Of a stretch of 64,000 bases of DNA, positions 1 to 64,000 are shown one piece after another. Where the stretch lies: assembly GCA_021325375.1 (NCBI GenBank), contig JAJPHG010000020.1, forward strand, positions 62,001 to 126,000, read 5' to 3'. Each line of letters opens with the position of its first letter. Position 1 is the first letter of the stretch. The notes under the pieces are model-generated. The model saw nothing but the letters and a program-made list of their open reading frames with translations, was not told the DNA's origin and searched no databases. Made by a program: the position numbers and the translations under genes. This DNA is from Alphaproteobacteria bacterium. GTDB lineage: Bacteria > Pseudomonadota > Alphaproteobacteria > Micropepsales > Micropepsaceae.

Positions 1-280
1 CGCAGACGGCGAGTATCGCCGTCGTGATGGCGTTCAGCCCCGACGGCACGGCGACGCAGCGTACGCCGCCTTCGAGCGCCTCGATCGCGCTCTCGAAGCT
101 GCGGCTCGACGGCGTCCCGCGGCGGCCGTACTTGTAGGGAAGCTGCTCGCCCTTGAGCGACTCCAGGCTCGGATGCAGGATCGTCGAGGTGCGGTAGACG
201 GGCGTGTTGACGGCGCCGAAATGCTCGGCGGTCATGCGCCCGGCCGAAACCGCGATCGTTTCAGGCTTGTCCTTACCCAC
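1..280 (-). CDS. metC: Cystathionine beta-lyase, N-terminal part (cut by window edge)
   Basis: The frame runs off the window at base 1, so only about 93 codons are visible. They read as the start of a Cys/Met-metabolism PLP enzyme: 'TPVYRTSTI' at residues 26-34, 'YGRRGTPS' at 51-58 (the tyrosine-containing loop that reaches into the neighbouring subunit's active site) and 'PSGLNAI' just before the edge. The family cleaves cystathionine to homocysteine, pyruvate and ammonia. The start is a GTG at 280, two bases past the stop of the upstream peptide transporter, which suggests translational coupling. The catalytic lysine lies outside the window. A gamma-lyase or synthase of the same superfamily is possible; the 'YGRRGTPS' form favours MetC. 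Confidence 0.85.
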   Translation of the reverse strand, partial: MGKDKPETIAVSAGRMTAEHFGAVNTPVYRTSTILHPSLESLKGEQLPYKYGRRGTPSSRSFESAIEALEGGVRCVAVPSGLNAITTAILAVC

Positions 281-282
281 GG

Positions 283-1722
283 CTAGATCTGGGGCTCCAC
301 GGCTGGTGGCATCGGCTTTTGCGGCTTGGACTCCAGCGTCGCTCGCAAGGGCCTTTCGAACGCCCATGTGACCAGGGACGCGATCAGGGCAAGGCCGGCG
401 CAGAGCAGGAAGAAGCTCACCTTGTCCATGCGGCTGAAATAGCTGCCGACATAACCCTGGAGCTGGTTGCCGGTGAAGCTGGTGATGAACCACAGCCCCA
501 TCATCGCCGAAAGGATCTGCGGCGGCGCGACGCGCGCGACCAGCGCCAGACCGATCGGCGAAACATAGAGCTCTCCCAGCGTGATGACGGCGAAGAAGAA
601 CAGCAGCCACAGCCAGCTTGCATGTCCCGCGGGGCCGGTGACGAAGGCGGCCGCGGCCATGACCACATAGGACAGGGCGAGGAAAAGGTTGCCCAGCGCC
701 ATCTTGGTGACCGTCGACGGCTCCTTGGCGCGCTTGGCCTGTCTTGTCCAGAACATCACGACGAGCGGCGTGAACGCGAAGATCATGAAGGGATTGAAGG
801 ACTGGAACCAGGTGACGGGGATTTCCCAATTGATGATTCCGGGGATCAGATGGCGGTTGGTGAACTGCTCCGCCCAAAGGCTGATCGTGTTGCCCTGCTG
901 CTCATAGACCGCCCAGAACAGGGTTGTGGGAAAGCACAGCAGGATGAGAGCGACGACCGCTTTCCAGTCCTGTCCGGTCAGCGGCTTCTTTTCCTCGGTC
1001 TTGTTCTGCAGCCGCGCGATGCGATCCTTCGGCAGCGTGCGCAGCGCGACCAGATAGACGAGCAGGCCGATCACCATGCCCACGCCGGCGGCGAAGAAGC
1101 CCCATTTGTAGCCGTAGGTCGGGTCCTCGGCGAGGCTGCCGCAGATCAGCGGCGAGAAGAACGCGCCGACATTGATGCCGACATAGAAGATCGAATAGGC
1201 CCGGTCGATGCGCGCGTCGCCGGGCTGGTAGAGGTTGCCGACCTGCGTCGAGATGTTCGGCTTGAAGAAGCCGTTGCCGATGATGAGCAGCGCAAGGCCC
1301 ACGAACAGCAGGGGCGGCGACATCAGAGCGAACTCGCCGATCGCCATGATCACCCCGCCCACGATCACGCTGTAGCGCTGGCCGAGCCAGCGGTCGGCGA
1401 TCATGCCGCCGAAGAACGGCGTCAAGTACACGAATGCCGTGTAGTTGCCGTAGATGATCGAGGACATCGGCTGAACCGCTAGCGGATGGCCGCCATTGAA
1501 CACGGTCTCGAAGAAGCTCTTCATCGCGTGATAGCCGACGACGCCGTCGACGGTGGGATGCAGCAGCAGAACGTTCGTCAGGTAGAGGACGAGGATGGCG
1601 CGCATGCCGTAATAGGAAAAGCGCTCTGCCATCTCGGTCGTGAACAGGTAGGTCAGCCCGCGCGGATGGCCGAACAATTGCGCCTGCGGACGCGCCACGG
1701 CGCCGGCCTGATCAGATGCCAT
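283..1722 (-). CDS. POT-family proton-coupled di/tripeptide transporter
   Basis: This is a 479-residue polytopic inner-membrane protein of the proton-dependent oligopeptide transporter (PTR2/POT) family, which imports di- and tripeptides with protons. The hallmark ExxERFxYYG motif is present at residues 30-39 ('EMAERFSYYG') in the first helix and supplies proton-coupling residues. A second family signature, 'FYVGINVGAFFSPL', follows later in the N-terminal half. About a dozen or more hydrophobic segments are evident and length is normal. The ATG at 1722 has a strong AAGGAG site. It sits between a GNAT gene (68-bp gap) and metC (2-bp gap) on the same strand, so peptide import is grouped with sulfur amino-acid metabolism. 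Confidence 0.93.
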   Translation of the reverse strand: MASDQAGAVARPQAQLFGHPRGLTYLFTTEMAERFSYYGMRAILVLYLTNVLLLHPTVDGVVGYHAMKSFFETVFNGGHPLAVQPMSSIIYGNYTAFVYLTPFFGGMIADRWLGQRYSVIVGGVIMAIGEFALMSPPLLFVGLALLIIGNGFFKPNISTQVGNLYQPGDARIDRAYSIFYVGINVGAFFSPLICGSLAEDPTYGYKWGFFAAGVGMVIGLLVYLVALRTLPKDRIARLQNKTEEKKPLTGQDWKAVVALILLCFPTTLFWAVYEQQGNTISLWAEQFTNRHLIPGIINWEIPVTWFQSFNPFMIFAFTPLVVMFWTRQAKRAKEPSTVTKMALGNLFLALSYVVMAAAAFVTGPAGHASWLWLLFFFAVITLGELYVSPIGLALVARVAPPQILSAMMGLWFITSFTGNQLQGYVGSYFSRMDKVSFFLLCAGLALIASLVTWAFERPLRATLESKPQKPMPPAVEPQI

Positions 1723-1790
1723 CCCCCAACTCCTTTTTTGTTCTCACGGCGCGCGGACTTTGCCCTTTCCGCGCAGGGAAGGAAATGGGG

Positions 1791-2330
1791 TCAAGGCAAT
1801 TCGATGTAACGGTCCTCGCGGGAGTAGGGGACGAACCCGATGCGCTGGTAGAGGGGCAGGGCGCGCTGATGGTCGAGCGTGCAGGTGTTGATGAGCAGGC
1901 TCGAGATCGGCTTCGACCACGCGATCGACACGGCGTGATAGAGGAAGAAATAGCCCAGCCGCCTGCCGACGTAGTCCGGCATCAGGCCGAAATAGGCGAG
2001 TTGGCCGGCGGCGGTGTCGCGGAACTCGAGTTCCGCCATGCCGGCGGGGCAACCGTCCGCATAGAGAACATAGAGCTCGACCTGCGGATGCCGGATGAGG
2101 TCGCCCAGCGCCTCGTCGGTGAGCTTGCGGCGGTCGACCCAGTAATAGGGCTCGCCGATCGTGTCGTAGAGGTAGCGGTAGAAATGGATCGGCGGGTTTT
2201 CCGCGCGCAGGATCGCGACCTTGCCCTTGGGTTGCGGCGGCGGAAGCGCCGGCGGCTTGGAACGCATCTCCAGGAACGTGACCGTCATCGGGATGCGGCG
2301 TTTGCCGTCGACTTCGAGAATCGTCACCAT
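1791..2330 (-). CDS. GNAT-family N-acetyltransferase
   Basis: The product is a 179-residue protein with the GNAT layout: a beta strand around 'AGMAELEFRDT', then 'LAYFGLMPDYVGRRLGYFFL', where the RRxGY stretch is the acetyl-CoA pyrophosphate-binding loop, and a C-terminal 'YQRIGFVPYSRED' signature. It should transfer an acetyl group from acetyl-CoA to an unknown amine. The open frame extends upstream to 2372, but that part lies inside the sulfurtransferase gene. The ATG at 2330 begins two bases after that gene's stop and is preferred. It is third in the cysK-sseA-GNAT run, so a substrate linked to cysteine or thiols is possible but not shown. Confidence 0.85.
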   Translation of the reverse strand: MVTILEVDGKRRIPMTVTFLEMRSKPPALPPPQPKGKVAILRAENPPIHFYRYLYDTIGEPYYWVDRRKLTDEALGDLIRHPQVELYVLYADGCPAGMAELEFRDTAAGQLAYFGLMPDYVGRRLGYFFLYHAVSIAWSKPISSLLINTCTLDHQRALPLYQRIGFVPYSREDRYIELP

Positions 2331-2332
2331 GC

Positions 2333-3169
2333 TCAGTCCGCAGCCAGCGGCGCCTCGTGCCGCGCTCCCCATTCCGCCCAGGACCCGTCATAGAGCGCCA
2401 CGTCACCCGCTCCCGCGACCTGCAGCGCAAGCATCTCGATCGCCGCGGTGATCCCCGAGCCGCAAGTCGTCACGATCGGCTTCTTCAAGTCAATGCCGCG
2501 CGCGGAAAAGATGGCGCACAACTCCTCGGCGGATTTCAACGTGCCGTCGCCGCGCGTGAGCTCGGCGTAGTGCACGTTCACGCTGCCCGGAATGTGGCCG
2601 CGCCGCACGCCTGGGCGCGGTTCTTCCTCGCGGCCCGCGAAACGCGCAGGGCTGCGCGCGTCGACGATCTGGGCTCCGCTCTTTTGAAGCGCGATCATCT
2701 GGCCGAAGTCGCGGATCAGCGCGTGGTTCTGTCGCGGGGTGAAATGGCGCGGATAGGACGGCGCGGCCATGTCTTCGACCGCACGGCCTTCGCTGCGCCA
2801 TTTCGGCAGGCCGCCGTCCAATACTTTCACCTCCGAATGCCCCATCGCGCGCAGCATCCACCAGGCGCGCGGGCTCGAATAGATGCCGGTGCCGTCATAG
2901 ACAACGATCAGGTTGCCGTCGCCGAGGCCGAGCTTGCGCATGCGGCTGGCGAATTTCGCGGCCGGCGCCAGCATATGCGGGCGAGGATCGTTGTCGTCCG
3001 ACAGGTCGTCGATGTCGAAGAACACCGCGCGCGGGATATGCACGGCGCGGTACTCCGCCTTCGCGTCGCGGCCCGCTTGCGGCAGATACCAGGAAGCGTC
3101 GGCGACGCGGATGTCGGGCGCCTCGATATGGTCGGCGAGCCAGGCCGTGGAGACGAGGGGCGTGCTCAT
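2333..3169 (-). CDS. sseA: 3-mercaptopyruvate sulfurtransferase
   Basis: This is a two-domain rhodanese-type enzyme of 278 residues that moves sulfur from 3-mercaptopyruvate to thiols or cyanide. The C-terminal domain carries the catalytic loop 'CGSGIT' with Cys236; the CGSG[VI]T form is typical of mercaptopyruvate sulfurtransferases rather than thiosulfate rhodaneses. The N-terminal inactive domain includes 'VYDGTGIYSSPRAWWMLR'. A much longer frame is open, but the ATG at 3169 overlaps the cysK stop in an ATGA, giving tight coupling. Together with cysK and metC it forms a cysteine synthesis, cysteine breakdown and persulfide group. Confidence 0.93.
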   Translation of the reverse strand: MSTPLVSTAWLADHIEAPDIRVADASWYLPQAGRDAKAEYRAVHIPRAVFFDIDDLSDDNDPRPHMLAPAAKFASRMRKLGLGDGNLIVVYDGTGIYSSPRAWWMLRAMGHSEVKVLDGGLPKWRSEGRAVEDMAAPSYPRHFTPRQNHALIRDFGQMIALQKSGAQIVDARSPARFAGREEEPRPGVRRGHIPGSVNVHYAELTRGDGTLKSAEELCAIFSARGIDLKKPIVTTCGSGITAAIEMLALQVAGAGDVALYDGSWAEWGARHEAPLAAD

Positions 3170-4203
3170 CGCTGATACGGCACCGCGACCTGCACCTGCG
3201 GCTCGGAAAGCCAGCGCGGCGTCGGCAGGCCTTTCGATTTCAGGAATTCCGGATTGAACATCTTGCTTTGATAGCGCGTACCGTAGTCGGCGAGAATGGT
3301 CACGATAGTGTGGCCCGGACCGAGGTCCTTCGCCATGCGGATGGCGCCCGCGACATTCACGCCCGTCGAGCCGCCCATGCACAGCCCGTCATGCTCCAGG
3401 AGGTCGAACACGATGGGAAGCATCTCCTCATCCGGAATCTGATACGCGTCGTCGATCGGCGCGCCCTCGAGGTTCGCCGTCACCCGGCCTTGCCCGATAC
3501 CTTCGGTGATCGACGAGCCGTGTGCCTCGAGCTTGCCTGTCTTGATCCAGGAATAGATCGCGGCACCCATGGGATCGGCGACCGCGATCCGGACCTGCGG
3601 GTTGCGGTCCTTCAGCGCCATCGCGGTGCCCGCCAACGTGCCGCCGGTTCCCACGGCGCAGACGAAGCCGTCGATCCTGCCGTCCGTCTGCCGCCAAATC
3701 TCCGGCCCCGTGCCCTCGATATGGGCGCGGCGGTTGGCGGTGTTGTCGAACTGATTCGCCCAGATTGCGCCGTTCGGCTCGCTCGCTGCCATCTGCTCGG
3801 CGATGCGTCCGGAGATCTTCACGTAGTTGTTCGGGTCCCTGTAGGGCACCGCGGGCACCTGGATGAGTTCGGCGCCGAGCAGCCGGAGGGCATCCTTCTT
3901 CTCCTCGCTCTGCGTCTGGGGGATGACGATCACGGTGCGGAAACCCATCGCGTTGCCGACGACGGCCAGTCCGATGCCCGTATTCCCCGCCGTGCCTTCG
4001 ACGATCACGCCGCCTGGCCTGAGCAGCCCGCGCGCGATCGCGTCATTGACGATGAAAAGCCCGGCGCGATCCTTGACCGACTGGCCGGGGTTCATGAACT
4101 CGGCCTTGCCGAGGATCTCGCAGCCCGTCGCGTCGGAGGCGCGCCTGAGCCGGATCAGCGGCGTGTTGCCGATGGCCGCCAAGATGTCGCGCTTGATTTC
4201 CAC
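3166..4203 (-). CDS. cysK: Cysteine synthase (O-acetylserine sulfhydrylase family)
   Basis: The 345-residue fold-type II PLP enzyme condenses O-acetylserine with sulfide to make cysteine. The PLP lysine is Lys44 in 'NPGQSVKDR'; the substrate loop 'EGTAGNTGIG' and the phosphate-binding glycine loop 'GTGGTLAGT' are intact. It is the first gene of the minus-strand sulfur block; a 100-bp gap separates it from the divergent methyltransferase. The length (345 versus about 310-330 for classic CysK) reflects a longer C-terminal tail after 'DYGTRYQSK'. A cystathionine beta-synthase-like member of the same family cannot be excluded, but the 'GQSVKDR' form favours cysteine synthase. Confidence 0.92.
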   Translation of the reverse strand: MEIKRDILAAIGNTPLIRLRRASDATGCEILGKAEFMNPGQSVKDRAGLFIVNDAIARGLLRPGGVIVEGTAGNTGIGLAVVGNAMGFRTVIVIPQTQSEEKKDALRLLGAELIQVPAVPYRDPNNYVKISGRIAEQMAASEPNGAIWANQFDNTANRRAHIEGTGPEIWRQTDGRIDGFVCAVGTGGTLAGTAMALKDRNPQVRIAVADPMGAAIYSWIKTGKLEAHGSSITEGIGQGRVTANLEGAPIDDAYQIPDEEMLPIVFDLLEHDGLCMGGSTGVNVAGAIRMAKDLGPGHTIVTILADYGTRYQSKMFNPEFLKSKGLPTPRWLSEPQVQVAVPYQR

Positions 4204-4303
4204 GGCCGTAATGTCCGCCTGTCCGCATTTCGAACCTAGTCGTCGCCCGTCAGCGCTTCAAGCGGCGATTGCACCGGCACGGATCGCGAGATACGCTCGC
4301 GAT

Positions 4304-5059
4304 ATGCAATCTCTCGAAGATTATCTGGCCGGGCCGTTCACGAAGATTCAGGGCTGGTGCCTTCCGCAATTGTGGCAGTTCATCACTCCGATTCACGAGT
4401 TCCAATCCGCCAACGACATGAACCGCCCCGTCGCCGAAATCGGCGTGCATTACGGCAAGTTCTTCATCGGCCTCGTCAAGACCAAGGGAGCGCCCGCGGG
4501 GAACCACGCCATCGACGTCTTCGACCTCCAGCAGTTCAACCTCGACAAATCCGGCAAAGGAAGCCTCGAGCGCTTCGTCAAGAACCTCGAGGAATGCGAG
4601 GTTGCGCGTGACAGCGTGGAGATTCTGCGCAGCGACAGCCTCGCCCTGACCGACGCGGACGTTCTGAATATCTTGCAGAAATCCGGTGGCTTCTCGTTCT
4701 TCAGCGTCGACGGCTGCCATATGGTCGAACACACGATCAACGACGTCCGCATCGCGATGCGGCTGACCGCGCCCGAAGGCATCATTTTCGTCGACGACTA
4801 CGACAATCCGTCATGGCCCGGCGTCCAGGAAGGCGTGACGAAGATGTACCTGACTGAGACGCCGAAATTCCTGCCGCTTCTCGCCTCGTGCCACAAGCTT
4901 CTGCTTGCGCATATTTCCTATCACGCACAGTACCTCGATCTCATCGTCGAATATCTGAAGAAGAACCATCCGGACACCGTGATCAAGCACGTGCGCCGGT
5001 TCGGCTACAATTCGCTCACGATCGCGCCCGACCTCAAAAAGGGTCGGGTTGCCGTCTAA
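4304..5059 (+). CDS. Class I SAM-dependent methyltransferase-like protein
   Basis: The 251-residue protein has a Rossmann-type glycine motif 'VAEIGVHYGKF' near residue 46, an acidic strand end 'HAIDVFDLQQF', and 'IIFVDDYDNPSWPGV' where the metal-dependent sugar and antibiotic methyltransferases (TylF/Methyltransf_24 type) carry their aspartate pair. It probably methylates a sugar or other small acceptor. The frame is open upstream across the cysK promoter; I chose the ATG at 4304 because the protein fold begins just after it. It is next to sulfotransferase-like and glycosyltransferase genes, so a role in modifying a surface glycan is likely but inferred. It ends 2 bp before the convergent sulfotransferase. 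Confidence 0.7.
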   Translation: MQSLEDYLAGPFTKIQGWCLPQLWQFITPIHEFQSANDMNRPVAEIGVHYGKFFIGLVKTKGAPAGNHAIDVFDLQQFNLDKSGKGSLERFVKNLEECEVARDSVEILRSDSLALTDADVLNILQKSGGFSFFSVDGCHMVEHTINDVRIAMRLTAPEGIIFVDDYDNPSWPGVQEGVTKMYLTETPKFLPLLASCHKLLLAHISYHAQYLDLIVEYLKKNHPDTVIKHVRRFGYNSLTIAPDLKKGRVAV

Positions 5060-5061
5060 TT

Positions 5062-6048
5062 CTAATCGTGGCGCCGGCGGGTTCTTCCCGATGTCTCCGT
5101 CTTGGGTTTTATCTCGCCGGAACCGGCCAGCGCCACGACGGCGTCAAGCACGTCGACGATCATCGAGAAATACGCCTCACCGTCGGCCGGCCAGATATCC
5201 GCAGCCGCGTCGCGCGTCAGATCGGGAAACAGCGCCGCGCCGCCGTGATACCGCTCCGCCAGCACACGATTGCCGTCGGCATACTCGCTCAGAAGCGAAA
5301 CGCTCTGCTCGTGGGAGAGCAAATCCGTGGAGCGGATGTAGTCGGGATTGCGGTGGATGAGCGAATAGAAGAACTTGTCGCGGTCGACATTCAGATCGAG
5401 CTGATTGAACGCACGGATGAACTGAAGAAGTTCCAGCCGCGGCGAAGGATTGTGCCTCTTGCCTTTTTTCCGCTCCCCGACCTCGACACCCAGGATTTCG
5501 GCAAAGTCCTCCACCACGTCGATCGTGTGTCCGTCGCGCTCGTAAGGCCGCACCACAAGATTGCCGGCGCCGAACTGCGCCGCCCACCGTTCGACCACCG
5601 CGAGATAATCGCCGCGTGCACGGCTTTTCTCGAGCCAGTCCGGGAACGCGGTCTTGCGTCCGCCCGCGACCGACTGCTTGTAAAGCGATTGCAGGTATTT
5701 GTCCTGACGGCGCAGATACATCACGATCCGGACGTCGCGCACGTCTCGCAGCTGCGCCTTCACGGCAGCCGGGTCGCAGAACCAGAACCCCTCCGAACTG
5801 ACGATGTTTTCGACGCCGCTGTTGGCGTCGAGCTCGGCGCGCAGTTCCCGCCACACCGACATCTCGGCGCCGTGCTTGCCGCGGATGGCCCAAGGCAGCT
5901 CGTGATGCGCCTTTCCGGCGCTGCGCGCCGATTGCACGTATCGCGCGCCGGCGTGTTCCAATGATTCCGGATGGCGCGACAGATAGGTCTGCAGCGCGGA
6001 AGTGCCGGTCTTGTGGGTGCCGATGTGTAAGACGAGCACTTGAGACAC
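5062..6048 (-). CDS. Sulfotransferase-like P-loop protein (first of three)
   Basis: This 328-residue protein starts with 'LVLHIGTHKTGTSALQ', the 5'-phosphosulfate-binding loop of PAPS-dependent sulfotransferases, at residues 5-20. The second family feature, a strand with a conserved serine ('IVSSEGFWF') and then 'VMYLRRQDKYLQSLYKQ', resembles the 3'-phosphate-binding region. No signal peptide or membrane helix is seen, so it is probably cytosolic and acts on a lipid-linked or nucleotide-activated glycan. Start is a GTG at 6048, giving the P-loop at the very N terminus as in its two neighbours. It is divergent from the second copy. Substrate is unknown. Confidence 0.72.
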   Translation of the reverse strand: MSQVLVLHIGTHKTGTSALQTYLSRHPESLEHAGARYVQSARSAGKAHHELPWAIRGKHGAEMSVWRELRAELDANSGVENIVSSEGFWFCDPAAVKAQLRDVRDVRIVMYLRRQDKYLQSLYKQSVAGGRKTAFPDWLEKSRARGDYLAVVERWAAQFGAGNLVVRPYERDGHTIDVVEDFAEILGVEVGERKKGKRHNPSPRLELLQFIRAFNQLDLNVDRDKFFYSLIHRNPDYIRSTDLLSHEQSVSLLSEYADGNRVLAERYHGGAALFPDLTRDAAADIWPADGEAYFSMIVDVLDAVVALAGSGEIKPKTETSGRTRRRHD

Positions 6049-6209
6049 CTGATGCGGCGATTGGTCGCGACATGTTGTGTGGTCGAGGTTTCACGCTAGC
6101 AACAACGACCGAGCCTGGCAAACCCTCAAGGCCGGCTTGACTTGACCCACGCGACCAAGAACAACGGAAATGAAGCGCTTGGAAACGGCGATCGACCCGG
6201 CCCCAGTTG

Positions 6210-7184
6210 ATGCGATTTGTACTTCACATCGGTTTGAACAAGACCGGCACGTCCACCTTGCAGGTCTATCTGGACAAGCACAGGGAGGAGTTGCTCGACC
6301 AAGGCATCTGGTACCCGGCGTTGGGACGCTTTCCCTACGCTCAGCATGACCTCGCGCAAGGCATCAAGGAGAAGGATTTCTCCCGCTACGGAATAGATCC
6401 TGCCGTGCTCAGTGAGGCGGCGGTTCCAAAGGGTGCCGAAACCGTCCTGATCTGCAGCGAGAATTTCCACACCGTTCGCGACGTCTCCGACGTAGCGGCG
6501 CTGTTTCCTCCCGAAAAAACCCAGGTGGTCGTGTATCTGCGCGAGCATGTCGCGTATCTGGCGAGCTGGTATCAGCAGGTCGCGCAGACGCGGGGCGATC
6601 TCACCTGTTCGTTCTTCGACTTCGCGCGGCTGCAGGGCTATCCCTTGATGGAGCTGGTGGATCGCTGGCGCGCGATCTACGGCGAGAAGCTGCACGTAAG
6701 GGCGTACGATCGCGACAAGCTCGTCGGCCGGGACATCGTTGCCGACTTCTTCTCCGTCGCCCTCGGCGCGACGCCGCCGAAGGCACGGCAGTTCGAGGAC
6801 AAGAACCCCAGCATCTCGGGCAACCTGCTTTTCCTGAAGCTGCTGCTCAACCACATCCTCACCTGGGACGAAAGTCAGAAGATCATCGAGGAGCTGAGCG
6901 CGCTCGCCGGCCTCGACAAGCGGTTCACCGGCTCGATCCAGGTGGCCGAAAACGATGCCAAGCGTCTTATCCATCGCTACAGGCAGGATCGTCAGCAGCT
7001 CAAGGAGCAGTTCGGCATCGCGTTCAAGGTTCCGCGCGAGGGGTTGAGCGGAAATCCGGTGCCCGATCTGGCGACGCTTCGCGACGACGTGGCGCTTTTT
7101 CTCAAAGTCGCAAAAAATCGCGGCTTCGCGTTCCACGACCTGTTCATGCAAAAAAGAGAATTGCTGTTTCCCTTGTCGACATGA
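6210..7184 (+). CDS. Sulfotransferase-like P-loop protein (second of three)
   Basis: The product is about 324 residues and opens with 'FVLHIGLNKTGTSTLQVYLD', again a PAPS 5'-phosphosulfate loop. 'ICSENFHTV' and 'VVYLREHVAYLASWYQQ' match the 3'-phosphate-binding segment in the neighbouring paralogs. The ATG at 6210 is immediately preceded by an in-frame TTG at 6207, which could also serve. The stop overlaps the next gene's ATG by four bases (ATGA), so the two are translated as a pair. The family transfers sulfate from PAPS to hydroxyl groups; acceptor here unknown. Sequence similarity to its neighbours is limited to the motifs, so this is an old family rather than a recent duplication. Confidence 0.72.
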   Translation: MRFVLHIGLNKTGTSTLQVYLDKHREELLDQGIWYPALGRFPYAQHDLAQGIKEKDFSRYGIDPAVLSEAAVPKGAETVLICSENFHTVRDVSDVAALFPPEKTQVVVYLREHVAYLASWYQQVAQTRGDLTCSFFDFARLQGYPLMELVDRWRAIYGEKLHVRAYDRDKLVGRDIVADFFSVALGATPPKARQFEDKNPSISGNLLFLKLLLNHILTWDESQKIIEELSALAGLDKRFTGSIQVAENDAKRLIHRYRQDRQQLKEQFGIAFKVPREGLSGNPVPDLATLRDDVALFLKVAKNRGFAFHDLFMQKRELLFPLST

Positions 7185-8164
7185 ACCCGATGCACGCCGA
7201 AAAAATCCGCGAGTGCGTCGTCCATATCGGTTCCGAGAAAACCGGGACGACCAGCATCCAGAATTTCTTCGCCAGGAACAGGGATGCGCTGGTGGAGCGG
7301 GGCTATCTTTTTCCGCGCAGCCTGGCGCACGGCAACGACCCCGTCCATCTCAGGCTGAGCGAGATCGGCCGGGGCAGGGGCGATGCCGAGCGGTCTGGCC
7401 TGGCGGCCGCCTTCGGACGCGAATGCGACGAGGCCGCCCGCGCCGGTGCCCGCACGGCGATCATTTCCTCCGAGTTCCTCCACAGCTTCATCCGCACGCC
7501 GGCCGCGGTGACGCGCGTACATAAATTTCTCGCGCCTTTTTTCGAGCGCATGCGCATCGTCTATTATGCGAGGCGTCAGGACCATCTGCTCGCGAGCATG
7601 CATTCCACCGCCATACGCGGCGGATATACTACGAGCCGGTCGGCGCTTACCGTCTATCCGGCAAAGGGGCATCACTATTTCGATCACATGGAGGTGTGCG
7701 ACCTGTGGTCGGCGAAATTCGGGGCCGAGAATCTCGTTTGCCGGATCTATGAGCGCGGCAGACTCGTGAACGAGGATATCATCGACGATTTCAGCTCCGT
7801 CGTCGGCCTCCCCGTCGACGGAACGCGGGCCCGCGTCGCGTCGAACGAATCGCTGTCCTTCGAGACCGCCTCGCTCCTGCTGCTGCTCAACGCCTCGGTG
7901 CACAAGGACAACAAGGAACTCCGGCGAAAGCTGGTCGCAGCCGGGCGAAAGCGGGGCGGCAGCAAAATCCCGCTGCTGACGAAGGCCGATGCCGAGCAAT
8001 TCCTTTCGAAGTTCAACGACAGCAACCGCGCGTTCTTTTCGCAATATGTCGATCGCGCCCTGGCCACCGACTTTTCGGCGGGTTTCGATGCCTTCCCGGA
8101 GACGATCCCGGATCCGCCGCCCGCGCGGCAAATCCTGAAACTCGTCTTCGGCGCCGAGCTGTGA
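7181..8164 (+). CDS. Sulfotransferase-like P-loop protein (third of three)
   Basis: This 327-residue paralog has 'CVVHIGSEKTGTTSIQNFFA' near residue 12, an 'AIISSEFLHSF' serine strand and 'VYYARRQDHLLASMHS', in the same order as the two preceding genes. The residue spacing between loop and strand is conserved among all three. The ATG at 7181 overlaps the previous stop (ATGA). No membrane segment is visible. With three such genes in 3.1 kb followed by two glycosyltransferases, a sulfated capsule, exopolysaccharide or glycoprotein is the simplest reading, although several proteins of this family are annotated only by fold. Confidence 0.72.
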   Translation: MNPMHAEKIRECVVHIGSEKTGTTSIQNFFARNRDALVERGYLFPRSLAHGNDPVHLRLSEIGRGRGDAERSGLAAAFGRECDEAARAGARTAIISSEFLHSFIRTPAAVTRVHKFLAPFFERMRIVYYARRQDHLLASMHSTAIRGGYTTSRSALTVYPAKGHHYFDHMEVCDLWSAKFGAENLVCRIYERGRLVNEDIIDDFSSVVGLPVDGTRARVASNESLSFETASLLLLLNASVHKDNKELRRKLVAAGRKRGGSKIPLLTKADAEQFLSKFNDSNRAFFSQYVDRALATDFSAGFDAFPETIPDPPPARQILKLVFGAEL

Positions 8165-8209
8165 GGATTACAATTCGATAACGGCCGCGGCGGCTTCCCT
8201 AGTCGGCGG

Positions 8210-9199
8210 GTGCGGGCTAGAACACCTTCAGATTGCGCATCGGGGACAGGCTTGGCGGTTGAATGCACGATTGTCTACGCGGATTTGGGGCTGGCCGCCC
8301 CCCAATCCCCGTCCGTCCTGGCGCAGACGCTGGTGCAGCAGTCGCGCGAAGGGGTGACGGCGGGCCAGATCAGCATCGCCACCAGGCCGCTCTCGGCCGC
8401 CGACATCGAAGGCGCAATGCGCGCCATGCCGTCGGGCCATGACAGGCTTTCGATGGACAGCATGCTCATCCTCCTCGATGCCGGAGCGATGCTCGCCTAT
8501 GCGCCGTATCGCGCCAGGGTGCTGTTGACCGGCGATCCTTTCGCAAGCGTCGAGGGGTTTGCCCAAGCCTTGCAAATCGAGGCGAACACGTTGCGCGTCC
8601 GTCTTCACGACGCGCTCCTGTCGGCGGAAAAAGTGGTGACGATCGCGGGCTCAGCCTTCGAGGCCGTCATCCCGCTCATGTCGCAGCGGCCGGAGCACCG
8701 GGTGTTCCCGCCCATCGCGCTGCACGTCGCGGGCGCCGATCAGGCCCCGATCTTCGTCGTGAACAACGAAGACGAAGGCGCGTTGCAGAATTTGATGACG
8801 GCGTTGAGGGACACGTTCCCCGCGCAGGAGTTTCAGGTTTTCGATCCGGCGACCGCGGCCGAGGGCCCCTGGAAGGCGGTGCTGCATGTCGGTATCGCGC
8901 GCTCGAGCCTTTCGGGCGCGCGGCTGAACGATGCCTGGGCCGGCGGCGTTCCGATCATCCAGCTCGTGGATCAGGCGAGCCTCATCGCCCAGCACCGCCG
9001 CAATCCGGGCTCGCTTCTCGAATTCGTCGTCGAGCATGGCCGGACGGGCTTGATGTTCGCCTCCGTCGACGAGCTCGTCCATGCGTTGGGCGATCTCCTG
9101 ATCGATCCTCTACCGCTTCGTTCGGTCGCCAGGAACGCGCGGCGGCGCGTGGACCCGGCGGCGCAATGGAGCTCGCTTCTCAAGGCTCTCCTGCAATGA
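8210..9199 (+). CDS. Glycosyltransferase-like protein (divergent GT-B C-terminal half)
   Basis: No strong family match is apparent. The last 100 residues read like the nucleotide-sugar domain of GT-B enzymes: 'DAWAGGVPIIQLVD', 'VVEHGRTGLMF', 'VDELVHALGDLLIDP', in the usual order. The first half lacks obvious acceptor-domain motifs, so it may be degenerate or strongly diverged. Start is uncertain: GTG at 8210 is open, but a TTG at 8252 follows a GGGGACAGG stretch and may be the real one. The stop overlaps the ATG of the following large glycosyltransferase by four bases, so they are probably made together and may form a complex. Confidence 0.55.
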   Translation: MRARTPSDCASGTGLAVECTIVYADLGLAAPQSPSVLAQTLVQQSREGVTAGQISIATRPLSAADIEGAMRAMPSGHDRLSMDSMLILLDAGAMLAYAPYRARVLLTGDPFASVEGFAQALQIEANTLRVRLHDALLSAEKVVTIAGSAFEAVIPLMSQRPEHRVFPPIALHVAGADQAPIFVVNNEDEGALQNLMTALRDTFPAQEFQVFDPATAAEGPWKAVLHVGIARSSLSGARLNDAWAGGVPIIQLVDQASLIAQHRRNPGSLLEFVVEHGRTGLMFASVDELVHALGDLLIDPLPLRSVARNARRRVDPAAQWSSLLKALLQ

Positions 9200-11589
9200 G
9201 CGGCGCGAAGCGAATGGCATGGCTGTCGCCCTACGGCCCCGCGTCGGACATCGGGGCCTTCACCCGATGCGTGCTGCCGCATTTCGGCCAGGACGATCCG
9301 GCCGGGCGCTTCGAATGCGACCTGTTCGTCAATGCCTGCGGTGAAACCTATGACTCCCCGGTCCCGGCGATGGACATACCGGGGGGCGCGAGGATCGGCG
9401 AGATCCTGAGCCGCTACGACGCCGCCGTGTTCAACCTGGGGAACAACGTCGTCAATCACCTGCAGATCTCAGAGGCCCTGCGCAAGATACCGGGCATCGC
9501 CGTCCTTCACGATTTCTCGTATCACCATTTCTTCGCGCACAAATGCTTCGAGGAACTCCACGCGCCGCCCGCCTATGCGCGGTTCATGCGCGAATACCAC
9601 GGCAGCGCCGGCTACAACATGGCGCTTCGCTCCGGCATCATCACGCGCGACGCGACGCTCTATGCGCCATGGGACGGGGAGAACGTCAGCGAATATCCGT
9701 TGATGCAGCCGCTCGCGGCGCTGGCCGCGGCCGTCGTCGTGCATTCGCGCTTCATGGAAGAGCGCGTAGCCACGTTCTTCAAGGGGCCGATCCTGCGGCT
9801 CTTCCTGCCGAGCGACCAGAAAAAGGCGCCAAGTTCCGGCGATCTGGCCCGCTGGCGGGCCGAGACCACCGGCAGGGACCGCTGCCAGTTCGCGAGCTTC
9901 GGGCATATCGGCCGTTCGAAATGCCTCGACGTCGTCATCCAGGCCATCGCGTCGTCCGCCGTGTTGCGCGCGCGCGCGCAATTCGTGATCGCGGGCCATC
10001 CGGGCGACAAGGAATATGTGCGCGAGATCGAGAACATGGTCGCCAAGCTCGGCCTCTCGCGCCAGGTGATGTTCGAGTACAGCGTCACCAACGAGCGGCT
10101 GCTCGCCGTCAAGAACGAGACCGACATCTTCCTCAATCTGCGCTTTCCGAACACCGAGGGCGCATCGGGCTCGCTCGTCGAGATGATGAACACGGGACGG
10201 CCGGTGATCGCTTATCGCTCGGGCTGTTACGCCGACATTCCGGAAGACGCGGCGGTCCTCATCGACAAGGCCCAAGGCGTCGAAGCGGTCGCGGCGGCGA
10301 TGGAGGACCTTCTTTCCGATCCCGCGCGGCGCGTGACGCTGGGGGAAGCGGCGCAGGCCTACGTTCACAGCCAGGACAGCAAGCAGTACGTGCGGAGGTT
10401 CAAGCAGTTCGTGCTCGACATAGCGCCCGAGCTCAAGCGCCGCGCGCGCTTCCTGGCGCCGGTCCGCGACGCCATGGCGTGGAGCGCGGCCGACGTGGAG
10501 CCCGCCGACGCGGAGTGGTTCGAGGAGCTCACGCGCGCGCGGCGCGCGCTCAATATGCTGGAACGCGACGGCGGCGCGCAATCGCCCGAGATATTCCTCA
10601 CCTGGCCGATGGACGATCTGGTGTCCTTCACCGGCCGCGTGCTGCTGCATGCGGCGGCGCAGACCGGATTCAGCGCATTGCTGGCAAGCTATGCGCAGCG
10701 CCTCGGCCGCTGGTCGTTCTATCGCTTGATAGCGAAGCTCTGCTTCTACCAAGCGCTCTGCCTCAAGCCGGAGATGCCCAAGCCCGAAACCGCCGGCTAT
10801 GCGGAACGGATCGCCGACATCGCGTTCTGGGACATCGCGACGCATCTCCAGCCGGAGATCATCGTCCGCATGCTCTACGTCTGCATTCTCGAGCGTTCCG
10901 GCGCCCCCGCGGAACAGGAGACTTGGGTCAGGCGCTTGCGCCAGGGCGCGCTGCCCGCCGCGATACTGGTCGATTTCCTTTCCAGCGCCGAATACCGTCA
11001 GACGTTCCCCGACAACGCGATGGCCGACGTCGAAGATTGGGCGCGAAAGGAATCCCTGCTGGCTTCGGGCCGGAGCCGTCAGAAGCGGCCCCAAATGGTT
11101 TGGCCCGTCGACGTGGTGGTGCGCTTCAACGAGGACAATCCCACGACGGAAGCGCTTCTTGGGCAGTTGTGGCACCGGCGCGATGCCCAAGGGCGTTGGA
11201 GCGACGGCAGGACCGGCGATCTGCGCTTTCATCTGCCTGACGGCATGGCCGAGAACGGCGCCACGCTCACGCTGCGCTTGCGCGTGGCCGGCACCAGGCT
11301 CACCGGCCCGCGCCGTATCGTGGCCCAGGTCGACCGCCACGAGATAGGCGCCCTCACGCTGGCAAACGATGTCCCGCAGAGCTGGTCGCTGTCGCTGCCG
11401 GCGTCGCTGCACTCCAAAGAGGGCGTCAGCCTGTTCCTGATCGCGGACCAGGACTTCTCTCCGGCGAGCGGAGGTCAGTCGGCGGACAAGCGCGCTCTCG
11501 GGGTCATGCTGATGGAAGGCCGTTTGTCGGTGGACACGCCGAAGGCGGAAGAGCCGCTGCCTGAGACGCGGCTCGCGCCGGAAGACTGA
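9196..11589 (+). CDS. Family-4-like glycosyltransferase with C-terminal DUF4214 and beta-rich modules
   Basis: The 797-residue protein is modular. Residues 1-420 are a GT-B glycosyltransferase: 'FASFGHIGRSKCLDVVIQA' (start of the donor domain), 'FLNLRFPNTEGASGSLVEMM' (the catalytic glutamate region) and 'GRPVIAYRSG'. Around 555-605 lies 'MLYVCILERSG...WVRRLRQG...FLSSAEYR', the DUF4214 pattern found in bacterial surface and S-layer proteins. The last 190 residues are beta-rich and end with a 'DKRALGVML' signature seen after alphaproteobacterial glycosyltransferases. A frame is open to an ATG at 9166, but the ATG at 9196 overlaps the upstream stop (ATGA) and is preferred. No membrane segment is visible. 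Confidence 0.75.
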   Translation: MSGAKRMAWLSPYGPASDIGAFTRCVLPHFGQDDPAGRFECDLFVNACGETYDSPVPAMDIPGGARIGEILSRYDAAVFNLGNNVVNHLQISEALRKIPGIAVLHDFSYHHFFAHKCFEELHAPPAYARFMREYHGSAGYNMALRSGIITRDATLYAPWDGENVSEYPLMQPLAALAAAVVVHSRFMEERVATFFKGPILRLFLPSDQKKAPSSGDLARWRAETTGRDRCQFASFGHIGRSKCLDVVIQAIASSAVLRARAQFVIAGHPGDKEYVREIENMVAKLGLSRQVMFEYSVTNERLLAVKNETDIFLNLRFPNTEGASGSLVEMMNTGRPVIAYRSGCYADIPEDAAVLIDKAQGVEAVAAAMEDLLSDPARRVTLGEAAQAYVHSQDSKQYVRRFKQFVLDIAPELKRRARFLAPVRDAMAWSAADVEPADAEWFEELTRARRALNMLERDGGAQSPEIFLTWPMDDLVSFTGRVLLHAAAQTGFSALLASYAQRLGRWSFYRLIAKLCFYQALCLKPEMPKPETAGYAERIADIAFWDIATHLQPEIIVRMLYVCILERSGAPAEQETWVRRLRQGALPAAILVDFLSSAEYRQTFPDNAMADVEDWARKESLLASGRSRQKRPQMVWPVDVVVRFNEDNPTTEALLGQLWHRRDAQGRWSDGRTGDLRFHLPDGMAENGATLTLRLRVAGTRLTGPRRIVAQVDRHEIGALTLANDVPQSWSLSLPASLHSKEGVSLFLIADQDFSPASGGQSADKRALGVMLMEGRLSVDTPKAEEPLPETRLAPED

Positions 11590-11607
11590 CGGCGCCGCGC
11601 GGCGCGA

Positions 11608-11682
11608 TGGCTCCCCGGGCCGGATTCGAACCAGCGACCAACCGGTTAACAGCCGGTTGCTCTACCACTGAGCTACCGGGGA
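11608..11682 (-). tRNA. tRNA-Asn (anticodon GTT)
   Basis: Read on the minus strand it begins TCCCCGGTAGCTCAG and ends CCGGGGA-G-CCA. The seven-base acceptor stem is fully paired, the anticodon loop is CTGTTAA in an ACCGG/CCGGT stem, the T arm carries TTCGAAT, and the discriminator is G, as expected for asparagine. The CCA end is encoded. It lies just after the glycosyltransferase gene on the opposite strand. Confidence 0.97.
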
Positions 11683-11777
11683 ACGCGAGGGGGCGTGTCT
11701 AGCGTGTCCGTTTGGCGATAGCCACAGCAATTTTGCCGCCCGGCCGAGGTTTTTGGGGCTGCGAAGTCGGCCCAAAG

Positions 11778-11806
11778 AAAAAAGGGCCGGGTGGTTAGCC
11801 CGGCCC
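11778..11806 (-). terminator. Rho-independent terminator (minus strand)
   Basis: On the minus strand a perfect eight-base stem GGGCCGGG/CCCGGCCC (11799-11806 with 11784-11791) encloses a seven-base loop and is followed by six T residues (11783-11778). The nearest minus-strand gene upstream is tRNA-Cys, 210 bp away, with a CtrA box in between, so it may end a small RNA rather than the tRNA transcript. Confidence 0.8.
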
Positions 11807-11850
11807 CAAGGCGTTGGGTAATGGTGGGGTGTCTTCAAGGGAAGACGAGA
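11778..11850 (-). ncRNA. Candidate small RNA between CtrA box and terminator
   Basis: There is no convincing open frame between the CtrA box (11870-11885) and the terminator (11806-11778) on the minus strand. The interval holds a perfect hairpin GTCTTC-CCTT-GAAGAC (11846-11831), then a C-rich stretch without self-pairing (ACACCCCACC, about 11833-11824), then the terminator stem-loop. A promoter whose -35 region overlaps the CtrA box would start transcription near 11840-11850, giving a 65-90 nt RNA. The 5' end is a guess. The alternative is that the box regulates nothing here. Confidence 0.3.
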
Positions 11851-11869
11851 GGATGATGCCTCGCTAAGG

Positions 11870-11885
11870 TTAATAAAACCTTAAC
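11870..11885. promoter_or_regulatory. Perfect CtrA-type box, TTAA-N7-TTAAC on both strands
   Basis: TTAATAAAACCTTAAC matches the full CtrA site TTAA-N7-TTAAC, and because a G precedes the first TTAA (GTTAA-N7-TTAAC) the reverse strand matches too. A GANTC site (GAATC at 11892-11896), the CcrM methylation target, lies 6 bp away. In this GC-rich sequence such a string is unlikely by chance. I found no other full match in the window. Possible targets are the candidate small RNA on the minus strand or, less likely, the pcm gene 325 bp downstream on the plus strand. Confidence 0.6.
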
Positions 11886-11918
11886 AAAAACGAATCGCTG
11901 ATCTGTCCGAGGATTTGA

Positions 11919-12018
11919 GTTGGCTTGCCAGGGCATAGCTGTGCGAACCGACTCACAGCCCGGCTTCGCCCTGCGGGCTTCGCCGTGGCAGGCTCCGCTG
12001 CTGCGCAGCGAAGCCTGG
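11919..12018. repeat. tRNA-flanking inverted-repeat element, copy A
   Basis: This 100-bp stretch matches 34121-34221 at about 90 of 101 aligned positions. Both copies end exactly at the encoded CCA of a tRNA gene (here tRNA-Cys). The element holds nested inverted repeats: TGCCAGGGC with GCCGTGGCA, AGGCT with AGCCT, and an inner hairpin GCCC-TGC-GGGC whose counterpart in the other copy is GCGC-ATTC-GCGC, a compensatory change. It does not code for a plausible protein. Confidence 0.85.
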
Positions 12019-12089
12019 AGGCGACGCCCGGAATTGAACCGGGGTAAACGGTTTTGCAGACCGCTGCGTAACCACTCCGCCACGTCGCC
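12016..12089 (-). tRNA. tRNA-Cys (anticodon GCA)
   Basis: On the minus strand it runs from GGCGACGTGGCGGAG to CGTCGCC-T-CCA. The acceptor stem GGCGACG/CGTCGCC pairs fully, the anticodon loop is CTGCAAA, the T stem CCCGG/CCGGG is perfect, and the U discriminator is the cysteine identity base. CCA is encoded and is shared with the end of the adjoining repeat element. Confidence 0.97.
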
Positions 12090-12208
12090 GCCGAGCGGAC
12101 GCGGGCTATACCAGAGGTTTCCCACCGGCGCCAAGGCTTTCGGGCGCGCGTTGTCAGTGCCTTGCCCGGCAAGTATAAGCCCGGCGACCTTCGAGCCCCC
12201 GAATCGCC

Positions 12209-12862
12209 ATGTCTCCGTTCGCCGCCCGCCGTTTCAACATGATCGAAGCCCAATTGCGCACGAACGACGTGAGCGATCCCGGCATCTGCGCGGCCATGGG
12301 CGAAATCCCGCGCGAGCGCTTCGTGCCGGCCGCGAAGCAGGCGCTCGCCTATGCCGATGTCCCGGTGGAAGTCTCGCCGGGCCGCTTCCTCCTCGATCCC
12401 AGGACCTTCGCCAAGCTCTTGATGCTGGCGGACGTCCAGCCCGACGAGACCGTCCTCGATATAGGCTCGGCGACAGGTTATTCCGCGGCGGTGCTTGCGC
12501 GCCTGGCGCGCTCCGTGATCGCGCTCGAGCAGGACGCCGAACTCGTCCGCGCGGCCTACGAGCTCCTGCCGGCCCTGGGCGCCGCGAACGTCATCGTGAC
12601 CCAAGGCCCGCTGAACCAAGGGCTGAAGGCGAAGGCGCCTTACGGTGTGATCTTCGTGAATGGCAGCCTGGGCGAGGTGCCCGAAGTGCTGCTCGGCCAG
12701 CTCGCGGAAGGAGGGCGCCTAGTTGCCGTCCTGTCCGACGGCGCCATTGGGAAAGCGCAGGTTTTCCTGCGCGAGCACGGACGGATCGGCAGCCGCCCAG
12801 GCTTCGATGCCGTCGTCCCGCCGCTAGTGGGATTCGCTAAGACCGTTGGATTTGTCTTCTGA
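12209..12862 (+). CDS. Protein-L-isoaspartate O-methyltransferase family protein
   Basis: The 217-residue protein starts with the family-typical 'RRFNMIEAQLRTNDV' and 'IPRERFVP', then has the SAM-binding motif I 'VLDIGSATGYSAAVLA' near residue 79. The family methylates isoaspartyl residues for repair, but this short subgroup lacks the canonical 'ISAPH' substrate loop (it reads 'VSPGRFLLDP'), so repair activity is doubtful. It is followed 37 bp later by tolC, an arrangement often seen in alphaproteobacteria where it travels with the tolC-popZ-valS genes. The ATG at 12209 is the first start in the frame. Confidence 0.8.
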   Translation: MSPFAARRFNMIEAQLRTNDVSDPGICAAMGEIPRERFVPAAKQALAYADVPVEVSPGRFLLDPRTFAKLLMLADVQPDETVLDIGSATGYSAAVLARLARSVIALEQDAELVRAAYELLPALGAANVIVTQGPLNQGLKAKAPYGVIFVNGSLGEVPEVLLGQLAEGGRLVAVLSDGAIGKAQVFLREHGRIGSRPGFDAVVPPLVGFAKTVGFVF

Positions 12863-12899
12863 CACCCCAAATAACGGTCTGGACGAAGGGGAATTGGAC

Positions 12900-14402
12900 A
12901 TGAGCATCATCCGCCGCGGCGCCTTGATTGCCGCCTGCACCGTGTTGGCGGTGGTTCCTGCCTCGGCCCAGGGCAAGCACCACAAGCCGGCCAAGCCGGT
13001 GAAGCTCGCCCAGGCCGTCGAGGCGCAAGCGGCCACGCCGGTGGACACAGAGCCCTCCCAGCCCAGCATGACGCTCAACGAGGCGCTCGCGATCGCCTAT
13101 GAAACCAATCCTCAGCTCGCCGCCGCGCAGGCGGGCCTGAGGGCCGCGGACGAGCAGGTGGCCCAGGCCAATGGCGGCTGGCGGCCGACGATCTCGGTCG
13201 GCGCGACCTATGGCGTCGAGAAATATTTCTTTCCCGGGATTCCCGTCACCGGCTTCGGGACGATCAGCTCGATCACCGATCACCCGCTGAATGGCCAGGC
13301 GCTGATCACCCAGCCGCTGTTCCGCAGCGGCCGCACCATCGCCGAGATCAGCCGCGCCAAGGCGCTCGTGCGCTCGGGCCGCGCACAACTCACCGCGACG
13401 GAGCAGACCGTGCTGCTCAACTCCGTCACGGCGTACATGAACGTCGTGCGCGACGGCGCCATCGTGAAGCTGCGCGAGCACAACGTCGAGGTGCTGCGCC
13501 GCCAGCGCGATTCCACGCAGCTCGAATTCAAGGCGGGATCGCTGACCCGCACCGACGTCGCCCAGTCCGAGGCGCGGCTCGCCACCGCGCAATCCGACCT
13601 GACGACCGCGCAGGGCCAGCTCGCCACCAGCCGCGCGGATTTCGCGCAGGCGATCGGGCGTCCAGCCGAAACCCTGGAGAAAAACCCCGATCTTCCGAAG
13701 CTCCCCAGCGCAGAGGACGACGTGCTCGGCAGGGCGCTCAAGCTGAATCCCGATCTCCTGACCGCTCAGGCGAACGAGCGCGCCGCCAACTATGCCGTCG
13801 ACGATGCCTGGGGCGCGATGGGCCCGACGCTGTCGCTGCAGGGGCAGTACAATTACTCGCAAAGCGCCCTGAACTCGGTGGTCGGCTTCGGTGCCGGCGG
13901 CACTACGCCCGAATCGGTGACCAATCATGGGGTTGCGGTCATCGGCCAATTGAACGTCCCGATCTACCAAGCGGGTGTCGAGGAGGCTAACGTCCGCCAG
14001 GCGCGCGAGCTGCATGCGCAAACCCAGCTCAATGTCGCCGTCGCGGACCGCCAGGTGCGCGACGCTGTAGCCGCCGCGTGGGCCACCTACCAATCCGCGC
14101 TGGGCACGATCGCCTCGAACGAAGCGACCGCCAAGGCCGACACGATCGCGTTCGAGGGCGTGAGCAAGGAGCAGCAGGTCGGCGGCCGCACGGTCCTCGA
14201 CGTCCTCAATGCCGAGCAGGAGCTTCTCAATGCCCAGGTGGCGCTGGTCAGCTCGCAGCGCAATGCCGTCGTGGCCGCCTATCAGGTGGCGGCCGCGAGC
14301 GGCGCGCTCACGGCGCAGTCGCTGGGGCTCAAGGTCAAGCTCTACGACCCGCTGGAACACTACAATGATGACGCCGGGGCCTTTGTGGGCTTCGGCGGAT
14401 AA
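12900..14402 (+). CDS. TolC-family outer membrane efflux protein
   Basis: This is a 500-residue outer-membrane channel protein. Residues 1-23 form a signal peptide ending 'VVPASAQG'. The mature part has two homologous halves, each opening with a 'LNEALAIAYETNPQLAAAQA'-like OEP repeat and continuing as long alpha-helical coiled-coil segments; 'GGRTVLDVLNAEQELLNAQVALV' near the end is the typical second-half signature. TolC trimers form the exit duct for type I secretion and drug efflux. The ATG at 12900 has a GAAGGGG site; an earlier in-frame ATG at 12846 overlaps pcm and is not preferred. No inner-membrane partner gene is adjacent, so its partner must be elsewhere. Confidence 0.92.
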   Translation: MSIIRRGALIAACTVLAVVPASAQGKHHKPAKPVKLAQAVEAQAATPVDTEPSQPSMTLNEALAIAYETNPQLAAAQAGLRAADEQVAQANGGWRPTISVGATYGVEKYFFPGIPVTGFGTISSITDHPLNGQALITQPLFRSGRTIAEISRAKALVRSGRAQLTATEQTVLLNSVTAYMNVVRDGAIVKLREHNVEVLRRQRDSTQLEFKAGSLTRTDVAQSEARLATAQSDLTTAQGQLATSRADFAQAIGRPAETLEKNPDLPKLPSAEDDVLGRALKLNPDLLTAQANERAANYAVDDAWGAMGPTLSLQGQYNYSQSALNSVVGFGAGGTTPESVTNHGVAVIGQLNVPIYQAGVEEANVRQARELHAQTQLNVAVADRQVRDAVAAAWATYQSALGTIASNEATAKADTIAFEGVSKEQQVGGRTVLDVLNAEQELLNAQVALVSSQRNAVVAAYQVAAASGALTAQSLGLKVKLYDPLEHYNDDAGAFVGFGG

Positions 14403-14505
14403 GGTCACTTGAACGTCATAAGTCACTGGCCCGTTAAGAGATTCTTTGCGTTCCGCACGCAACTATCTTAGGGTCACGAGGCTTAGAGAAAGCGCGGTTG
14501 GAGCG

Positions 14506-15162
14506 ATGAGCATGGCGTCGAGTCCCCAGCATGAGCCGACGATGGAAGAGATCCTGGCTTCCATCCGAAAGATCATCTCCGAGGATGCTCCCGAGACGGC
14601 CCCCGCGGCGCCCATCGCGGTGGCCGAGGAGAGCGACGTGCTCGAGCTGACGCAGGAGGTTCACGACGAGCCTCCACCCGCTGCGGTCGCGCCTCCGGCG
14701 CTCCCGCCTGAGCCTGTGCAGATGGCCGCCGTTCCGCAAGCCGATCCCCCAAAGCCCGAAAACGACGTCGTGTTCCAGACGATCGAGGAGGAAGTCCCCG
14801 TGAGTAGCGAAGCGCAGGCCGTGGCCCCGCATGAGGGCATTTTCTCCGACAAGACCCGCAAGGCGCTGGAGGACTCCTTCGCTAGCATCCAGGCGCCGCC
14901 GAAAGCCGCTGAGCCTGCGGCGCCCGCGCCGGCAGCCGAGCCCGCAGCTGTGGCCGACGGCGCGTCGGTCCAGGCCGTGTTCGAGAGAGCCGTTCGCGAC
15001 AGCTTCGAGCCGGTACTGCACAACTGGCTCGGCGACAATTCCGACGCCGTCGTCGACAAGCTGAAGCCGCTGGTCCGCGAGTGGATGGACGAGCACTTCC
15101 CGGCGCTCCTCGAGGGCGCGGTACGGGCCGAAGTAGAACGCGTCGCGCGCGCCCGCCACTGA
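14506..15162 (+). CDS. popZ: PopZ-like polar organizing protein (DUF2497)
   Basis: The 218-residue protein has the three PopZ parts: an N-terminal helix 'MEEILASIRKIISED' at residues 13-27, a long Pro/Ala/Glu-rich disordered spacer (about 28-150), and a C-terminal helical oligomerization region ending 'LKPLVREWMDEHFPALLEG' before a short basic tail. In Caulobacter PopZ forms polar condensates that anchor ParB-parS and recruit cell-cycle regulators. The gene sits directly upstream of valS, as it does in Caulobacter. The spacer is longer and less acidic than typical. The ATG at 14506 follows a GGAGCG site. Confidence 0.9.
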   Translation: MSMASSPQHEPTMEEILASIRKIISEDAPETAPAAPIAVAEESDVLELTQEVHDEPPPAAVAPPALPPEPVQMAAVPQADPPKPENDVVFQTIEEEVPVSSEAQAVAPHEGIFSDKTRKALEDSFASIQAPPKAAEPAAPAPAAEPAAVADGASVQAVFERAVRDSFEPVLHNWLGDNSDAVVDKLKPLVREWMDEHFPALLEGAVRAEVERVARARH

Positions 15163-15278
15163 TCCAAAGCCAGTTCCAACGGCCGGTCCGGGGCGGGAAG
15201 CCCCGGACAGCCTCTTGACGTGCGCTGTTCCGGGCTTCACCAACCGGACACGGCCATCGCTCAAGAGGTTTGCTTCCC

Positions 15279-17918
15279 ATGCTCGACAAGACCTTCACGC
15301 CCAAGGACGTGGAAGGGCGCATCTATGCGGCCTGGGACGCATCGGGGGCCTTCCGCGCCAACCGCAGGCCTGATGCCGAGCCGTTCTGCATCGTCATCCC
15401 GCCGCCCAACGTCACCGGCCGGCTGCATATCGGGCATGCGCTGAACAACACGTTGCAGGACGTGCTCGCGCGCTTCGAGCGCATGCGCGGCAAGGACGTG
15501 CTGTGGCAGCCGGGCATGGACCATGCCGGCATCGCCACCCAGCTCGTCGTCGAGCGCCAATTGGCCGAGAAGCAGCAGAGCCGCGTCGCGATGGGACGCG
15601 AGAAGTTCCTCGAAGCCGTGTGGAAGTGGAAGGACGAATCCGGCGGCGCCATCGCCGAGCAGCTCCGCAGGCTGGGCGCAAGCGCGGACTGGTCGCGCGA
15701 GCGCTTCACGATGGACGAGGGGCTGTCGCGCGCGGTGCTGAAAGTCTTCGTCGAGCTCTACAAGCAGAAGCTCATCTACAAGGACAAGCGGCTGGTCAAT
15801 TGGGACCCGCGGCTGCAGACCGCCGTCTCCGATCTCGAGGTCGAAAGCATCGAGATGAAGGGGCATCTCTGGTACATCAAATATCCGGTCGAAGGGCAGG
15901 CGGGGCAGTTCGTCACCGTCGCCACGACGCGGCCCGAGACGATGCTCGGCGACACCGCCGTCGCGGTGCATCCCGATGACGAGCGCTACAAGCCGCTGAT
16001 CGGCAAGAACGTCGTGCTGCCGTTCGCCAACCGCCCGATCCCGATCATCGCCGACGAACATTCCGACCCCGAGAAGGGCACCGGCGCGGTCAAGATCACG
16101 CCGGGCCACGACTTCAACGACTTCGAGGTCGGCAAGCGTCACAACCTGCCGCTCATCAACATCCTCAACAAGGACGGCACGCTGAACGACACGGTGCCTG
16201 GGGCCTATCGCGGCCTCGACCGTTTCGAGGCCCGCAAGCGCATCGTCGCCGATCTGGAAGCGCTCGAGCTGCTCGACAGGATCGAGCCGATCACCCACGC
16301 CGTGCCGCATGACGAGAAGACCAAGACCGTCGTGCTCGAGCCCTTGATGACCGAGCAATGGTATCTCGACGTCAAGCCGCTCGCCGAGCGCGCGATCAAG
16401 GCGGTCGAGGACGGCAGGACGGATATCCTCCCTGAGCAATGGCGCGACGTCTATTTCCGCTGGATGCGCAACATCCACCCCTGGTGCATCTCGCGCCAGT
16501 TGTGGTGGGGGCACCAGATCCCGGCGTGGTACGATGCCGACGGAAATATCTATGTCGCCGAAACCGAGGATGAAGCGCGCACGCAGGCCAACGGCAAGAC
16601 GCTGACGCGCGATCCCGACGTGCTCGACACCTGGTTTTCCTCCGCGCTGTGGCCGTTCTCGACGCTCGGCTGGCCGGACGAGACCAAGGAGCTGAAGCGC
16701 TACTATCCGACTTCGGTGCTCGTCACGGCCTTCGACATCATCTTCTTCTGGGTCGCCAGGATGATGATGATGGGCCTGCATTTCATGGACGACGTGCCGT
16801 TCAAGCGCGTCTTCATCCACACCCGCGTCCTCGACGAGAAGGGCGCCAAGATGTCCAAGACCAAGGGTAACGTCGTCGATCCGCTCGAGCTCATCGATGC
16901 CTATGGCGCGGACGCGCTGCGCTTCACGCTGTCGCTCTCGGCGGGCACGGGGCGCGACATGCGCATCGGACCCTCGCGCGTCGAGGTCAACCGCAACTTC
17001 GCGACCAAGCTGTGGAACGCGGCGCGCTTCTGCGAGATGAACGGCTGCGAGACGCGCAACGATTTCGATCCCGCGGGTGCTGCGCTCACCGTCAACCGCT
17101 GGATCGTCGCCGAATGCGCGCGCGCGGCGAGCGAGGTCACCGCGAACATCGAGAACCTGCATTTCAACGAGGCGGCGGGCGCGATCTACCGCTTCGTCTG
17201 GGACGTCTATTGCGACTGGTATCTGGAGCTCATCAAGCCGCTGCTCAACGGCACCGACGAGGGCGCCAAGGCCGAGGCGCGCATGACGGCCGCCTGGACG
17301 CGCGACCAGATCCTCAAGCTCCTGCATCCCTTCATGCCCTTCATCACCGAGGAGCTTTGGGCGCGCACCGCCGAGCACGCCGACCCGCGCGCCTCGCTGC
17401 TGATCGAGGCGCCGTGGCCGGACTACGCGGCACTACCCGCCAACGAGGACGCGCGCGCCGAGATGCGCTGGCTCATCGATCTCGTCTCCGGCGTGCGCTC
17501 GGTCCGCGCCGAGATGAACGTGCCGCCGTCCGCCAAGACTGCGCTGCTGCTCAAGGACGCTACGCCCGCGACGCAGCAACGCCTGCACCGCAACCTGGAT
17601 TCGATCATGACCCTGGCGCGGCTCGCATCGGCGCATCCGGCCGAGACACTGCCGGCGGGTTGCGCGCAATTCGTGCTCGGCGAGGCGACGGTCGCGCTGC
17701 CGCTCGGCGACGTCATCGATTTCGCCAAGGAACGCACGCGTCTCGAGAAGGAACTCAAGAAAGCGCAGGACGAGATCGCCCGCTTCGACGCCAAGCTCTC
17801 GAACGAACAGTTCGTCGGCCGCGCACCGGAAGACGTCCTCGCCGAGCAACGCGCGAAGCGTGCCGAAGCCGCCGCGCTTGCTGCGCGGCTCGGCGAGGCC
17901 GTGAAGCGGCTGGGGTAG
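15279..17918 (+). CDS. valS: Valine--tRNA ligase
   Basis: An 879-residue class Ia aminoacyl-tRNA synthetase that charges tRNA-Val. The HIGH signature is 'LHIGHA' at residues 49-54, and the KMSKS loop is 'KMSKTKGN' at 524-531. The central editing (CP1) domain includes 'TTRPETMLGDTAVAVHP'. The C-terminal coiled coil, from 'ERTRLEKELKKAQDEI' on, is characteristic of ValRS and binds the tRNA elbow. The ATG at 15279 has a GAGG site; a TTG at 15270 is in frame but weaker. It ends 2 bp before the convergent membrane-anchored gene. Confidence 0.97.
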   Translation: MLDKTFTPKDVEGRIYAAWDASGAFRANRRPDAEPFCIVIPPPNVTGRLHIGHALNNTLQDVLARFERMRGKDVLWQPGMDHAGIATQLVVERQLAEKQQSRVAMGREKFLEAVWKWKDESGGAIAEQLRRLGASADWSRERFTMDEGLSRAVLKVFVELYKQKLIYKDKRLVNWDPRLQTAVSDLEVESIEMKGHLWYIKYPVEGQAGQFVTVATTRPETMLGDTAVAVHPDDERYKPLIGKNVVLPFANRPIPIIADEHSDPEKGTGAVKITPGHDFNDFEVGKRHNLPLINILNKDGTLNDTVPGAYRGLDRFEARKRIVADLEALELLDRIEPITHAVPHDEKTKTVVLEPLMTEQWYLDVKPLAERAIKAVEDGRTDILPEQWRDVYFRWMRNIHPWCISRQLWWGHQIPAWYDADGNIYVAETEDEARTQANGKTLTRDPDVLDTWFSSALWPFSTLGWPDETKELKRYYPTSVLVTAFDIIFFWVARMMMMGLHFMDDVPFKRVFIHTRVLDEKGAKMSKTKGNVVDPLELIDAYGADALRFTLSLSAGTGRDMRIGPSRVEVNRNFATKLWNAARFCEMNGCETRNDFDPAGAALTVNRWIVAECARAASEVTANIENLHFNEAAGAIYRFVWDVYCDWYLELIKPLLNGTDEGAKAEARMTAAWTRDQILKLLHPFMPFITEELWARTAEHADPRASLLIEAPWPDYAALPANEDARAEMRWLIDLVSGVRSVRAEMNVPPSAKTALLLKDATPATQQRLHRNLDSIMTLARLASAHPAETLPAGCAQFVLGEATVALPLGDVIDFAKERTRLEKELKKAQDEIARFDAKLSNEQFVGRAPEDVLAEQRAKRAEAAALAARLGEAVKRLG

Positions 17919-17920
17919 GA

Positions 17921-18328
17921 TTAGTCTTCCGGCTTCTTCTTGAACCAGCCGCGCGCCAGCCAGCCCGCGGCGAAGCCGATGCCCCACGCGATCAGGATGA
18001 TGATGCAGAACGCGATCCCGGTCTCGCCTGTCGCTGCGTAATCCTTGATCATCTTGGTCAGGCCGGGAACGCTTTTGGCGATCGCGTTCCACTGTTTCTC
18101 ATCGGTGACCTGATTTTCGAGCGCGTTGGCGATGGCGATGGCGGCAGGCTCATATTGTGCCTGCGTGTCGGGATCGGATCCCATCTTGTTTCCGAGCGTC
18201 GCCGCCTTCAGACACAGTTTGACGAGGACCGGGTTGGCATCGAGCTGTCCGGCGATAGCGGCGGTCAAGGGCGAGGCTGAAAGGGCGCCGGCTATGCCGA
18301 TGCCCGCTAGAACTTCACGACGTTTCAT
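17921..18328 (-). CDS. Hypothetical exported protein with C-terminal membrane anchor
   Basis: I do not recognise this 135-residue protein. Residues 1-27 look like an export signal with a paired-arginine start ('MKRREVLAGIG') and a small-residue cleavage zone, possibly a Tat signal. The middle is helical and polar. Residues about 106-128 ('GIAFCIIILIAWGIGFAAGW') form one membrane helix, followed by a basic tail 'RGWFKKKPED' that should stay in the cytoplasm. So the body is probably periplasmic. It is convergent with valS; nothing in the context suggests a function. Confidence 0.6.
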   Translation of the reverse strand: MKRREVLAGIGIAGALSASPLTAAIAGQLDANPVLVKLCLKAATLGNKMGSDPDTQAQYEPAAIAIANALENQVTDEKQWNAIAKSVPGLTKMIKDYAATGETGIAFCIIILIAWGIGFAAGWLARGWFKKKPED

Positions 18329-18513
18329 CGAGGTTCTCCGGTTGGTTGGATTCGGGGGTACGCAACCGTAGACGCAACAAAACTCACTATACGGATAATT
18401 CTATTATAGATAGCATGCACACGCAATCGCCAGATTGGCGAATGATGATGTCCCCCAAAGCAGCCGGAACTTTTGCCCGGCGTCTCTGTTTTCTTCTGCG
18501 AAGGAGAACAGAG

Positions 18514-18813
18514 ATGCGTACGTTCAGGATTTTGGCGATTTCATGTGTGGCTTTGAGTTTGGTGATCGCGCCTGCCAGCGCCGGTTGCCAGGGCCGCAAG
18601 ACGACCGGCACGGTTGTCGGCGCCGGCGCGGGCGGGCTGCTCGGCGACGCGGTAACGCATGGCAGCGCGGTCGGCATCGTGGGCGGCGCGGTCGTGGGCG
18701 GCCTCGCCGGACATTCGATCGCGGCCGACAACTGCCACCACGCGGCGCGCTACAGCTATCGCAACGGCCGCAAGGGCTACTACGACCACGAAGGCCGCTG
18801 GCACTACGTCTGA
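18514..18813 (+). CDS. Small secreted glycine-zipper protein
   Basis: The 99-residue product has a signal peptide ('ILAISCVALSLVIAPASA') and then a Gly-zipper 2TM region: 'GTVVGAGAGGLLGDAVTHGS' followed by 'VGIVGGAVVGGLAGHSI'. Such repeats pack as paired helices in envelope lipoproteins and surface antigens. The C terminus ('YYDHEGRWHYV') is aromatic and likely folded. There is a Cys near the mature start, but no lipobox. The ATG at 18514 follows a strong AAGGAGAA site; the longer open frame upstream is not supported. The last 10 bases overlap the end of the convergent HD gene. Confidence 0.75.
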   Translation: MRTFRILAISCVALSLVIAPASAGCQGRKTTGTVVGAGAGGLLGDAVTHGSAVGIVGGAVVGGLAGHSIAADNCHHAARYSYRNGRKGYYDHEGRWHYV

Positions 18814-19409
18814 GCGCCCAGCGTGGCGAGCGAACGTTTGAGATTATTCCGGGCCGTCTCCTCGAGACGGGCTCGGAATGTCTCTGTGTTATAGATTTTT
18901 TCGCGGGCGAGAAACGTCTCCAGCACTGCGGCGCGGCCTTTTCTGAAATCCGCTTCCGAAACCCAGGAATATTCGAAGCGGATTTGCCGCTCGTATTCGT
19001 CGAACCTATCTGCCGACGCGCCGAGGATGGACAGGTCGACATCGACCAGCACCTGCGGATCGCCGCTCGCAGGAATGACATCGTGCCGCGTCGCGAGGAT
19101 GAGACTCGTGGCCGATGCAACAAGCTCGCGGTCGGCCCCGCAATACTCCTCCAGCACGGCGGCTGCGAGCCCGACGCTGCGCTCTTCATTGTCTTTCGCG
19201 CGGGTGTCGTAGATCGCGTCGTGATAGAAGAGCGCGAGGGCGACTTCGCCCGGGGCGCGTATCAATGGGCGCGCGGACTCGAACCAGGCAAAGCACTCTT
19301 CGAGATGCTGAAGCGTATGATAGGCGCGATGCGGCTCGGAATAGCGCTGCGTCAGCTCCGTGAACGCGCAGTCAGGCGGTTGCGCGACGTCCGGTCCGCA
19401 AAGCATTGC
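18804..19409 (-). CDS. HD-superfamily predicted metal-dependent phosphohydrolase
   Basis: The conserved core reads 'RYSEPHRAYHTLQHLEECF', then 'LALFYHDAIYD' (the HD pair) and later 'LVDVDLSILGA' with the last metal-binding aspartate, the pattern of the COG4339 family. The family probably hydrolyses phosphate esters, but substrates are unknown. I use the ATG at 19409, giving 201 residues. The frame is open upstream, yet the usual N-terminal helix of the family seems to lie in another frame ('MADLIGHWTQCFAD', about 19434-19393), so a one-base indel or a short variant is possible. It is divergent from ilvD. Confidence 0.75.
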   Translation of the reverse strand, partial: AMLCGPDVAQPPDCAFTELTQRYSEPHRAYHTLQHLEECFAWFESARPLIRAPGEVALALFYHDAIYDTRAKDNEERSVGLAAAVLEEYCGADRELVASATSLILATRHDVIPASGDPQVLVDVDLSILGASADRFDEYERQIRFEYSWVSEADFRKGRAAVLETFLAREKIYNTETFRARLEETARNNLKRSLATLGAQT

Positions 19410-19527
19410 GTCCAGTGTCCGATAAGGTCCGCCATCGCGCCATAAACTAGTCCAATGCGCGGCGTTGTTCCATTGATTTGCCCGGCCCCCCGCCGCATAA
19501 ACGACACCGCGCCGAGAGGAACCCGCG

Positions 19528-21243
19528 ATGACGAACCTCGACAAATCCAAGCTGCCCTCGCGGCACGTGACCGAAGGCGCCGAGCGCGCGCCGCATCGCT
19601 CCTATTACTACGCGATGGGGTTGAGCGAGGAAGAGATCCACCGTCCCTTCGTCGGCGTCGCGTCGTGCTGGAACGAGGCGGCGCCATGCAACATTGCGCT
19701 GATGCGTCAGGCGCAGTCCGCCAAGCGCGGCGTGAAGGAGGCCGGCGGCACGCCGCGCGAGTTCTGCACCATCACCGTCACTGACGGCATCGCGATGGGG
19801 CACGAGGGCATGAAATCCTCGCTCGTCAGCCGCGAGGTCATCGCGGACTCCGTCGAGCTCACCATGCGCGGCCATTGCTACGACGCGCTTGTCGGCATCG
19901 CCGGCTGCGACAAGAGCCTGCCGGGCATGATGATGGCGATGCTGCGCCTCAACGTGCCGAGCATCTTCCTCTATGGCGGCTCGATCATGCCGGGCAAGTT
20001 CAAGGGGCGCGACGTGACCGTGGTCGACATCTTCGAGGGCGTCGGCCAGTTCAGTGCCGGCAAGATGTCGGCCGAAGACCTGCACGACCTCGAATGCCAT
20101 GCCTGTCCCGGCGCCGGGGCCTGCGGCGGCCAGTTCACCGCGAACACGATGGCCTGCGTCGCGGAAGCCATCGGGCTCGCGCTGCCTTACTCCTCAGGCC
20201 CTCCGGCCGAGATTCTGGCGCGCGACGATTTCGCGCTGAAGGCCGGCGAGGGCGTGATGGCGCTGCTTGCCGGCCGCATCCGTCCGCGCGACATCTGCAC
20301 GCGCGCGGCGTTCGAGAACGCGGCGGCCATCGTCGCGGCGACGGGCGGCTCGACCAACGCCGCGCTGCATCTGCCGGCGATGGCGAACGAGGCGGGCATC
20401 GCGTTCGATCTCTTCGACGTCGCGGCAGTCTTCAAGCGCACGCCCTATCTCGCCTCGCTGAAGCCGGGCGGCGAGTTCGTCGCCAAGGACATGTGGGAGG
20501 CGGGCGGCGTGCCGATGCTGATGCGCGCGCTGCTCGACGGCGGCTTCCTCCACGGCGATTGCATGACGGTCACGGGCAAGACGGTCGCGGAGAATTTGCG
20601 CGACGTGAAATTCAATCCCGATCAAAAAGTGATGCGCGATTGCTCCAATCCGCTCGCGCCGACCGGCGGCGTGGTCGGGCTCAAGGGCAACCTCGCTCCC
20701 GAAGGCGCCATCGTGAAGGTCGCGGGCCTCGAGCATCTACATCACCGCGGGCCCGCGCGCGTGTTCGACTGCGAGGAGGACGCGTTCGCCGCGGTCCAGC
20801 GCCGCGACTATCGCGAAGGCGACGTCATCGTCATCCGCTACGAGGGGCCGAAAGGCGGGCCGGGCATGCGCGAGATGCTGTCGACGACGGCGGCGCTCTA
20901 CGGCCAGGGCGTGGAGAACATCGCGCTCATCACCGACGGCCGCTTCTCGGGCGCGACGCGCGGGCTGTGCGTCGGCCATGTCGGGCCGGAGGCGATGGAC
21001 GGCGGCCCGATCGGCCTCCTGCGCGACGGCGACGTCATCGTGATCGACGCGGAAGCCGGCACGATGGACGTCGAACTCTCAGACGCCGAACTCGCCGAGC
21101 GCCGCAAAGCCTGGAAGCCCAAAGTGCCGTCCTTCGGCTCCGGCGCGCTGTGGCGTTTCGCGAAGAACGTCGGACCCGCGCGCCATGGCGCGATCACGGC
21201 GCCCGGCGCGGCGAGCGAAGTGCGTTGCTACGCCGACATCTAA
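19528..21243 (+). CDS. ilvD: Dihydroxy-acid dehydratase
   Basis: This 571-residue Fe-S enzyme dehydrates 2,3-dihydroxy-isovalerate and -methylvalerate in branched-chain amino-acid synthesis. Cluster cysteines appear in '[11 protein letters not shown]' and '[19 protein letters not shown]'; '[12 protein letters not shown]' near the C terminus is the second family signature. Length and N terminus are standard for bacterial IlvD; sugar-acid dehydratases of the same family usually differ at the N-terminal 'YYYAMGL' segment. The ATG at 19528 has GAGAGGAA upstream. The stop overlaps the convergent EthD gene's stop. No other ilv gene is nearby. Confidence 0.94.
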
Positions 21244-21611
21244 CGGGCCAGAATCGTTCTTTCCTCGCCCAGCCACAGCGGCGAGCGGGGGAGGTCGATG
21301 AACTTGCGCTCGTCCTCCAATAGCTCCAGACCCGCGGCGCGCGCTTCCTCGCTCTCGCCCGAAGCCATCAGGTCGTCGAGCGAGTCCCACCATAGCTCGG
21401 CCACGCCGTCATACATCTCGGGCGCCTCGCGGCTTGTGCGGAGCGCGTCGTTGAACGGCGTCGTGAGCGCGTGGGTCTGCACGTAGCGGCGGATGCGCAG
21501 GACGCCGGCGTGCCTGGCCACGAGCGGCGCATGCCGCTCGCGCCAATAGGACTGGAACGCCTCGCGCGAAAGGCTTGGCAGGCGATGCAGGCAGAAGGTG
21601 AGCTTGATCAC
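21240..21611 (-). CDS. EthD-like ferredoxin-fold (dimeric alpha-beta barrel) protein
   Basis: The 123-residue protein starts '[22 protein letters not shown]' with a downstream '[19 protein letters not shown]', the characteristic EthD domain pattern. EthD-type proteins are small dimeric barrels found with monooxygenase and polyketide genes; most have no defined reaction. The GTG at 21611 lies two bases after the stop of the upstream gene on the same strand and is the start I prefer; the frame extends to 21710 inside that gene. No obvious oxygenase partner is adjacent. Confidence 0.78.
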
Positions 21612-21613
21612 CG

Positions 21614-22156
21614 CTAGTGATGCAGATGCTTGAGCATCTCCGCGGCGCAGGCGCTCAGATCCGCGTTGCTGTGCGCATGCTCGATCTTGCCCTTCATGTC
21701 CTTGAACCACGCGTCGTCGCCGTGATGCTCCATATGCGCGAGGATCGCAAGCAGCGCGTCGCGCGCCGCTGCATCGAGCGCGGTCGCGACCTCGTGCGCG
21801 ACTTTCGCGGCCAGCGCCTCGATCTCGTGGACGATCTCCTCGACCTTCGAGAGCGCCTGCTTCTCACCGCTCGCGGGCTTGGCGTAAGCGGGCTGATCCA
21901 CCACGATGGGCGCGCTCGCTTGCTTGATCGCGGGCTCGACGACCGACGGCGCGACCGGCTGGACATAGACGATCTCGCGCGAGGCGAGCGCCGCCGAGAT
22001 GGCGCGCTCCAAGCCCGGTGACACGGGCGCGGGCAGAATCTGGATGACGTGGCGCCGCCGCGTGAGCAGCCCCAGCGTGTAGAACATCACGGCCGTGAGC
22101 AGGAAGCCCAGGATGACGACGAGATTGGCTTGGACGAATGAGACGAGTGGCTGCAC
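21614..22156 (-). CDS. Hypothetical single-pass membrane protein with helical tail
   Basis: I do not recognise this 180-residue protein. A membrane helix ('NLVVILGFLLTAVMFYTLGLL') occupies about residues 10-30, followed by a basic stop-transfer 'TRRRH'. The rest is predicted cytoplasmic: an Ala/Pro-rich linker, then an Ala/Glu-rich helix likely to form a coiled coil ('KVEEIVHEIEALAAKVAHEV'), and a His-rich end. The start is probably GTG at 22156 with a GGGGG site; a TTG at 22183 is also open. It is probably cotranscribed with the EthD gene. Confidence 0.6.
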   Translation of the reverse strand: MQPLVSFVQANLVVILGFLLTAVMFYTLGLLTRRRHVIQILPAPVSPGLERAISAALASREIVYVQPVAPSVVEPAIKQASAPIVVDQPAYAKPASGEKQALSKVEEIVHEIEALAAKVAHEVATALDAAARDALLAILAHMEHHGDDAWFKDMKGKIEHAHSNADLSACAAEMLKHLHH

Positions 22157-22324
22157 GATACACCCCCAGAAAAAAACACCCAACTGCGCGCTGTTTTACA
22201 GCGTTGCGCGGCCTTCGAACAGGGTAGCGCGAAGACGTGACATTTTCCGCACAACGTACCGTACAATGGCTTCGTGACGCTTCCGTCAGCCATGATATAA
22301 CGCGCCAGGCGCGAGGAGGACTCC

Positions 22325-22780
22325 ATGACGGTCAGGCTGAAGGTCAACGGCGTCCTCCATGAGCTCGACGTCGAGGAGGAAGCGCCTCTTCTCTGGGTCA
22401 TCCGCGACGAAATCGGGCTGACCGGCACGAAGTTCGGCTGCGGCATCGCACAATGCGGCGCCTGCACCGTGCACGTGAACGGGAGGGCCCAGCGCAGCTG
22501 CGTCACGGCCGTGGGTTCTGTACAGGATGCCGAGATCACGACCATCGAGGGATTGAGCGCGAACGGCCTCACCCCCGCCCAGCAGGCCTGGATCGACCAC
22601 CAGGTGCCGCAATGCGGCTATTGCCAGTCGGGCATGCTGATGGCGGTGAGCGCGCTGCTGGAGGCCAATCCGCACCCGAGCGACGACGACCTCGCGCAGG
22701 CGGTGACCAATATCTGCCGCTGCGGCACCTATCCGCGCATCCGCGCGGCGGTCCGCGCGCTTGCCGGCGTGGAGGGCTGA
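22325..22780 (+). CDS. iorA: Molybdenum hydroxylase 2Fe-2S subunit (isoquinoline 1-oxidoreductase alpha type)
   Basis: This 151-residue protein carries two [2Fe-2S] clusters. The plant-ferredoxin cluster is bound by 'GCGIAQCGACTVHVNG' plus a Cys near 'AQRSC'; the second by 'QCGYCQSGM' and 'ICRCGTY'. It passes electrons from the molybdenum site of the partner subunit. The ATG at 22325 has an excellent AGGAGG site, and the large subunit begins 5 bp after the stop. There is no FAD subunit, which is the IorAB-type two-subunit plan using cytochrome or other periplasmic acceptors. The substrate (N-heterocycle or aldehyde) cannot be read from sequence. Confidence 0.9.
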   Translation: MTVRLKVNGVLHELDVEEEAPLLWVIRDEIGLTGTKFGCGIAQCGACTVHVNGRAQRSCVTAVGSVQDAEITTIEGLSANGLTPAQQAWIDHQVPQCGYCQSGMLMAVSALLEANPHPSDDDLAQAVTNICRCGTYPRIRAAVRALAGVEG

Positions 22781-22784
22781 GACG

Positions 22785-24992
22785 ATGCCGACACGCAGGA
22801 CGGTGGTGCTGAGCGCGCTCGGGACGGCGGGCGCACTCGTGGTGGGCTATGCGGCTTGGCCGAGCGGACGCATCGGGCGCGCCAATGCGCTCGACGCCGG
22901 TCCCGGCGAGCGCTTCGTCACGAGCTGGATCAAGATCGCCAATGACGACACGGTGACCGTGGTCGTGCCCCATTGCGACATGGGGACGGGCGTCCTCACC
23001 TCCTTGCCGCAGATGGCGGCGGACGAGCTCGACGCGGATTGGAGCAAGGTGCGCTCCGAGGCGGCGCCCTCCGATCCGCTCTTCGCCAACGGTTCGCTCG
23101 CGGAAGGCTTCATCCTCGGCGAGCAGAACGTGTCGGTCGACAGCATCCCGGCGTTCCTGCGCGGCACGGTCGCGAACGGCTTCCGCACCGTCGCCGAGTA
23201 CATGAACCTGCAGGTCACAGGCGGCTCGTCCGCGGTGCGCGCAACCGGCATGCTGGGCATGCGCGTCGCCGCCGCGAGCGCGCGCGAGATGCTGGTGAAG
23301 GCCGCCGCCGCGCGCTGGAACGTGGCGGCGAACGATTGCGAGACCAAGGCGAGCCGCGTCATCCATACGGCGAGCGGCCGCAGCTTCGGCTATGGCGAGC
23401 TCGCGGGCGAGGCGGCGGGTTACGATCCGTCGTCGCATCCCCAGCTCAAGGACAAGAGCCAGTTCAAGATCATCGGCCGCCCGGTCCAGCGCTTCGACAT
23501 CCCGCGCAAGGTCAACGGCACGACGAATTACGGCATCGACGTCAAGCAGCCGGGCATGCTGTACGCGGCGATCCGCATCTCGCCGGTGTTCGGCGCCAAG
23601 CTGAAATCCGTCGACACGGGCGTCGTTCATGGCAGGCGCGGGATCAAGCAGACGGTGAAGCTCGACGACGCCGTGGTGGTGATCGCCGACCGCTATTGGC
23701 GGGCGAAAGAAGCCGTCGCCGATCTCGAGCCGGTATTCGACGATGCCGCGGACGGCCAGGTGTCGTCGGCGTCGATCACGACGCGGCGCGCGCAGGCGCT
23801 CAAGAGCGGCAACATCAAGGTCGATCTCAAGAAAGGCGCGGGCGTCGACGCGCTCGCCGCCGCCGACAGGATCGCGACCGTCTACACCGTGCCTTATCTC
23901 GCGCATTCGCCGATGGAGCCGATGAACGCGACCGCGCTGTTCAAGGACGGCAGGCTCGAGGTCTGGTCGGGTACCCAGGACGGCCTGGGTAGCCGCGCCT
24001 TCTGCGCCAAGGCCGCGAAACTGCCGCTCGAGCAGGTGACGTTCCACCTCCAGCCCATGGGCGGCGGCTTCGGGCGCAGGCTTCCGGGCCAATGGAACTT
24101 CCTCGAATACGCCGTGAAGACGGCGATGGCCGCGCCCGGCGCGCCGGTCAAACTCATCTTCACGCGCGAGCAGGACACGCAGCACGACTACTACCGCCCC
24201 AATGTGATGAGTGCGTTCCAGGCGACGCTCGGTCCGGACGGGATGCCGGCGGCGTGGGTCAACAACTACACGACCGACGACGGCGCGAACTCCGAAGCGC
24301 ACATCATCTACGACATCCCCAATCAGTCGATCGGCGCCGTCCAGGTCCCAACCCATGTGCCGACGGGTCCCTGGCGCAGCGTGGAGGCGTCGTGGCACGG
24401 CTTCTTCGTCGAATCCTTCATCGACGAGCTGGCGCACCGCGCGAAGCAGGACCCGTTCGAATATCGCCGCGCGCTGCTGAAGAACGCGCCGCGCCACTTG
24501 GCGACGCTGGAGCTCGCTGCCCAAAAAGCGGGCTGGGGCACGCCGCTCGAGAAGGGACGCGGGCGCGGCATCGCCATCTTTGAATCCTTCAAGAGCATCG
24601 TCGCCCATGTCGCCGAGGTGACGGTCGATGCCCAGGGAAAGCTCAAGGTGGACCGCATCGTCTCCGCGGTCGACACCGGCCTAGTCGTCAATCCGGACGG
24701 GCTCAAGGCGCAGATGGAGGGCGGCGTGTTCTTCGGCCTGACCGCCGCTGTCCGAGGTGAGATCACGATCGATCACGGGGCCGTGGCGCAGTCGAACTTC
24801 AAAGACTACGAGATGCTGCGGCTTGCGGATTGTCCCGACATTGAGATCCATCTGCGAGAAAGCGACGGACCGGTCGGCGGCGCGGGCGAGCCGGGCGTGC
24901 CCCCGGTCGCACCGGCCGTGGCGAACGCGATCTTTGCGGCCACCGGCGTTCGCATACGCGATCTGCCGTTCAAGAACCATTCGCTCGTATGA
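22785..24992 (+). CDS. iorB: Molybdopterin-binding large subunit of xanthine-oxidase family (isoquinoline 1-oxidoreductase beta type)
   Basis: The 735-residue subunit has an N-terminal twin-arginine signal ('TRRTVVLSALGTAGALVVGY'), so the complex is folded in the cytosol and exported with IorA. Features of the molybdenum fold include 'MGGGFGRRLPGQWN', the cofactor-binding glycine loop, and 'GGAGEPGVPPVAPAV' near the C terminus with the catalytic glutamate (GEPG). Both match the isoquinoline/aldehyde oxidoreductase branch. The ATG at 22785 is 5 bp past iorA. Cofactor insertion would need a XdhC-type chaperone, not found in this window. Confidence 0.9.
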   Translation: MPTRRTVVLSALGTAGALVVGYAAWPSGRIGRANALDAGPGERFVTSWIKIANDDTVTVVVPHCDMGTGVLTSLPQMAADELDADWSKVRSEAAPSDPLFANGSLAEGFILGEQNVSVDSIPAFLRGTVANGFRTVAEYMNLQVTGGSSAVRATGMLGMRVAAASAREMLVKAAAARWNVAANDCETKASRVIHTASGRSFGYGELAGEAAGYDPSSHPQLKDKSQFKIIGRPVQRFDIPRKVNGTTNYGIDVKQPGMLYAAIRISPVFGAKLKSVDTGVVHGRRGIKQTVKLDDAVVVIADRYWRAKEAVADLEPVFDDAADGQVSSASITTRRAQALKSGNIKVDLKKGAGVDALAAADRIATVYTVPYLAHSPMEPMNATALFKDGRLEVWSGTQDGLGSRAFCAKAAKLPLEQVTFHLQPMGGGFGRRLPGQWNFLEYAVKTAMAAPGAPVKLIFTREQDTQHDYYRPNVMSAFQATLGPDGMPAAWVNNYTTDDGANSEAHIIYDIPNQSIGAVQVPTHVPTGPWRSVEASWHGFFVESFIDELAHRAKQDPFEYRRALLKNAPRHLATLELAAQKAGWGTPLEKGRGRGIAIFESFKSIVAHVAEVTVDAQGKLKVDRIVSAVDTGLVVNPDGLKAQMEGGVFFGLTAAVRGEITIDHGAVAQSNFKDYEMLRLADCPDIEIHLRESDGPVGGAGEPGVPPVAPAVANAIFAATGVRIRDLPFKNHSLV

Positions 24993-25014
24993 GTCGGGAG
25001 TAGGGGGGGGTAGC

Positions 25015-26847
25015 ATGCGTCGTTTCCTTCGCGCGCTGGGCGCGCTGCTGCTGCTTGTCGTCGTCGGCGGCGCGGGCTTCGCCTATGTCTTCGTCTGGAC
25101 CTATCCGCTCAAGTTCAACTGGCTGCTCGACCGCCAGGCGGTCTCCTACGTGATCGGCCACCCCGAGGCGATGACTGAGATCGGCGTCATCGACGGAAGC
25201 TGGGTCGATTTCCACAGCGGCAAGCTCGACCCCTATTCGCTCGACGAACGGGCCGCGACCTTCGCGCGCGTGCACGGCAACGAAGCGGAGATCAAGGGGT
25301 GGGACCGCGCCAAGCTTGGCCCCCAGGAGCAGCTCTCCTACGACATCGTGCTGTGGACCTATGACCGCGCGCTCGACGACGAGAAATATCCCTGGCTCGG
25401 CGCCAACAACAGCCTCTACCCGATCAATCCCGCCTTCGGCATCCAGAAGGAGCTGCCGAACTTCCTGTTGTCGTCGCATCCGATCAAGAACGCGCTGCTC
25501 GCCCGCCACTATGTCGAGCGCCTGCGCGCGATGGGGCCGCTGCTCGACGCGGTCACGGCCGACGTCGACCGCCAGGCCAAGCTCGGCGTCATCCCGCCCG
25601 ATTTCATCGTCGACGGCAGCATCGACCAGATGAAGGCGCTGATCGCGCCCGCGCCCGAGAAAAACGCACTTGTGACGAACCTCGCCGACAAGACCGCCAA
25701 GCTCGGCATGGACGCGGACGCGCGCAAGCAGCTTCTCGGCGACGCGGCGGCCGTGGTGAAGGACGTGGTCTATCCCGCCTATGCGCGCATGATCGCCGAG
25801 GAGCAGGCGTTGCGGCTGCGCGCGACGCATGACGCGGGGCTGTGGCGGCTCAAAGGCGGCTCGGAATATTACGCCGACCAGCTCAAGCTGCTCACCTCCA
25901 CCGACATGACGCCGGACGAGATCCACGCCTATGGCCTCAGCGAGGTCGCGCGCATCTCGGCCGAGGCCGACGGCGTCCTCAAATCCATCGGCATGAGCGA
26001 CGGCACGGTCGGCGAGCGCCTCGACAAGCTGATGGCCGATCCGCGCTTCCTCTACACCAACAACGACGCCGGCCGCGCGCAGATGCTGGCGCACTACAAG
26101 CAGCTTCTCGGCCACGTCCGCGCGCTGCTGCCGAGATATTTCGAGAAGCTCCCCAAGGCGGAGCTCGACGTGCAGCGCGTGCCGGTCTTCGCCGAGAAGG
26201 GATCGGCGGGCGCCTATTACGAGCCGCCGTCGCTCGACGGCGGACGGCCGGGCGTGTTCTTCGCCAACCTGCGCAACGTCGGCGAGACGCCGATGTGGGC
26301 GATGCCCACACTCGCCTATCACGAGGGCATTCCCGGGCATCATATGCAGATCGCGACCGCGATGGAGGTGCAGGGCCTGCCGCTGCTGCGGCGATTCCAG
26401 TTCCTGCCCGCATTCAGCGAGGGCTGGGCGCTCTATTCGGAGCATCTGGCGAAGGACATCGGCCTCTATGAAGGCGATCCCTATGGCGACCTCGGGCGGC
26501 TGCAGGCGGAGCTCTTCCGCGCCACGCGCCTCGTCGTCGACACCGGCATGCACGCCAAGCACTGGTCGCGCGAGCAGGCGATCGCCTACATGCAGTCGAC
26601 GACCGGCATGGCGCCGTCCGACGTGACGGCCGAGATCGAGCGCTACGTCGTCTGGCCGGGCCAGGCCTGCGCCTACAAGATCGGCATGAAGACGATCCTG
26701 GAGCTGCGCGAGAAAGCGAAGGCGGAGCTGGGGCCGAAGTTCGACCTGAAGGAGTTCCACGCCCTGGTGCTCGAGAACGGGGCGATGCCGCTTTGGACGC
26801 TGCAGAGGAACGTCGACCGCTGGATCAAGGAAAAACAGGGGCGTTAG
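25015..26847 (+). CDS. DUF885 family metallopeptidase-like exported protein
   Basis: The 610-residue protein has an N-terminal signal anchor ('ALGALLLLVVVGGAGFAYVF') and the DUF885 zinc motif 'HEGIPGHH' at residues 436-443, with 'FSEGWALYSE' downstream supplying the glutamate ligand. The family is related to M32-like carboxypeptidases, and most members are periplasmic or membrane anchored, but substrates are unknown. The ATG at 25015 follows a G-rich stretch; the longer frame overlapping iorB is not used. It lies 22 bp after iorB and may be in one transcript with it, though no functional link is known. Confidence 0.85.
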   Translation: MRRFLRALGALLLLVVVGGAGFAYVFVWTYPLKFNWLLDRQAVSYVIGHPEAMTEIGVIDGSWVDFHSGKLDPYSLDERAATFARVHGNEAEIKGWDRAKLGPQEQLSYDIVLWTYDRALDDEKYPWLGANNSLYPINPAFGIQKELPNFLLSSHPIKNALLARHYVERLRAMGPLLDAVTADVDRQAKLGVIPPDFIVDGSIDQMKALIAPAPEKNALVTNLADKTAKLGMDADARKQLLGDAAAVVKDVVYPAYARMIAEEQALRLRATHDAGLWRLKGGSEYYADQLKLLTSTDMTPDEIHAYGLSEVARISAEADGVLKSIGMSDGTVGERLDKLMADPRFLYTNNDAGRAQMLAHYKQLLGHVRALLPRYFEKLPKAELDVQRVPVFAEKGSAGAYYEPPSLDGGRPGVFFANLRNVGETPMWAMPTLAYHEGIPGHHMQIATAMEVQGLPLLRRFQFLPAFSEGWALYSEHLAKDIGLYEGDPYGDLGRLQAELFRATRLVVDTGMHAKHWSREQAIAYMQSTTGMAPSDVTAEIERYVVWPGQACAYKIGMKTILELREKAKAELGPKFDLKEFHALVLENGAMPLWTLQRNVDRWIKEKQGR

Positions 26848-26920
26848 CCATATTTGCCGCCCGGTCCCCGAATCGGCTTGTTCCGTTTCGGCACGGCGCA
26901 TACACTTGACGCCGTAAACC

Positions 26921-27814
26921 ATGGGGCGCCTGGCCATGAAATCTGTCGTGCTCTGCGCGGCGCTTGCCGTGCTCGGCTTTGCGTGCGCGGCCGAGGCGGG
27001 CCCAGCGACCAAGGATACGGCGAAGGACAAGGTCGCCCTGTTCCAGACCCGGACCATCTTCCACTCCGGATTGCGCGACGAGCACACGGTCGCCTTCACC
27101 TTCGACGACGGCCCGAACGCGAACACGCCGGCGGTGCTCGATGTGCTCAAGGCCTACAACATCAAGGCGACGTTCTTCGTCGTCGGCCGCATGGCGCGCA
27201 GCCATCCCGAGGTGCTGGCGCGCATCGCCGCCGAAGGCCATCTGCTTGCCAACCACAGCGCCACCCATCCGATGCTGAGCAGCAGCTACGACGCCCATCC
27301 CGAGCGGCTCATCGACCAGCTCCAGCAGGTCAACGACGAGATCGCGCCGCTGATGAAGCCCGGCGACAAGTTTTATTTCCGCGCGCCCTACGGCTCGTGG
27401 CGCTCGGCGCATGCGGCGATCCTCAATTCCGACCCGACGCTGCGCAACTATGTGGGTCCCATCTATTGGGACATCGGCGGGGACATCCAGCGCACCTCCG
27501 ACGGCTATATCCTGAGCTCCGCCGACTGGGATTGCTGGCGCCATCACTGGCCAGCCGCGACCTGCGCCAAGGGCTATCTGCGCGAGATCCGCCGCAAGAA
27601 CGGCGGCGTCGTTCTGATGCACTGCATCCACTCGCAATCCGCCGAGCTGGTCGCCGACGTGATCCCGGCGCTGGTCGAGGAAGGCTACACCTTCGAGCGG
27701 CTGGATCAGGTGCCCGAATACAAGCAGTACGACACGCCGCAAACGGTGCCGGTCGTAGCGTCGGCGGCGTCAGGTGCCGGCAACTCGGTGCTCGACTACG
27801 CGATCCTGAAATAA
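26921..27814 (+). CDS. Exported polysaccharide deacetylase (NodB/CE4 family)
   Basis: A signal peptide ('VVLCAALAVLGFACAAEA') precedes a NodB fold. The metal and catalytic motifs are complete: 'TFDDGPN' (Asp-Asp), 'HSATHP' (His-xxx-His), 'RAPYGSW' and the later 'LMHCIHSQS'. Such enzymes remove acetyl groups from GlcNAc residues in peptidoglycan, chitin or exopolysaccharide. Domain length (about 230 residues) is normal. Starts at 26921 and 26936 are both open; the second gives a tighter signal peptide. Cysteines in 'DWDCWRHH' and 'AATCAKGY' may form a disulfide. A bidirectional terminator follows. Confidence 0.88.
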   Translation: MGRLAMKSVVLCAALAVLGFACAAEAGPATKDTAKDKVALFQTRTIFHSGLRDEHTVAFTFDDGPNANTPAVLDVLKAYNIKATFFVVGRMARSHPEVLARIAAEGHLLANHSATHPMLSSSYDAHPERLIDQLQQVNDEIAPLMKPGDKFYFRAPYGSWRSAHAAILNSDPTLRNYVGPIYWDIGGDIQRTSDGYILSSADWDCWRHHWPAATCAKGYLREIRRKNGGVVLMHCIHSQSAELVADVIPALVEEGYTFERLDQVPEYKQYDTPQTVPVVASAASGAGNSVLDYAILK

Positions 27815-27818
27815 AAGA

Positions 27819-27845
27819 GGCGCGGCCGCATAAAGCAGCCGCGCC
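27819..27845. terminator. Bidirectional rho-independent terminator
   Basis: An eight-base stem GGCGCGGC/GCCGCGCC (27819-27826 and 27838-27845) encloses an 11-base loop. T-rich tracts flank it on both sides in the direction of the convergent genes: GTCTTTCT on the plus strand and TCTTTTA on the minus strand. It should end both the deacetylase and the TIGR03118 transcripts. Confidence 0.8.
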
Positions 27846-27864
27846 GTCTTTCTGTCAGCCTTGA

Positions 27865-28926
27865 TCAGCCGCCTGTCGGAGCCACCGAGATGGTTCCCAC
27901 AAGCCCGTTCGCCTCGGCGTTCGGACCTGCCGTGAAGATGACCTTGTCGCCCTGGTTCTTGAGGCCCCAAAGCCCGTCGATGACCAGCGGATTGCCCGAT
28001 CCATCGCTGAGAGTACCGAGTTGCGCGCCGGTCGCGGGATCGTAGACGTTGATCTTGCCGTCGCCGAAATTGCCGACCAGCAGGTCCCCCGCGAACTGAC
28101 CGAAGCCCGCCGGCGCGATCACCATGGCCCAAGGCGCGTTGAGCGCGCCTTGCGCGACGAGCTGCTGCACCATGTTGCCCTGATGGTCGAAGACGTCGAC
28201 ATAGCCCAGTCCCGCGCCCGCGACCTCTTCGCCGGTCGTGGGGTCCTTCTCCGCGAAGGCGACATAGACCTTGCCCTTGATCACGGCGACGTTGAACGGC
28301 TCGAAGTTCAGCGGAACGGTGTTGTCGGTGAAGTGGCCGGTCTCGTTGAACCCGCCGTCGAACATCTCGACGAAGCCATTGGTGAAGTCGCACAGCATCA
28401 GCTGCCGCGTCTCGGCGAGGAACGCGATGCCGGTGAAGCGCGACGCGGCGCCCGAACGGTCGACCGCGGTGACGGCATGCTTGACGTCGACGCTGGGGTT
28501 CCAGCCCTGAAGCAGCCCGTCTTCGGTCACGAACGCGAAGATGCTGGGCCCAGTGTTCGCACCTTCCGTGATGTTGAAGTCGGCGGTGCCGCTGGGATTG
28601 GCCGGGATGACGACGATGCCGGTCGGATCGTCACCGGTCTTCACCTTGCCGTCCTGCTTGTAATGCGTGCGCTCGAAGATGCCGGACTTGGCCGAGCCGT
28701 TCAGGTTGATCCAGAGCGGATCGCCAGAAATGGCGGCGATGCCCCAGGGATTGATCAGGCTCTTGTCCGTCCGGCGGGCCACGCCCGACTGGTTGGAGAT
28801 CTCGGCGGTGATCTGATACGCCGTGCCGGTGGTCTGCGGTGCGACATTCGGCGAAACGGTTCCTGCGGCCAACGCGGTGGTCGACAGCAACGCTAGGCCT
28901 AGCGCGAGGCCTGCTCTGCGAATCAT
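27865..28926 (-). CDS. TIGR03118 family secreted beta-propeller-like protein
   Basis: The 353-residue protein has a signal peptide ('GLALGLALLSTTALA') and then 'DKSLINPWGIA', 'SGNPLVIDGLWGLKNQ' and 'NEAN'-like end 'GPNAEANGLVGTIS', the opening and closing signatures of the TIGR03118 family. The body consists of NHL/propeller-like repeats ('NPWGIA', 'APWAMVIAPAGFG'). Members are exported and of unknown function. The ATG at 28926 is preceded by AGGAGT. It is 134 bp downstream of the multicopper oxidase on the same strand and may be cotranscribed. Confidence 0.85.
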   Translation of the reverse strand: MIRRAGLALGLALLSTTALAAGTVSPNVAPQTTGTAYQITAEISNQSGVARRTDKSLINPWGIAAISGDPLWINLNGSAKSGIFERTHYKQDGKVKTGDDPTGIVVIPANPSGTADFNITEGANTGPSIFAFVTEDGLLQGWNPSVDVKHAVTAVDRSGAASRFTGIAFLAETRQLMLCDFTNGFVEMFDGGFNETGHFTDNTVPLNFEPFNVAVIKGKVYVAFAEKDPTTGEEVAGAGLGYVDVFDHQGNMVQQLVAQGALNAPWAMVIAPAGFGQFAGDLLVGNFGDGKINVYDPATGAQLGTLSDGSGNPLVIDGLWGLKNQGDKVIFTAGPNAEANGLVGTISVAPTGG

Positions 28927-29060
28927 TCTCGTACTCCTGACATGAAACTTGGGGGTCGCCGTCCAGCGGCGGCGAGGCGACACAATTCGCCACGCATGCG
29001 CTTAACGGGCGCGAAGCGCGTCCGTTCCACAAGTTCCACGCGAAACGATGTAAAGTTTGC

Positions 29061-30635
29061 CTAAGGCGCCTTCGGCTGCACCTCGATGATCGCCATCATG
29101 CCGTGATCCTCGTGCTTGAGGATGTGGCAGTGATAGACGAAATCACCCACGACGGCGCCGCGGAAATCCATCCGAACCGTGATGCTCGGATAGTCTCCGG
29201 TATTGTTCCAGCTACCGACCGGATAGGTATCGTAGAACTGCCGGTTCTTCTTCGGCACCGGCACGCCGTTCACCGCCTCCAGCAGGAAATGGACCTGATG
29301 GATGTGGAACTCGTGCAGGTCGTTGACGCGGTTCTGGATCGTCCAGTCCTCCACCGCGCCCTGTGTCGTGATGATGGCCGGAGGATTATTCGGATCGAAA
29401 AGAACCGGTGTTGCTCCGTCCACGGTTACGAAATAGTTGCCGCCGACTTCCGAGAAATAGAGCGTGCGCTGCGCCGTCGCCTTGACGTCGTCCAGGTCCT
29501 CGAAGCGCTGCTTGTGCGCCGGGCCCATGGCTTTCGCGACGCGGGGCAGGGCGACGGGAGCCGTGCCCAGCTGAATCGTGGCCAGCGTGCGCTGCGGATC
29601 GCGGTCGCCATAGTGGCCGGTGTCGATGTCGCGCGTGATGAGCTGCGCTTTCTTCACGTCGGCAGTCGGCATCGTGACGATGAACTCGGCGCGCGCGCCG
29701 GGCGGCAGCATGATGTCCTTGTCGGTGACGATGGTGCCCTGGCGTTTGCCGTCCTGCGAGCCCGTCGGCACGCCGTCGAGAGCCACGACCTGCAGCGGCT
29801 GCGCCTTGCCGTCGTATTTCACCTGGATGTCCGCGATCGTGTCGGCCGAGGCGTTGGCGACGCGCCAGAATTCCTGGATGCCGGCACTCGTCTGGATGAT
29901 CGCGGGCGTGTAGCCGGGATAGGACACCGGCACGTAGTTCAGCGACACGTCCCAGGAAGGAGGGAAGCCGCCCGGCCCCGCCGTGTCCTGCACTGTCTGG
30001 TCGCGAATGACGAGCATGCGCTCCGGCAGGCCCGCGACGGCGGGCTGCAGATTGGCGATGCCCATCACCTCGATCAGCCCGCTCGCACCGCCGAGCAGCG
30101 CGGTCTCGGCCAGCGTGTGGACATGCGGGTGGTACCAATAAAGTCCCGGCGGCTCGTCGGTGGGGATCTTGATCGTATAGGTGAAGCTCTCGCCGGAATT
30201 GATCAGCGTATGGATGACCTCGTCGCTGCCGCATTTGGGCGATGTGTTCGTGCCGTGGAAATGCATGTTGACCGAGGCCGCGGTCATCGTCGCATCCCCG
30301 CAGGTGTCGGAGGTGCTCGACATGATCTCGGACGGGCCGCCCGCGGGCGTGCTGACCGTGTTGGTCAGCGTCACTTTCAGCGTGTCGCCCGGATTGACGT
30401 GCAGCGTCGGCGATTCCTGTCCGTCGGGCGTGACGAAGCAGAACAGCGTGTGCCCCGCATCATCGACCGAGGTGTCGTAGTTGAAGTTCACCCGCAGCAC
30501 GCCGTTCTTGCTGGTGAGGTCGGCCGGCCGCTCGACGGCGCTTCCCACCGCCGACCTGGGACAGACCCCGCCATCGGCCTGCGCCGACGTCGCCGCGAGC
30601 AGGGCCAGGATCAAGACGGTAAGAAAGCTACGCAT
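29061..30635 (-). CDS. Secreted multicopper oxidase
   Basis: A 524-residue exported (signal 'LTVLILALLAATSAQA') three-cupredoxin oxidase. All four copper motifs are intact: 'MHFHG' (T2/T3), 'WYHPHVH' (T3), 'HEFHIHQVHF' (T1/T2/T3) and 'YHCHILKHEDHGM' (T1 with the methionine ligand). It should oxidise a phenolic, metal or other one-electron donor and reduce oxygen to water. There are few methionine-rich stretches of the CueO type, so copper resistance is not specially favoured. The ATG at 30635 is used. The next gene is divergent, 111 bp away. Confidence 0.9.
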   Translation of the reverse strand: MRSFLTVLILALLAATSAQADGGVCPRSAVGSAVERPADLTSKNGVLRVNFNYDTSVDDAGHTLFCFVTPDGQESPTLHVNPGDTLKVTLTNTVSTPAGGPSEIMSSTSDTCGDATMTAASVNMHFHGTNTSPKCGSDEVIHTLINSGESFTYTIKIPTDEPPGLYWYHPHVHTLAETALLGGASGLIEVMGIANLQPAVAGLPERMLVIRDQTVQDTAGPGGFPPSWDVSLNYVPVSYPGYTPAIIQTSAGIQEFWRVANASADTIADIQVKYDGKAQPLQVVALDGVPTGSQDGKRQGTIVTDKDIMLPPGARAEFIVTMPTADVKKAQLITRDIDTGHYGDRDPQRTLATIQLGTAPVALPRVAKAMGPAHKQRFEDLDDVKATAQRTLYFSEVGGNYFVTVDGATPVLFDPNNPPAIITTQGAVEDWTIQNRVNDLHEFHIHQVHFLLEAVNGVPVPKKNRQFYDTYPVGSWNNTGDYPSITVRMDFRGAVVGDFVYHCHILKHEDHGMMAIIEVQPKAP

Positions 30636-30745
30636 GGGCCGGTCCGAAATGTCGCTTGCCGGGGAATCTTAGCACATAGGCGGCCCCATTGCGGCGGGAG
30701 AAGAGTGCTCCATAATGCGCCGTTCGGCCGAAAGAGGGGGCAGAC

Positions 30746-32101
30746 ATGTCGCGCAGGGCTTTGGCAGCGGTGTTCGCATTGGCGCTTACGGGCGCGATCG
30801 GCATCTCGGCGGCATCGGCGGGGACGACACAAGTCACGGTTTACTCCAGGAAGCTGTGGACCAGCACCGGGCTTGAGGTCCATGCCGGCGACGTGATCAC
30901 AATCTCCGCGACGGGAAGCTGGAGCTGGGGTAGCGACGGCCGCGTCGGGCCTGACGGCGACCCGGCCGACGACTACAACGCCTTCGATCTTTTCCAGCCG
31001 TTCGACTTCTTCTCGCAGGCGCGCGTCATCGCCTATATCGGCAAATATCCGCTGCAGAAGCATTGGGGGGATTCGAGCTTCTTCCCCCAGGAGTCGGGCT
31101 ATTTCTCGATCGGCTCGCAGCAGACCATCGTGGCCCCTTATGACGGGCCGCTCTGGGTCGGCATGAACGACGCGGCCGTCACCGAGTCCAAAGCCGACAA
31201 CAAGGGCTTCATGACGGTGACGATCACGACCGGAAACGCCGGCACCGGCGGTCCCGCCATCGCGATCACCTCGCCGTCGGGCACCTATGCGGTCGGCCAG
31301 AATGTGACGACGCAGTTCACCTGCACCTCCAGCGAGGCCACCGTCACGAATTGCTCCTCGAACGAAGCCGCGAGCGGGGGGCCGGTCGACACCTCGACGC
31401 CCGGCCATTTCGCCCAGACGGTGCTGGCGAGCGACTCCAACGGCAACCGTTCGAACAAGACCGTCGGCTATGTCGTCGCCGACGCGAGCACGGCGGGCGT
31501 GACGCCCACGGGCGGTGTCTTTCCACCGACATTCATGGGCGCGAAGAGCCTGGTGCAGCAATTCATCCTGACCAATCCGCAGTCTTCGCCGATCACGATC
31601 TCCAGCATCACCACGCAAGGCGCGTTTTCCGTCATGCACAATTGCGGCACGACGCTGCTGGCGCACAAGACCTGTCACATGAACGTCTTCTTCCTGCCTA
31701 ACACCGTCGGCACCAATCGCGGCGAGCTCGACGTCGCAGCCAGCGTCACCGTCGCGCCGGTCCCGCTCTGGGGCATCGGCACGCAGGTACGCGGGACGCC
31801 GAACGCACTCGTCTTCGCCGATCAGGGTGTGAGCACGACCAGCGCGCCGATGACGGTCATGCTGGAGAACAATGACTCCGTCGCCATGGCTATTTTGCAG
31901 ATCGTGGCGAGCGGCGACTTCGCCGTCGACCCGTCGACGACGTGCCCCACGAACGGGCACACGCTCAAATCCGGCAAGAGCTGCACCATCGCGGTGACGT
32001 TCATGCCGACCACGACGGGCGCGCGCAGCGGCGGCCTCGTCGTGCACGGCAGCACGGCGATCGATCCGGTCACGGTGAGCCTGAGCGGCAACGGCACCTA
32101 G
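30746..32101 (+). CDS. Secreted LecA-like lectin domain fused to choice-of-anchor-D (ASH-type) domains
   Basis: After a signal peptide ('VFALALTGAIGISAASA'), residues 27-165 resemble the PA-IL (LecA) galactose-binding fold: 'GDVITISATGSWSWG', 'VGPDGDPADD', 'VIAYIG' and an end 'GMNDAAVTESKADNKGF' at the position of the calcium/galactose site. The second half (about 250-450) has two repeats of 'F.V...CGTTL..HKTC.MNVFFLP' type, the ASPM/SPD2/hydin-like 'anchor D' module with paired cysteines. It is probably an extracellular glycan-binding protein. The ATG at 30746 follows an AGAGGGGG site. Confidence 0.72.
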   Translation: MSRRALAAVFALALTGAIGISAASAGTTQVTVYSRKLWTSTGLEVHAGDVITISATGSWSWGSDGRVGPDGDPADDYNAFDLFQPFDFFSQARVIAYIGKYPLQKHWGDSSFFPQESGYFSIGSQQTIVAPYDGPLWVGMNDAAVTESKADNKGFMTVTITTGNAGTGGPAIAITSPSGTYAVGQNVTTQFTCTSSEATVTNCSSNEAASGGPVDTSTPGHFAQTVLASDSNGNRSNKTVGYVVADASTAGVTPTGGVFPPTFMGAKSLVQQFILTNPQSSPITISSITTQGAFSVMHNCGTTLLAHKTCHMNVFFLPNTVGTNRGELDVAASVTVAPVPLWGIGTQVRGTPNALVFADQGVSTTSAPMTVMLENNDSVAMAILQIVASGDFAVDPSTTCPTNGHTLKSGKSCTIAVTFMPTTTGARSGGLVVHGSTAIDPVTVSLSGNGT

Positions 32102-32111
32102 GCGCGGCCTC

Positions 32112-32624
32112 TCAATCGCCCTTGCGCGCGTATCTATCCTGCGCGAGCTTGATCAGCAGCTCCCACGACACGACGGTCGCGGAGATGAGCAGGATCATCG
32201 CGCCGACGGCGACGATGTCGGGCTTCGTCGCGGCGCCTTTCGTGAGCTGTATGCCTGCATAGATGAGCGTCGCGAAACCGACCAGGGTCACGGTGTAGCG
32301 CCGGGCGAGCCTGATCCAGCCCAGCGCTTCCGAATTCATGATCGACCGCGCGGCGCGCGATATCGCCCACAAGCCCCATATCCCCGACATCCACAGCAGC
32401 GTCTGTCCGAGCGTGGCCGGCTCGATCGTGGGGATCACGATCATCAACGAGATGATGAGCACCATGAGGTAGTTCTGGAATGCCTGCTCGGCCAAGTGCC
32501 GGGAATGCGTGTGCGCGGGCCCCAGGATGGTCTCGGCGTTGATCGACACCGACACGAACAGAAGCCCCAGCAGCGTCGCCGCCACGCCGCCGAGCATCTC
32601 GTAGAACTGTTCCCAGGCTTGCAT
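32112..32624 (-). CDS. Hypothetical four-helix membrane protein
   Basis: The 170-residue protein has four hydrophobic segments: 'GGVAATLLGLLFVSVSI', 'YLMVLIISLMIVIPTI', 'YTVTLVGFATLIYAGI' and 'IVAVGAMILLISATVV', with short loops and a basic C terminus 'KLAQDRYARKGD'. I recognise no family motif. It is likely an inner-membrane protein of unknown role. ATG at 32624 is the only sensible start. It lies between two plus-strand exported protein genes and points away from both, so it has its own promoter. Confidence 0.65.
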   Translation of the reverse strand: MQAWEQFYEMLGGVAATLLGLLFVSVSINAETILGPAHTHSRHLAEQAFQNYLMVLIISLMIVIPTIEPATLGQTLLWMSGIWGLWAISRAARSIMNSEALGWIRLARRYTVTLVGFATLIYAGIQLTKGAATKPDIVAVGAMILLISATVVSWELLIKLAQDRYARKGD

Positions 32625-32776
32625 GTGAGCGCGTCGGAGATTCGACAGGAGGATATCACGTCATGAAGCGCCGAAAGCCTGCCACCCGAAGTTGCGGGGA
32701 TCGGATACGGCCGGCCGGGATGGCCTGGCCGCGCACCTCCTGATAGAACTCGCCTCGTCGCGCCACAGGAGCAGCC

Positions 32777-34075
32777 ATGCGCATCCGGGGTTCAGCCGCC
32801 ATTCTCGCCTTCGCGCTTGGCGCACTCGGCTTCGTGCCGTGCAGCACCGCTTCGGCCTCTTCGCTGAGGACGCTCTTCGATTTCTGCAACGGTGCCGGTT
32901 GCGACGACGGCAGCCAGCCGTCGGCGCTTCTTATGGATGCGTCCGGCAATCTCTACGGCACCACGCAAAACAACGGCATCAACCAGGGCGGCACCGTGTT
33001 CGAGCTCACGCCAACCGGCGGGAAACGATGGAAGTACAGGGTGCTCTATCCGTTCTGCTCGCTGGCGAGCTGTGCCGATGGCTCGGTCTCCAAGGCAAAC
33101 CTGATCGCGGATACGGCCGGCAATCTGTACGGAACGACCTCGCAAGGCGGACAGTTCAGCAAAGGCACGGCCTTCGAGCTCATGCCCAACGCCAATCGCA
33201 CCAAATGGACGTTCAAGCTGCTTCACGCGTTCTGCTCCGCCGGCGGCTCTTCCTGCACCGACGGGTCGATCCCGCTTAGCGGCCTGACCTATGCCGGCGC
33301 CGCCTCCGGCACGCCTTACGACGGCACGTCGCCGCTCTACGGCACGACCGTCGACGGCGGCAGAGCCAGTCCGGGCAGCGGCGTCGTGTATCAACTCGTC
33401 CCGAACGGCGCGGGCGCGGACGAAACGGTTCTCTACCGGTTCTGTCCGAAGTCGGGTTGCCTCGACGGCGCCTCTCCCGAGGCCAGCGTGGCCGTGGACG
33501 GTACGGGCGATCTCTACGGGACCACCGCGGTCGGCGGCAAGAACGGTCTGGGCACAGTGTTCGAGCTTAGTCTCGATGCCGGCAACTGGACCGAAACCGT
33601 TCTGCACAGCTTCTGCGCGAAGGCGAATTGCCCCGACGGCGACGTGCCGCAGAGCGAGATGGTGATGGACGCGCCCGGCAATCTCTACGGCGTTGCGGGC
33701 GGCGGCAAGGCGGGCGATGGCGTCGCATTCAAGCTCGTGCCGAGCGGCAAGACTTCGCAAGAGACCGTACTCCATAATTTCTGCGTGAAGACCGATTGCG
33801 CGGACGGATCGTCGCCGGTCACGGGCCTGATCATGGACGGATCGGGAAATCTTTTCGGCACGACGGAGGGCGGCGGCAGGAACAACAACGGCGGCACGGC
33901 GTTCGAGCTGAACGCAAGCTTCCGCGTCATCTACAATTTCTGCGCCCGCCCCAGCTGCGGCGACGGATCCGATCCCAACAGCACGATGCTCATCGACGGC
34001 ACGGGCCATCTCTTCGGCACGACACTGGGCGGCGGCGCCGGCAACGGCGGCACCGTATTCGAGATTTCGCCGTAG
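32777..34075 (+). CDS. Exported GloVer-repeat (TIGR03803) protein
   Basis: The 432-residue protein has a signal peptide ('AILAFALGALGFVPCSTASA') and seven repeats of the TIGR03803 'choice-of-anchor tandem repeat GloVer' pattern: each contains 'NLYGTT..GG' and 'G[TV].FEL.P' (for example 'GNLYGTTQNNG', 'HLFGTTLGG'). Seven copies would fit one beta-propeller. Cysteine pairs such as 'FCSLASCADG' recur in each blade and probably form disulfides. Function is unknown; extracellular location is expected. The ATG at 32777 has an AGGAG site. Confidence 0.85.
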   Translation: MRIRGSAAILAFALGALGFVPCSTASASSLRTLFDFCNGAGCDDGSQPSALLMDASGNLYGTTQNNGINQGGTVFELTPTGGKRWKYRVLYPFCSLASCADGSVSKANLIADTAGNLYGTTSQGGQFSKGTAFELMPNANRTKWTFKLLHAFCSAGGSSCTDGSIPLSGLTYAGAASGTPYDGTSPLYGTTVDGGRASPGSGVVYQLVPNGAGADETVLYRFCPKSGCLDGASPEASVAVDGTGDLYGTTAVGGKNGLGTVFELSLDAGNWTETVLHSFCAKANCPDGDVPQSEMVMDAPGNLYGVAGGGKAGDGVAFKLVPSGKTSQETVLHNFCVKTDCADGSSPVTGLIMDGSGNLFGTTEGGGRNNNGGTAFELNASFRVIYNFCARPSCGDGSDPNSTMLIDGTGHLFGTTLGGGAGNGGTVFEISP

Positions 34076-34120
34076 GGTTCGCACCCAGTTCGCAAGCTGC
34101 CGCGATGAACCGCAGCATGG

Positions 34121-34221
34121 GTTGGCCTGCCAGGGCGTAGCCGCGCGAACCGATTCACAGCCCGGCTTCGCGCATTCGCGCTACGCCGTGGCAGGCTCCG
34201 CTGCTCCGCAGCGAAGCCTGG
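34121..34221. repeat. tRNA-flanking inverted-repeat element, copy B
   Basis: This is the second copy of the 100-bp element at 11919-12018, about 89% identical, and again ends exactly at the encoded CCA of a tRNA gene (tRNA-Ser). Differences fall mainly in one hairpin, where both stem sides changed (GCCC/GGGC in copy A, GCGC/GCGC here), so the structure is kept. No gene is visible in 34076-34218. Confidence 0.85.
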
Positions 34222-34308
34222 CGGATGGGGTGGGATTCGAACCCACGAGACCCTTGCGGGCCTGCCGGTTTTCAAGACCGGTGCCTTCAACCGCTCGGCC
34301 ACCCATCC
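34219..34308 (-). tRNA. tRNA-Ser (anticodon TGA)
   Basis: On the minus strand it reads from GGATGGGTGGCCGAG to CCCATCC-G-CCA, with a fully paired acceptor stem, the anticodon loop CTTGAAA in an ACCGGT/ACCGG stem, a long variable arm typical of class II tRNAs, and TTCGAAT in the T arm. The G discriminator and encoded CCA are normal. It is 90 nt long. Confidence 0.96.
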
Positions 34309-34398
34309 GCTGGAAGGCGAGCAATACGCAAAGGCTGGAATTCGATCAAGGCAGGCTATAGGTTGCGCGCGGGCGGGGGATTTGCAGGGCTGTATGCA

Positions 34399-35757
34399 AT
34401 GAAACCTGTCCTTTTTGCCGCCGTTTCGGTCTTTCTCGCCTGCACCGCGGCGGCGGCGCAGGACCAGGCCTGGCTTTCGGGCCTGACCGACGAGGAACTC
34501 ACCGCCGTCGACGGCTCGACGCTCACGCTCTCGCAGCAGGAAGGCCGCCTCGAGCTTTCCATCCGCATGCGCAGCGGCAGCGAGACGAACTCGAACTTCA
34601 ACTTCATCAACGAGAATCTCGGCACCGTGACGGACGAGGGCGACAAAGGCCAGGTCAGCGCCCTGTTCCGCCGCACCGATATCGGGCTCGAGATCCTCTA
34701 CGGCGACGGCCGCTCCGCGTCGCTGGTCGCCAACACGCAGGACGGTTTGACGCTCACGCGCCGCACGCCCACCGGCGAGAGCGGCTGCATGTCGTGGTAC
34801 CCCGCCGGGCACGCCTTCAGTCCCGATGAACGCCGCGCCGCGGTCGAGGCTTATGCCCAGAGCCTCGGCATCCAGCCCTCTTCGCCGACGCCCGCTGCGC
34901 CCGCGCCGTCCGGAAAGAAGCACAGGAAGCCCACGCCGCCACAACCGGCCGCGCATCCGGCATCGCTGCAGTCGCCTTGCGCGCCGGCGCTGCACGCGCC
35001 GAAGGCGCCTGTGACGGTGCGCTCCGCAACCGTGCACACCATCGACAACGACACGGCTCCGCCGCCACCGCCTGCCGCCCCGGCCGCTAAGCCCGTCGTG
35101 ATGGCCACGGCGCAACCCGCTCCCGCCGCCGCGGCGCCGCCGGCAGCTGCACAACCATCCTCCTATCGTTCGATCAAGCTCGCCTTCACGACCGCGCAGG
35201 CGGGACTGGCCGGACCGGATGCCGCGCGGCTCAGCATCTTCGTCGGCGAGTTCCTGACCTCGGGCACCAGCGCGCTTTCGATCATCCCGCCCAACGGCGC
35301 CGGGGCCGACGTCGCGGCGTTCTTCCGCGACCGGCTGGTGACGCTGGGCGTGCCGCCGGACCACATCGTGACGGGCACGCGCACCGCCGGCGACACGGAG
35401 CAGCGCGTCGAGCTCGGCTATGTCGGCTCGGCGAGCCAAGCGAATGCGGGCGCGTCGAGTTGCCTGGGCGTCGAGACCAACGGCGCCGATCTCGGCTTCC
35501 GCAACCGCTGCGCCTATGGCGTCCAGTTCGCCTATTGCGTGATCCGCAGCGCCGATCCCGCGCTCGCCTGCGAAAGCGGCTCGAAGGCGGGCCTGGTGGG
35601 GGCAGGGGGCTTCACGCCGGTCCTGCCCGGCAACGACACCAGGATCGCGGCCGAGCACGACATCCGCTGGGTCGCGTGCGACACCGAAGCGGGTAAGGTC
35701 GTCGCCCACATCGACCGCGCCGATCCGCCGTCCGGACGTTGCGAGCGCGCAAATTGA
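34399..35757 (+). CDS. Hypothetical exported protein with Pro/Ala linker and OmpA/CpaD-like segment
   Basis: The 452-residue protein has a signal peptide ending 'ACTAAAAQ'. Residues 20-150 form a domain with no family match. Then a long Pro/Ala-rich linker (about 160-255, 'PPPPPAAPAAKP') is followed by 'LAFTTAQAGLAGPDAARL' and 'FFRDRLVTLGVPPDHIV', which recall the OmpA or CpaD peptidoglycan-proximal domain in which a helix and strand alternate. The C-terminal 90 residues contain six cysteines, probably disulfide bonded. It precedes rlpA by 53 bp, so a role near the cell wall is plausible. The ATG at 34399 gives the signal peptide. Confidence 0.6.
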   Translation: MKPVLFAAVSVFLACTAAAAQDQAWLSGLTDEELTAVDGSTLTLSQQEGRLELSIRMRSGSETNSNFNFINENLGTVTDEGDKGQVSALFRRTDIGLEILYGDGRSASLVANTQDGLTLTRRTPTGESGCMSWYPAGHAFSPDERRAAVEAYAQSLGIQPSSPTPAAPAPSGKKHRKPTPPQPAAHPASLQSPCAPALHAPKAPVTVRSATVHTIDNDTAPPPPPAAPAAKPVVMATAQPAPAAAAPPAAAQPSSYRSIKLAFTTAQAGLAGPDAARLSIFVGEFLTSGTSALSIIPPNGAGADVAAFFRDRLVTLGVPPDHIVTGTRTAGDTEQRVELGYVGSASQANAGASSCLGVETNGADLGFRNRCAYGVQFAYCVIRSADPALACESGSKAGLVGAGGFTPVLPGNDTRIAAEHDIRWVACDTEAGKVVAHIDRADPPSGRCERAN

Positions 35758-35810
35758 GCCTGCGGCCCGCTTCCTGTAGCGTTACCCGGTCTGGGACGGC
35801 CGAATCTTTC

Positions 35811-36743
35811 ATGACGCCTTCGCTTCGAGGGATCAGCGCCACCATCGCGCTTGCCGTGCTGACGGCCGGCTGCGCGACGCAGCCGCCGCCGTCCACCTAC
35901 ACGCGCCCGCCCATCGCCTCGACCGGGCAGTACAAGGTCGGCAATCCTTATCAGATCGACGGCACCTGGTATTACCCGCGCGAGCAGCCCGACTATGACG
36001 AGACGGGCATCGCATCGTGGTACGGGCCGACCTTCTACGGCCACCAAACCGCGAACGGCGAGATCTACAACGCCGGCGACCTTACCGCCGCGCATCGCAC
36101 GCTGCCGATGCCGGTCAACGTGCGCGTGACCAATCTCGACAACGGCAAGTCGGTCGTGCTGCGCGTCAACGACCGCGGGCCCTACGCCAAGGGCCGCATC
36201 ATCGACGTGTCGGAGCAGGCGGCCAAGCTGCTCGGCTTCTACGGGCAGGGGACCGCGCGCGTGCGCGTCACCTATGTCGCGCGTGCCACGCAGCCCAACG
36301 GCGCGCCGCTGCCGACCGACACGCCGGTCGAGATCGCCTCCGCCGTCCCGGCCGTGCCGGTTCCGAAGGTCGAGACCGACCCGCTCGCCAACCTGCCCAA
36401 TGCCCCCATCGCGCCGCCGGTGCGCGTCGCGGCGCTCCCCAGGCCCGCGCCCGATCCGGTTCCCGCCGACGCCGGGGCGCCCACGGGCGTCGTGACGCAG
36501 GTGCCGGTGCCGGCTTCGACTCACCTCTACGTCCAGGTCGGTGCGTTCAGCTCCTACGAGAACGCGATGCGGATGCGCGAGCAGCTCGGCGACGATCTTC
36601 AGATATCGACCACACGGAAAGGCGGGCAAACCCTTTATCGCGTGCGCACCGCGCCCTTGAACACGACCGACGAGGCCGATGCGGCATTGGCGCGCCTGAG
36701 CGGACTTGGTAGTAACGACGCGCATATCGTCGTCGATCAATAG
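35811..36743 (+). CDS. rlpA: Septal ring lytic transglycosylase RlpA family lipoprotein
   Basis: The 310-residue lipoprotein has a lipobox 'LTAGC' near residue 21. Its double-psi barrel is present: 'GIASWYGPTFYGHQTANGE' and 'RVNDRGPYAKGRIIDVS', carrying the family's acidic residue. After a Pro-rich linker, the last 75 residues ('YVQVGAFSSYENAMRM...') are a SPOR domain that binds denuded septal peptidoglycan. The family cleaves peptidoglycan strands without stem peptides. It heads the conserved rlpA-dac-tmk order. An upstream ATG overlapping the previous gene is not used. Confidence 0.92.
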   Translation: MTPSLRGISATIALAVLTAGCATQPPPSTYTRPPIASTGQYKVGNPYQIDGTWYYPREQPDYDETGIASWYGPTFYGHQTANGEIYNAGDLTAAHRTLPMPVNVRVTNLDNGKSVVLRVNDRGPYAKGRIIDVSEQAAKLLGFYGQGTARVRVTYVARATQPNGAPLPTDTPVEIASAVPAVPVPKVETDPLANLPNAPIAPPVRVAALPRPAPDPVPADAGAPTGVVTQVPVPASTHLYVQVGAFSSYENAMRMREQLGDDLQISTTRKGGQTLYRVRTAPLNTTDEADAALARLSGLGSNDAHIVVDQ

Positions 36744-36764
36744 CGTCTTCCCCGGAGCGAGTTC

Positions 36765-37937
36765 ATGCGGCGTCTTCTTCTCACCGGCCTTTTCCTTCTC
36801 CTCGGCGCGGCGCCGGCCGCGGCAGCGATCGCGACCAGCGCCGAGCACGGCCTCATCATGGATGCCGACACGGGCGAGGTCTTGTGGGCCAAGGACGCTT
36901 TCGCGCCCATGCCGCCCGCCTCGATGAGCAAGCTGATGACGCTGGAGGTGCTCTTCCAGCATCTCAAGGACGGCCGCTTCAAGCTGACCGACACCTTGCC
37001 CGTCTCGCAGCGCGCCTGGAGCACGCAAGGCTCCAAGATGTTCGTCGCGCTGGGCGATCATGTGCCGATCGAGTCGCTCATCCGCGGCATCATCGTGGAT
37101 TCCGGCAACGACGCCTGCATCGTGGTCGCCGAAGGTATCGGCGGCACGGTCGAAGGCTTCGTAGGCCAGATGAACGCGCGCGCCAAGCAGCTTGGCCTGA
37201 CGCAGTCGCATTTCGTCAATCCCGACGGATTGCCCGATCCTCCGGGCCAGCTCATGTCCGCGAAGGACCTCGCGATGCTGGCGCGGCACCTGATCCGGGA
37301 CTATCCCGACTACTATCACTATTTCAGCGAGCCGTCGTTCACCTGGCACGACATCACCCAGCAGAACCGCGACAAGGTGCTGGACAAGCTCCCCGGCACG
37401 GACGGGCTCAAGACCGGCCACACCGACGCGGCGGGCTACGGCATCACGACGTCGGCGAAGCAAGGCGACCGGCGCCTGATCCTGGTGCTCAACGGCTTGC
37501 GCTATCCCGATCTCGACAAGTCGAGCTCGGCGCGGCAGGACTGGGTCGCGGGCCAGCGCCGCGGCGACGAGGCCGCGCGCGTCCTCGGTCTCGCCTTCCA
37601 CGAGTTCCGCAAATACCCGCTCTTCAACCCTGGCGACGTCGTCGGGCAAGCCGAGGTGTGGGGCGGCACCGCGAATTCGGTTCCGCTCACCGTCGCGGCG
37701 CCTGCCGCGCTCACGCTGCAGGTCGACTCGCGTCAGAGCATGAAGGTCGTCGTGAGCTACGACGGCCCTGTGCAGGCGCCGATCGCCGCGGGCCAGCGCA
37801 TCGCGACCCTGCACGTCACCGCGCCCGACTTCCCGGGCATGGACGTGCCGCTGATCGCGAAGAACTCGGTCTCCGGGACCGGCTTCTTCGGCAACATCAT
37901 GGTCGGCCTCGACGCCTTGTTCTCCCGGAAGAAATGA
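36765..37937 (+). CDS. dacA: D-alanyl-D-alanine carboxypeptidase (penicillin-binding protein 5/6 type)
   Basis: The 390-residue exported serine peptidase removes the terminal D-Ala from peptidoglycan pentapeptides. All three active-site motifs are visible: 'SMSK' at 53-56, 'SGN' at 113-115 and 'KTG' at 216-218. The C-terminal beta domain ('PLTVAAPAALTLQVDS') is followed by a region with hydrophobic and basic residues ('NIMVGLDALFSRKK') that likely anchors it to the membrane surface. The stop overlaps the tmk ATG (ATGA). It is in the rlpA-dac-tmk block typical of alphaproteobacteria. Confidence 0.92.
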   Translation: MRRLLLTGLFLLLGAAPAAAAIATSAEHGLIMDADTGEVLWAKDAFAPMPPASMSKLMTLEVLFQHLKDGRFKLTDTLPVSQRAWSTQGSKMFVALGDHVPIESLIRGIIVDSGNDACIVVAEGIGGTVEGFVGQMNARAKQLGLTQSHFVNPDGLPDPPGQLMSAKDLAMLARHLIRDYPDYYHYFSEPSFTWHDITQQNRDKVLDKLPGTDGLKTGHTDAAGYGITTSAKQGDRRLILVLNGLRYPDLDKSSSARQDWVAGQRRGDEAARVLGLAFHEFRKYPLFNPGDVVGQAEVWGGTANSVPLTVAAPAALTLQVDSRQSMKVVVSYDGPVQAPIAAGQRIATLHVTAPDFPGMDVPLIAKNSVSGTGFFGNIMVGLDALFSRKK

Positions 37938-38674
37938 GCATGCATCATCCCGCGGTATTTATTTCTTTCGAGGGCGGAGAAGGAGCCGGCAAATCGACGC
38001 AAGTGCGACGCTTGCTTGCAGCGATCGAGGAAAAAGGCATTCCTTGCATCACGACGAGAGAGCCGGGTGGGTCGCCAGGAGCAGAAGACATCCGACGGCT
38101 ACTGGTTCAAGGCGATATAGATCGATGGGAACCTGTAGCAGAGACTTTGCTTCTGTTTGCTGCGAGAGCGGATCACATAGCGCGCACGATAAAACCCGCC
38201 TTGTCCCAAGGCATCTGTGTGATCTGCGACCGGTTCACCGATTCGACATATGCCTACCAGGGCGTTGGAAGAGACCTGAATAGAGAAACGATCCGGCGGC
38301 TAGACACTCTAGCCACGGAAGATTTTCGACCAGACGTAACATTCATTTTGGATATCGATCCTGCCGTTGGCCTTGAAAGAACCATGACGCGCGCAATGCC
38401 GCTGTTTGATCCCGCAATGAAAGACCCCGACTCAACTGAGGCAAAGGCAGCATTGAATCGGCGCAAAGAAGCCAGATTCGAGCGGTTCGGAAAGTCTTTT
38501 CATCAAAAGCTAAGACAAGCCTTTCTTGACATAGCCAAGCGCTCTCCAGATCGATGCGTCGTTATTGACGCCTCCAAAAGTGAAGATGAGGTGGCTGCAG
38601 AAATTTGGAACGCTGTCTTGCTTCGTTTCGAACAACTCGGGGTTACGCCGCACCAGCGCAAATCAGTCGGATAG
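37934..38674 (+). CDS. tmk: Thymidylate kinase
   Basis: The 246-residue kinase phosphorylates dTMP to dTDP. The P-loop is 'FEGGEGAGKSTQ' at 12-23, the substrate motif 'DRFTDSTYAYQG' follows, and the C-terminal half retains a charged LID region. It is longer than many bacterial Tmk proteins (about 205-220). Composition is odd: GC is near 50% in sampled lines, against about 65% in dac upstream and holB downstream, and arginine is often AGA. The gene still starts by ATGA overlap with dac, so its position is native while its base usage is not. Confidence 0.93.
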   Translation: MSMHHPAVFISFEGGEGAGKSTQVRRLLAAIEEKGIPCITTREPGGSPGAEDIRRLLVQGDIDRWEPVAETLLLFAARADHIARTIKPALSQGICVICDRFTDSTYAYQGVGRDLNRETIRRLDTLATEDFRPDVTFILDIDPAVGLERTMTRAMPLFDPAMKDPDSTEAKAALNRRKEARFERFGKSFHQKLRQAFLDIAKRSPDRCVVIDASKSEDEVAAEIWNAVLLRFEQLGVTPHQRKSVG

Positions 38675-38695
38675 CCCGGACGCTTCGCGCCGGGC
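38674..38695. terminator. Possible transcript-end hairpin after tmk
   Basis: GCCCGG and CGC pair with GCG and CCGGGC around a TTC loop immediately after the tmk stop (38674-38695). No T-run follows, so it may be a Rho-assisted end or merely a stable hairpin in the 35-bp gap between convergent genes. Confidence 0.35.
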
Positions 38696-38709
38696 GATGA
38701 CGATCAGGA

Positions 38710-39039
38710 TCATCGATTCGACAACTGCACCGGGTTCCCGTCCGGGTCCTTGCCGTCGCAGAGGCAGAACGTGTCGCCCTGGTGCGCCTGGCCGAAGCGG
38801 GCGCCGCGGGCGAGGAGCTTCTCGCGCAGGGCGGGGACGTCCTTGGCGTAAAATACGATCTTCGGGCCTTTGCGGCCGGGCGAGGGCGGGCCGGAATGCA
38901 GCGCGATCCGCGCGGCCCCGGCGGCGAACTCGCGCCAGCCCTTCTCGGCCGTGACCTGCTTCAGCCCGAGCACTTTCCCGTAGAATTCGCTCATCTTCTC
39001 CATCTGAGCGGTGAACAGGATCACGCGCGCCAGTTTCAT
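38710..39039 (-). CDS. VOC-family (glyoxalase/bleomycin resistance) protein
   Basis: The 109-residue protein has a single beta-alpha-beta-beta-beta fold unit: 'ARVILFTAQMEKMSEFYGKVLGL' (strand plus helix), 'WREFAAGAARIALHSG', 'KIVFYAKDVPALREKL' and 'FCLCDGKDPDGNPVQL', the last carrying the typical DPDGN end. The putative metal His and Glu ligands are not certain. VOC proteins of this size dimerise and act as binding or isomerase units; the ligand is unknown. It is convergent to tmk and interrupts the usual tmk-holB pair. Confidence 0.82.
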   Translation of the reverse strand: MKLARVILFTAQMEKMSEFYGKVLGLKQVTAEKGWREFAAGAARIALHSGPPSPGRKGPKIVFYAKDVPALREKLLARGARFGQAHQGDTFCLCDGKDPDGNPVQLSNR

Positions 39040-39094
39040 GTACAGAACCTTCTTGGAAAATCACGCAGGAGCTTAGCTGATTTGAAGCACTGAC

Positions 39095-39147
39095 TGTCAT
39101 CCCCGGCCGAGCAGCACGACAGTGCTGCGAGGGGAAGGGGACCCAGG
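39095..39147. repeat. Hairpin repeat, left copy of an inverted pair
   Basis: This 53-bp unit (starting TGTCATCCCCGGCCGAG, ending AGGGGACCCAGG) is matched in reverse orientation at 39638-39690. The central hairpin is CAGCAC-GACA-GTGCTG here and CGACGC-AATA-GCGTCG in the mate when both are read in the same direction; three of six pairs differ and all remain complementary. Confidence 0.9.
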
Positions 39148-39172
39148 TGTAACGTCAAGCTCCGGGGCCGAT

Positions 39173-39589
39173 TTATTTCAGCAACGGATATGCGCCCAAG
39201 ATCACGCCGACAATACCTAGGACCACACCTAGTCCACCCGACCAGATCGCAATCCAAGTTGCGATCCTGGCGCCGGGATCGGCAGCTTTGGCGGCCCAGC
39301 GAACTGCCTCGGTCCAACTCACTTCCGCAAACGTGAAGGCTGCTTGGTCTTTCTCCGATAACTTAAGGCGATCGCGGCCAATGTCGTCGATCCGGATGAA
39401 ATTTTTCTCGCAATCGGGAAGTCCCCGGATGGAAAACAATGCCGACTTCTTGCCGTTCACGCAGACGCGACAAATTCGGCCTTCTCGAACGCCATCGCGC
39501 ACGCTTTCGTGGACACGAATGATGTCTTTATAGACATCGGTTTGTTTGGCCTCATGCACTGTAAACAGGTGCTCGCTGGAATCCGCCAT
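39173..39589 (-). CDS. Hypothetical tail-anchored membrane protein between inverted repeats
   Basis: I do not recognise this 138-residue protein. The N-terminal 110 residues are polar and cytosolic in character, with three cysteines ('GRICRVCVNGKK', 'LPDCEKNF') of which two are spaced CxxC. The last 25 residues ('IATWIAIWSGGLGVVLGIVGVI') form one membrane helix, so the protein is tail anchored. Base composition is lower in GC than the neighbours. The ATG at 39589 has a consensus AGGAGG site. It lies inside the 39095-39690 inverted-repeat pair and separates tmk and VOC from holB. Confidence 0.68.
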   Translation of the reverse strand: MADSSEHLFTVHEAKQTDVYKDIIRVHESVRDGVREGRICRVCVNGKKSALFSIRGLPDCEKNFIRIDDIGRDRLKLSEKDQAAFTFAEVSWTEAVRWAAKAADPGARIATWIAIWSGGLGVVLGIVGVILGAYPLLK

Positions 39590-39637
39590 CCTCGACCTCC
39601 TCACTGCAACTTCTGTACAGTAGCTCGCTTTTTTCTG

Positions 39638-39690
39638 CCTGGGTCCCCTTCCCCTCGCGACGCTATTGCGTCGCTCGGCCGGGGATGACA
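39638..39690. repeat. Hairpin repeat, right copy of an inverted pair
   Basis: The mirror copy of 39095-39147. Outer arms are identical over 17 and 20 bases; only the stem and loop differ. Its end is 10 bp upstream of the holB ATG and leaves no clear ribosome-binding site there. Confidence 0.9.
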
Positions 39691-39700
39691 TTGGTGCTTC

Positions 39701-40756
39701 ATGGCCAAGCGCGCGAAACCCGTCGAAATCGTTGAGATCGACCGCGTCGAGGGCTTCGCCCATCCGCGCGAGGCCGTGCGCCTTGCCGGCCAGGACGCGG
39801 CGCTCGCGCGCGCGGCGCGGGCGATCCGCGGCGGGCGTCCGCCGCAGGCCTGGCTGATCTCGGGACCGCCCGGGATCGGCAAGGCGACGCTCGCCTATCG
39901 CATCGCGCGCTATCTGCTCGCCTATGGCGCGACGGACGAGGGCCCGGCCGATCTTTCCGTGCCCGCGAACACGCCTGCGGCGATACAGGTCGCGGCGGGA
40001 TCGCATCCCGGCCTGCTCGTGCTCAAGCGCGGCGTCAATCCCGACACCGGCAAGCTGATGACGGTGCTCTCGGTCGACGAGATCCGAAAGCTCGCGGGCT
40101 TCTTCGGCATGACGTCGGGCGCGGGCGGCTGGCGCGTCGCCGTCGTCGACACCGCCGACGACATGAACGAGGCGGCCGCGAACGCGCTGCTCAAGCTGCT
40201 CGAGGAGCCGCCGTCGCGCGCGATGCTGCTGCTCGTCGCCAACGTGCCGGGGCGGTTGCTGCCGACCATCCGCTCGCGCTGCCAGCGTCTCGATCTCAGG
40301 CTGCTCGATGCGCAGACGCTGGACTGCGAATTGAAGACACTCCTTCCCGAATTGAAGGCGGATGAGCGCGCGTCGCTGGCACGGCTGAGCGGCGGCTCGC
40401 TCGGCATGGCGCTGACGCTCGCGGACGGCGAGGGTAGCGGGCTCGCCGCCGAGGCCGACCGCCTCATCGAGCAGGCCTCCGATCCCGACATCCCCGCGCT
40501 CATCGCCTTCGCCGACCGGATCGGCCGCGTCACAGACGGGCTCGAGGATTTCGGCGCCTTCCTGGTGCAGACGCTCGCCGAGCGCATCGTCGCGCGCGCG
40601 TCGAGCGGCGCGCGCGTGGACCGCTGGATCGACGCGCGCGAGCAGCTCATGCGCAGCTTCGCGCGCTCCACCGCGCTGCATCTCGATCCCAGGCAGACGG
40701 TGCTCGGCGCCGCGCGGATATTGAGCGGCGCCGCGCGCCGCGCGGGAGCGGTCTGA
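39701..40756 (+). CDS. holB: DNA polymerase III subunit delta'
   Basis: This 351-residue AAA+ protein is the delta-prime subunit of the clamp loader. It has 'GPPGIGKATL' (55-64) in the P-loop position, 'ALLKLLEEPPSRAMLLLVA' and 'TIRSRCQRL', the SRC motif shared by clamp-loader subunits. The alphaproteobacterial protein does not itself hydrolyse ATP efficiently. The ATG at 39701 lies 10 bp after a hairpin repeat and has no recognisable Shine-Dalgarno sequence. The last base of its stop is the first base of the tatD ATG (TGATG). The metG gene that often sits between holB and tatD is missing here. Confidence 0.93.
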   Translation: MAKRAKPVEIVEIDRVEGFAHPREAVRLAGQDAALARAARAIRGGRPPQAWLISGPPGIGKATLAYRIARYLLAYGATDEGPADLSVPANTPAAIQVAAGSHPGLLVLKRGVNPDTGKLMTVLSVDEIRKLAGFFGMTSGAGGWRVAVVDTADDMNEAAANALLKLLEEPPSRAMLLLVANVPGRLLPTIRSRCQRLDLRLLDAQTLDCELKTLLPELKADERASLARLSGGSLGMALTLADGEGSGLAAEADRLIEQASDPDIPALIAFADRIGRVTDGLEDFGAFLVQTLAERIVARASSGARVDRWIDAREQLMRSFARSTALHLDPRQTVLGAARILSGAARRAGAV

Positions 40757-41538
40757 TGCTCGTCGACTCGCATTGCCATCTCGACTTCAAGGAATTCGCG
40801 GCGGAGCTCGACGACGTCGTCGCGCGCGCGAAAGCGGCCGGCGTCGGCGTCTGCGTCAGCATCGGAACCAAGCTGCCGCAATTTGCGGGCGTGCGCGCCG
40901 TGGCGGAGCGCTTCCCCGACGTGTGGTGCAGCGTCGGCGTCCATCCACACGAAGCCGAGCACGAGCCGCTCGACGGTCCCGCGGTCCTGATCGAGCATGC
41001 CAAGCATCCCAAGGTCGTCGGCATCGGCGAAAGCGGCCTCGACTATTACTACGAGCGCAGCCCGCGCGAGGCGCAGCGCAGCAACTTCCGCCACCATATC
41101 GCCGCCGCGCGCGAGACGGGCCTGCCACTCATCGTCCATACCCGCGATGCCGACGACGACACGATCGATATCCTCGAGGACGAGATGGCGCGCGCGCCGT
41201 TTACGGGACTTCTGCATTGCTTCACCGGCACGCGGCGCTTGGCCGAGGCCGCGCTCGCGCTCGGCTTCTACATCTCGGCGTCGGGCATCGCGACGTTCAA
41301 GAACTCGGCCGAGCTGCGCGCTGTGCTCAAGGACGTGCCGCCGGACCGCTTGCTCGTGGAAACCGACGCGCCGTTCCTCGCCCCCATTCCCCATCGCGGC
41401 AAGCGCAACGAGCCGTCCTTCGTCGTGCATACCGCGGCGATGCTGGCCGAGCTCACCGGCACGACGCCGGAGGCGCTGGCGGATCGGACGACGGAGAATT
41501 TCTTCCGCCTGTTCACAAAAGTCGCGCGGCCTCAGTGA
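40756..41538 (+). CDS. TatD-family metal-dependent DNase/hydrolase
   Basis: A 260-residue TIM-barrel protein with 'DSHCHLD' (HxH metal pair) at residues 4-10, 'GIGESGLDYYY' with the bridging glutamate, 'IVHTRDAD' and 'LLHCFTGT', plus 'ETDAPFLAP'. TatD proteins are 3' to 5' exonucleases on single-stranded DNA and may act on DNA repair and D-aminoacyl substrates. Length is standard. Start overlaps holB by one base, and the stop overlaps the next gene by four (GTGA), so the three genes are translationally coupled. Confidence 0.92.
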   Translation: MLVDSHCHLDFKEFAAELDDVVARAKAAGVGVCVSIGTKLPQFAGVRAVAERFPDVWCSVGVHPHEAEHEPLDGPAVLIEHAKHPKVVGIGESGLDYYYERSPREAQRSNFRHHIAAARETGLPLIVHTRDADDDTIDILEDEMARAPFTGLLHCFTGTRRLAEAALALGFYISASGIATFKNSAELRAVLKDVPPDRLLVETDAPFLAPIPHRGKRNEPSFVVHTAAMLAELTGTTPEALADRTTENFFRLFTKVARPQ

Positions 41539-42353
41539 CGCTGGAAGCGACCATCCTGGGCTGCGGCTCCTCGGGCGGCGTGCCGCGGCTGGGCGGTGCG
41601 GACAACGCGGGCTATTGGGGCGCGTGCGACCCCACGAACCCCAAGAACCGGCGCCTGCGCTGCTCGCTTCTCGTGCGCCGCACATCCGCGGCCGGCGAGA
41701 CCGCTTTGCTCGTCGACACCTCGCCCGACATGCGCGAGCAGCTTCTCGCCGCGCGCTGCGGTGCGCTCGACGGCGTGCTGATCACCCACGACCACGCCGA
41801 CCAGCTCCACGGCCTCGACGACCTGCGCATGGTCGCGATCAACATGCGCCGCAAGGTCGACATCCACATGGACGAAACCACGGCTGAGGGCGTGCTCGCG
41901 CGCTTCGGCTATTGCTTCGTGCAGCCGGAAGGCAGCGGCTATCCGCCCATCGTCACGGCGCGGATGATCGAAGAGCCGTTCCGGCCGTTCGAGATCGTAG
42001 GGGCAGGGGGCCCGGTTTCTGTACAGAGCTTCTGGCAGCGACACGGCCGCATCCGCTCGCTCGGCTTCCGTTTCGGCCCGCTCGCCTATTCGAGCGACGT
42101 CGACGGCCTCGACGACGCGGCGTTCGAGGCGCTCGACGGCGTCGAGTGCTGGATCGTCGACACGCTGCGCTACACGCAACATCCGAGCCATGCCCACTTG
42201 GCCCTGACGCTCTCATGGATCGAGCGCGTGAAGCCCAAGCGCGCCATCCTCACCAACCTGCACACCGACCTCGACTACGAGACCTTACGGCGCGAGCTGC
42301 CGCCCGGCGTCGAGCCGGCGTATGACGGGATGCGGGTCGAGCTGTCCGTTTGA
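41535..42353 (+). CDS. PhnP-like MBL-fold metal-dependent hydrolase
   Basis: The 272-residue protein begins at a GTG overlapping the tatD stop. The zinc motif is 'THDHADQLHGLDDLR', with 'LLVDTSPDMREQ' before it, the arrangement of the PhnP/phosphodiesterase branch that follows tatD in many alphaproteobacteria. It likely hydrolyses a cyclic or linear phosphodiester. 'TLRYTQHPSHAHLALT' supplies the last histidine. A possible nucleic-acid or second-messenger substrate is conjecture. Confidence 0.88.
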   Translation: MTLEATILGCGSSGGVPRLGGADNAGYWGACDPTNPKNRRLRCSLLVRRTSAAGETALLVDTSPDMREQLLAARCGALDGVLITHDHADQLHGLDDLRMVAINMRRKVDIHMDETTAEGVLARFGYCFVQPEGSGYPPIVTARMIEEPFRPFEIVGAGGPVSVQSFWQRHGRIRSLGFRFGPLAYSSDVDGLDDAAFEALDGVECWIVDTLRYTQHPSHAHLALTLSWIERVKPKRAILTNLHTDLDYETLRRELPPGVEPAYDGMRVELSV

Positions 42354-42509
42354 AAAAAATTCAGGAGGTTCGATCGGGCCTAAGCAGGCACGAATGTGCT
42401 TTGTCGATCTTCAAGGGAAGACGCGGATTCCCGAACCGCGTTTCCGGTTCGCTTCGCTCGGGGCGCAACTGCGTGGATATAGCGGATTTGGTGTTTCGAG
42501 CGTGACGGT

Positions 42510-43337
42510 TCAAGTGATGGTATGTTCAAACTGCGAGAAAATTTTTCGGAACGCGTCGAAGGCTTCCTCATAGTCTGCATCGGCAAGCACCGCGCCCCAG
42601 CGATGGGCGAGAGGTATGCGGCTTTGCGGCGTTTTGCGCAGGACGGTCCAGTCGGTTTCGCCGGTGCTCCAGGTCGTAAAGTCCGCCAGCGTGTTCTTAC
42701 CCACGACGCCGATGCCGAAACTCGGCTTTTTTGTGCCGGTGCCTTCCGCGAATTCGACTTCATGTCCGGCGGCGCGAAGCAGCCCGGCCTGCGCCGAAAG
42801 CCAGTTCCGCCATTTCGCGAAATCGAAGCCGGCCAGCGATTTTCCCATCCGCAGCAGCGGGACGCGCACGCCTTGCGGCGTATCGCTCTCCATACGTTCA
42901 ATGACGCTATAGCCGCAGGCGCGATAAAGCGGAACACCGGCGAGGGTGGCGGCGAGCTCCACGCGCGCGAAGCCGTGTGCCGCGGCGGCGTCTTCGCAAA
43001 GACCTAGGATCAGGCGGCCGACGCCCCGGCGCGCGAACTCCGGCGCGGTATACATCGCGCGCACGCGGGTGGCGTCTTTTGTCGGATCGAGCAGCGCCGC
43101 GTCGCGGCCCGCGGAATGGTCGCCGCCGAACAAGGTCGCGCGCCGGCTCCAGCCGCCGCAGCCGGCGAGCGTGCCGTCGCTCTCGACGATGAAATATGTC
43201 CGATCGTCGATCAGCTGCGTGTCGAGGCCCATGATCGCGTGCGAGGCGTGGATCTGTTCTTCGGACAGGAAGCCGCGCTGCAGCTCGGCGATGGCGCGCC
43301 CCATCAGCGTGCGCAAGCCCGGCACGTCGTCACGCAC
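42510..43337 (-). CDS. GNAT acetyltransferase fused to a TriTu-immunity-like C-terminal domain
   Basis: The N-terminal 150 residues form a GNAT fold: 'GRAIAELQRGFLSEEQI', 'TYFIVESDGTLAGCGGW' and 'TAPEFARRGVGRLILGLCE', where RRGVGR is the acetyl-CoA loop. The last 110 residues ('KWRNWLSAQAGLL', 'STGETDWTVL', 'EEAFDAFRKIFSQ') look like the TriTu family of polymorphic-toxin immunity proteins; that match is tentative. The first canonical start is GTG at 43337, but it cuts into the first GNAT strand ('FTHRLAV'). CTG at 43370 overlaps the upstream stop (CTGA), and CTG at 43364 follows AAGG; either may be the true start. No toxin gene is visible nearby. Confidence 0.62.
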   Translation of the reverse strand: MRDDVPGLRTLMGRAIAELQRGFLSEEQIHASHAIMGLDTQLIDDRTYFIVESDGTLAGCGGWSRRATLFGGDHSAGRDAALLDPTKDATRVRAMYTAPEFARRGVGRLILGLCEDAAAAHGFARVELAATLAGVPLYRACGYSVIERMESDTPQGVRVPLLRMGKSLAGFDFAKWRNWLSAQAGLLRAAGHEVEFAEGTGTKKPSFGIGVVGKNTLADFTTWSTGETDWTVLRKTPQSRIPLAHRWGAVLADADYEEAFDAFRKIFSQFEHTIT

Positions 43338-43366
43338 GGCAAGGCGATGGGTGAAAGGGTGCAGCG

Positions 43367-43669
43367 TCAGCCCTTCGGCGATCCGCCGGGCCCCGCGCCG
43401 GACGCGTGCGAAGGCACTTCGGTATGGGCCGGTTGCGGCGTGGACGGATTGCCGACCGGCCCCGTGACGCCGGAGCCGACGGGCGCCGTCTGGCTCTGCT
43501 GGCCGGCGCTGCCGCCGGCGGTGTCGTCCTGATCCTGGCTCGAGCAATTGTCGCACTGCGACGCCGTCGTCGTAGGCCCGGGCGCCGGCACGCTCGCCGG
43601 ACCGATCGCAAGCGCCGGCGCGCTCAGGAGCGCGGTCGCCGCGCCAATCAGAAGAATTCCTCTCAACAT
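43367..43669 (-). CDS. Small secreted Pro/Gly/Ser-rich protein
   Basis: The 100-residue product has a signal peptide ('LLIGAATALLSAPALA') and a low-complexity mature part ('GPASVPAPGPTTT', 'GNPSTPQPAHTE') with one Cys pair in 'QCDNCSS'. It has no recognisable fold. The ATG at 43669 is preceded by GGAGAC and is better than the ATG at 43681. The stop touches the start of the GNAT fusion gene on the same strand. Confidence 0.6.
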   Translation of the reverse strand: MLRGILLIGAATALLSAPALAIGPASVPAPGPTTTASQCDNCSSQDQDDTAGGSAGQQSQTAPVGSGVTGPVGNPSTPQPAHTEVPSHASGAGPGGSPKG

Positions 43670-43789
43670 GTCCGTCTCCATGTTTCGCGGCTCAGGCTAG
43701 GCGCCCAGCCGGAGCCTAACAATATGCAAGGCCGTAACCTTGGTGCAAGTAAAATTGTACATAATATATCTTATACGAATCTCCGATCC

Positions 43790-44059
43790 CTACGGGCGAT
43801 CGCATGTCGTGCGATACAGATCCCACAGTTCGGGCCGGAGCGTTTTGCTGTGCACCGGCTTCTTGCCCTGCTTCGCGGTGATGCCGCTGAGCTTGTCGTT
43901 GAGAGCGACCAGCTGCCTACAGGCGTTCTCAAGCCGCTCTCTGGTACTCGCAGGCTTGGGGCCGTCCAAAGATTCCAAAGCCCCCAGGCCGGCGTACAGC
44001 AGGACCAAGATTGCAATGGCGGCGGCGGATTGGAGTCTATCCTTGGTCTTGGCCTGCAT
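43790..44059 (-). CDS. Hypothetical membrane-anchored small protein
   Basis: An 89-residue protein of unknown function. Residues 8-30 ('LQSAAAIAILVLLYAGLGAL') form one membrane helix; the rest is charged and likely periplasmic or cytoplasmic helical, ending 'ELWDLYRTTCDRP'. The single Cys near the end may be functional. Start at ATG 44059. It lies 15 bp after the CAP-domain gene on the same strand and may share its transcript. Confidence 0.55.
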   Translation of the reverse strand: MQAKTKDRLQSAAAIAILVLLYAGLGALESLDGPKPASTRERLENACRQLVALNDKLSGITAKQGKKPVHSKTLRPELWDLYRTTCDRP

Positions 44060-44074
44060 GGTCGGCCTCGTGGC

Positions 44075-44584
44075 TCAGTACGGCTTCTCGCCTATCAGGT
44101 TGCCGGCCGGGTTGTAGCGGCAGACCAGCAGGTCCATGCCGCCGCTCAGGCTGGCTTTGGCGCAGCCGATCTCTCTGGTGTTGCGCCAGATGACCTGCGT
44201 GTAGTGGCCCACCACATGCCAGTCGCCGGACTTCACCACGCCCGGGAACGTGCCGTAGACGAAGCTGGACTTCTCGCCGATCCAGCCCGCGACCATTTCG
44301 TCGGGCGTATAGGCCCCGGCCGTGCCGACCCACAGGCTTTCGCCTTCGTGGCCCCGTTCCTCGGGCTTGGAATGCTGCGGATGGCCGAGCTTGACCAGAT
44401 GATCCGCCCATCCCGCCGCGTCCGCCGCCAGCTTGTCGCTCCATACCAAGGCAGGCACGCCCAGCCCCGCACGCTCGCGGTTATGGGCGTCGAGGATCGC
44501 CTTGTCGAAATCGGACGGCGCCGCCTGCCCCGCGCCCACCGCCACCATCGCCGCGAGCGCGCCCCACAACACACGATTACGCAT
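44075..44584 (-). CDS. Exported CAP-domain (SCP/PR-1-like) protein
   Basis: The 169-residue protein has a signal peptide ('GALAAMVAVGAGQAA') and a CAP fold: 'ILDAHNRERAGLGVPALVWSD', 'WADHLVKLGH', 'VGHYTQVIWRNTREIGCAKA' and 'LLVCRYNPAGN'. The two signature motifs CAP1 (GHYTQVIWR) and CAP2 (CRYNPAGN) are both present with the conserved His and Glu set. Bacterial CAP proteins are secreted; reported roles include lipid binding and peptidase-like activity, but the reaction is uncertain. The ATG at 44584 follows a G-rich stretch; the open frame continues upstream to 44782 without support. Confidence 0.85.
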   Translation of the reverse strand: MRNRVLWGALAAMVAVGAGQAAPSDFDKAILDAHNRERAGLGVPALVWSDKLAADAAGWADHLVKLGHPQHSKPEERGHEGESLWVGTAGAYTPDEMVAGWIGEKSSFVYGTFPGVVKSGDWHVVGHYTQVIWRNTREIGCAKASLSGGMDLLVCRYNPAGNLIGEKPY

Positions 44585-44783
44585 ATGTCCCAACCCCTTG
44601 AGCGGCGTTCTCAATAGCGCGTTTCCGCTTCCGAAAAAAGTTGGCCCTCCCCCGAAATCGCGCTTGCGCCGTCCCCAGGGTCCGCCCTTAGGCCGTGTTC
44701 CGCAATGCCAGAGCTGCCGATTGCATATGTCCGCCGTGCCCCATAGACAGCCTGTGTCCCTTCGCTCCGGCGAGGCGTTCACG

Positions 44784-45551
44784 ATGGCAGACCGTCACCT
44801 TTCCCCCGCCGAGGCCGCAAGGCGCGTCGGCGTCAGCGTCAAGGCGCTGCGGGTCTACGAGACCCATGGCCTCGTCAAGCCGCTGCGCAGTGCGGCGGAC
44901 TGGCGGATCTATGGGCCGGACGAGATCGCGCGCCTGCACCAGGTGATCGCGCTCAAGCGGCTGGGCCTCAGCCTGGCCCAGATCGGGCGGCTGCTCGGCG
45001 GGCGCGGCGACGCGCTCGACCAGGTGCTCGACCTGCAGGAGCGCGTCCTCGCCCGCGAGGGCCAGCGCGTCGCCAAGGCGCTGGAGATCGTGCGGTCCGC
45101 GCGGCGCAAACTCGCAAGCGGTTCAACGCTTTCCATCGACGACCTCACGAAACTGACGAAGGAGACGACCATGACGAACAAGGCCACGCCCGACGAGATG
45201 AAGGCGATCTTCGATCCCCTCTCCGAGAAGCATTTCACCGCGGAAGAGAACGCGCGCCTGCGCCAACGCAGCTTCGACCAGGCCGAGGCCAGCCGGAACT
45301 GGGAGAGCCTGATCGACGAGGCCAAGGCGCTGATGGCCAAGGGCGATCCCTATTCGCCCGCGGCGCGCGACCTGGCGCGGCGCTGGCAGGATCAGGTGAA
45401 GCTCTTCACCCAGGGCGATGCGGAGGTGAACCGCAAGGTGATGGGCATGTGGCAGGAAGCGATGGCCAACCCCGCGACCGCGCCCAAGCTGCCGCTGAAC
45501 CCGGAAATCTTCGCCTTCGTGCAGAAGGCGGGCGAGAAGGTTGAGAAGTAG
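44784..45551 (+). CDS. MerR-family regulator with TipAS-type ligand domain
   Basis: The N-terminal 70 residues are the MerR DNA-binding domain ('LSPAEAARRVGVSVKALRVYE', then 'RIYGPDEIARLHQVIALKRLGLSL'), and residues 70-120 the linking coiled coil. The C-terminal 110 residues ('LSEKHFTAEENARLRQR', 'ARRWQDQVKLFTQG', 'IFAFVQKAGEK') form the TipAS helical antibiotic-binding domain. So it is a TipAL-like activator that may respond to a hydrophobic or thiopeptide-like ligand. The ATG at 44784 has a GAGG site; target promoters are not evident, and the divergent CAP gene 200 bp away is one candidate. Confidence 0.85.
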   Translation: MADRHLSPAEAARRVGVSVKALRVYETHGLVKPLRSAADWRIYGPDEIARLHQVIALKRLGLSLAQIGRLLGGRGDALDQVLDLQERVLAREGQRVAKALEIVRSARRKLASGSTLSIDDLTKLTKETTMTNKATPDEMKAIFDPLSEKHFTAEENARLRQRSFDQAEASRNWESLIDEAKALMAKGDPYSPAARDLARRWQDQVKLFTQGDAEVNRKVMGMWQEAMANPATAPKLPLNPEIFAFVQKAGEKVEK

Positions 45552-45641
45552 TAGAAGGCAATCCAGTCAGATTCGGCCCCCATTGTTCGAGAATGGGTTT
45601 CATCGCATTCTCGCCTCGGTTACGACGGGCGAGAGACGGCC

Positions 45642-45971
45642 ATGGCGGGTCGTACGATCAAGAAGGCCGAAAGTTCGTTGGGCTGGTGGGCAGCCTTCGT
45701 CGCTGCAATGTTCACGCTTCTCGTGAACGCGGCGGTTGGCTACATCCAGTGGCTTCCAAATGACTTCTACGCGACTCTTCTGAATTCCGCCAAGACGACG
45801 GGAAAAGCGGGATCGGCCACAGATGTCCTGTGGGCCGAGATATTCGACATCTTTGGCGGCTTTGAACTGACTTTCGCCGGGTTACTCTTCTTCTACGCCT
45901 TGGGACAATTTCTTTCCCGAGCGATCGTTCTGGGCAATTTGCGATCGGAATCATTTCCACGCATCGACTAG
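45642..45971 (+). CDS. Hypothetical two-helix membrane protein
   Basis: The 109-residue protein has two hydrophobic segments: 'WWAAFVAAMFTLLVNAAVGY' (about 15-34) and 'LTFAGLLFFYALGQFLSRAIVL' (about 76-97), with a loop between. The N terminus is basic, so both ends may lie in the cytoplasm. GC is lower than the neighbours, which may mean a foreign origin. No family motif is recognised. The ATG at 45642 follows a GAGAG stretch. It precedes mazG by 46 bp but has no known link to it. Confidence 0.5.
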   Translation: MAGRTIKKAESSLGWWAAFVAAMFTLLVNAAVGYIQWLPNDFYATLLNSAKTTGKAGSATDVLWAEIFDIFGGFELTFAGLLFFYALGQFLSRAIVLGNLRSESFPRID

Positions 45972-46017
45972 CGTCAGGCCACCTGAACTCTGCCCCTCTC
46001 GATGCTATACCGTGGCG

Positions 46018-46830
46018 ATGACTCAGCGACCCGACATCTCCACCCTGCTCTCCATCATGGCGCGCCTGCGCGATCCTGACGGCGGCTGTCCGTGGGACAT
46101 CGAGCAGACATTCGAGACCATCGCGCCTTACACCATCGAAGAGGCCTATGAGGTCGCGGGCGCGATCGAGGACCGCGACTGGCCGGCGCTCAAGGAGGAG
46201 CTGGGCGATCTCCTGCTCCAGGTCGTCTATCACGCGAGGATCGCTGAGGAGCGCGGGCTGTTCGATTTCGCCGATGTTGTCGGCGCAATCTCGGACAAGA
46301 TGATCGCGCGCCATCCCCATGTCTTCGGCCAGGGTGACGCCATCGACACGGCCGAGAAGCAGACCGTCGCCTGGGAAGAGCACAAGCGCCGCGAGCGCGC
46401 GGCGAAGAAGGCGGCCAAAAACGATGGGGGCCTGCTCGACGACGTGACGCGCGCCCTGCCCGCGCTTTTGCGCGCCGAGAAGCTTCAGAAGCGCATGGCA
46501 AGCGTCGGCTTCGATTGGGATAGCCCCGAGCGCGTGCTCGACAAGATCGCGGAGGAAGCCGGCGAGATCGTCGAGGCGCGGGGCGCGGGCGCGAGCCAGG
46601 ACGAGATCGCGGGCGAGATCGGCGACCTGCTCTTCGTCGTTGCCAACCTGGCGCGCCACCTGAAGGTCGATCCGGAAGCCGCGCTGCGCACGACCAACGC
46701 CAAGGTCGTGAGTCGTTTCAAATGGATAGAGGCCGCGCTTGCCAAGGATGGCCGCTCCACCTCCGATGCCACGCTGGAAGAGATGGAAGCGCTCTGGCAG
46801 CAGGCCAAGACACAGGCAGGAAAACCATGA
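46018..46830 (+). CDS. mazG: Nucleoside triphosphate pyrophosphohydrolase MazG
   Basis: This 270-residue protein hydrolyses NTPs and dNTPs to monophosphate and pyrophosphate, a house-cleaning function. It has two MazG domains: 'CPWDIEQTFETIAPYTIEEAYE' followed by 'LKEELGDLLLQVVYHA' in the first (E..E..ExxD metal set), and 'EKLQKRMASVGFDWDS' with 'IAEEAGEIVEA' and 'EIGDLLFVVANLARH' in the second. The ATG at 46018 follows an in-frame GTG at 46012; neither has a strong ribosome-binding site. The stop overlaps the next ATG (ATGA). Confidence 0.93.
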   Translation: MTQRPDISTLLSIMARLRDPDGGCPWDIEQTFETIAPYTIEEAYEVAGAIEDRDWPALKEELGDLLLQVVYHARIAEERGLFDFADVVGAISDKMIARHPHVFGQGDAIDTAEKQTVAWEEHKRRERAAKKAAKNDGGLLDDVTRALPALLRAEKLQKRMASVGFDWDSPERVLDKIAEEAGEIVEARGAGASQDEIAGEIGDLLFVVANLARHLKVDPEAALRTTNAKVVSRFKWIEAALAKDGRSTSDATLEEMEALWQQAKTQAGKP

Positions 46831-47168
46831 ACCCCGACCACATCGCGCAAGTCGTCGCCGTCGCCCTGCTCGCGGCCCATCTCGGCGTGGCGGTCTGGCG
46901 CAGGCAATGGATCGCGCCGCTGAACCTGCTCGTCAGCGCGGGCGTCACGGCGTTCTGGGCTTTCAATATCCCGGAGCTCATAGGCGACGTCACCGCCGTC
47001 TGGGTGTGGGCCTTTTTGGAGACCGTCATCCTGGCGATCTCCGCCCTTGCCGTCGCGGGACGCCGCATGCCGCCCGCCGTGCTGTGGACCTGCTTCGCCG
47101 TCCATGTCGCGGTGACGGCCCTGTTCGCGCTGTTCATGTTCACGTTCAAGATGGAACGGATGATCTGA
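46827..47168 (+). CDS. Hypothetical small membrane protein coupled to mazG
   Basis: The 113-residue protein has three or four hydrophobic segments ('AQVVAVALLAAHLGVAVW', 'PLNLLVSAGVTAFWAF', 'VWAFLETVILAISALAVAG', 'VAVTALFALFMFTF') and little else; loops are short. It has no recognisable family motif and is likely an inner-membrane protein. Its ATG overlaps the mazG stop by four bases, so it is probably translated with it. The gene is close to the convergent JmjC oxygenase. Confidence 0.6.
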   Translation: MNPDHIAQVVAVALLAAHLGVAVWRRQWIAPLNLLVSAGVTAFWAFNIPELIGDVTAVWVWAFLETVILAISALAVAGRRMPPAVLWTCFAVHVAVTALFALFMFTFKMERMI

Positions 47169-47172
47169 GGCA

Positions 47173-48366
47173 TCACTCCCCGTCCAGCTCCAAAATCCCG
47201 CTCGCAAGGAACCGCTCGGCCAGCGCCAGCCGCACCTCGTCGCCGATGGCGCCGGGGATGTCGCGGACGCGGAACCGCGGGGTGCGGGCGACGAAGAAGA
47301 TCGCCTCCTCGCCGCCGCGATGCAGGTAGTGGTGGCCGCCGGGATAGGCGAAGTCGATCTTGGCCTGGTTGCCGCTCATATGATGGATGCAGAGCGGGTT
47401 CTGGCGCAGCCGGCTCGCCAGGGTGAGCCGCGCCGACGCCATCGACGGGCGCAGCTTGTCGAGCTTGCCGATCGCCTGCGAGGCGCGCTGCTGAAGGGCG
47501 TCGGCGACGAAGCCCTCCATCGCGCAGTAATGCGCCAGCGCCGCGACGCCGCCGCGCACATGCGCGAGGAGGCTGCCGAAATTGCCGCTCTCGCTCTGTC
47601 GCGCCATGCGCTCGCCGATGCTCTCGCGCAACGGCCGCTCGACGTCGGAAAGGCGGTCGATGCAGGCGATCAGCGCCTCGCGCAGCGTCACCGGCGTGAA
47701 GCCGATCGAGACGTGGATCGCGTCGCTCGTCGCGTCGACGCGGTGCTTGGTGCCGCGCGGCAGGTACAGCAGATTGCCCGGCGCGATGTCGATGGTGGCG
47801 TAGCGCTCGATCGTCTCCTCGCCTTCCGGGATGCCGCGCCACACATTGGGCAGCTCCGAGCGGTCGGTCGAGATGTACCAGCGCTTGGTGCCCTTGATCT
47901 GCGCCACGATCAGGTCGAAGTCGTCGTGATGCGCCGGCGCGCGCGCGTCGCCGCGGCTCCAGAAGACCTCTGCGCCCACGGGCACGTGGAACACCGCCTC
48001 GAGCGCGCGCACCACCGTCTCGAGCGCCGGATTGATCGCGCGCATCGCGGGCAGCCTGACCGTGTAGCCGCGCGCATGGAAGGCATCGATCTTGGCCTTG
48101 AAGGCGGTCGCGTCGCCGAGCGGCTCCAGCACCGGTATCGGCCCGGTCGGCGCCGCGGCATGACTGCCGAGATACGGGGCGAGGCGCGCATAGTCGGCGA
48201 GGATCGCGCCTTCCGGATCGCCGCCCAAGAGCGCCGCGCGCCAGTCGCGGCCGGCGACGTCGCCCACGAAGACGAACGTCTTGCCCAGGATCTCGTCGAG
48301 AAACCTGTTCAGAGGCAATGGCGCGAGCAGCTGCGCCACGAGCTTTTCCGCCTGGTCCAAATTCAC
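47173..48366 (-). CDS. JmjC/cupin-type 2-oxoglutarate oxygenase (ROX-like)
   Basis: The 397-residue protein carries the ribosomal-oxygenase JmjC pattern: 'FWSRGDARAPAHHDDFD' with the HxD iron pair, 'VAQIKGTKRWYI' and the distal 'YLPRGTKHRVDATS' histidine. This is the layout of YcfD-type arginine hydroxylases, which modify ribosomal protein L16, although this protein has a different C-terminal half. Start is GTG at 48366 ('MNLDQAEKL'); longer starts up to 48426 are open but no better supported. It converges with the mazG-coupled gene. The substrate is unknown. Confidence 0.78.
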   Translation of the reverse strand: MNLDQAEKLVAQLLAPLPLNRFLDEILGKTFVFVGDVAGRDWRAALLGGDPEGAILADYARLAPYLGSHAAAPTGPIPVLEPLGDATAFKAKIDAFHARGYTVRLPAMRAINPALETVVRALEAVFHVPVGAEVFWSRGDARAPAHHDDFDLIVAQIKGTKRWYISTDRSELPNVWRGIPEGEETIERYATIDIAPGNLLYLPRGTKHRVDATSDAIHVSIGFTPVTLREALIACIDRLSDVERPLRESIGERMARQSESGNFGSLLAHVRGGVAALAHYCAMEGFVADALQQRASQAIGKLDKLRPSMASARLTLASRLRQNPLCIHHMSGNQAKIDFAYPGGHHYLHRGGEEAIFFVARTPRFRVRDIPGAIGDEVRLALAERFLASGILELDGE

Positions 48367-48433
48367 TTGACGCACCGTCCCCGAACAGCGTGAGGATATT
48401 AGCACCCGCCTCGGGCGCCGCACCATTTGTCAG

Positions 48434-49285
48434 CTAGAGCGTGGCGCTCACTATGCCGGCCACCTTCGCTATCACTTTCTCGCGAGCCGGAAGGGCGATC
48501 GCGGACTCGGTAAAGTACACCGACATCAGCAGCGGCTTCCTTCCCGGCGGCCAGACGATGGCGACGTCGTTGGTCGCGCCGTTGTAGCCCGTGCCCGTCT
48601 TGTTGCCGCTTTTCCAGCCTTTCGGCAAGCCTGCCGGGATGCGCGAAGCGGCGGTGTTGCAGGCGATCAGCCAAGCGGTGAGTTTTTCGCGCGACGCCGG
48701 CGAGAGCGCGCCGCCCAATGTCAGCCGGCCGAGATCGTCGAGCATCGCGTCGGGCGTGGTCGTGTCGCGCGGGTCGCCTGGGATCGCCGTGTTGAGCGAG
48801 AGCTCGGTGCGGTCGAGCCGCGTCACGGGATCGGCGAGCGAGCGCGTGTAAGCGGTCACCGCCTGCGGTCCGCCGAGCAGCGCGATCAGCGCATTGGCCG
48901 AGGTGTTGTCGCTGTCCTCGACCACCGCCTCGGCCATGCGCGCGAGCGTCATGCCGCCCTTGGCGAGGTTCGCCTGCGCGACCGGCGAAACCGGAAGGAT
49001 GTCCTTCTTGGTGTAGGCCATCCAGCGATCGAGCGTCTGGCGCCCCTTGTCCACTTGATGCAGCACCGCGCCCGCGAGCAGCAGCTTGAAGGTGCTGCAC
49101 ATCGCGAAGCGTTCGTCCGCACGATGGCCGATGCGCCTGCCCGTCGCGGTGTCGAGGGCGGCGACGCCGAGCCGCCCGCCTGCCCGCTTCTCGATCTGCG
49201 CGATCAGGCCAACCGGATCGTCCCCGGCGCGCGCCGCGAACGGAACCGCCGCGGCGGCCGCGATGACGGAGCGTCTCGTCCACAT
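48434..49285 (-). CDS. Class A beta-lactamase
   Basis: The 283-residue enzyme should hydrolyse beta-lactams by an acyl-enzyme. Motifs are complete: 'STFK' with Ser64 and Lys67, 'SDN' at 125-127, 'ELSLN' with Glu161 and Asn165, and 'KTG' at 229-231 (sequence numbering). The cysteine just before the catalytic serine ('CSTFK') recalls some carbapenem-active enzymes, but there is no evident second cysteine at the paired position, so spectrum is not inferable. The signal 'MWTRRSVIAAAAAVP' has a twin-arginine start and may be a Tat signal. ATG at 49285 has GGGGAG upstream. An inverted-repeat element begins 24 bp upstream. Confidence 0.92.
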   Translation of the reverse strand: MWTRRSVIAAAAAVPFAARAGDDPVGLIAQIEKRAGGRLGVAALDTATGRRIGHRADERFAMCSTFKLLLAGAVLHQVDKGRQTLDRWMAYTKKDILPVSPVAQANLAKGGMTLARMAEAVVEDSDNTSANALIALLGGPQAVTAYTRSLADPVTRLDRTELSLNTAIPGDPRDTTTPDAMLDDLGRLTLGGALSPASREKLTAWLIACNTAASRIPAGLPKGWKSGNKTGTGYNGATNDVAIVWPPGRKPLLMSVYFTESAIALPAREKVIAKVAGIVSATL

Positions 49286-49308
49286 GTTTGATCTCCCCAG
49301 TTTCAACC

Positions 49309-49439
49309 TGTCATGACCCGCGAATGCGGGCCACCCAGCTAGGTTCTGCACTGTGGTTCTTGTTGGGCGACTATCGAAACGGAGCTGAGAAATTTTTCAA
49401 AGGTTTCACCTGGGTGGCCCATATTCGCGGGCCATGACA
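49309..49439. repeat. Palindromic repeat element with 30-bp terminal inverted repeats, copy 1
   Basis: Both ends carry a 30-bp unit reading TGTCATG.CCCGCGAAT then GGGCCACCCAG inwards (49309-49338 and, inverted, 49410-49439), 27 of 30 identical. The left unit contains a hairpin CCCGC-GAAT-GCGGG. The core is about 71 bp and AT-richer. A second element at 54179-54349 shares the ends and the first bases of the core. Confidence 0.88.
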
Positions 49440-49504
49440 CCAATTTCAATTTGCCCTTGACCCGGCCCCCGCAGCCGCTTCGATAGGTCGCCGGTCGAGA
49501 ATCG

Positions 49505-50170
49505 GTGAGGTCGTTCGTGAGCGCGCAATCCTCAAATCCTTCCCAAGCCGCCAGCCGGCGGGAAATCGCTTTCGACCTCCCCTGGCCTTGGGGCGGCGAG
49601 CGGTTCGAGCTGGGCTGTGTCCAGGCGCTGAACTACATCGTAGGTCCCTTGGGCAGCGGCAAGACGCGGCTCGCGCAACGCTTGGCCGAGGCCCTGCCCG
49701 GCGCCGCCTTCCTAGGTCTGGACCGGTCGGATGCGGAGATGGGCACCGACGCCGATCTCAAGTCGCGGGTCGGACAGGCGTCAGCCCGGCTGGTCAAAGA
49801 CGGCGCGACGCAGTCCCCGGCACTGACCGCGCTTCTCGCCGGTCTGGAAGCGGACGGCCCGGCCGTCCTGGTCGTCGACATGGTGGAGCAGGGACTCGAT
49901 CAGGCGACGCAGAAAGCCCTGATCGCCGACCTGCGCCGCCGCGGGCCCGGCGCGCGTCCCTTGTTCCTGCTCACCCGCTCCAACGCGATCCTGGATCTGG
50001 CCGCGGTGGGGTCCGATGAGACGATCCTGTTCTGCCCCGCCAATCACAGCCCGCCGATGCGGGTCGCGCCTTGTCCCGGCGCTCCCGGCTACGAGGCGGT
50101 GGCGACGTGCCTGGCCACGCCGGAGGTTCGGGCACGGACGGAAGGTGTGATGGCGGTGAGGCTCAGATGA
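49505..50170 (+). CDS. Hypothetical P-loop ATPase-like protein
   Basis: The 221-residue protein has a Walker A motif 'GPLGSGKTRLAQRLAE' near residue 47 and a Walker B-like 'AVLVVDMVEQGLD' near residue 118, followed by 'FLLTRSNAIL', consistent with an ABC/AAA-type nucleotide fold. There is no recognisable helicase, transporter or sensor signature. A GTG at 49505 is used; another GTG at 49517 is equally open. Function is unknown. It stands alone between the beta-lactamase and hflX, on the opposite strand from both. Confidence 0.6.
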   Translation: MRSFVSAQSSNPSQAASRREIAFDLPWPWGGERFELGCVQALNYIVGPLGSGKTRLAQRLAEALPGAAFLGLDRSDAEMGTDADLKSRVGQASARLVKDGATQSPALTALLAGLEADGPAVLVVDMVEQGLDQATQKALIADLRRRGPGARPLFLLTRSNAILDLAAVGSDETILFCPANHSPPMRVAPCPGAPGYEAVATCLATPEVRARTEGVMAVRLR

Positions 50171-50189
50171 CCTCCCCACAAGGGGGAGG
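50171..50189. terminator. Hairpin directly after the stop codon of the P-loop gene
   Basis: CCTCCCC (50171-50177) pairs with GGGGAGG (50183-50189) around a five-base loop, between convergent stops. There is no T-tract on either side. Short CCTCCCC...GGGGAGG hairpins recur between genes in many alphaproteobacteria, so this may be a repeat as much as a terminator. Confidence 0.4.
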
Positions 50190-50203
50190 TTGAGTTATCC
50201 ACA

Positions 50204-51544
50204 TCAACCTCGCTCGGTATCCCCCTCTTCCACCACGAGATTCCTTCCAAACCGTGACGCGAACCGCTCGGCTTCCTGTGGATCGGCTGTGAGCAACAGC
50301 TCGACGCCCGCCTCGCCGTCATGCCGTTCGCGCACTTGGCCGTGGCGATAGGCCCAGGCGAGACCCTCGCCGTCTTCGGGGCTAAGCCTCAGACGCAAAA
50401 GCATGTTGTCACGCGTCAAGGCCTGCTCGAACCGGGCGAGCAGGATGTCGATCCCTGTGCCCGTCAGCGCCGAGACCGCGATGGGGGAATCCGCCCTCCC
50501 CCTCCCCCGTGCCTGAAGTCCTGCGCGAACGTCGCTCTCCAATAGATCGATTTTGTTGAGGATTTCGATGAACGGCCGGTCGCGGTCCGGCTCGACGCCC
50601 AGATCGGAAAGGACCTTCAGCACGTCGGCCTTCTGCGCCTCGGTCTCGTCATGGGCGGCGTCGCGGACATGGGCGATGATGTCGGCCTCCAGCACCTCCT
50701 CCAGCGTCGCGCGGAAGGCCGCGACCAGCTCGACCGGAAGGTCGGCGATGAAACCCACCGTGTCGGAGAGGATCGCCTTCGCCCCACCCGGCAGCTTCAG
50801 CCCCCGCATGGTCGGGTCGAGGGTCGCGAAGAGCAGGTCCTTGGCCAGCACCTCGGACTCGGTCAGCCGGTTGAACAGGGTCGACTTGCCGGCATTGGTG
50901 TAGCCGACCAGCGCGATCACCGGGAACGGCACGCGCTTGCGGGCGCGGCGCTGCAGGCCGCGGGTGCGCTTCACGCCCTCCAGCTCGGCCTTGATCTTGA
51001 CGATGCGCTCGCCGATCAGGCGGCGGTCGGTCTCGATCTGCGTCTCGCCCGGGCCGCCGAGGAAGCCGAAGCCGCCGCGTTGCCGCTCAAGGTGGGTCCA
51101 CGACCGCACCAGCCGTGAGCGTTGGTAGCTCAGATGCGCCAGCTCGACCTGGAGCCGGCCCTCGCGCGTCTGCGCCCGCTCGCCGAAGATCTCCAGGATG
51201 AGCGCCGTGCGGTCGAGCACCTTGGTGTTCCAGGCCTTCTCGAGATTGCGCTGCTGGATCGGCGAGAGCTGGGCGTTGACGACGATGACCTCGGGCTCGA
51301 GCGCCAGCGCTTCCGCCTTGATCTCGTCGACCTTGCCGCTGCCGATCAACGTCGCGGGCACCGGACGGGCGAGCGGCGCGATGTGGCTGGCGATGACGCT
51401 GAGCCCGATCGCGACGGTCAGCCCGATGGCCTCTTCGAGACGCGCCTCAGCGTCGCGGTCGAGCGCGCCCTTGCGTCCCTTCGGCTCGACATGGAGCACG
51501 AAGGCGGTGCGCTTGCGCGTGTCGACGGGCTTGGAGGCGGTCAG
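50204..51544 (-). CDS. hflX: Ribosome-associated GTPase HflX
   Basis: The 446-residue GTPase has the N-terminal HflX domain ('[14 protein letters not shown]', '[17 protein letters not shown]', '[20 protein letters not shown]') and the G domain ('[15 protein letters not shown]' P-loop, 'LSDTVGFI', 'NKID'). HflX splits stalled ribosomes. Its N-terminal strand 'RTAFVLH' needs a start before 51506, yet no ATG, GTG or TTG lies between hfq's stop and that strand. A CTG at 51544 overlaps the hfq stop (CTGA); the only other option is a long overlap into hfq from 51676. I use the CTG. Coupled to hfq, as usual in alphaproteobacteria. Confidence 0.9.
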
Positions 51545-51789
51545 GCGGTCTCGGCCACGGTCTCGGCGTCCATCAGCTGGATCGGTCCCAGCGGCATGAC
51601 GGTCGAGATCGCGTGCTTGTAGACGAGCTGGGCTTGCCCGTCCCTTCTGAGCAGCACGCAGAAATTGTTGAACCAAGTGATGTTCCCTTGAAGCTTGACG
51701 CCGTTCACCAGGAAGATCGTCACCGACGATTTCGACTTGCGGACGGCGTTGAGGAAAGTGTCCTGCAGATTTTGTTGTTTTTCGCTCAT
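51541..51789 (-). CDS. hfq: RNA chaperone Hfq
   Basis: The 82-residue Sm-like protein forms hexamers that pair small RNAs with mRNAs. Sm1 reads '[24 protein letters not shown]' in parts and Sm2 '[12 protein letters not shown]', including the YKHAIS core at which uridines bind. The C-terminal tail is short, as in most alphaproteobacterial Hfq proteins. The ATG at 51789 is used; the upstream frame to 51918 includes repeat sequence. It lies between the D-amino-acid transaminase (upstream, 209 bp) and hflX, the order found after ntrYX in this class. Confidence 0.96.
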
Positions 51790-51885
51790 GGGTTTGCCCA
51801 CTTCGGTTCTTGTGACTCCGCGCCCCGCGAAGCAGAAGCGAGCATAGGGTGATTTGCTGCGGTTGCGAAAGAGATTCCTGGACCG

Positions 51886-51989
51886 CATCGCCCTTCGAGG
51901 CCCGCCTTCGGCGGGCACCTCAGGGTGACGCTACCGTCTATGAAATCGTCATCCTGAGGTGCGAGCGGAGCGAGCCTCGAAGGATGACG
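51886..51989. repeat. Inverted pair of a short alphaproteobacterial repeat
   Basis: Two units face each other: 51886-51930 and 51947-51989. Read alike, both have CGTCA.CCTGAGGTGC at one side and CCTCGAAGG at the other. The first keeps a perfect seven-base inner stem (GCCCGCC-GAA-GGCGGGC) and the second a nine-base outer stem (CGTCATCCT/AGGATGACG). They sit 9 bp from the end of the D-amino-acid transaminase and upstream of hfq. No gene is seen in 51790-51998. Confidence 0.85.
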
Positions 51990-51998
51990 GCAGGGAAG

Positions 51999-52895
51999 CT
52001 ATGGCGCAGCCCTGTGCTCCGACAGCGTTAAATAGAGCTCAGCGATCCGCCGCGACAGCGGCCCCGGCTTGCCGTCGCCCACCGGCACGCCGTCGATGAC
52101 GGTGATCGGCGTCGCCGCGTTGGCGGCCGAGGACAGGAAGGCCTCGCGGGCCTCCTTGGCTTCCTGCGGCGTGAACGCGCGCTCGACAATCTGGAGTTGC
52201 GCCTCGGCGGCGGCTTCCATGATCACCCGGCGCGTGACGCCGGGAAGGATCGCGTTGGACAGCGCGCGGGTGACGACGCGGCCGTCCTTGTCGACGATCC
52301 AGGCATTGGTGGAAGCGCCCTCGGTCACGAAGCCGTCGCGGTCGACCAGCCACGCCTCGTAGGCGCCCGCGCGACGCGCCTGCGTCTTGGCGAGCGAATT
52401 GGCGAGGAGCTGCGTCGTCTTGATGTCGCAGCGTCCCCAGCGCAGGTCGGGCTGCGTGACGACGGCGACGCCGTCCGCCTGCTGCCTCTCCTTGCCCTCG
52501 AAATCGAACGGCCGCGCGGTGAGGATCAGGGTCGGCCGCGGCGGCGCGTCAGGGATGGGATGATCGCGCTTCACCGCGCCGCGCGAGACCTGCATGTAGA
52601 GCAGCCCGTCGCGGATGCGATTGCGCCGGATGAGCTCGCGCATCACGAGCTTGAGCGCCTCGCGCCCCATCGGCATCGCGATGGACAGCTCGCGCATGGA
52701 GCGCTCGAGCCTGTCGAGATGCGGCTCCTCGTCCCTCAAGCGCCCCTGCCGGACGGCGAACACCTCATAGATCGAATCCCCGAGCTGCAGCCCGCGGTCC
52801 TCGATATGCACGCCCGCCTGCGCATGCGGCACATAGCGCCCGTTGACATAGGCAAAGCGCCCCGAAGGCGCGCGCGCGTTCCAATGTTCGGCCAT
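51999..52895 (-). CDS. dat: D-amino-acid transaminase (class IV PLP aminotransferase)
   Basis: The 298-residue enzyme has the class IV features: 'EDRGLQLGDSIYEVFAVRQG' (residues about 30-50), the PLP lysine in 'CDIKTTQLLANSLAK', and 'EGASTNAWIVDKDGRVVT' with 'ILPGVTRRVIMEAA'. This is the D-alanine/branched-chain class; position between ntrX and hfq is conserved and the proteins there are called D-amino-acid transaminases. It makes D-Glu or D-Ala precursors. The ATG at 52895 gives 'MAEHWNARAP'; the frame extends to 52952 without a good start. Confidence 0.88.
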   Translation of the reverse strand: MAEHWNARAPSGRFAYVNGRYVPHAQAGVHIEDRGLQLGDSIYEVFAVRQGRLRDEEPHLDRLERSMRELSIAMPMGREALKLVMRELIRRNRIRDGLLYMQVSRGAVKRDHPIPDAPPRPTLILTARPFDFEGKERQQADGVAVVTQPDLRWGRCDIKTTQLLANSLAKTQARRAGAYEAWLVDRDGFVTEGASTNAWIVDKDGRVVTRALSNAILPGVTRRVIMEAAAEAQLQIVERAFTPQEAKEAREAFLSSAANAATPITVIDGVPVGDGKPGPLSRRIAELYLTLSEHRAAP

Positions 52896-53011
52896 GCGTC
52901 CATATAAAGGCCGCGCAAAAGCGTGTCCACGCGGCCCGCTGCAATCTCCCATAGATTGCCGTTTTGAATACTAAGGATTAGGTTGAACCGTCGTTTTCGA
53001 GGAGCACCGCC

Positions 53012-54079
53012 ATGACGCGTGGAACGCAATTGCGCACCGGCGCGGCCGCGCTGTGCCTGATCCTCGCACTGGCGCAACCGGCCGGCGCCAAGCCCGTCAT
53101 CGTCACCTTCGACGTGCCGGATGCCAAGGGCGGCATCGGCACGTTCCCGCTGGGCTTGAGCGAGAACGGCGGCGTCGCGGGCTATTTCTTCCGCAACCAG
53201 AATTCGCATGGCTTCGTGCGCGCCCCCGATGGGACCATCACGACCTTCGACGTCGCGAGGAAGACCCAGACGTTTCCCTACGGGATCAACAGCGCGGGCG
53301 CGGTCACGGGATACTACGACGCCGACAATGACGGGATCATCCACGGCTTCGTGCGCGCGCCCGACGGGACGATCGCGACCTTCGACGCGCCGGGCGCGGC
53401 CGGCGGCTTCGGCACCGAGCCGATCCTGATCGACGACCGCGGCACCGTCGCCGGATATTTCTCGGACAGCCAAGAGGCGCTGCACGGCTTCGTGCGCACG
53501 TCCGACGGAACCATCACGACCTTCGACGCGCCCGGCGCCGGCACGTCAAACCACCAGGGAACCTTCCCCAGCAATCTGAGCCCCAAGGACGCCGTGACCG
53601 GTTACATGACCGACGCGGACAACGAGCAGCACGGCTTCCTGCGCGACAAGCACGGGCGCTTCACGATGTTCGATATCGCAGATTCGACCTCGACGCTGCC
53701 GCAATGCATCAACGTGAAGAAGACCGTATGCGGGACTTACGCGGATCAGCACTTCGCCGACCACGCCTTCATCCGCACGCCCGACGGCGGCGTGACCACC
53801 TTCGACGCACCGGGCGCGGGCAGCGGCATCGGCGAGGGCACGGTCGCCTACAGCCTCAACCGTTCCGGCGCCATCGGCGGCTACATCATCGACGACAACG
53901 CGGTCTATCACGGCTTCGTGCGCACGCCGGGCGGCAGGATCACCATGATCGACATCCCAGGCGCGGGCAGCGCGTCGACCCAGGGGACGTTCATCCAGGC
54001 GATCAACGACGCCGGCGAAGCGATGGGCGCCTACATCGACGGCGACTACGTCCTGCACGGCTTCGTGCGGACGAAATAG
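53012..54079 (+). CDS. Exported HAF-repeat protein
   Basis: The 355-residue protein has a signal peptide ('LCLILALAQPAGA') and seven repeats of the extracellular HAF family: 'HGFVR.PDGTITTFD.PGAG' followed by a turn and 'G.I.GY...' (for example 'SHGFVRAPDGTITTFD', 'LHGFVRTSDGTITTFD', 'YHGFVRTPGGRITMID'). Seven blades would suit one beta-propeller. Function is unknown. The ATG at 53012 has GAGGAG upstream. It faces the D-amino-acid transaminase, 116 bp away. Confidence 0.85.
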   Translation: MTRGTQLRTGAAALCLILALAQPAGAKPVIVTFDVPDAKGGIGTFPLGLSENGGVAGYFFRNQNSHGFVRAPDGTITTFDVARKTQTFPYGINSAGAVTGYYDADNDGIIHGFVRAPDGTIATFDAPGAAGGFGTEPILIDDRGTVAGYFSDSQEALHGFVRTSDGTITTFDAPGAGTSNHQGTFPSNLSPKDAVTGYMTDADNEQHGFLRDKHGRFTMFDIADSTSTLPQCINVKKTVCGTYADQHFADHAFIRTPDGGVTTFDAPGAGSGIGEGTVAYSLNRSGAIGGYIIDDNAVYHGFVRTPGGRITMIDIPGAGSASTQGTFIQAINDAGEAMGAYIDGDYVLHGFVRTK

Positions 54080-54178
54080 CGCGGTACTCGGTTAGTCTCG
54101 CCGCCGCGCTGATCGTGGCGGGCAGGTTGGTCGCGACACTGTGGGACCAGGGGGCACCTGGGCTCCCCTGGCCTCCAT

Positions 54179-54349
54179 TGTTATGGCCCGCGGATGCGGG
54201 CCACCCAGCTGGGTTCTGCAGGATCAGAGAAGGTTCACGCGGAGACGCGGAGAAGAAAAATAACCTCCACGTTCTCCGCGACTCCGCGCGCAACTATTCG
54301 AAGAGCGCGGCTGTATCATCTGGGTGGCCCGCATCCGCGGGCCATGACA
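54179..54349. repeat. Palindromic repeat element with 30-bp terminal inverted repeats, copy 2
   Basis: The ends (54179-54208 and 54320-54349, inverted) match in 29 of 30 positions and match copy 1 at 49309-49439. The first 40 bp of both elements are nearly identical to CTGGGTTCTGCA inside the core, after which the cores differ. This core contains a further inverted repeat, CGCGGAGACGCGGAGAA with TTCTCCGCGACTCCGCG (16 of 17). Apart from this element I see nothing in 54080-54416. Confidence 0.88.
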
Positions 54350-54416
54350 CCGAAAGAACAATTCCGACGGCGCATTCATCCGCATGTCCAATGCGCAGGC
54401 AAATGTGAGCACTGTT

Positions 54417-54854
54417 CTAATTTGATTTCAACAAATCCCAATTTCCTTCAAATGGCAAAAGGGACCGAAGGAGCATAAACGCACTCGGCTTTTCGCCCCA
54501 GGTTGGAGGAACTGACACTTGTGACGCCACGTCTCGATTTCTAGCGACGAAATATCGGACTGGATTCTTGCACTCCTCGCTTCCAAGCAAAACATAGATC
54601 GTCACTTGCTCCAGGAGATCTCCCTCAAAGCTTCCTTTCGCAACGTACCAAGGTTGCGCGCGAACAGTTTTGACTTGGACCTTGCGAAGAACACTATCGC
54701 TAGATTGCCCGACTAGAAGATCGTATCCCTTGGTATTTCGATCCGCCAATTGGGCGTCATAGCCGCGGCGTAGCAGTTCGGCCATCGCAAAATATTCGCC
54801 AGCATTTCCCGTGGGGATGCCCGAGCGTCTTTTTTTCTTCGCGCCGTCCGACAT
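54417..54854 (-). CDS. PD-(D/E)XK-like endonuclease-fold hypothetical protein
   Basis: The 145-residue protein begins 'IPTGNAGEYFAMAELLRRGYDA', then 'NTKGYDLLVGQ' and 'RKVQVKTVRA', which is the G-x-A-E...D...QVKT arrangement of the PD-(D/E)XK nuclease fold seen in many small stand-alone proteins. The D and the QxK pair would be the catalytic core. Base composition is clearly lower in GC than ntrX beside it, suggesting transfer. The ATG at 54854 is used; a GTG at 54860 is also open. No modification or helicase partner is near, so it does not look like a restriction system. Confidence 0.6.
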   Translation of the reverse strand: MSDGAKKKRRSGIPTGNAGEYFAMAELLRRGYDAQLADRNTKGYDLLVGQSSDSVLRKVQVKTVRAQPWYVAKGSFEGDLLEQVTIYVLLGSEECKNPVRYFVARNRDVASQVSVPPTWGEKPSAFMLLRSLLPFEGNWDLLKSN

Positions 54855-54923
54855 GCTCACAATCTACTATCGGTCGAGCGTCATGGCCGTTGCTCGAGCA
54901 ATCCCAACCAAAATTTGTGGCAG

Positions 54924-56339
54924 CTACGCATTAAACTGCTGCTCTCTCCCGTTCCCACCGACGCCCAGGCTCTTCAACTTGCGATGCAGCGCGCTGCGTT
55001 CCATGCCGATGAAGGCGGCCGTCCTGGAGATGTTGCCGCCGAAGCGGTTGATCTGGGCGACGAGGTAGTCGCGCTCGAAGATCTCGCGCGCCTCGCGCAG
55101 GGGCATCGAGATCACCATCTCGCCGCGGCCCTGGCCGCCCCACGGCGCGCTGGCGCCGAGATCGGCGGGCAACAGATCCGCGCTGATCGCCTGGGCTGCG
55201 TCGTCGGTGGCCAGGATCAGCAGGCGCTCGACGATGTTGCGAAGCTGGCGCACGTTGCCGGGCCAGCCATGAGCCTGGAGCACCGCCATCGCGTCGTCGC
55301 CGATCTGGCGCATCGCAAGGCCCGACGTCGCCGACAGGCGCTTCATGAAATGCGCCACCAGCGGCGGGATATCGTCGCGGCGCTCGGCCAGCGACGGCAC
55401 GCGCACCGGCACGACGTTGAGGCGGTGATAGAGGTCCTCGCGGAACTTGCCCTCGCCGATCTCCATGCGCAGATCGGCGGTGGTCGAGCTGATCACGCGT
55501 GCGTCGACCTGCACGCGTTGCGTGCCGCCGATGCGGGTGAAGGTCTGGTCGACGAGCACGCGCAGGATCTTGCCCTGCGTCTCGAGCGGCATGTCCGCCA
55601 CCTCGTCGAGATAGAGCGTGCCGTTATGCGCAAGCTCGAACAGGCCGATCTTGCGCGGCCCCTCGCCGCCCTCGACTCCGAACAGCTCCATCTCCAGCCG
55701 CGCGGGCTCCATCGTCGCACAATTGACGGCGACGAAGGCGTTACCGGCGCGGCGCGAGCGCGCATGGATGAGACGCGCCGCGACTTCCTTGCCGGCGCCC
55801 GCCGGTCCGGTTATGAGCACGCGGCTTCCGGTCGGCGCGATCTTCTCGACGAGCTGGCGCAGTTGCGAGATCGCGGAAGATTGGCCGACGAGCTCTGTGT
55901 CGTCGCCGGCCTTGAGCCGCAGCTCGGCCACCTCGCGCTTCAGCCGCGCGGCCTCGAGCGCGCGCGTCGCGACGTGGATCAGGCGGTCGGCCTTGAACGG
56001 CTTCTCGACGAAATCGTAGGCGCCTTTCTTGATCGAGGAGACCGCGGTCTCGATCGTGCCGTGGCCGGAGATCATCACGACCGGAAGATCGGGCTGCTCG
56101 CGCTTCAACTGGTCGAGCACCTGGATGCCGTCGAGGCGCGAGCCCTGCAGCCAGATGTCGAGGATGACGAGATGCGGCCGGCGCGCGCGCACGGCGCCGA
56201 GCGCGCCGTCGCCGTCGCCCGCGACGCGGGTCTCGTAGCCCTCGTCCTTGAGGATGCCCGCGATCAGGTCGCGGATGTCCTCCTCGTCGTCGACGATCAA
56301 TATCTCAGACGCCGTGAGCGGCAAGCCTGCTTTGCTCAT
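54924..56339 (-). CDS. ntrX: NtrX-type response regulator (AAA+ / Fis DNA-binding)
   Basis: The 471-residue regulator has a receiver domain with Asp61 in 'VILDIWLQG', an AAA+ domain with Walker A 'GPAGAGKE' at 178-185 and the C-terminal Fis helix-turn-helix ('ISRTAAFIGMERSALHRKLKSL'). The sigma-54 contact loop is absent: after 'MELFG' comes 'VEGGEGPRKIGLFE', several residues shorter than a GAFTGA-bearing loop. It therefore probably acts without opening sigma-54 promoters. It overlaps the ntrY end by 35 bp. It is the response partner of ntrY, governing nitrogen, redox and envelope genes. Confidence 0.93.
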   Translation of the reverse strand: MSKAGLPLTASEILIVDDEEDIRDLIAGILKDEGYETRVAGDGDGALGAVRARRPHLVILDIWLQGSRLDGIQVLDQLKREQPDLPVVMISGHGTIETAVSSIKKGAYDFVEKPFKADRLIHVATRALEAARLKREVAELRLKAGDDTELVGQSSAISQLRQLVEKIAPTGSRVLITGPAGAGKEVAARLIHARSRRAGNAFVAVNCATMEPARLEMELFGVEGGEGPRKIGLFELAHNGTLYLDEVADMPLETQGKILRVLVDQTFTRIGGTQRVQVDARVISSTTADLRMEIGEGKFREDLYHRLNVVPVRVPSLAERRDDIPPLVAHFMKRLSATSGLAMRQIGDDAMAVLQAHGWPGNVRQLRNIVERLLILATDDAAQAISADLLPADLGASAPWGGQGRGEMVISMPLREAREIFERDYLVAQINRFGGNISRTAAFIGMERSALHRKLKSLGVGGNGREQQFNA

Positions 56340-58575
56340 CCCCGATACCCTTGTCTTTCGGCGGCTTCTGGCGCAGCGGGAAGGTGAGCGTCACCTCCGC
56401 GCCTTGCCGTCCGTCGGCCCTGTCCTGCAACGCGATTCCGCCGCCGTGGTCTTCCATGATCTTGCGCACGATGGCGAGGCCGAGCCCCGTTCCCTTCGCG
56501 CGCGTGGTGACATAGGGCTCGGTCAGCCGGTGGCGGTGTTCCGGCGGAAGCCCTATGCCGTTGTCGCGGACGCGGTAGACGAGTTTCTCGTCCGCCGTTT
56601 CGGCCGAGACCGTGATGGTGCCCGGCGCGTCGTCGCCCTTCTCGATGCGCGAGGCGATGCCCTCGCCCGCGTTCTTGATGACGTTGGTCAGCGCCTGCGC
56701 CACCAGCCGTCCGTCGCCCTCGAACCACACCGGCTCCTTGGGCGCGGCGGTCTCGTAGGTGATCTGCGGATTGGCGACGCGCTGCAGGAACACGGCCTGC
56801 TGCAGAAGCTCCTGCGCGTTCTCGCGGCGCATCACCGGCGTGGGCATGCGCGCGAAGGAGGAGAACTCATCGACCATGCGCCCGATGTCGCCGACCTGGC
56901 GGATGATCGTGTCGGTGCATTGAGTGAAGACTTCCGGATCGGTGGTGACCTCGGCGGCGTATTTGCGTTTCAGCCGCTCGGCGGAGAGCTGGATCGGCGT
57001 CAGCGGGTTCTTGATCTCGTGCGCGATGCGGCGCGCGACGTCGGCCCAGGCGGCGGTGCGCTGGGCGGAGACCAGATCGGTGATGTCGTCGAAGGTCACG
57101 ACATAGCCGCTGGCATGCGGCCCGCGCTCGCTCGCCGACTGCACGCTCAAGGAGCGCTGCTTGTTGCCGCGCGTCACCGCCACCTCGCCGCTCGCCCGGC
57201 CCGCGGGCTCGGAGATCGTGCGGCGGATGAGGCTCGCGAACTCCGGCAACGCTTCGGAATAGGAATGGCCTTCCAGCTCCTCCGGCGCCGCGTTGAGCAG
57301 GCGCGCGGCCGCGCGGTTGACGATGGTGATGAGCCCGTCGCTGTCGAGCCCGATGACGCCGGCGCTGACGCCCGCGAGCACCGTCTCGGTGAAGCGGCGG
57401 CGCTCGTCGATCTGCAGGTTGGCGTCGATGAGCGCGCTCCTCTGCGCGCCGAGCTGCGAGATCATCCGGTTGAAGACGCGCCCCAGCGTCCCGATCTCGT
57501 CGTCGTCGCGCGCGACCACGACCTGCGCCTTCAGATCGCCTTCCGAGACGCGCTCGGCGGCACGGATCAGGTTCGAGATCGGATCGACGAGGCGGTTGGC
57601 GAGCCACAATCCCATCCAGATCGCCGTCATCAGGATGACGAGCGAGACGACGGCGTAGAGCACCACGAAATTGATCTGCACGTCGCGGCGGTTGTGCTCC
57701 AGCAACTGGTACTCGCTGACCGCGACCCTGGTGCGGATGTAATAGGAGAACACCTTGGGATCGACCGCGCGCACGACCAGCAGATAGATGTCGTGGAGCG
57801 CGGGCAGTTGGATGAGCGCGTGCACCAACCCGTGCTCGGGATCCTCGTCGACGACGATCTTGCCGGCCTTGGCGTCCGCGATGTCGGCCGCGCTCGGCTT
57901 GAGCCCGGCGGTGTATTTGAGCCTGGTGGTGCTTGCCTGCTCGTTGCCGTGGCTGTCGACCATGAACGAGGCCACCAGACCGCGGTCGTTGGTCATGATC
58001 TCGAGCTTCTCCATCATCAAGGCGACCTTGATGCGGTTCTGGTCGTCGCGCAGCGTGCGGTCCTGCTGGATGCCGTCGACGATCTCGCCCGCGTCGATGA
58101 CGATGTCGTGGCTCGTCTGCAGCGCGTATTGCCGCGCGACGCCGACGGCGTTGTCGAGCGCCGACTTCACCCGCGACGAGAACCACGACTCCATGCCCAG
58201 GTTCAGCGTCACCGCGGCGAAGATCGCGACCAGGATCGCGGGCACCACCGCGATGGTGCTGAACATGGTGACGAGGCGCACATGCAGCTTGGCGCCCGCG
58301 CGCCCCGAGCGCCGCTCGATCCACAGCCGCGCCAGCCGCCAGGCGATCAGCCCGCCCAGCGTCAGCCCGAGCGCCAGGTTGACGATCAGGAGCGCGATCA
58401 GGCTGCCCTGGGAGAGGTTGTAGGACCCCGTCTTGGTCAGCGCCGCATAGGTCACGACCCCGGACAGGAGCGACAGCAGCCCCACCCCGAACGCCAGCCA
58501 GGACGGGCGCGAGATCGCACGGACGATGCCGAACCACCCGCCCGAAGGCGTCGAACTGGTGCTTACCGAAGCCAT
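56305..58575 (-). CDS. ntrY: NtrY-type membrane sensor histidine kinase
   Basis: The 756-residue kinase has N-terminal membrane helices (about 23-90, then 110-130 and a later one near 307), a periplasmic sensor region, a HAMP domain ('LANRLVDPISNLIRAAERVSEG'), a PAS domain ('VLAGVSAGVIGLDSDGLIT'), the HisKA box '[15 protein letters not shown]' and an HATPase domain with 'NVIKNAGEG' and 'DNGIGLP' and 'GTGLGLAIV'. It phosphorylates NtrX. Start ATG at 58575 with GCTGGGA upstream. Length and order are typical for alphaproteobacteria. The usual ntrC upstream neighbour is displaced by 1.6 kb of unrelated genes. Confidence 0.94.
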   Translation of the reverse strand: MASVSTSSTPSGGWFGIVRAISRPSWLAFGVGLLSLLSGVVTYAALTKTGSYNLSQGSLIALLIVNLALGLTLGGLIAWRLARLWIERRSGRAGAKLHVRLVTMFSTIAVVPAILVAIFAAVTLNLGMESWFSSRVKSALDNAVGVARQYALQTSHDIVIDAGEIVDGIQQDRTLRDDQNRIKVALMMEKLEIMTNDRGLVASFMVDSHGNEQASTTRLKYTAGLKPSAADIADAKAGKIVVDEDPEHGLVHALIQLPALHDIYLLVVRAVDPKVFSYYIRTRVAVSEYQLLEHNRRDVQINFVVLYAVVSLVILMTAIWMGLWLANRLVDPISNLIRAAERVSEGDLKAQVVVARDDDEIGTLGRVFNRMISQLGAQRSALIDANLQIDERRRFTETVLAGVSAGVIGLDSDGLITIVNRAAARLLNAAPEELEGHSYSEALPEFASLIRRTISEPAGRASGEVAVTRGNKQRSLSVQSASERGPHASGYVVTFDDITDLVSAQRTAAWADVARRIAHEIKNPLTPIQLSAERLKRKYAAEVTTDPEVFTQCTDTIIRQVGDIGRMVDEFSSFARMPTPVMRRENAQELLQQAVFLQRVANPQITYETAAPKEPVWFEGDGRLVAQALTNVIKNAGEGIASRIEKGDDAPGTITVSAETADEKLVYRVRDNGIGLPPEHRHRLTEPYVTTRAKGTGLGLAIVRKIMEDHGGGIALQDRADGRQGAEVTLTFPLRQKPPKDKGIGDEQSRLAAHGV

Positions 58576-58746
58576 TCCCAGCTTTCTGCGCTTGGTCGGG
58601 AGCGCTAAACGCTTGAGCCCCCTTGGAATCCGGGCGCCAGTGTAGCCAGGACACAGACTGTTGCAAGTTTGCTGCGGTGCGAAACTGCAACAGGGTTAAA
58701 GGTCACATCTTCGGCTTAGAGTGGATTTGAATCGATAGGGACGCCC

Positions 58747-59265
58747 ATGTCCGAGGAAGGCGAAGGCATCGACTGGCTGGCCGGGACCTATTGGTACGTG
58801 CCGCCGGAGAACCTCCTGGCGCTGCGGGCGCTCAACACGGCCGAGCCCGTCATCGAGGCGCTGAAGGACCAGACGGTCTGGCACTTCACCGACGCGCAGA
58901 ACGGCTATCTCGCCGGCATCAGCGCGACCAATATCGGCAAGGGCTGGGCATACAACCTGATGGTCGGCTCGGTCGCGCCGGACGGCGCGGTGAAGATCAG
59001 CTTCTCGCCGCTGGGTGCCGCGAGCCCCGACTATTCCGGCACGGCGACGATGACCATCGGCGACGGCTCGCTGTTCGTCGACGGCGACGACGTAGCGTTC
59101 CTGATGCAGATGACGTCGGGCAGCGCCCAGTCCAGCGTGACGCATTGGGCCTACATGCTGCCCGTCACACCCGACGATCCCGAATGGACGTCGCTGCCCG
59201 GTTATCCGGAGACGGGGATCCCGGAGCTGACGGGATTGAACACCGAGATCCGCGTCGTGCCTTAA
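58747..59265 (+). CDS. Hypothetical protein between ntrY and ntrC
   Basis: I do not recognise this 172-residue protein. It is acidic and has no signal peptide or membrane segment; it starts 'MSEEGEGIDWLAGTYWYVP' and is probably beta-rich ('ATMTIGDGSLFVDGDDVAFLMQM'). The aromatic 'GTYWYVP' and 'TVWHFTDAQNGYLAG' segments suggest a small beta-barrel, but that is a guess. The ATG at 58747 follows AGGGA. It is divergent from ntrY and its stop overlaps the convergent small secreted gene by four bases. Confidence 0.55.
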   Translation: MSEEGEGIDWLAGTYWYVPPENLLALRALNTAEPVIEALKDQTVWHFTDAQNGYLAGISATNIGKGWAYNLMVGSVAPDGAVKISFSPLGAASPDYSGTATMTIGDGSLFVDGDDVAFLMQMTSGSAQSSVTHWAYMLPVTPDDPEWTSLPGYPETGIPELTGLNTEIRVVP

Positions 59266-59672
59266 GGTCCGAAATTCGCCCAGGGCAGCTCCACATAGGC
59301 GTTCGACTGGCCGAAGACCGTGATGTTTTTGTTGGTCAGGCTCGACGTCATGTTCCAGACGTAGCGCACGCCTTTCTGCTCGACATTGCGCACGATCTTG
59401 CCGGAGCCGTCATAGGTCACGAGCGCGAGGCTGACGCGGTTGTCGATATAGCTGTATGCCCAGGTGGTCATCCCCATGTACTGGACGACGGGACAGGTCT
59501 TCGCGCTCTGCAGCGAGTTGGGGTCCACAAGGCACGTGACCTTGAGACCCGAAGGCGGCGTGGGCGCCGAGCTGGCGTACGGGTTCGCGATCACCGCGGC
59601 ATTGGTGGCATAGGCCGGTCCCGCGGCCAGCGTGAGCAGTGCCGCGCAAATGGCGGCTTTCAGATATCGCAT
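59262..59672 (-). CDS. Small secreted protein, tandem paralog 1
   Basis: The 136-residue protein has a signal peptide ('AAICAALLTLAAGPAYA') and a compact mature part. It is a clear paralog of the next gene upstream: both contain 'PP.GLK..CL', 'CPVV.Y.G.TTWAY...DNR.S', 'GKIVRNV' and 'GV..VWN'. Two cysteines in 'VTCLVDP...AKTCPVV' probably form a disulfide. Function unknown. The ATG at 59672 has a strong AGGAT site. It is 11 bp after the stop of its paralog. Confidence 0.65.
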   Translation of the reverse strand: MRYLKAAICAALLTLAAGPAYATNAAVIANPYASSAPTPPSGLKVTCLVDPNSLQSAKTCPVVQYMGMTTWAYSYIDNRVSLALVTYDGSGKIVRNVEQKGVRYVWNMTSSLTNKNITVFGQSNAYVELPWANFGP

Positions 59673-59683
59673 GGTATCCTCCC

Positions 59684-60100
59684 TTATCTTCCTAGTTCGT
59701 TCCAAGGCACGGTGACCGACTTGTTCTGGTAACCTTCGATCAGCACCGACCGCGTCTTCGCGCTGGTCACCATGTTCCAAACCCAATGCACGCCTTCCTT
59801 GGTCACATTGCGCACGATCTTGCCGTCGGGCGTGGTGGTCACCAGCACCATGGAATCGCGGTTGTCGTAGTGGGTATAGGCCCACGTCGTCAGGCCCTGA
59901 TATTTGACGACCGGACAGTTCTTGCTGAGCGTGATCGTCCGCGGATTTGTGAGGCACATGAGCTTGAGCCCGAACGGCGGCGGCGGCGCGGTCGTGACGG
60001 GCACGAACTCGACCTGGGCTTTCTCCATCGCGCCCGCGGAGGCGGTTGTCGCGGCGAGCGCGAGCAACGCGGCTGCGGCCGCGAGTTTGAAGCGATGCAC
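59684..60100 (-). CDS. Small secreted protein, tandem paralog 2
   Basis: The 138-residue protein has a signal peptide ('AAAAALLALAATTASA') and shares with its downstream paralog the segments 'PFGLKLMCLTNP', 'NCPVVKYQGLTTWAYTHYDNRDS', 'GKIVRNVTKEGVHWVWN' in the same order. Start is GTG at 60100, with GGGGAGG at the right spacing; no ATG fits. The two together suggest a duplicated periplasmic or surface protein. The pair lies between ntrC and ntrY and has no evident regulatory link to them. Confidence 0.65.
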   Translation of the reverse strand: MHRFKLAAAAALLALAATTASAGAMEKAQVEFVPVTTAPPPPFGLKLMCLTNPRTITLSKNCPVVKYQGLTTWAYTHYDNRDSMVLVTTTPDGKIVRNVTKEGVHWVWNMVTSAKTRSVLIEGYQNKSVTVPWNELGR

Positions 60101-60179
60101 GATGGTCCTCCCCCTCAAGGCCGGAGAATATACTTCAAGGCGAGGTCGTGCGCAAAAGAACTCAATCACCGCGTGAGCG

Positions 60180-61622
<1,443 letters not shown>

Positions 61623-61624
61623 GG

Positions 61625-62692
61625 TCAGGCTCCTTCGGCCGCTTTGGGCAGCAGGATGCGGAAGACGGTCTTGGCCGCTGCGGAGTCGCATTCGACGACG
61701 CCGCCGTGATCGCCCACGATCTTGGCGACGAGCGCCAGGCCCAGCCCCGTGCCGTACGTCTTCGTCGTCACGAACGGATCGAAGATGTGCGGCATCAGCT
61801 CGGGCGCGATGCCTTTGCCGTTGTCGCGCACCGTGATCTCGATGGGCAGGCTCAGCCGCTCGCCCGCGACCGCGGCGCCGAAGCGCACGCCGGGGCGATA
61901 GCCGCTGGTCAGTACGATCTCGCCGCCGTTCTCCGGCAGCGCGTCGAAGGCGTTGCGCACGAGATTGAGGAACACCTGTACGAGCTGATCGAAATTCCCC
62001 GACACGTCCGGCAGTGACGGATCGAAGGTCTCGCGGAACGTCGCGTCGCGTGCGAAGCCGGCCTCGGCGAGCTTGCGCACGCGGTCCAGCACCTCGTGGA
62101 TGTTCACCGGCGCGCGCGTTAGGCTGCGCGTGTCGCCGAAGGTCTCCATGCGGTCGATGAGCGCGCGGATGCGGTCGGTTTCGTCGCAGATGAGCTGCGT
62201 GAGCGTCTTGTCCTCGGTCTGATCTTCGAGGAGCTGGGCCGCGCCACGGATGCCGGCGAGCGGGTTCTTGATCTCATGCGCCAGCACGGCGGCCATGCCG
62301 TGCATCGAGCGCACCGCGCCACGATGCAGGAGCTGGCGATCGATGCGTTGCGCCAGGCTCGCTTCCTGGAGCGTCAGGACCACCGCGCCATCCGGCTTGG
62401 CGAGCGGCGTCACGGTCACGTCGGCGACGCGTTCGCCGTGGCGCGGCGTGGTGAGGTCCATCGTGCGCTCGCTGACCGAAGCGCCGCGGGCGCGCGCCTG
62501 GGCGATCAGCCCGATCAGCGGCGTGCCGAAGGGGACGAGATCGTCGAGCTTCTGCTTGAGCAGAAGCCCTGCGCCGCTGCCGAAGAACTGCTCGGCGGCT
62601 GGGTTGACGTAAAGCAGCCGCTGCTCCGCATCCGCCACCAGGACGGGCATGGGCAGGGTATTGGCGACTAGCGCGGAAAGATCGATGCTCAA
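61625..62692 (-). CDS. ntrB: Nitrogen regulation sensor histidine kinase NtrB
   Basis: The 355-residue soluble kinase has a PAS domain ('[22 protein letters not shown]'), the phospho-accepting '[10 protein letters not shown]' with His139, and an HATPase domain ('[15 protein letters not shown]', '[18 protein letters not shown]', '[13 protein letters not shown]'). It phosphorylates or dephosphorylates NtrC under control of PII. Start appears to be TTG at 62692. The dusB gene usually found before ntrB in alphaproteobacteria is absent; an AT-rich 545-bp gap takes its place. Confidence 0.93.
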
Positions 62693-63237
62693 CCAGGCCC
62701 ACCTGCAGGTCTTTGCCTACTCGTTGGGCAGCATAGGTTGATGGCTACAATTTATGCAATGGTGCAGAATTCGCTAAGAGCATCAGCTGCTTTCACAAGA
62801 CACTCCATAGCCATGCCAAGAATTGCACGATGGCGCATAAAGATGCGATCGCGCCGAGAAAGAGCGCGAGCGGCTCAATGGAATCCTTGTTTGGAGAGAT
62901 TTTCGGAGCTTTCACCGCACACCTCTTCATTAAACTTGAGGGTTTGGTGAATGCGATTGGTTAAGGGGTATTAGGGGTCAAACCATTTGCGTCTACAAGG
63001 GGCACATTTGGCGAACACATCGTACAAACGCAGCGTAGTTAACCGTGTTATTCATAATATCAATATCTGCTATTTTTTTGTATTTTAAATATAGAATATA
63101 TTGAATACCAGTTATAAAATTCAGATACACTGATTGCAGGCCATTTCCAACTCGCAGTGAGTGATTTCACCGCGGGGAATTCGCTTCCCGCAGTAGTTCC
63201 TTTTTGCCACGCCCGCCGTGTTTGGTTACATAGCCAT
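62693..63237. other. AT-rich gap between ntrB and ispDF
   Basis: This 545-bp stretch holds no large gene. It contains one possible small membrane peptide (62793-62915, minus). Its right part (about 63040-63130) is far more AT-rich than anything else in the window, with runs such as TATTTTTTTGTATTTT. A weak hairpin GCGGGGAA/TTCCCGC (63172-63191) precedes five T residues by about nine bases. I see no repeat of the families found elsewhere. It may hold the divergent promoters of ntrBC and ispDF or be a remnant of foreign DNA. Confidence 0.6.
62793..62915 (-). CDS. Possible 40-residue single-pass membrane peptide
   Basis: In the gap upstream of ntrB, a GTG at 62915 is preceded by AGAGG at good spacing and opens a frame of 40 residues. 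The last 29 residues ('EPLALFLGAIASLCAIVQFL' and beyond) form a strong hydrophobic helix; the first 10 ('MKAPKISPNK') are basic. A second start, ATG at 62930, is in frame. Small membrane peptides of this shape exist in many bacteria, but a 40-codon frame can also arise by chance. No homolog can be checked here. Confidence 0.3.
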   Translation of the reverse strand: MKAPKISPNKDSIEPLALFLGAIASLCAIVQFLAWLWSVL

Positions 63238-64000
63238 ATGCCGAAAACAACTGTCTTAATCGTCGCCGCCGGACGGGGCGAGCGCGTCGGCGGGCCGGTG
63301 CCGAAGCAGTACCTGCCCCTTCTCGGAAAGCCGATGCTGCGCTGGACGGTGGAGGCGTTTCTCGGCCGCGTCGACGCCATCCAACTCGTCGTCGGCACCG
63401 ATGACGAGGCGGCCTACCGGGACGCGGTGCGCGGCATCGACCTGCCCCATCCGGTCGCCGGCGGCCCGACGCGGCAGCATTCGGCGATGCATGGGCTCGA
63501 AGCGCTGGCGCATCACAAGCCCGATTTCGTCCTGATCCACGATGCGGCCCGTCCCCTGGTGTCGCCGGCCACGATCGAAAGCGTCGTCGCGGCGCTGGCG
63601 GCGGGTGCCGACGCGGCGGTGCCCCTGCTCGCCGTCGCCGACACGCTGCGCAAGCACGAGGACGGCAGATGGATCACCGTTCCGCGCGACGGGCTGATGC
63701 GGGCACAGACGCCGCAGGGCTTCCGCTTCGAGAAAATCCTCAAGGCCCATCGCGACCACAAGACGCTCGCGCTCACCGACGACATGGCGCTGGCGGAACT
63801 TGCCGGCCTCGATATCGTTGTCGTCCCGGGCGAGGAAACCAATCTCAAGATCACCAGCGCGAAGGACATCCCCATGGCGGAACAGCTTCTGGCCGCGCGG
63901 CTGGGCGAGACGCGCACCGGCTCCGGCTACGACGTGCACCGCTTCACCGATGGCGATCACATCTGGCTCTGCGGCGTGAAGATCGCGCACGACCACGCGC
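63238..64000 (+). CDS. ispDF: Bifunctional IspD/IspF, N-terminal part (cut by window edge)
   Basis: About 254 residues are visible before the edge. Residues 1-225 are a full IspD domain: 'VLIVAAGRGERVGGPVPKQY' (nucleotide loop with the Arg and Lys of CTP binding), 'LIHDAARPLV' and 'TDDMALAELAGLDIVVVPG'. At about 235 the IspF domain begins with 'TGSGYDVHRF', holding the metal His. The fusion makes methylerythritol cytidyl-diphosphate and cyclises it in isoprenoid synthesis. The fused form is common in alphaproteobacteria. The ATG at 63238 has no strong ribosome-binding site. Confidence 0.95.
   Translation, partial: MPKTTVLIVAAGRGERVGGPVPKQYLPLLGKPMLRWTVEAFLGRVDAIQLVVGTDDEAAYRDAVRGIDLPHPVAGGPTRQHSAMHGLEALAHHKPDFVLIHDAARPLVSPATIESVVAALAAGADAAVPLLAVADTLRKHEDGRWITVPRDGLMRAQTPQGFRFEKILKAHRDHKTLALTDDMALAELAGLDIVVVPGEETNLKITSAKDIPMAEQLLAARLGETRTGSGYDVHRFTDGDHIWLCGVKIAHDHA

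Follow-up and report, generated by a model that had tools for sequence, protein, structure and literature searches.

Palindromic repeats fused to tRNA 3' ends in an alphaproteobacterium look like copies of a small GIY-YIG nuclease element of bacterial tRNA and tmRNA genes

The locus studied here raises the question of why two closely similar structured repeats, each about 100 bp long, are fused directly to the 3' ends of a tRNA-Cys and a tRNA-Ser gene in an alphaproteobacterial genome. The window, namely the whole stretch of 64,000 nucleotides of contig JAJPHG010000020.1 that was analysed, contains the features collected in Table 1. The initial annotation offered two explanations, either a mobile element that targets tRNA 3' ends or a conserved 3' trailer structure acting in tRNA processing, and its description of the copies proved accurate: BLAST gave the 89% identity that had been estimated, both copies start exactly at the encoded CCA of a minus-strand tRNA, which forms their first three bases, and the neighbouring tRNA-Asn, also on the minus strand, lacks the element. 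Model R1, which was built partly from these two copies, scored copy 1 at 107.9 bits and copy 2 at 116 bits, and its next best match in the window (E 0.018) was on the opposite strand, overlying copy 1. As a separate observation, a block between tRNA-Asn and tRNA-Cys (11769-11853, minus strand) is conserved in many genomes of the genus, has a terminator-like hairpin and shows sub-threshold Rfam similarity to the sRNAs mmgR, CC0196 and SorX; it is probably a small RNA.

Table 1. Element copies, their substructures and the tRNA genes concerned, in window coordinates
Feature	Position	Strand	Remarks
Element copy 1	11921-12018 (BLAST query began 11919)	-	98 nt by model; starts at tRNA-Cys CCA; without nuclease gene
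P1 hairpin, copy 1	11990-12016	-	Outer pair uses A of tRNA CCA; structure of A2/R1
P2-closed domain, copy 1	11927-11989	-	Arms 11989-11981 / 11935-11927; encloses P3 GCCC/GGGC at 11978-11968
tRNA-Cys(GCA), target gene	12016-12089	-	ARAGORN; encoded CCA at end
Element copy 2	34123-34221 (34121 by BLAST)	-	99 nt by model; starts at tRNA-Ser CCA; without nuclease gene
P1 hairpin, copy 2	34193-34219	-	
P2-closed domain, copy 2	34129-34192	-	Encloses P3 GCGC/GCGC at 34181-34170
tRNA-Ser(TGA), target gene	34219-34308	-	ARAGORN; encoded CCA at end
tRNA-Asn(GTT), unoccupied tRNA	11608-11682	-	ARAGORN

The BLAST search of the source genome (4.77 Mb in 45 contigs, with 45 tRNA genes) with copy 1 gave 11 close copies, and all 11 start at a tRNA CCA; in two long variants the BLAST match misses the first bases, and the CCA start was established separately. 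Chance placement is therefore excluded, and copies lying mostly away from tRNA genes, which had been named as the outcome that would contradict the initial annotation, were not what the genome contained. Ten of the copies adjoin intact tRNAs (Cys, Ala-GGC, Ala-CGC, Ser-TGA, Tyr, Leu-CAG, Leu-TAG, Asp, Val-TAC and Gly-CCC), and 10 of the 45 tRNAs carry an R1 element. Inspection of the 45 tRNA 3' ends by eye gave two more structured cases beyond model R1 (Thr-GGT and Pro-GGG) as well as possible remnants. At two loci of this genome (L045 and L049), a GGTCCG...CGGAC palindrome, which resembles 18 further sites in the genome, is inserted at the tip of hairpin 1.

The eleventh copy (C34:177k) starts at the CCA of a 3' fragment of tRNA-Thr(CGT) at the end of an island; a placement after a tmRNA was considered and rejected, the upstream piece being this tRNA-Thr fragment. 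About 27 kb separates this fragment from the intact tRNA-Thr(CGT), with the island (G000:C34:150283-177405; L007 and L018) in between, and next to the fragment is a tyrosine-recombinase-type ORF that has Phage_integrase and Arm-DNA-bind domains. Most likely, the island split tRNA-Thr(CGT) and pushed the element outward, and since the element lies on the fragment side, it was most likely there before the island.

The 3' ends of tRNA and tmRNA genes are classic attB sites. Islands often use the tmRNA, according to the available part of one report (PMC11915505), and like the element described here, tRNA- and tmRNA-targeting islands target the 3' end and leave the gene intact. The repeats could thus be scars left by tyrosine-recombinase islands, as the copy next to an integrase-like gene at the end of an island might suggest. 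Against this, the far ends of the 11 copies hold no repeat of the tRNA 3' segment beyond the CCA, which recurs in nine of them, the island at the one copy most likely arrived later than the element, and the gene that recurs next to the element encodes a GIY-YIG nuclease. We therefore consider an integration scar very improbable. In size, most loci measure about 100-400 bp, which leaves no room for a recombinase inside the element, and the integrase at the one copy belongs to the separate island.

This nuclease gene belongs to the full form of the element, which was found in relatives and consists of the tRNA CCA, a palindromic leader whose first arm starts at the CCA, and a stand-alone GIY-YIG gene of about 79 aa. 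The insertion leaves the tRNA whole, and shortened forms without the ORF exist at the same site. Many elements of the family precede a short ORF beginning M.YVYI, and in the source genome the copy at tRNA-Ala(GGC) is followed, about 70-80 nt further on, by a PF01541 gene at C3:50844. PF01541 was detected in all four proteins scanned (47-62 bits), and no separate DNA-binding, RNA-binding or any other Pfam domain was found in these four. The Y, Y, G, R, H and E columns, which we take to be the catalytic-type residues of the GIY-YIG domain, are invariant or nearly so in 22 proteins. The AlphaFold model (pLDDT 94.6) is a single bare GIY-YIG domain of 79 aa, with At-HIGLE, UPF0213 BH0048 and Slx1 as the nearest folds in Foldseek (E 0.0012-0.013; none at E 0.001 or better, the best being 1.2e-3). 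The median dN/dS was 0.053, calculated from the 91 of 136 pairs with dS below 2 among 17 Bradyrhizobium genes (the equal-length ones of 25 extracted); therefore, the nuclease protein is under strong constraint. Six other GIY-YIG matches in the source genome have no tRNA in their 3-kb loci. Five other GIY-YIG genes of this genome (L085, L086, L087, L088 and L090) each lie between inverted repeats of 16-43 nt with differing sequences; these may be related palindrome-plus-nuclease elements, that is, sister elements with other palindromes.

Concerning the distribution within the family, model R1 matched in 35 of 96 genomes and had no match in 61. When the best match was taken from each of 29 of the 34 other genomes with R1 matches, 25 of these 29 loci started exactly at a tRNA CCA, as did 13 of 20 further matches that were hand-picked from the list, one of them also among the 29; the remaining matches (4 of 29 and 7 of 20) are not exactly at an intact tRNA 3' end, and some of them are array copies or tRNA remnants. 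The C3:50844 protein, used as a query, matched in 50 of the 96 family genomes, with the weaker matches representing other GIY-YIG types. Among 30 nuclease loci chosen as best matches in those 50 genomes, 26 have a tRNA in the same orientation 96-847 nt before the gene, and in each the leader begins with CCA, the palindromes being judged by eye where R1 misses them; three of the other four (L094, L103 and L109) are near contig ends, the fourth being L121.

The same arrangement was observed far outside the family. In the best 80 of 568 relatives from named genomes, 66 nuclease genes are located less than 1 kb downstream of a tRNA (57) or of a tmRNA called by ARAGORN (9) on the same strand, whereas tRNAs within 1 kb in any other orientation or position numbered three; Rfam, applied to 20 of the 23 named loci without a tRNA, added a contig-cut tmRNA in L141, bringing the linked loci to 67. 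The 66 linked loci from these best 80 relatives span nine named phyla (Pseudomonadota 41, Acidobacteriota 8, Verrucomicrobiota 5, Myxococcota 4, Lentisphaerota 2, Thermodesulfobacteriota 2, and Planctomycetota, Fidelibacterota and Cloacimonadota 1 each, with 1 unknown), and their leaders start with CCA in 63 cases and with CCAGCCTTCGC in 48, the latter in six named phyla. Two non-CCA leaders (L143 and L160) seem to follow tRNAs without an encoded CCA and appear, by eye, right after the discriminator base; therefore, we place the insertion at the end of the acceptor arm. The other 13 of the 80 have arrays, the edge of a contig, 3' remnants of a tRNA or tmRNA, or no clear feature, and five of them have less than 350 nt of upstream sequence, an excuse that the others lack. 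Across 267 tRNA loci, mostly fetched for the element, 164 of the 166 first CCAnnCTnCG motifs within 100 nt after the tRNA were at offset 0. This exact placement at many isoacceptors and at tmRNA, together with the linked GIY-YIG gene, supports the first of the two original explanations, a mobile element targeting tRNA 3' ends.

On the protein tree (79 columns, 7 starred branches), which is poorly resolved, the phylum has to change 18 times (20 when the unknown group and all groups are included) and the target 27 times, which can be taken as a weak sign of movement between phyla and targets. One Bradyrhizobium protein had no match at E 1e-5 in 72,556 plasmid records or in 50,697 phage records; three loci on viral contigs were found, and no tRNA was called in them.

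Comparison of orthologous sites revealed full, ORF-less and shrunken forms, and empty sites in the genus of the window. Loci of tRNA-Cys were fetched from 30 of 69 genus genomes, and 3 of the 22 parsed are clearly occupied (the source genome, G045 and G046), while G067 may hold a remnant; in the others an unrelated flank follows the CCA, and many of these have a common block further downstream. At the Bradyrhizobium tRNA-Ala(GGC) site, 50 of 51 loci were parsed (L139 and L235 are the same place), of which 30 have the nuclease motifs in one open frame, 6 have a gene fragment and 14 have no motif, counts that are not frequencies because twenty loci were picked for split matches. This is the sole site with a traced far flank, and the common flank resumes there at the stop codon or no more than a few bases from it, as it also does in the ORF-less forms inspected. 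The smaller ORF-less forms retain hairpins only, the shortest insert is 40 nt with no fully empty site among the 50, L268 has an element of a different type in place, and nested forms also occur; at this site, long vertical residence is as visible as movement. In G017, a tRNA-Ala(GGC) and its element are tandemly duplicated and followed by further element copies (L061 1199-1597).

In another explanation, the nuclease and the palindromes would form a host-domesticated repair or recombination site that serves the host, with tRNA genes as a mere safe harbour, and both the strong purifying selection on the Bradyrhizobium gene and the lack of a fully empty tRNA-Ala site among the 50 loci would agree with that idea. 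Domestication is nevertheless improbable in view of the patchy presence (35 of 96 family genomes and 3 of 22 genus tRNA-Cys loci), the broken or missing gene in part of the parsed Bradyrhizobium loci, the replacement by another element type at one site and the wide range of targets. A mobile element is further supported by the empty, shrunken and replaced states of orthologous sites and by the occurrence in nine named phyla among the best 80 of 568 relatives.

The structure common to the copies was obtained with RNAalifold from nine of them and consists of a 5' hairpin (P1) starting inside the CCA, followed by a domain closed by P2, with P3 and a weaker helix. Two leader layouts occur, and in the second the tail CTACGGCTCGGCAAGCC sits within the P1 loop. 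The sequence also raised the idea of a self-cleaving ribozyme, which was set aside since P1 is a local hairpin. The P3 difference between the window copies had been described as compensatory (GCCC/GGGC versus GCGC/GCGC), which the nine copies corroborate, as the pair is GC in five, CG in three and UA in one. Covariation within these nine is modest, with four pairs showing double changes (equally high in 40 of 500 shuffles) and further pair types that were reached in 392 of 500 shuffles. Among 53 family elements, which were aligned to the model with a resulting bias in favour of pairing, 92.2% of cells are paired, 23 of 32 pairs have changed on both sides, none of 500 shuffles matched any of five pairing measures, and slid controls lowered pairing to 28-42%. 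Independently of any alignment, bases 4-11 have an exact reverse complement in 41 of the 66 linked named loci (from the best 80 of 568 relatives) compared with a mean of 0.26 after shuffling. The second outcome that was to count against the initial annotation, a covariance model with no significant pairing, thus did not occur, given the strong covariation in the 53 elements.

The strong, conserved pairing directly at the CCA would fit a functional RNA trailer, namely a structured RNA that is co-transcribed with the tRNA and directs its 3' processing, termination or stability, and the persistence of hairpins in ORF-less forms and the RNA folding z-scores of -0.8 to -4.4 in seven copies are in line with this. 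Under selection at the RNA level, however, G-U should be better tolerated than A-C. Helices 1-3 in the set of 53 elements gave 21 cases of G-T or T-G versus 18 of A-C or C-A, and in P1 of the named loci the counts were 6 and 6 (63 of the 66 loci, with the partner matching at least 8/10; best 80 of 568 relatives), whereas the control, made up of acceptor stems from 147 distinct tRNA genes in the retrieved loci, gave 47 versus 1; cells in these counts are not independent. Helix 4 alone resembles the control (70 versus 4), and it is given little weight because its consensus holds G-U pairs picked by RNA folding and pairs least well. As G-T is about as common as A-C, the pairing seems to be kept in DNA rather than RNA, and these base counts point to palindromes maintained in DNA, by selection or by arm-to-arm correction. 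Only tRNA and tmRNA families reached the Rfam cut-off, and no Rfam match to the element was obtained up to E 1 for copy 1 and the C34:177k copy. Considering also that most family genomes have no R1 match, that 10 of the 45 tRNAs of the source genome carry an R1 element, and that only 3 of the 22 parsed tRNA-Cys loci of the genus are clearly occupied, an RNA trailer is unlikely, and the proposal of a conserved trailer in tRNA processing was not upheld.

The closest known system that we found for the mobile GIY-YIG element is phage SegB. According to the available part of the report, SegB cuts inside phage tRNA genes, drives tRNA amplification and has the motif RAWTSGAAC at 23 of 83 sites (PMC13096335), and T4 segB is located between tRNA genes with an upstream RNA structure (PMC2988022, likewise in part). 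By sequence comparison, RAWTSGAAC may be read as the complement of the T-loop sequence common to the tRNA and tmRNA targets. As in SegB and free-standing GIY-YIG homing endonucleases, a stand-alone GIY-YIG gene adjoins tRNA genes, and the tandem duplication in G017 resembles SegB-driven tRNA amplification. In contrast to SegB, the gene here has about 79 aa, occurs in nine named phyla and respects a 3' boundary (63 of 66 leaders start CCA; both from the best 80 of 568 relatives), is joined to conserved DNA palindromes, has ORF-less copies at many tRNAs, also targets tmRNA, and has no matching phage record (one query protein, 50,697 records). Of the traits that define homing endonucleases, the GIY-YIG domain with its conserved residues is present (PF01541 in 4/4 proteins) and the gene lies beside its presumed tRNA target in 66 of 80 named (best 80 of 568 relatives) and 26 of 30 family loci, whereas a separate DNA-binding domain is absent from the four proteins.

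REP/REPIN sequences are short palindromes that do not move autonomously and are associated with a DNA-processing enzyme, the RAYT transposase. The element shares this organization, but its linked enzyme is of the GIY-YIG type and not a Y1 (RAYT) transposase, and all 11 copies of the source genome are at tRNA 3' ends, whereas REP/REPIN sequences are scattered extragenically. The word GIY-YIG does not occur in the available main text of the RepRanger paper (PMC12306157), and other Bradyrhizobium repeats are described in the accessible part of PMC5082802.

Slx1-like stand-alone nucleases are among the nearest folds of the predicted nuclease model, and Slx1 works with Slx4. At-HIGLE and Slx1 are nucleases of branched DNA, as far as their available descriptions go, and the prokaryotic members are described as the minimal GIY-YIG form (PMC1564403, in part); in contrast to the present element, neither tRNA-gene linkage nor palindromes appear in the available part of that description.

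In IscB-type systems, the guide lies upstream of the scaffold. The element shares with IscB and TnpB systems the order of parts only (flank, structured leader, nuclease gene), and a minimal RNA-guided nuclease of this kind, whose guide would be the leader RNA together with the tRNA 3' end next to it, could be redirected to any tRNA or tmRNA and would need no DNA-binding domain for this. It is, however, highly improbable, since the strand-symmetric pairing speaks against a selected RNA scaffold, Pfam found no RNA-binding domain in the four proteins, and the layout of the leader varies between two arrangements.

Based on this evidence, we assign a probability of roughly 0.7 to the explanation that these repeats represent non-autonomous members of a site-specific mobile GIY-YIG DNA element of tRNA and tmRNA 3' ends, which presumably cuts and homes. 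In such a mechanism, the nuclease would cut unoccupied tRNA or tmRNA genes where the acceptor arm begins or close to it, at its base, and would find this place either through the conserved T-arm, as SegB is reported to do, or through branched DNA; either kind of recognition would place the break at any tRNA or tmRNA gene. Repair of the break would then copy the element into the cut gene, and the palindromes may be the DNA substrate of the nuclease or a signal that shields the occupied gene. The ORF-less copies, including both in the window, would move in trans or be remnants.

A more tentative proposal, which we regard as possible and rather doubtful, is that a minimal Slx1-like GIY-YIG nuclease recognising DNA structure drives a class of bacterial mobile elements, cutting the junction at the base of a cruciform that may be extruded by a tRNA or tmRNA gene and spreading palindromic DNA without a transposase, recombinase or reverse transcriptase. 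Such a structure-targeted cut would make any tRNA-like gene targetable without a sequence-specific binding domain. At L326 (285-458), the 3' end of a tRNA-Met is followed by element-like sequence, and a further element on the antisense strand borders the 5' end of this tRNA with an offset of two bases; this 5' element, at one of 267 loci, leans towards a structural signal.

No description of this element was found by title or abstract in open-licence PMC papers, and it looks like an undescribed family of tiny mobile elements across several bacterial groups. The finding offers an origin for repeats fused to tRNA genes and an explanation for numerous small GIY-YIG genes, and the simple rule of looking at the tRNA or tmRNA 3' end worked for 66 of the 80 loci (best 80 of 568 relatives), which span nine named phyla. 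Integration by recombinases is known to concentrate at tRNA genes; an element built from a nuclease and palindromes at these genes would, if true, represent a route separate from that of recombinases. It would also bear on the duplication and movement of tRNA genes and would provide a compact site-specific DNA system to test.
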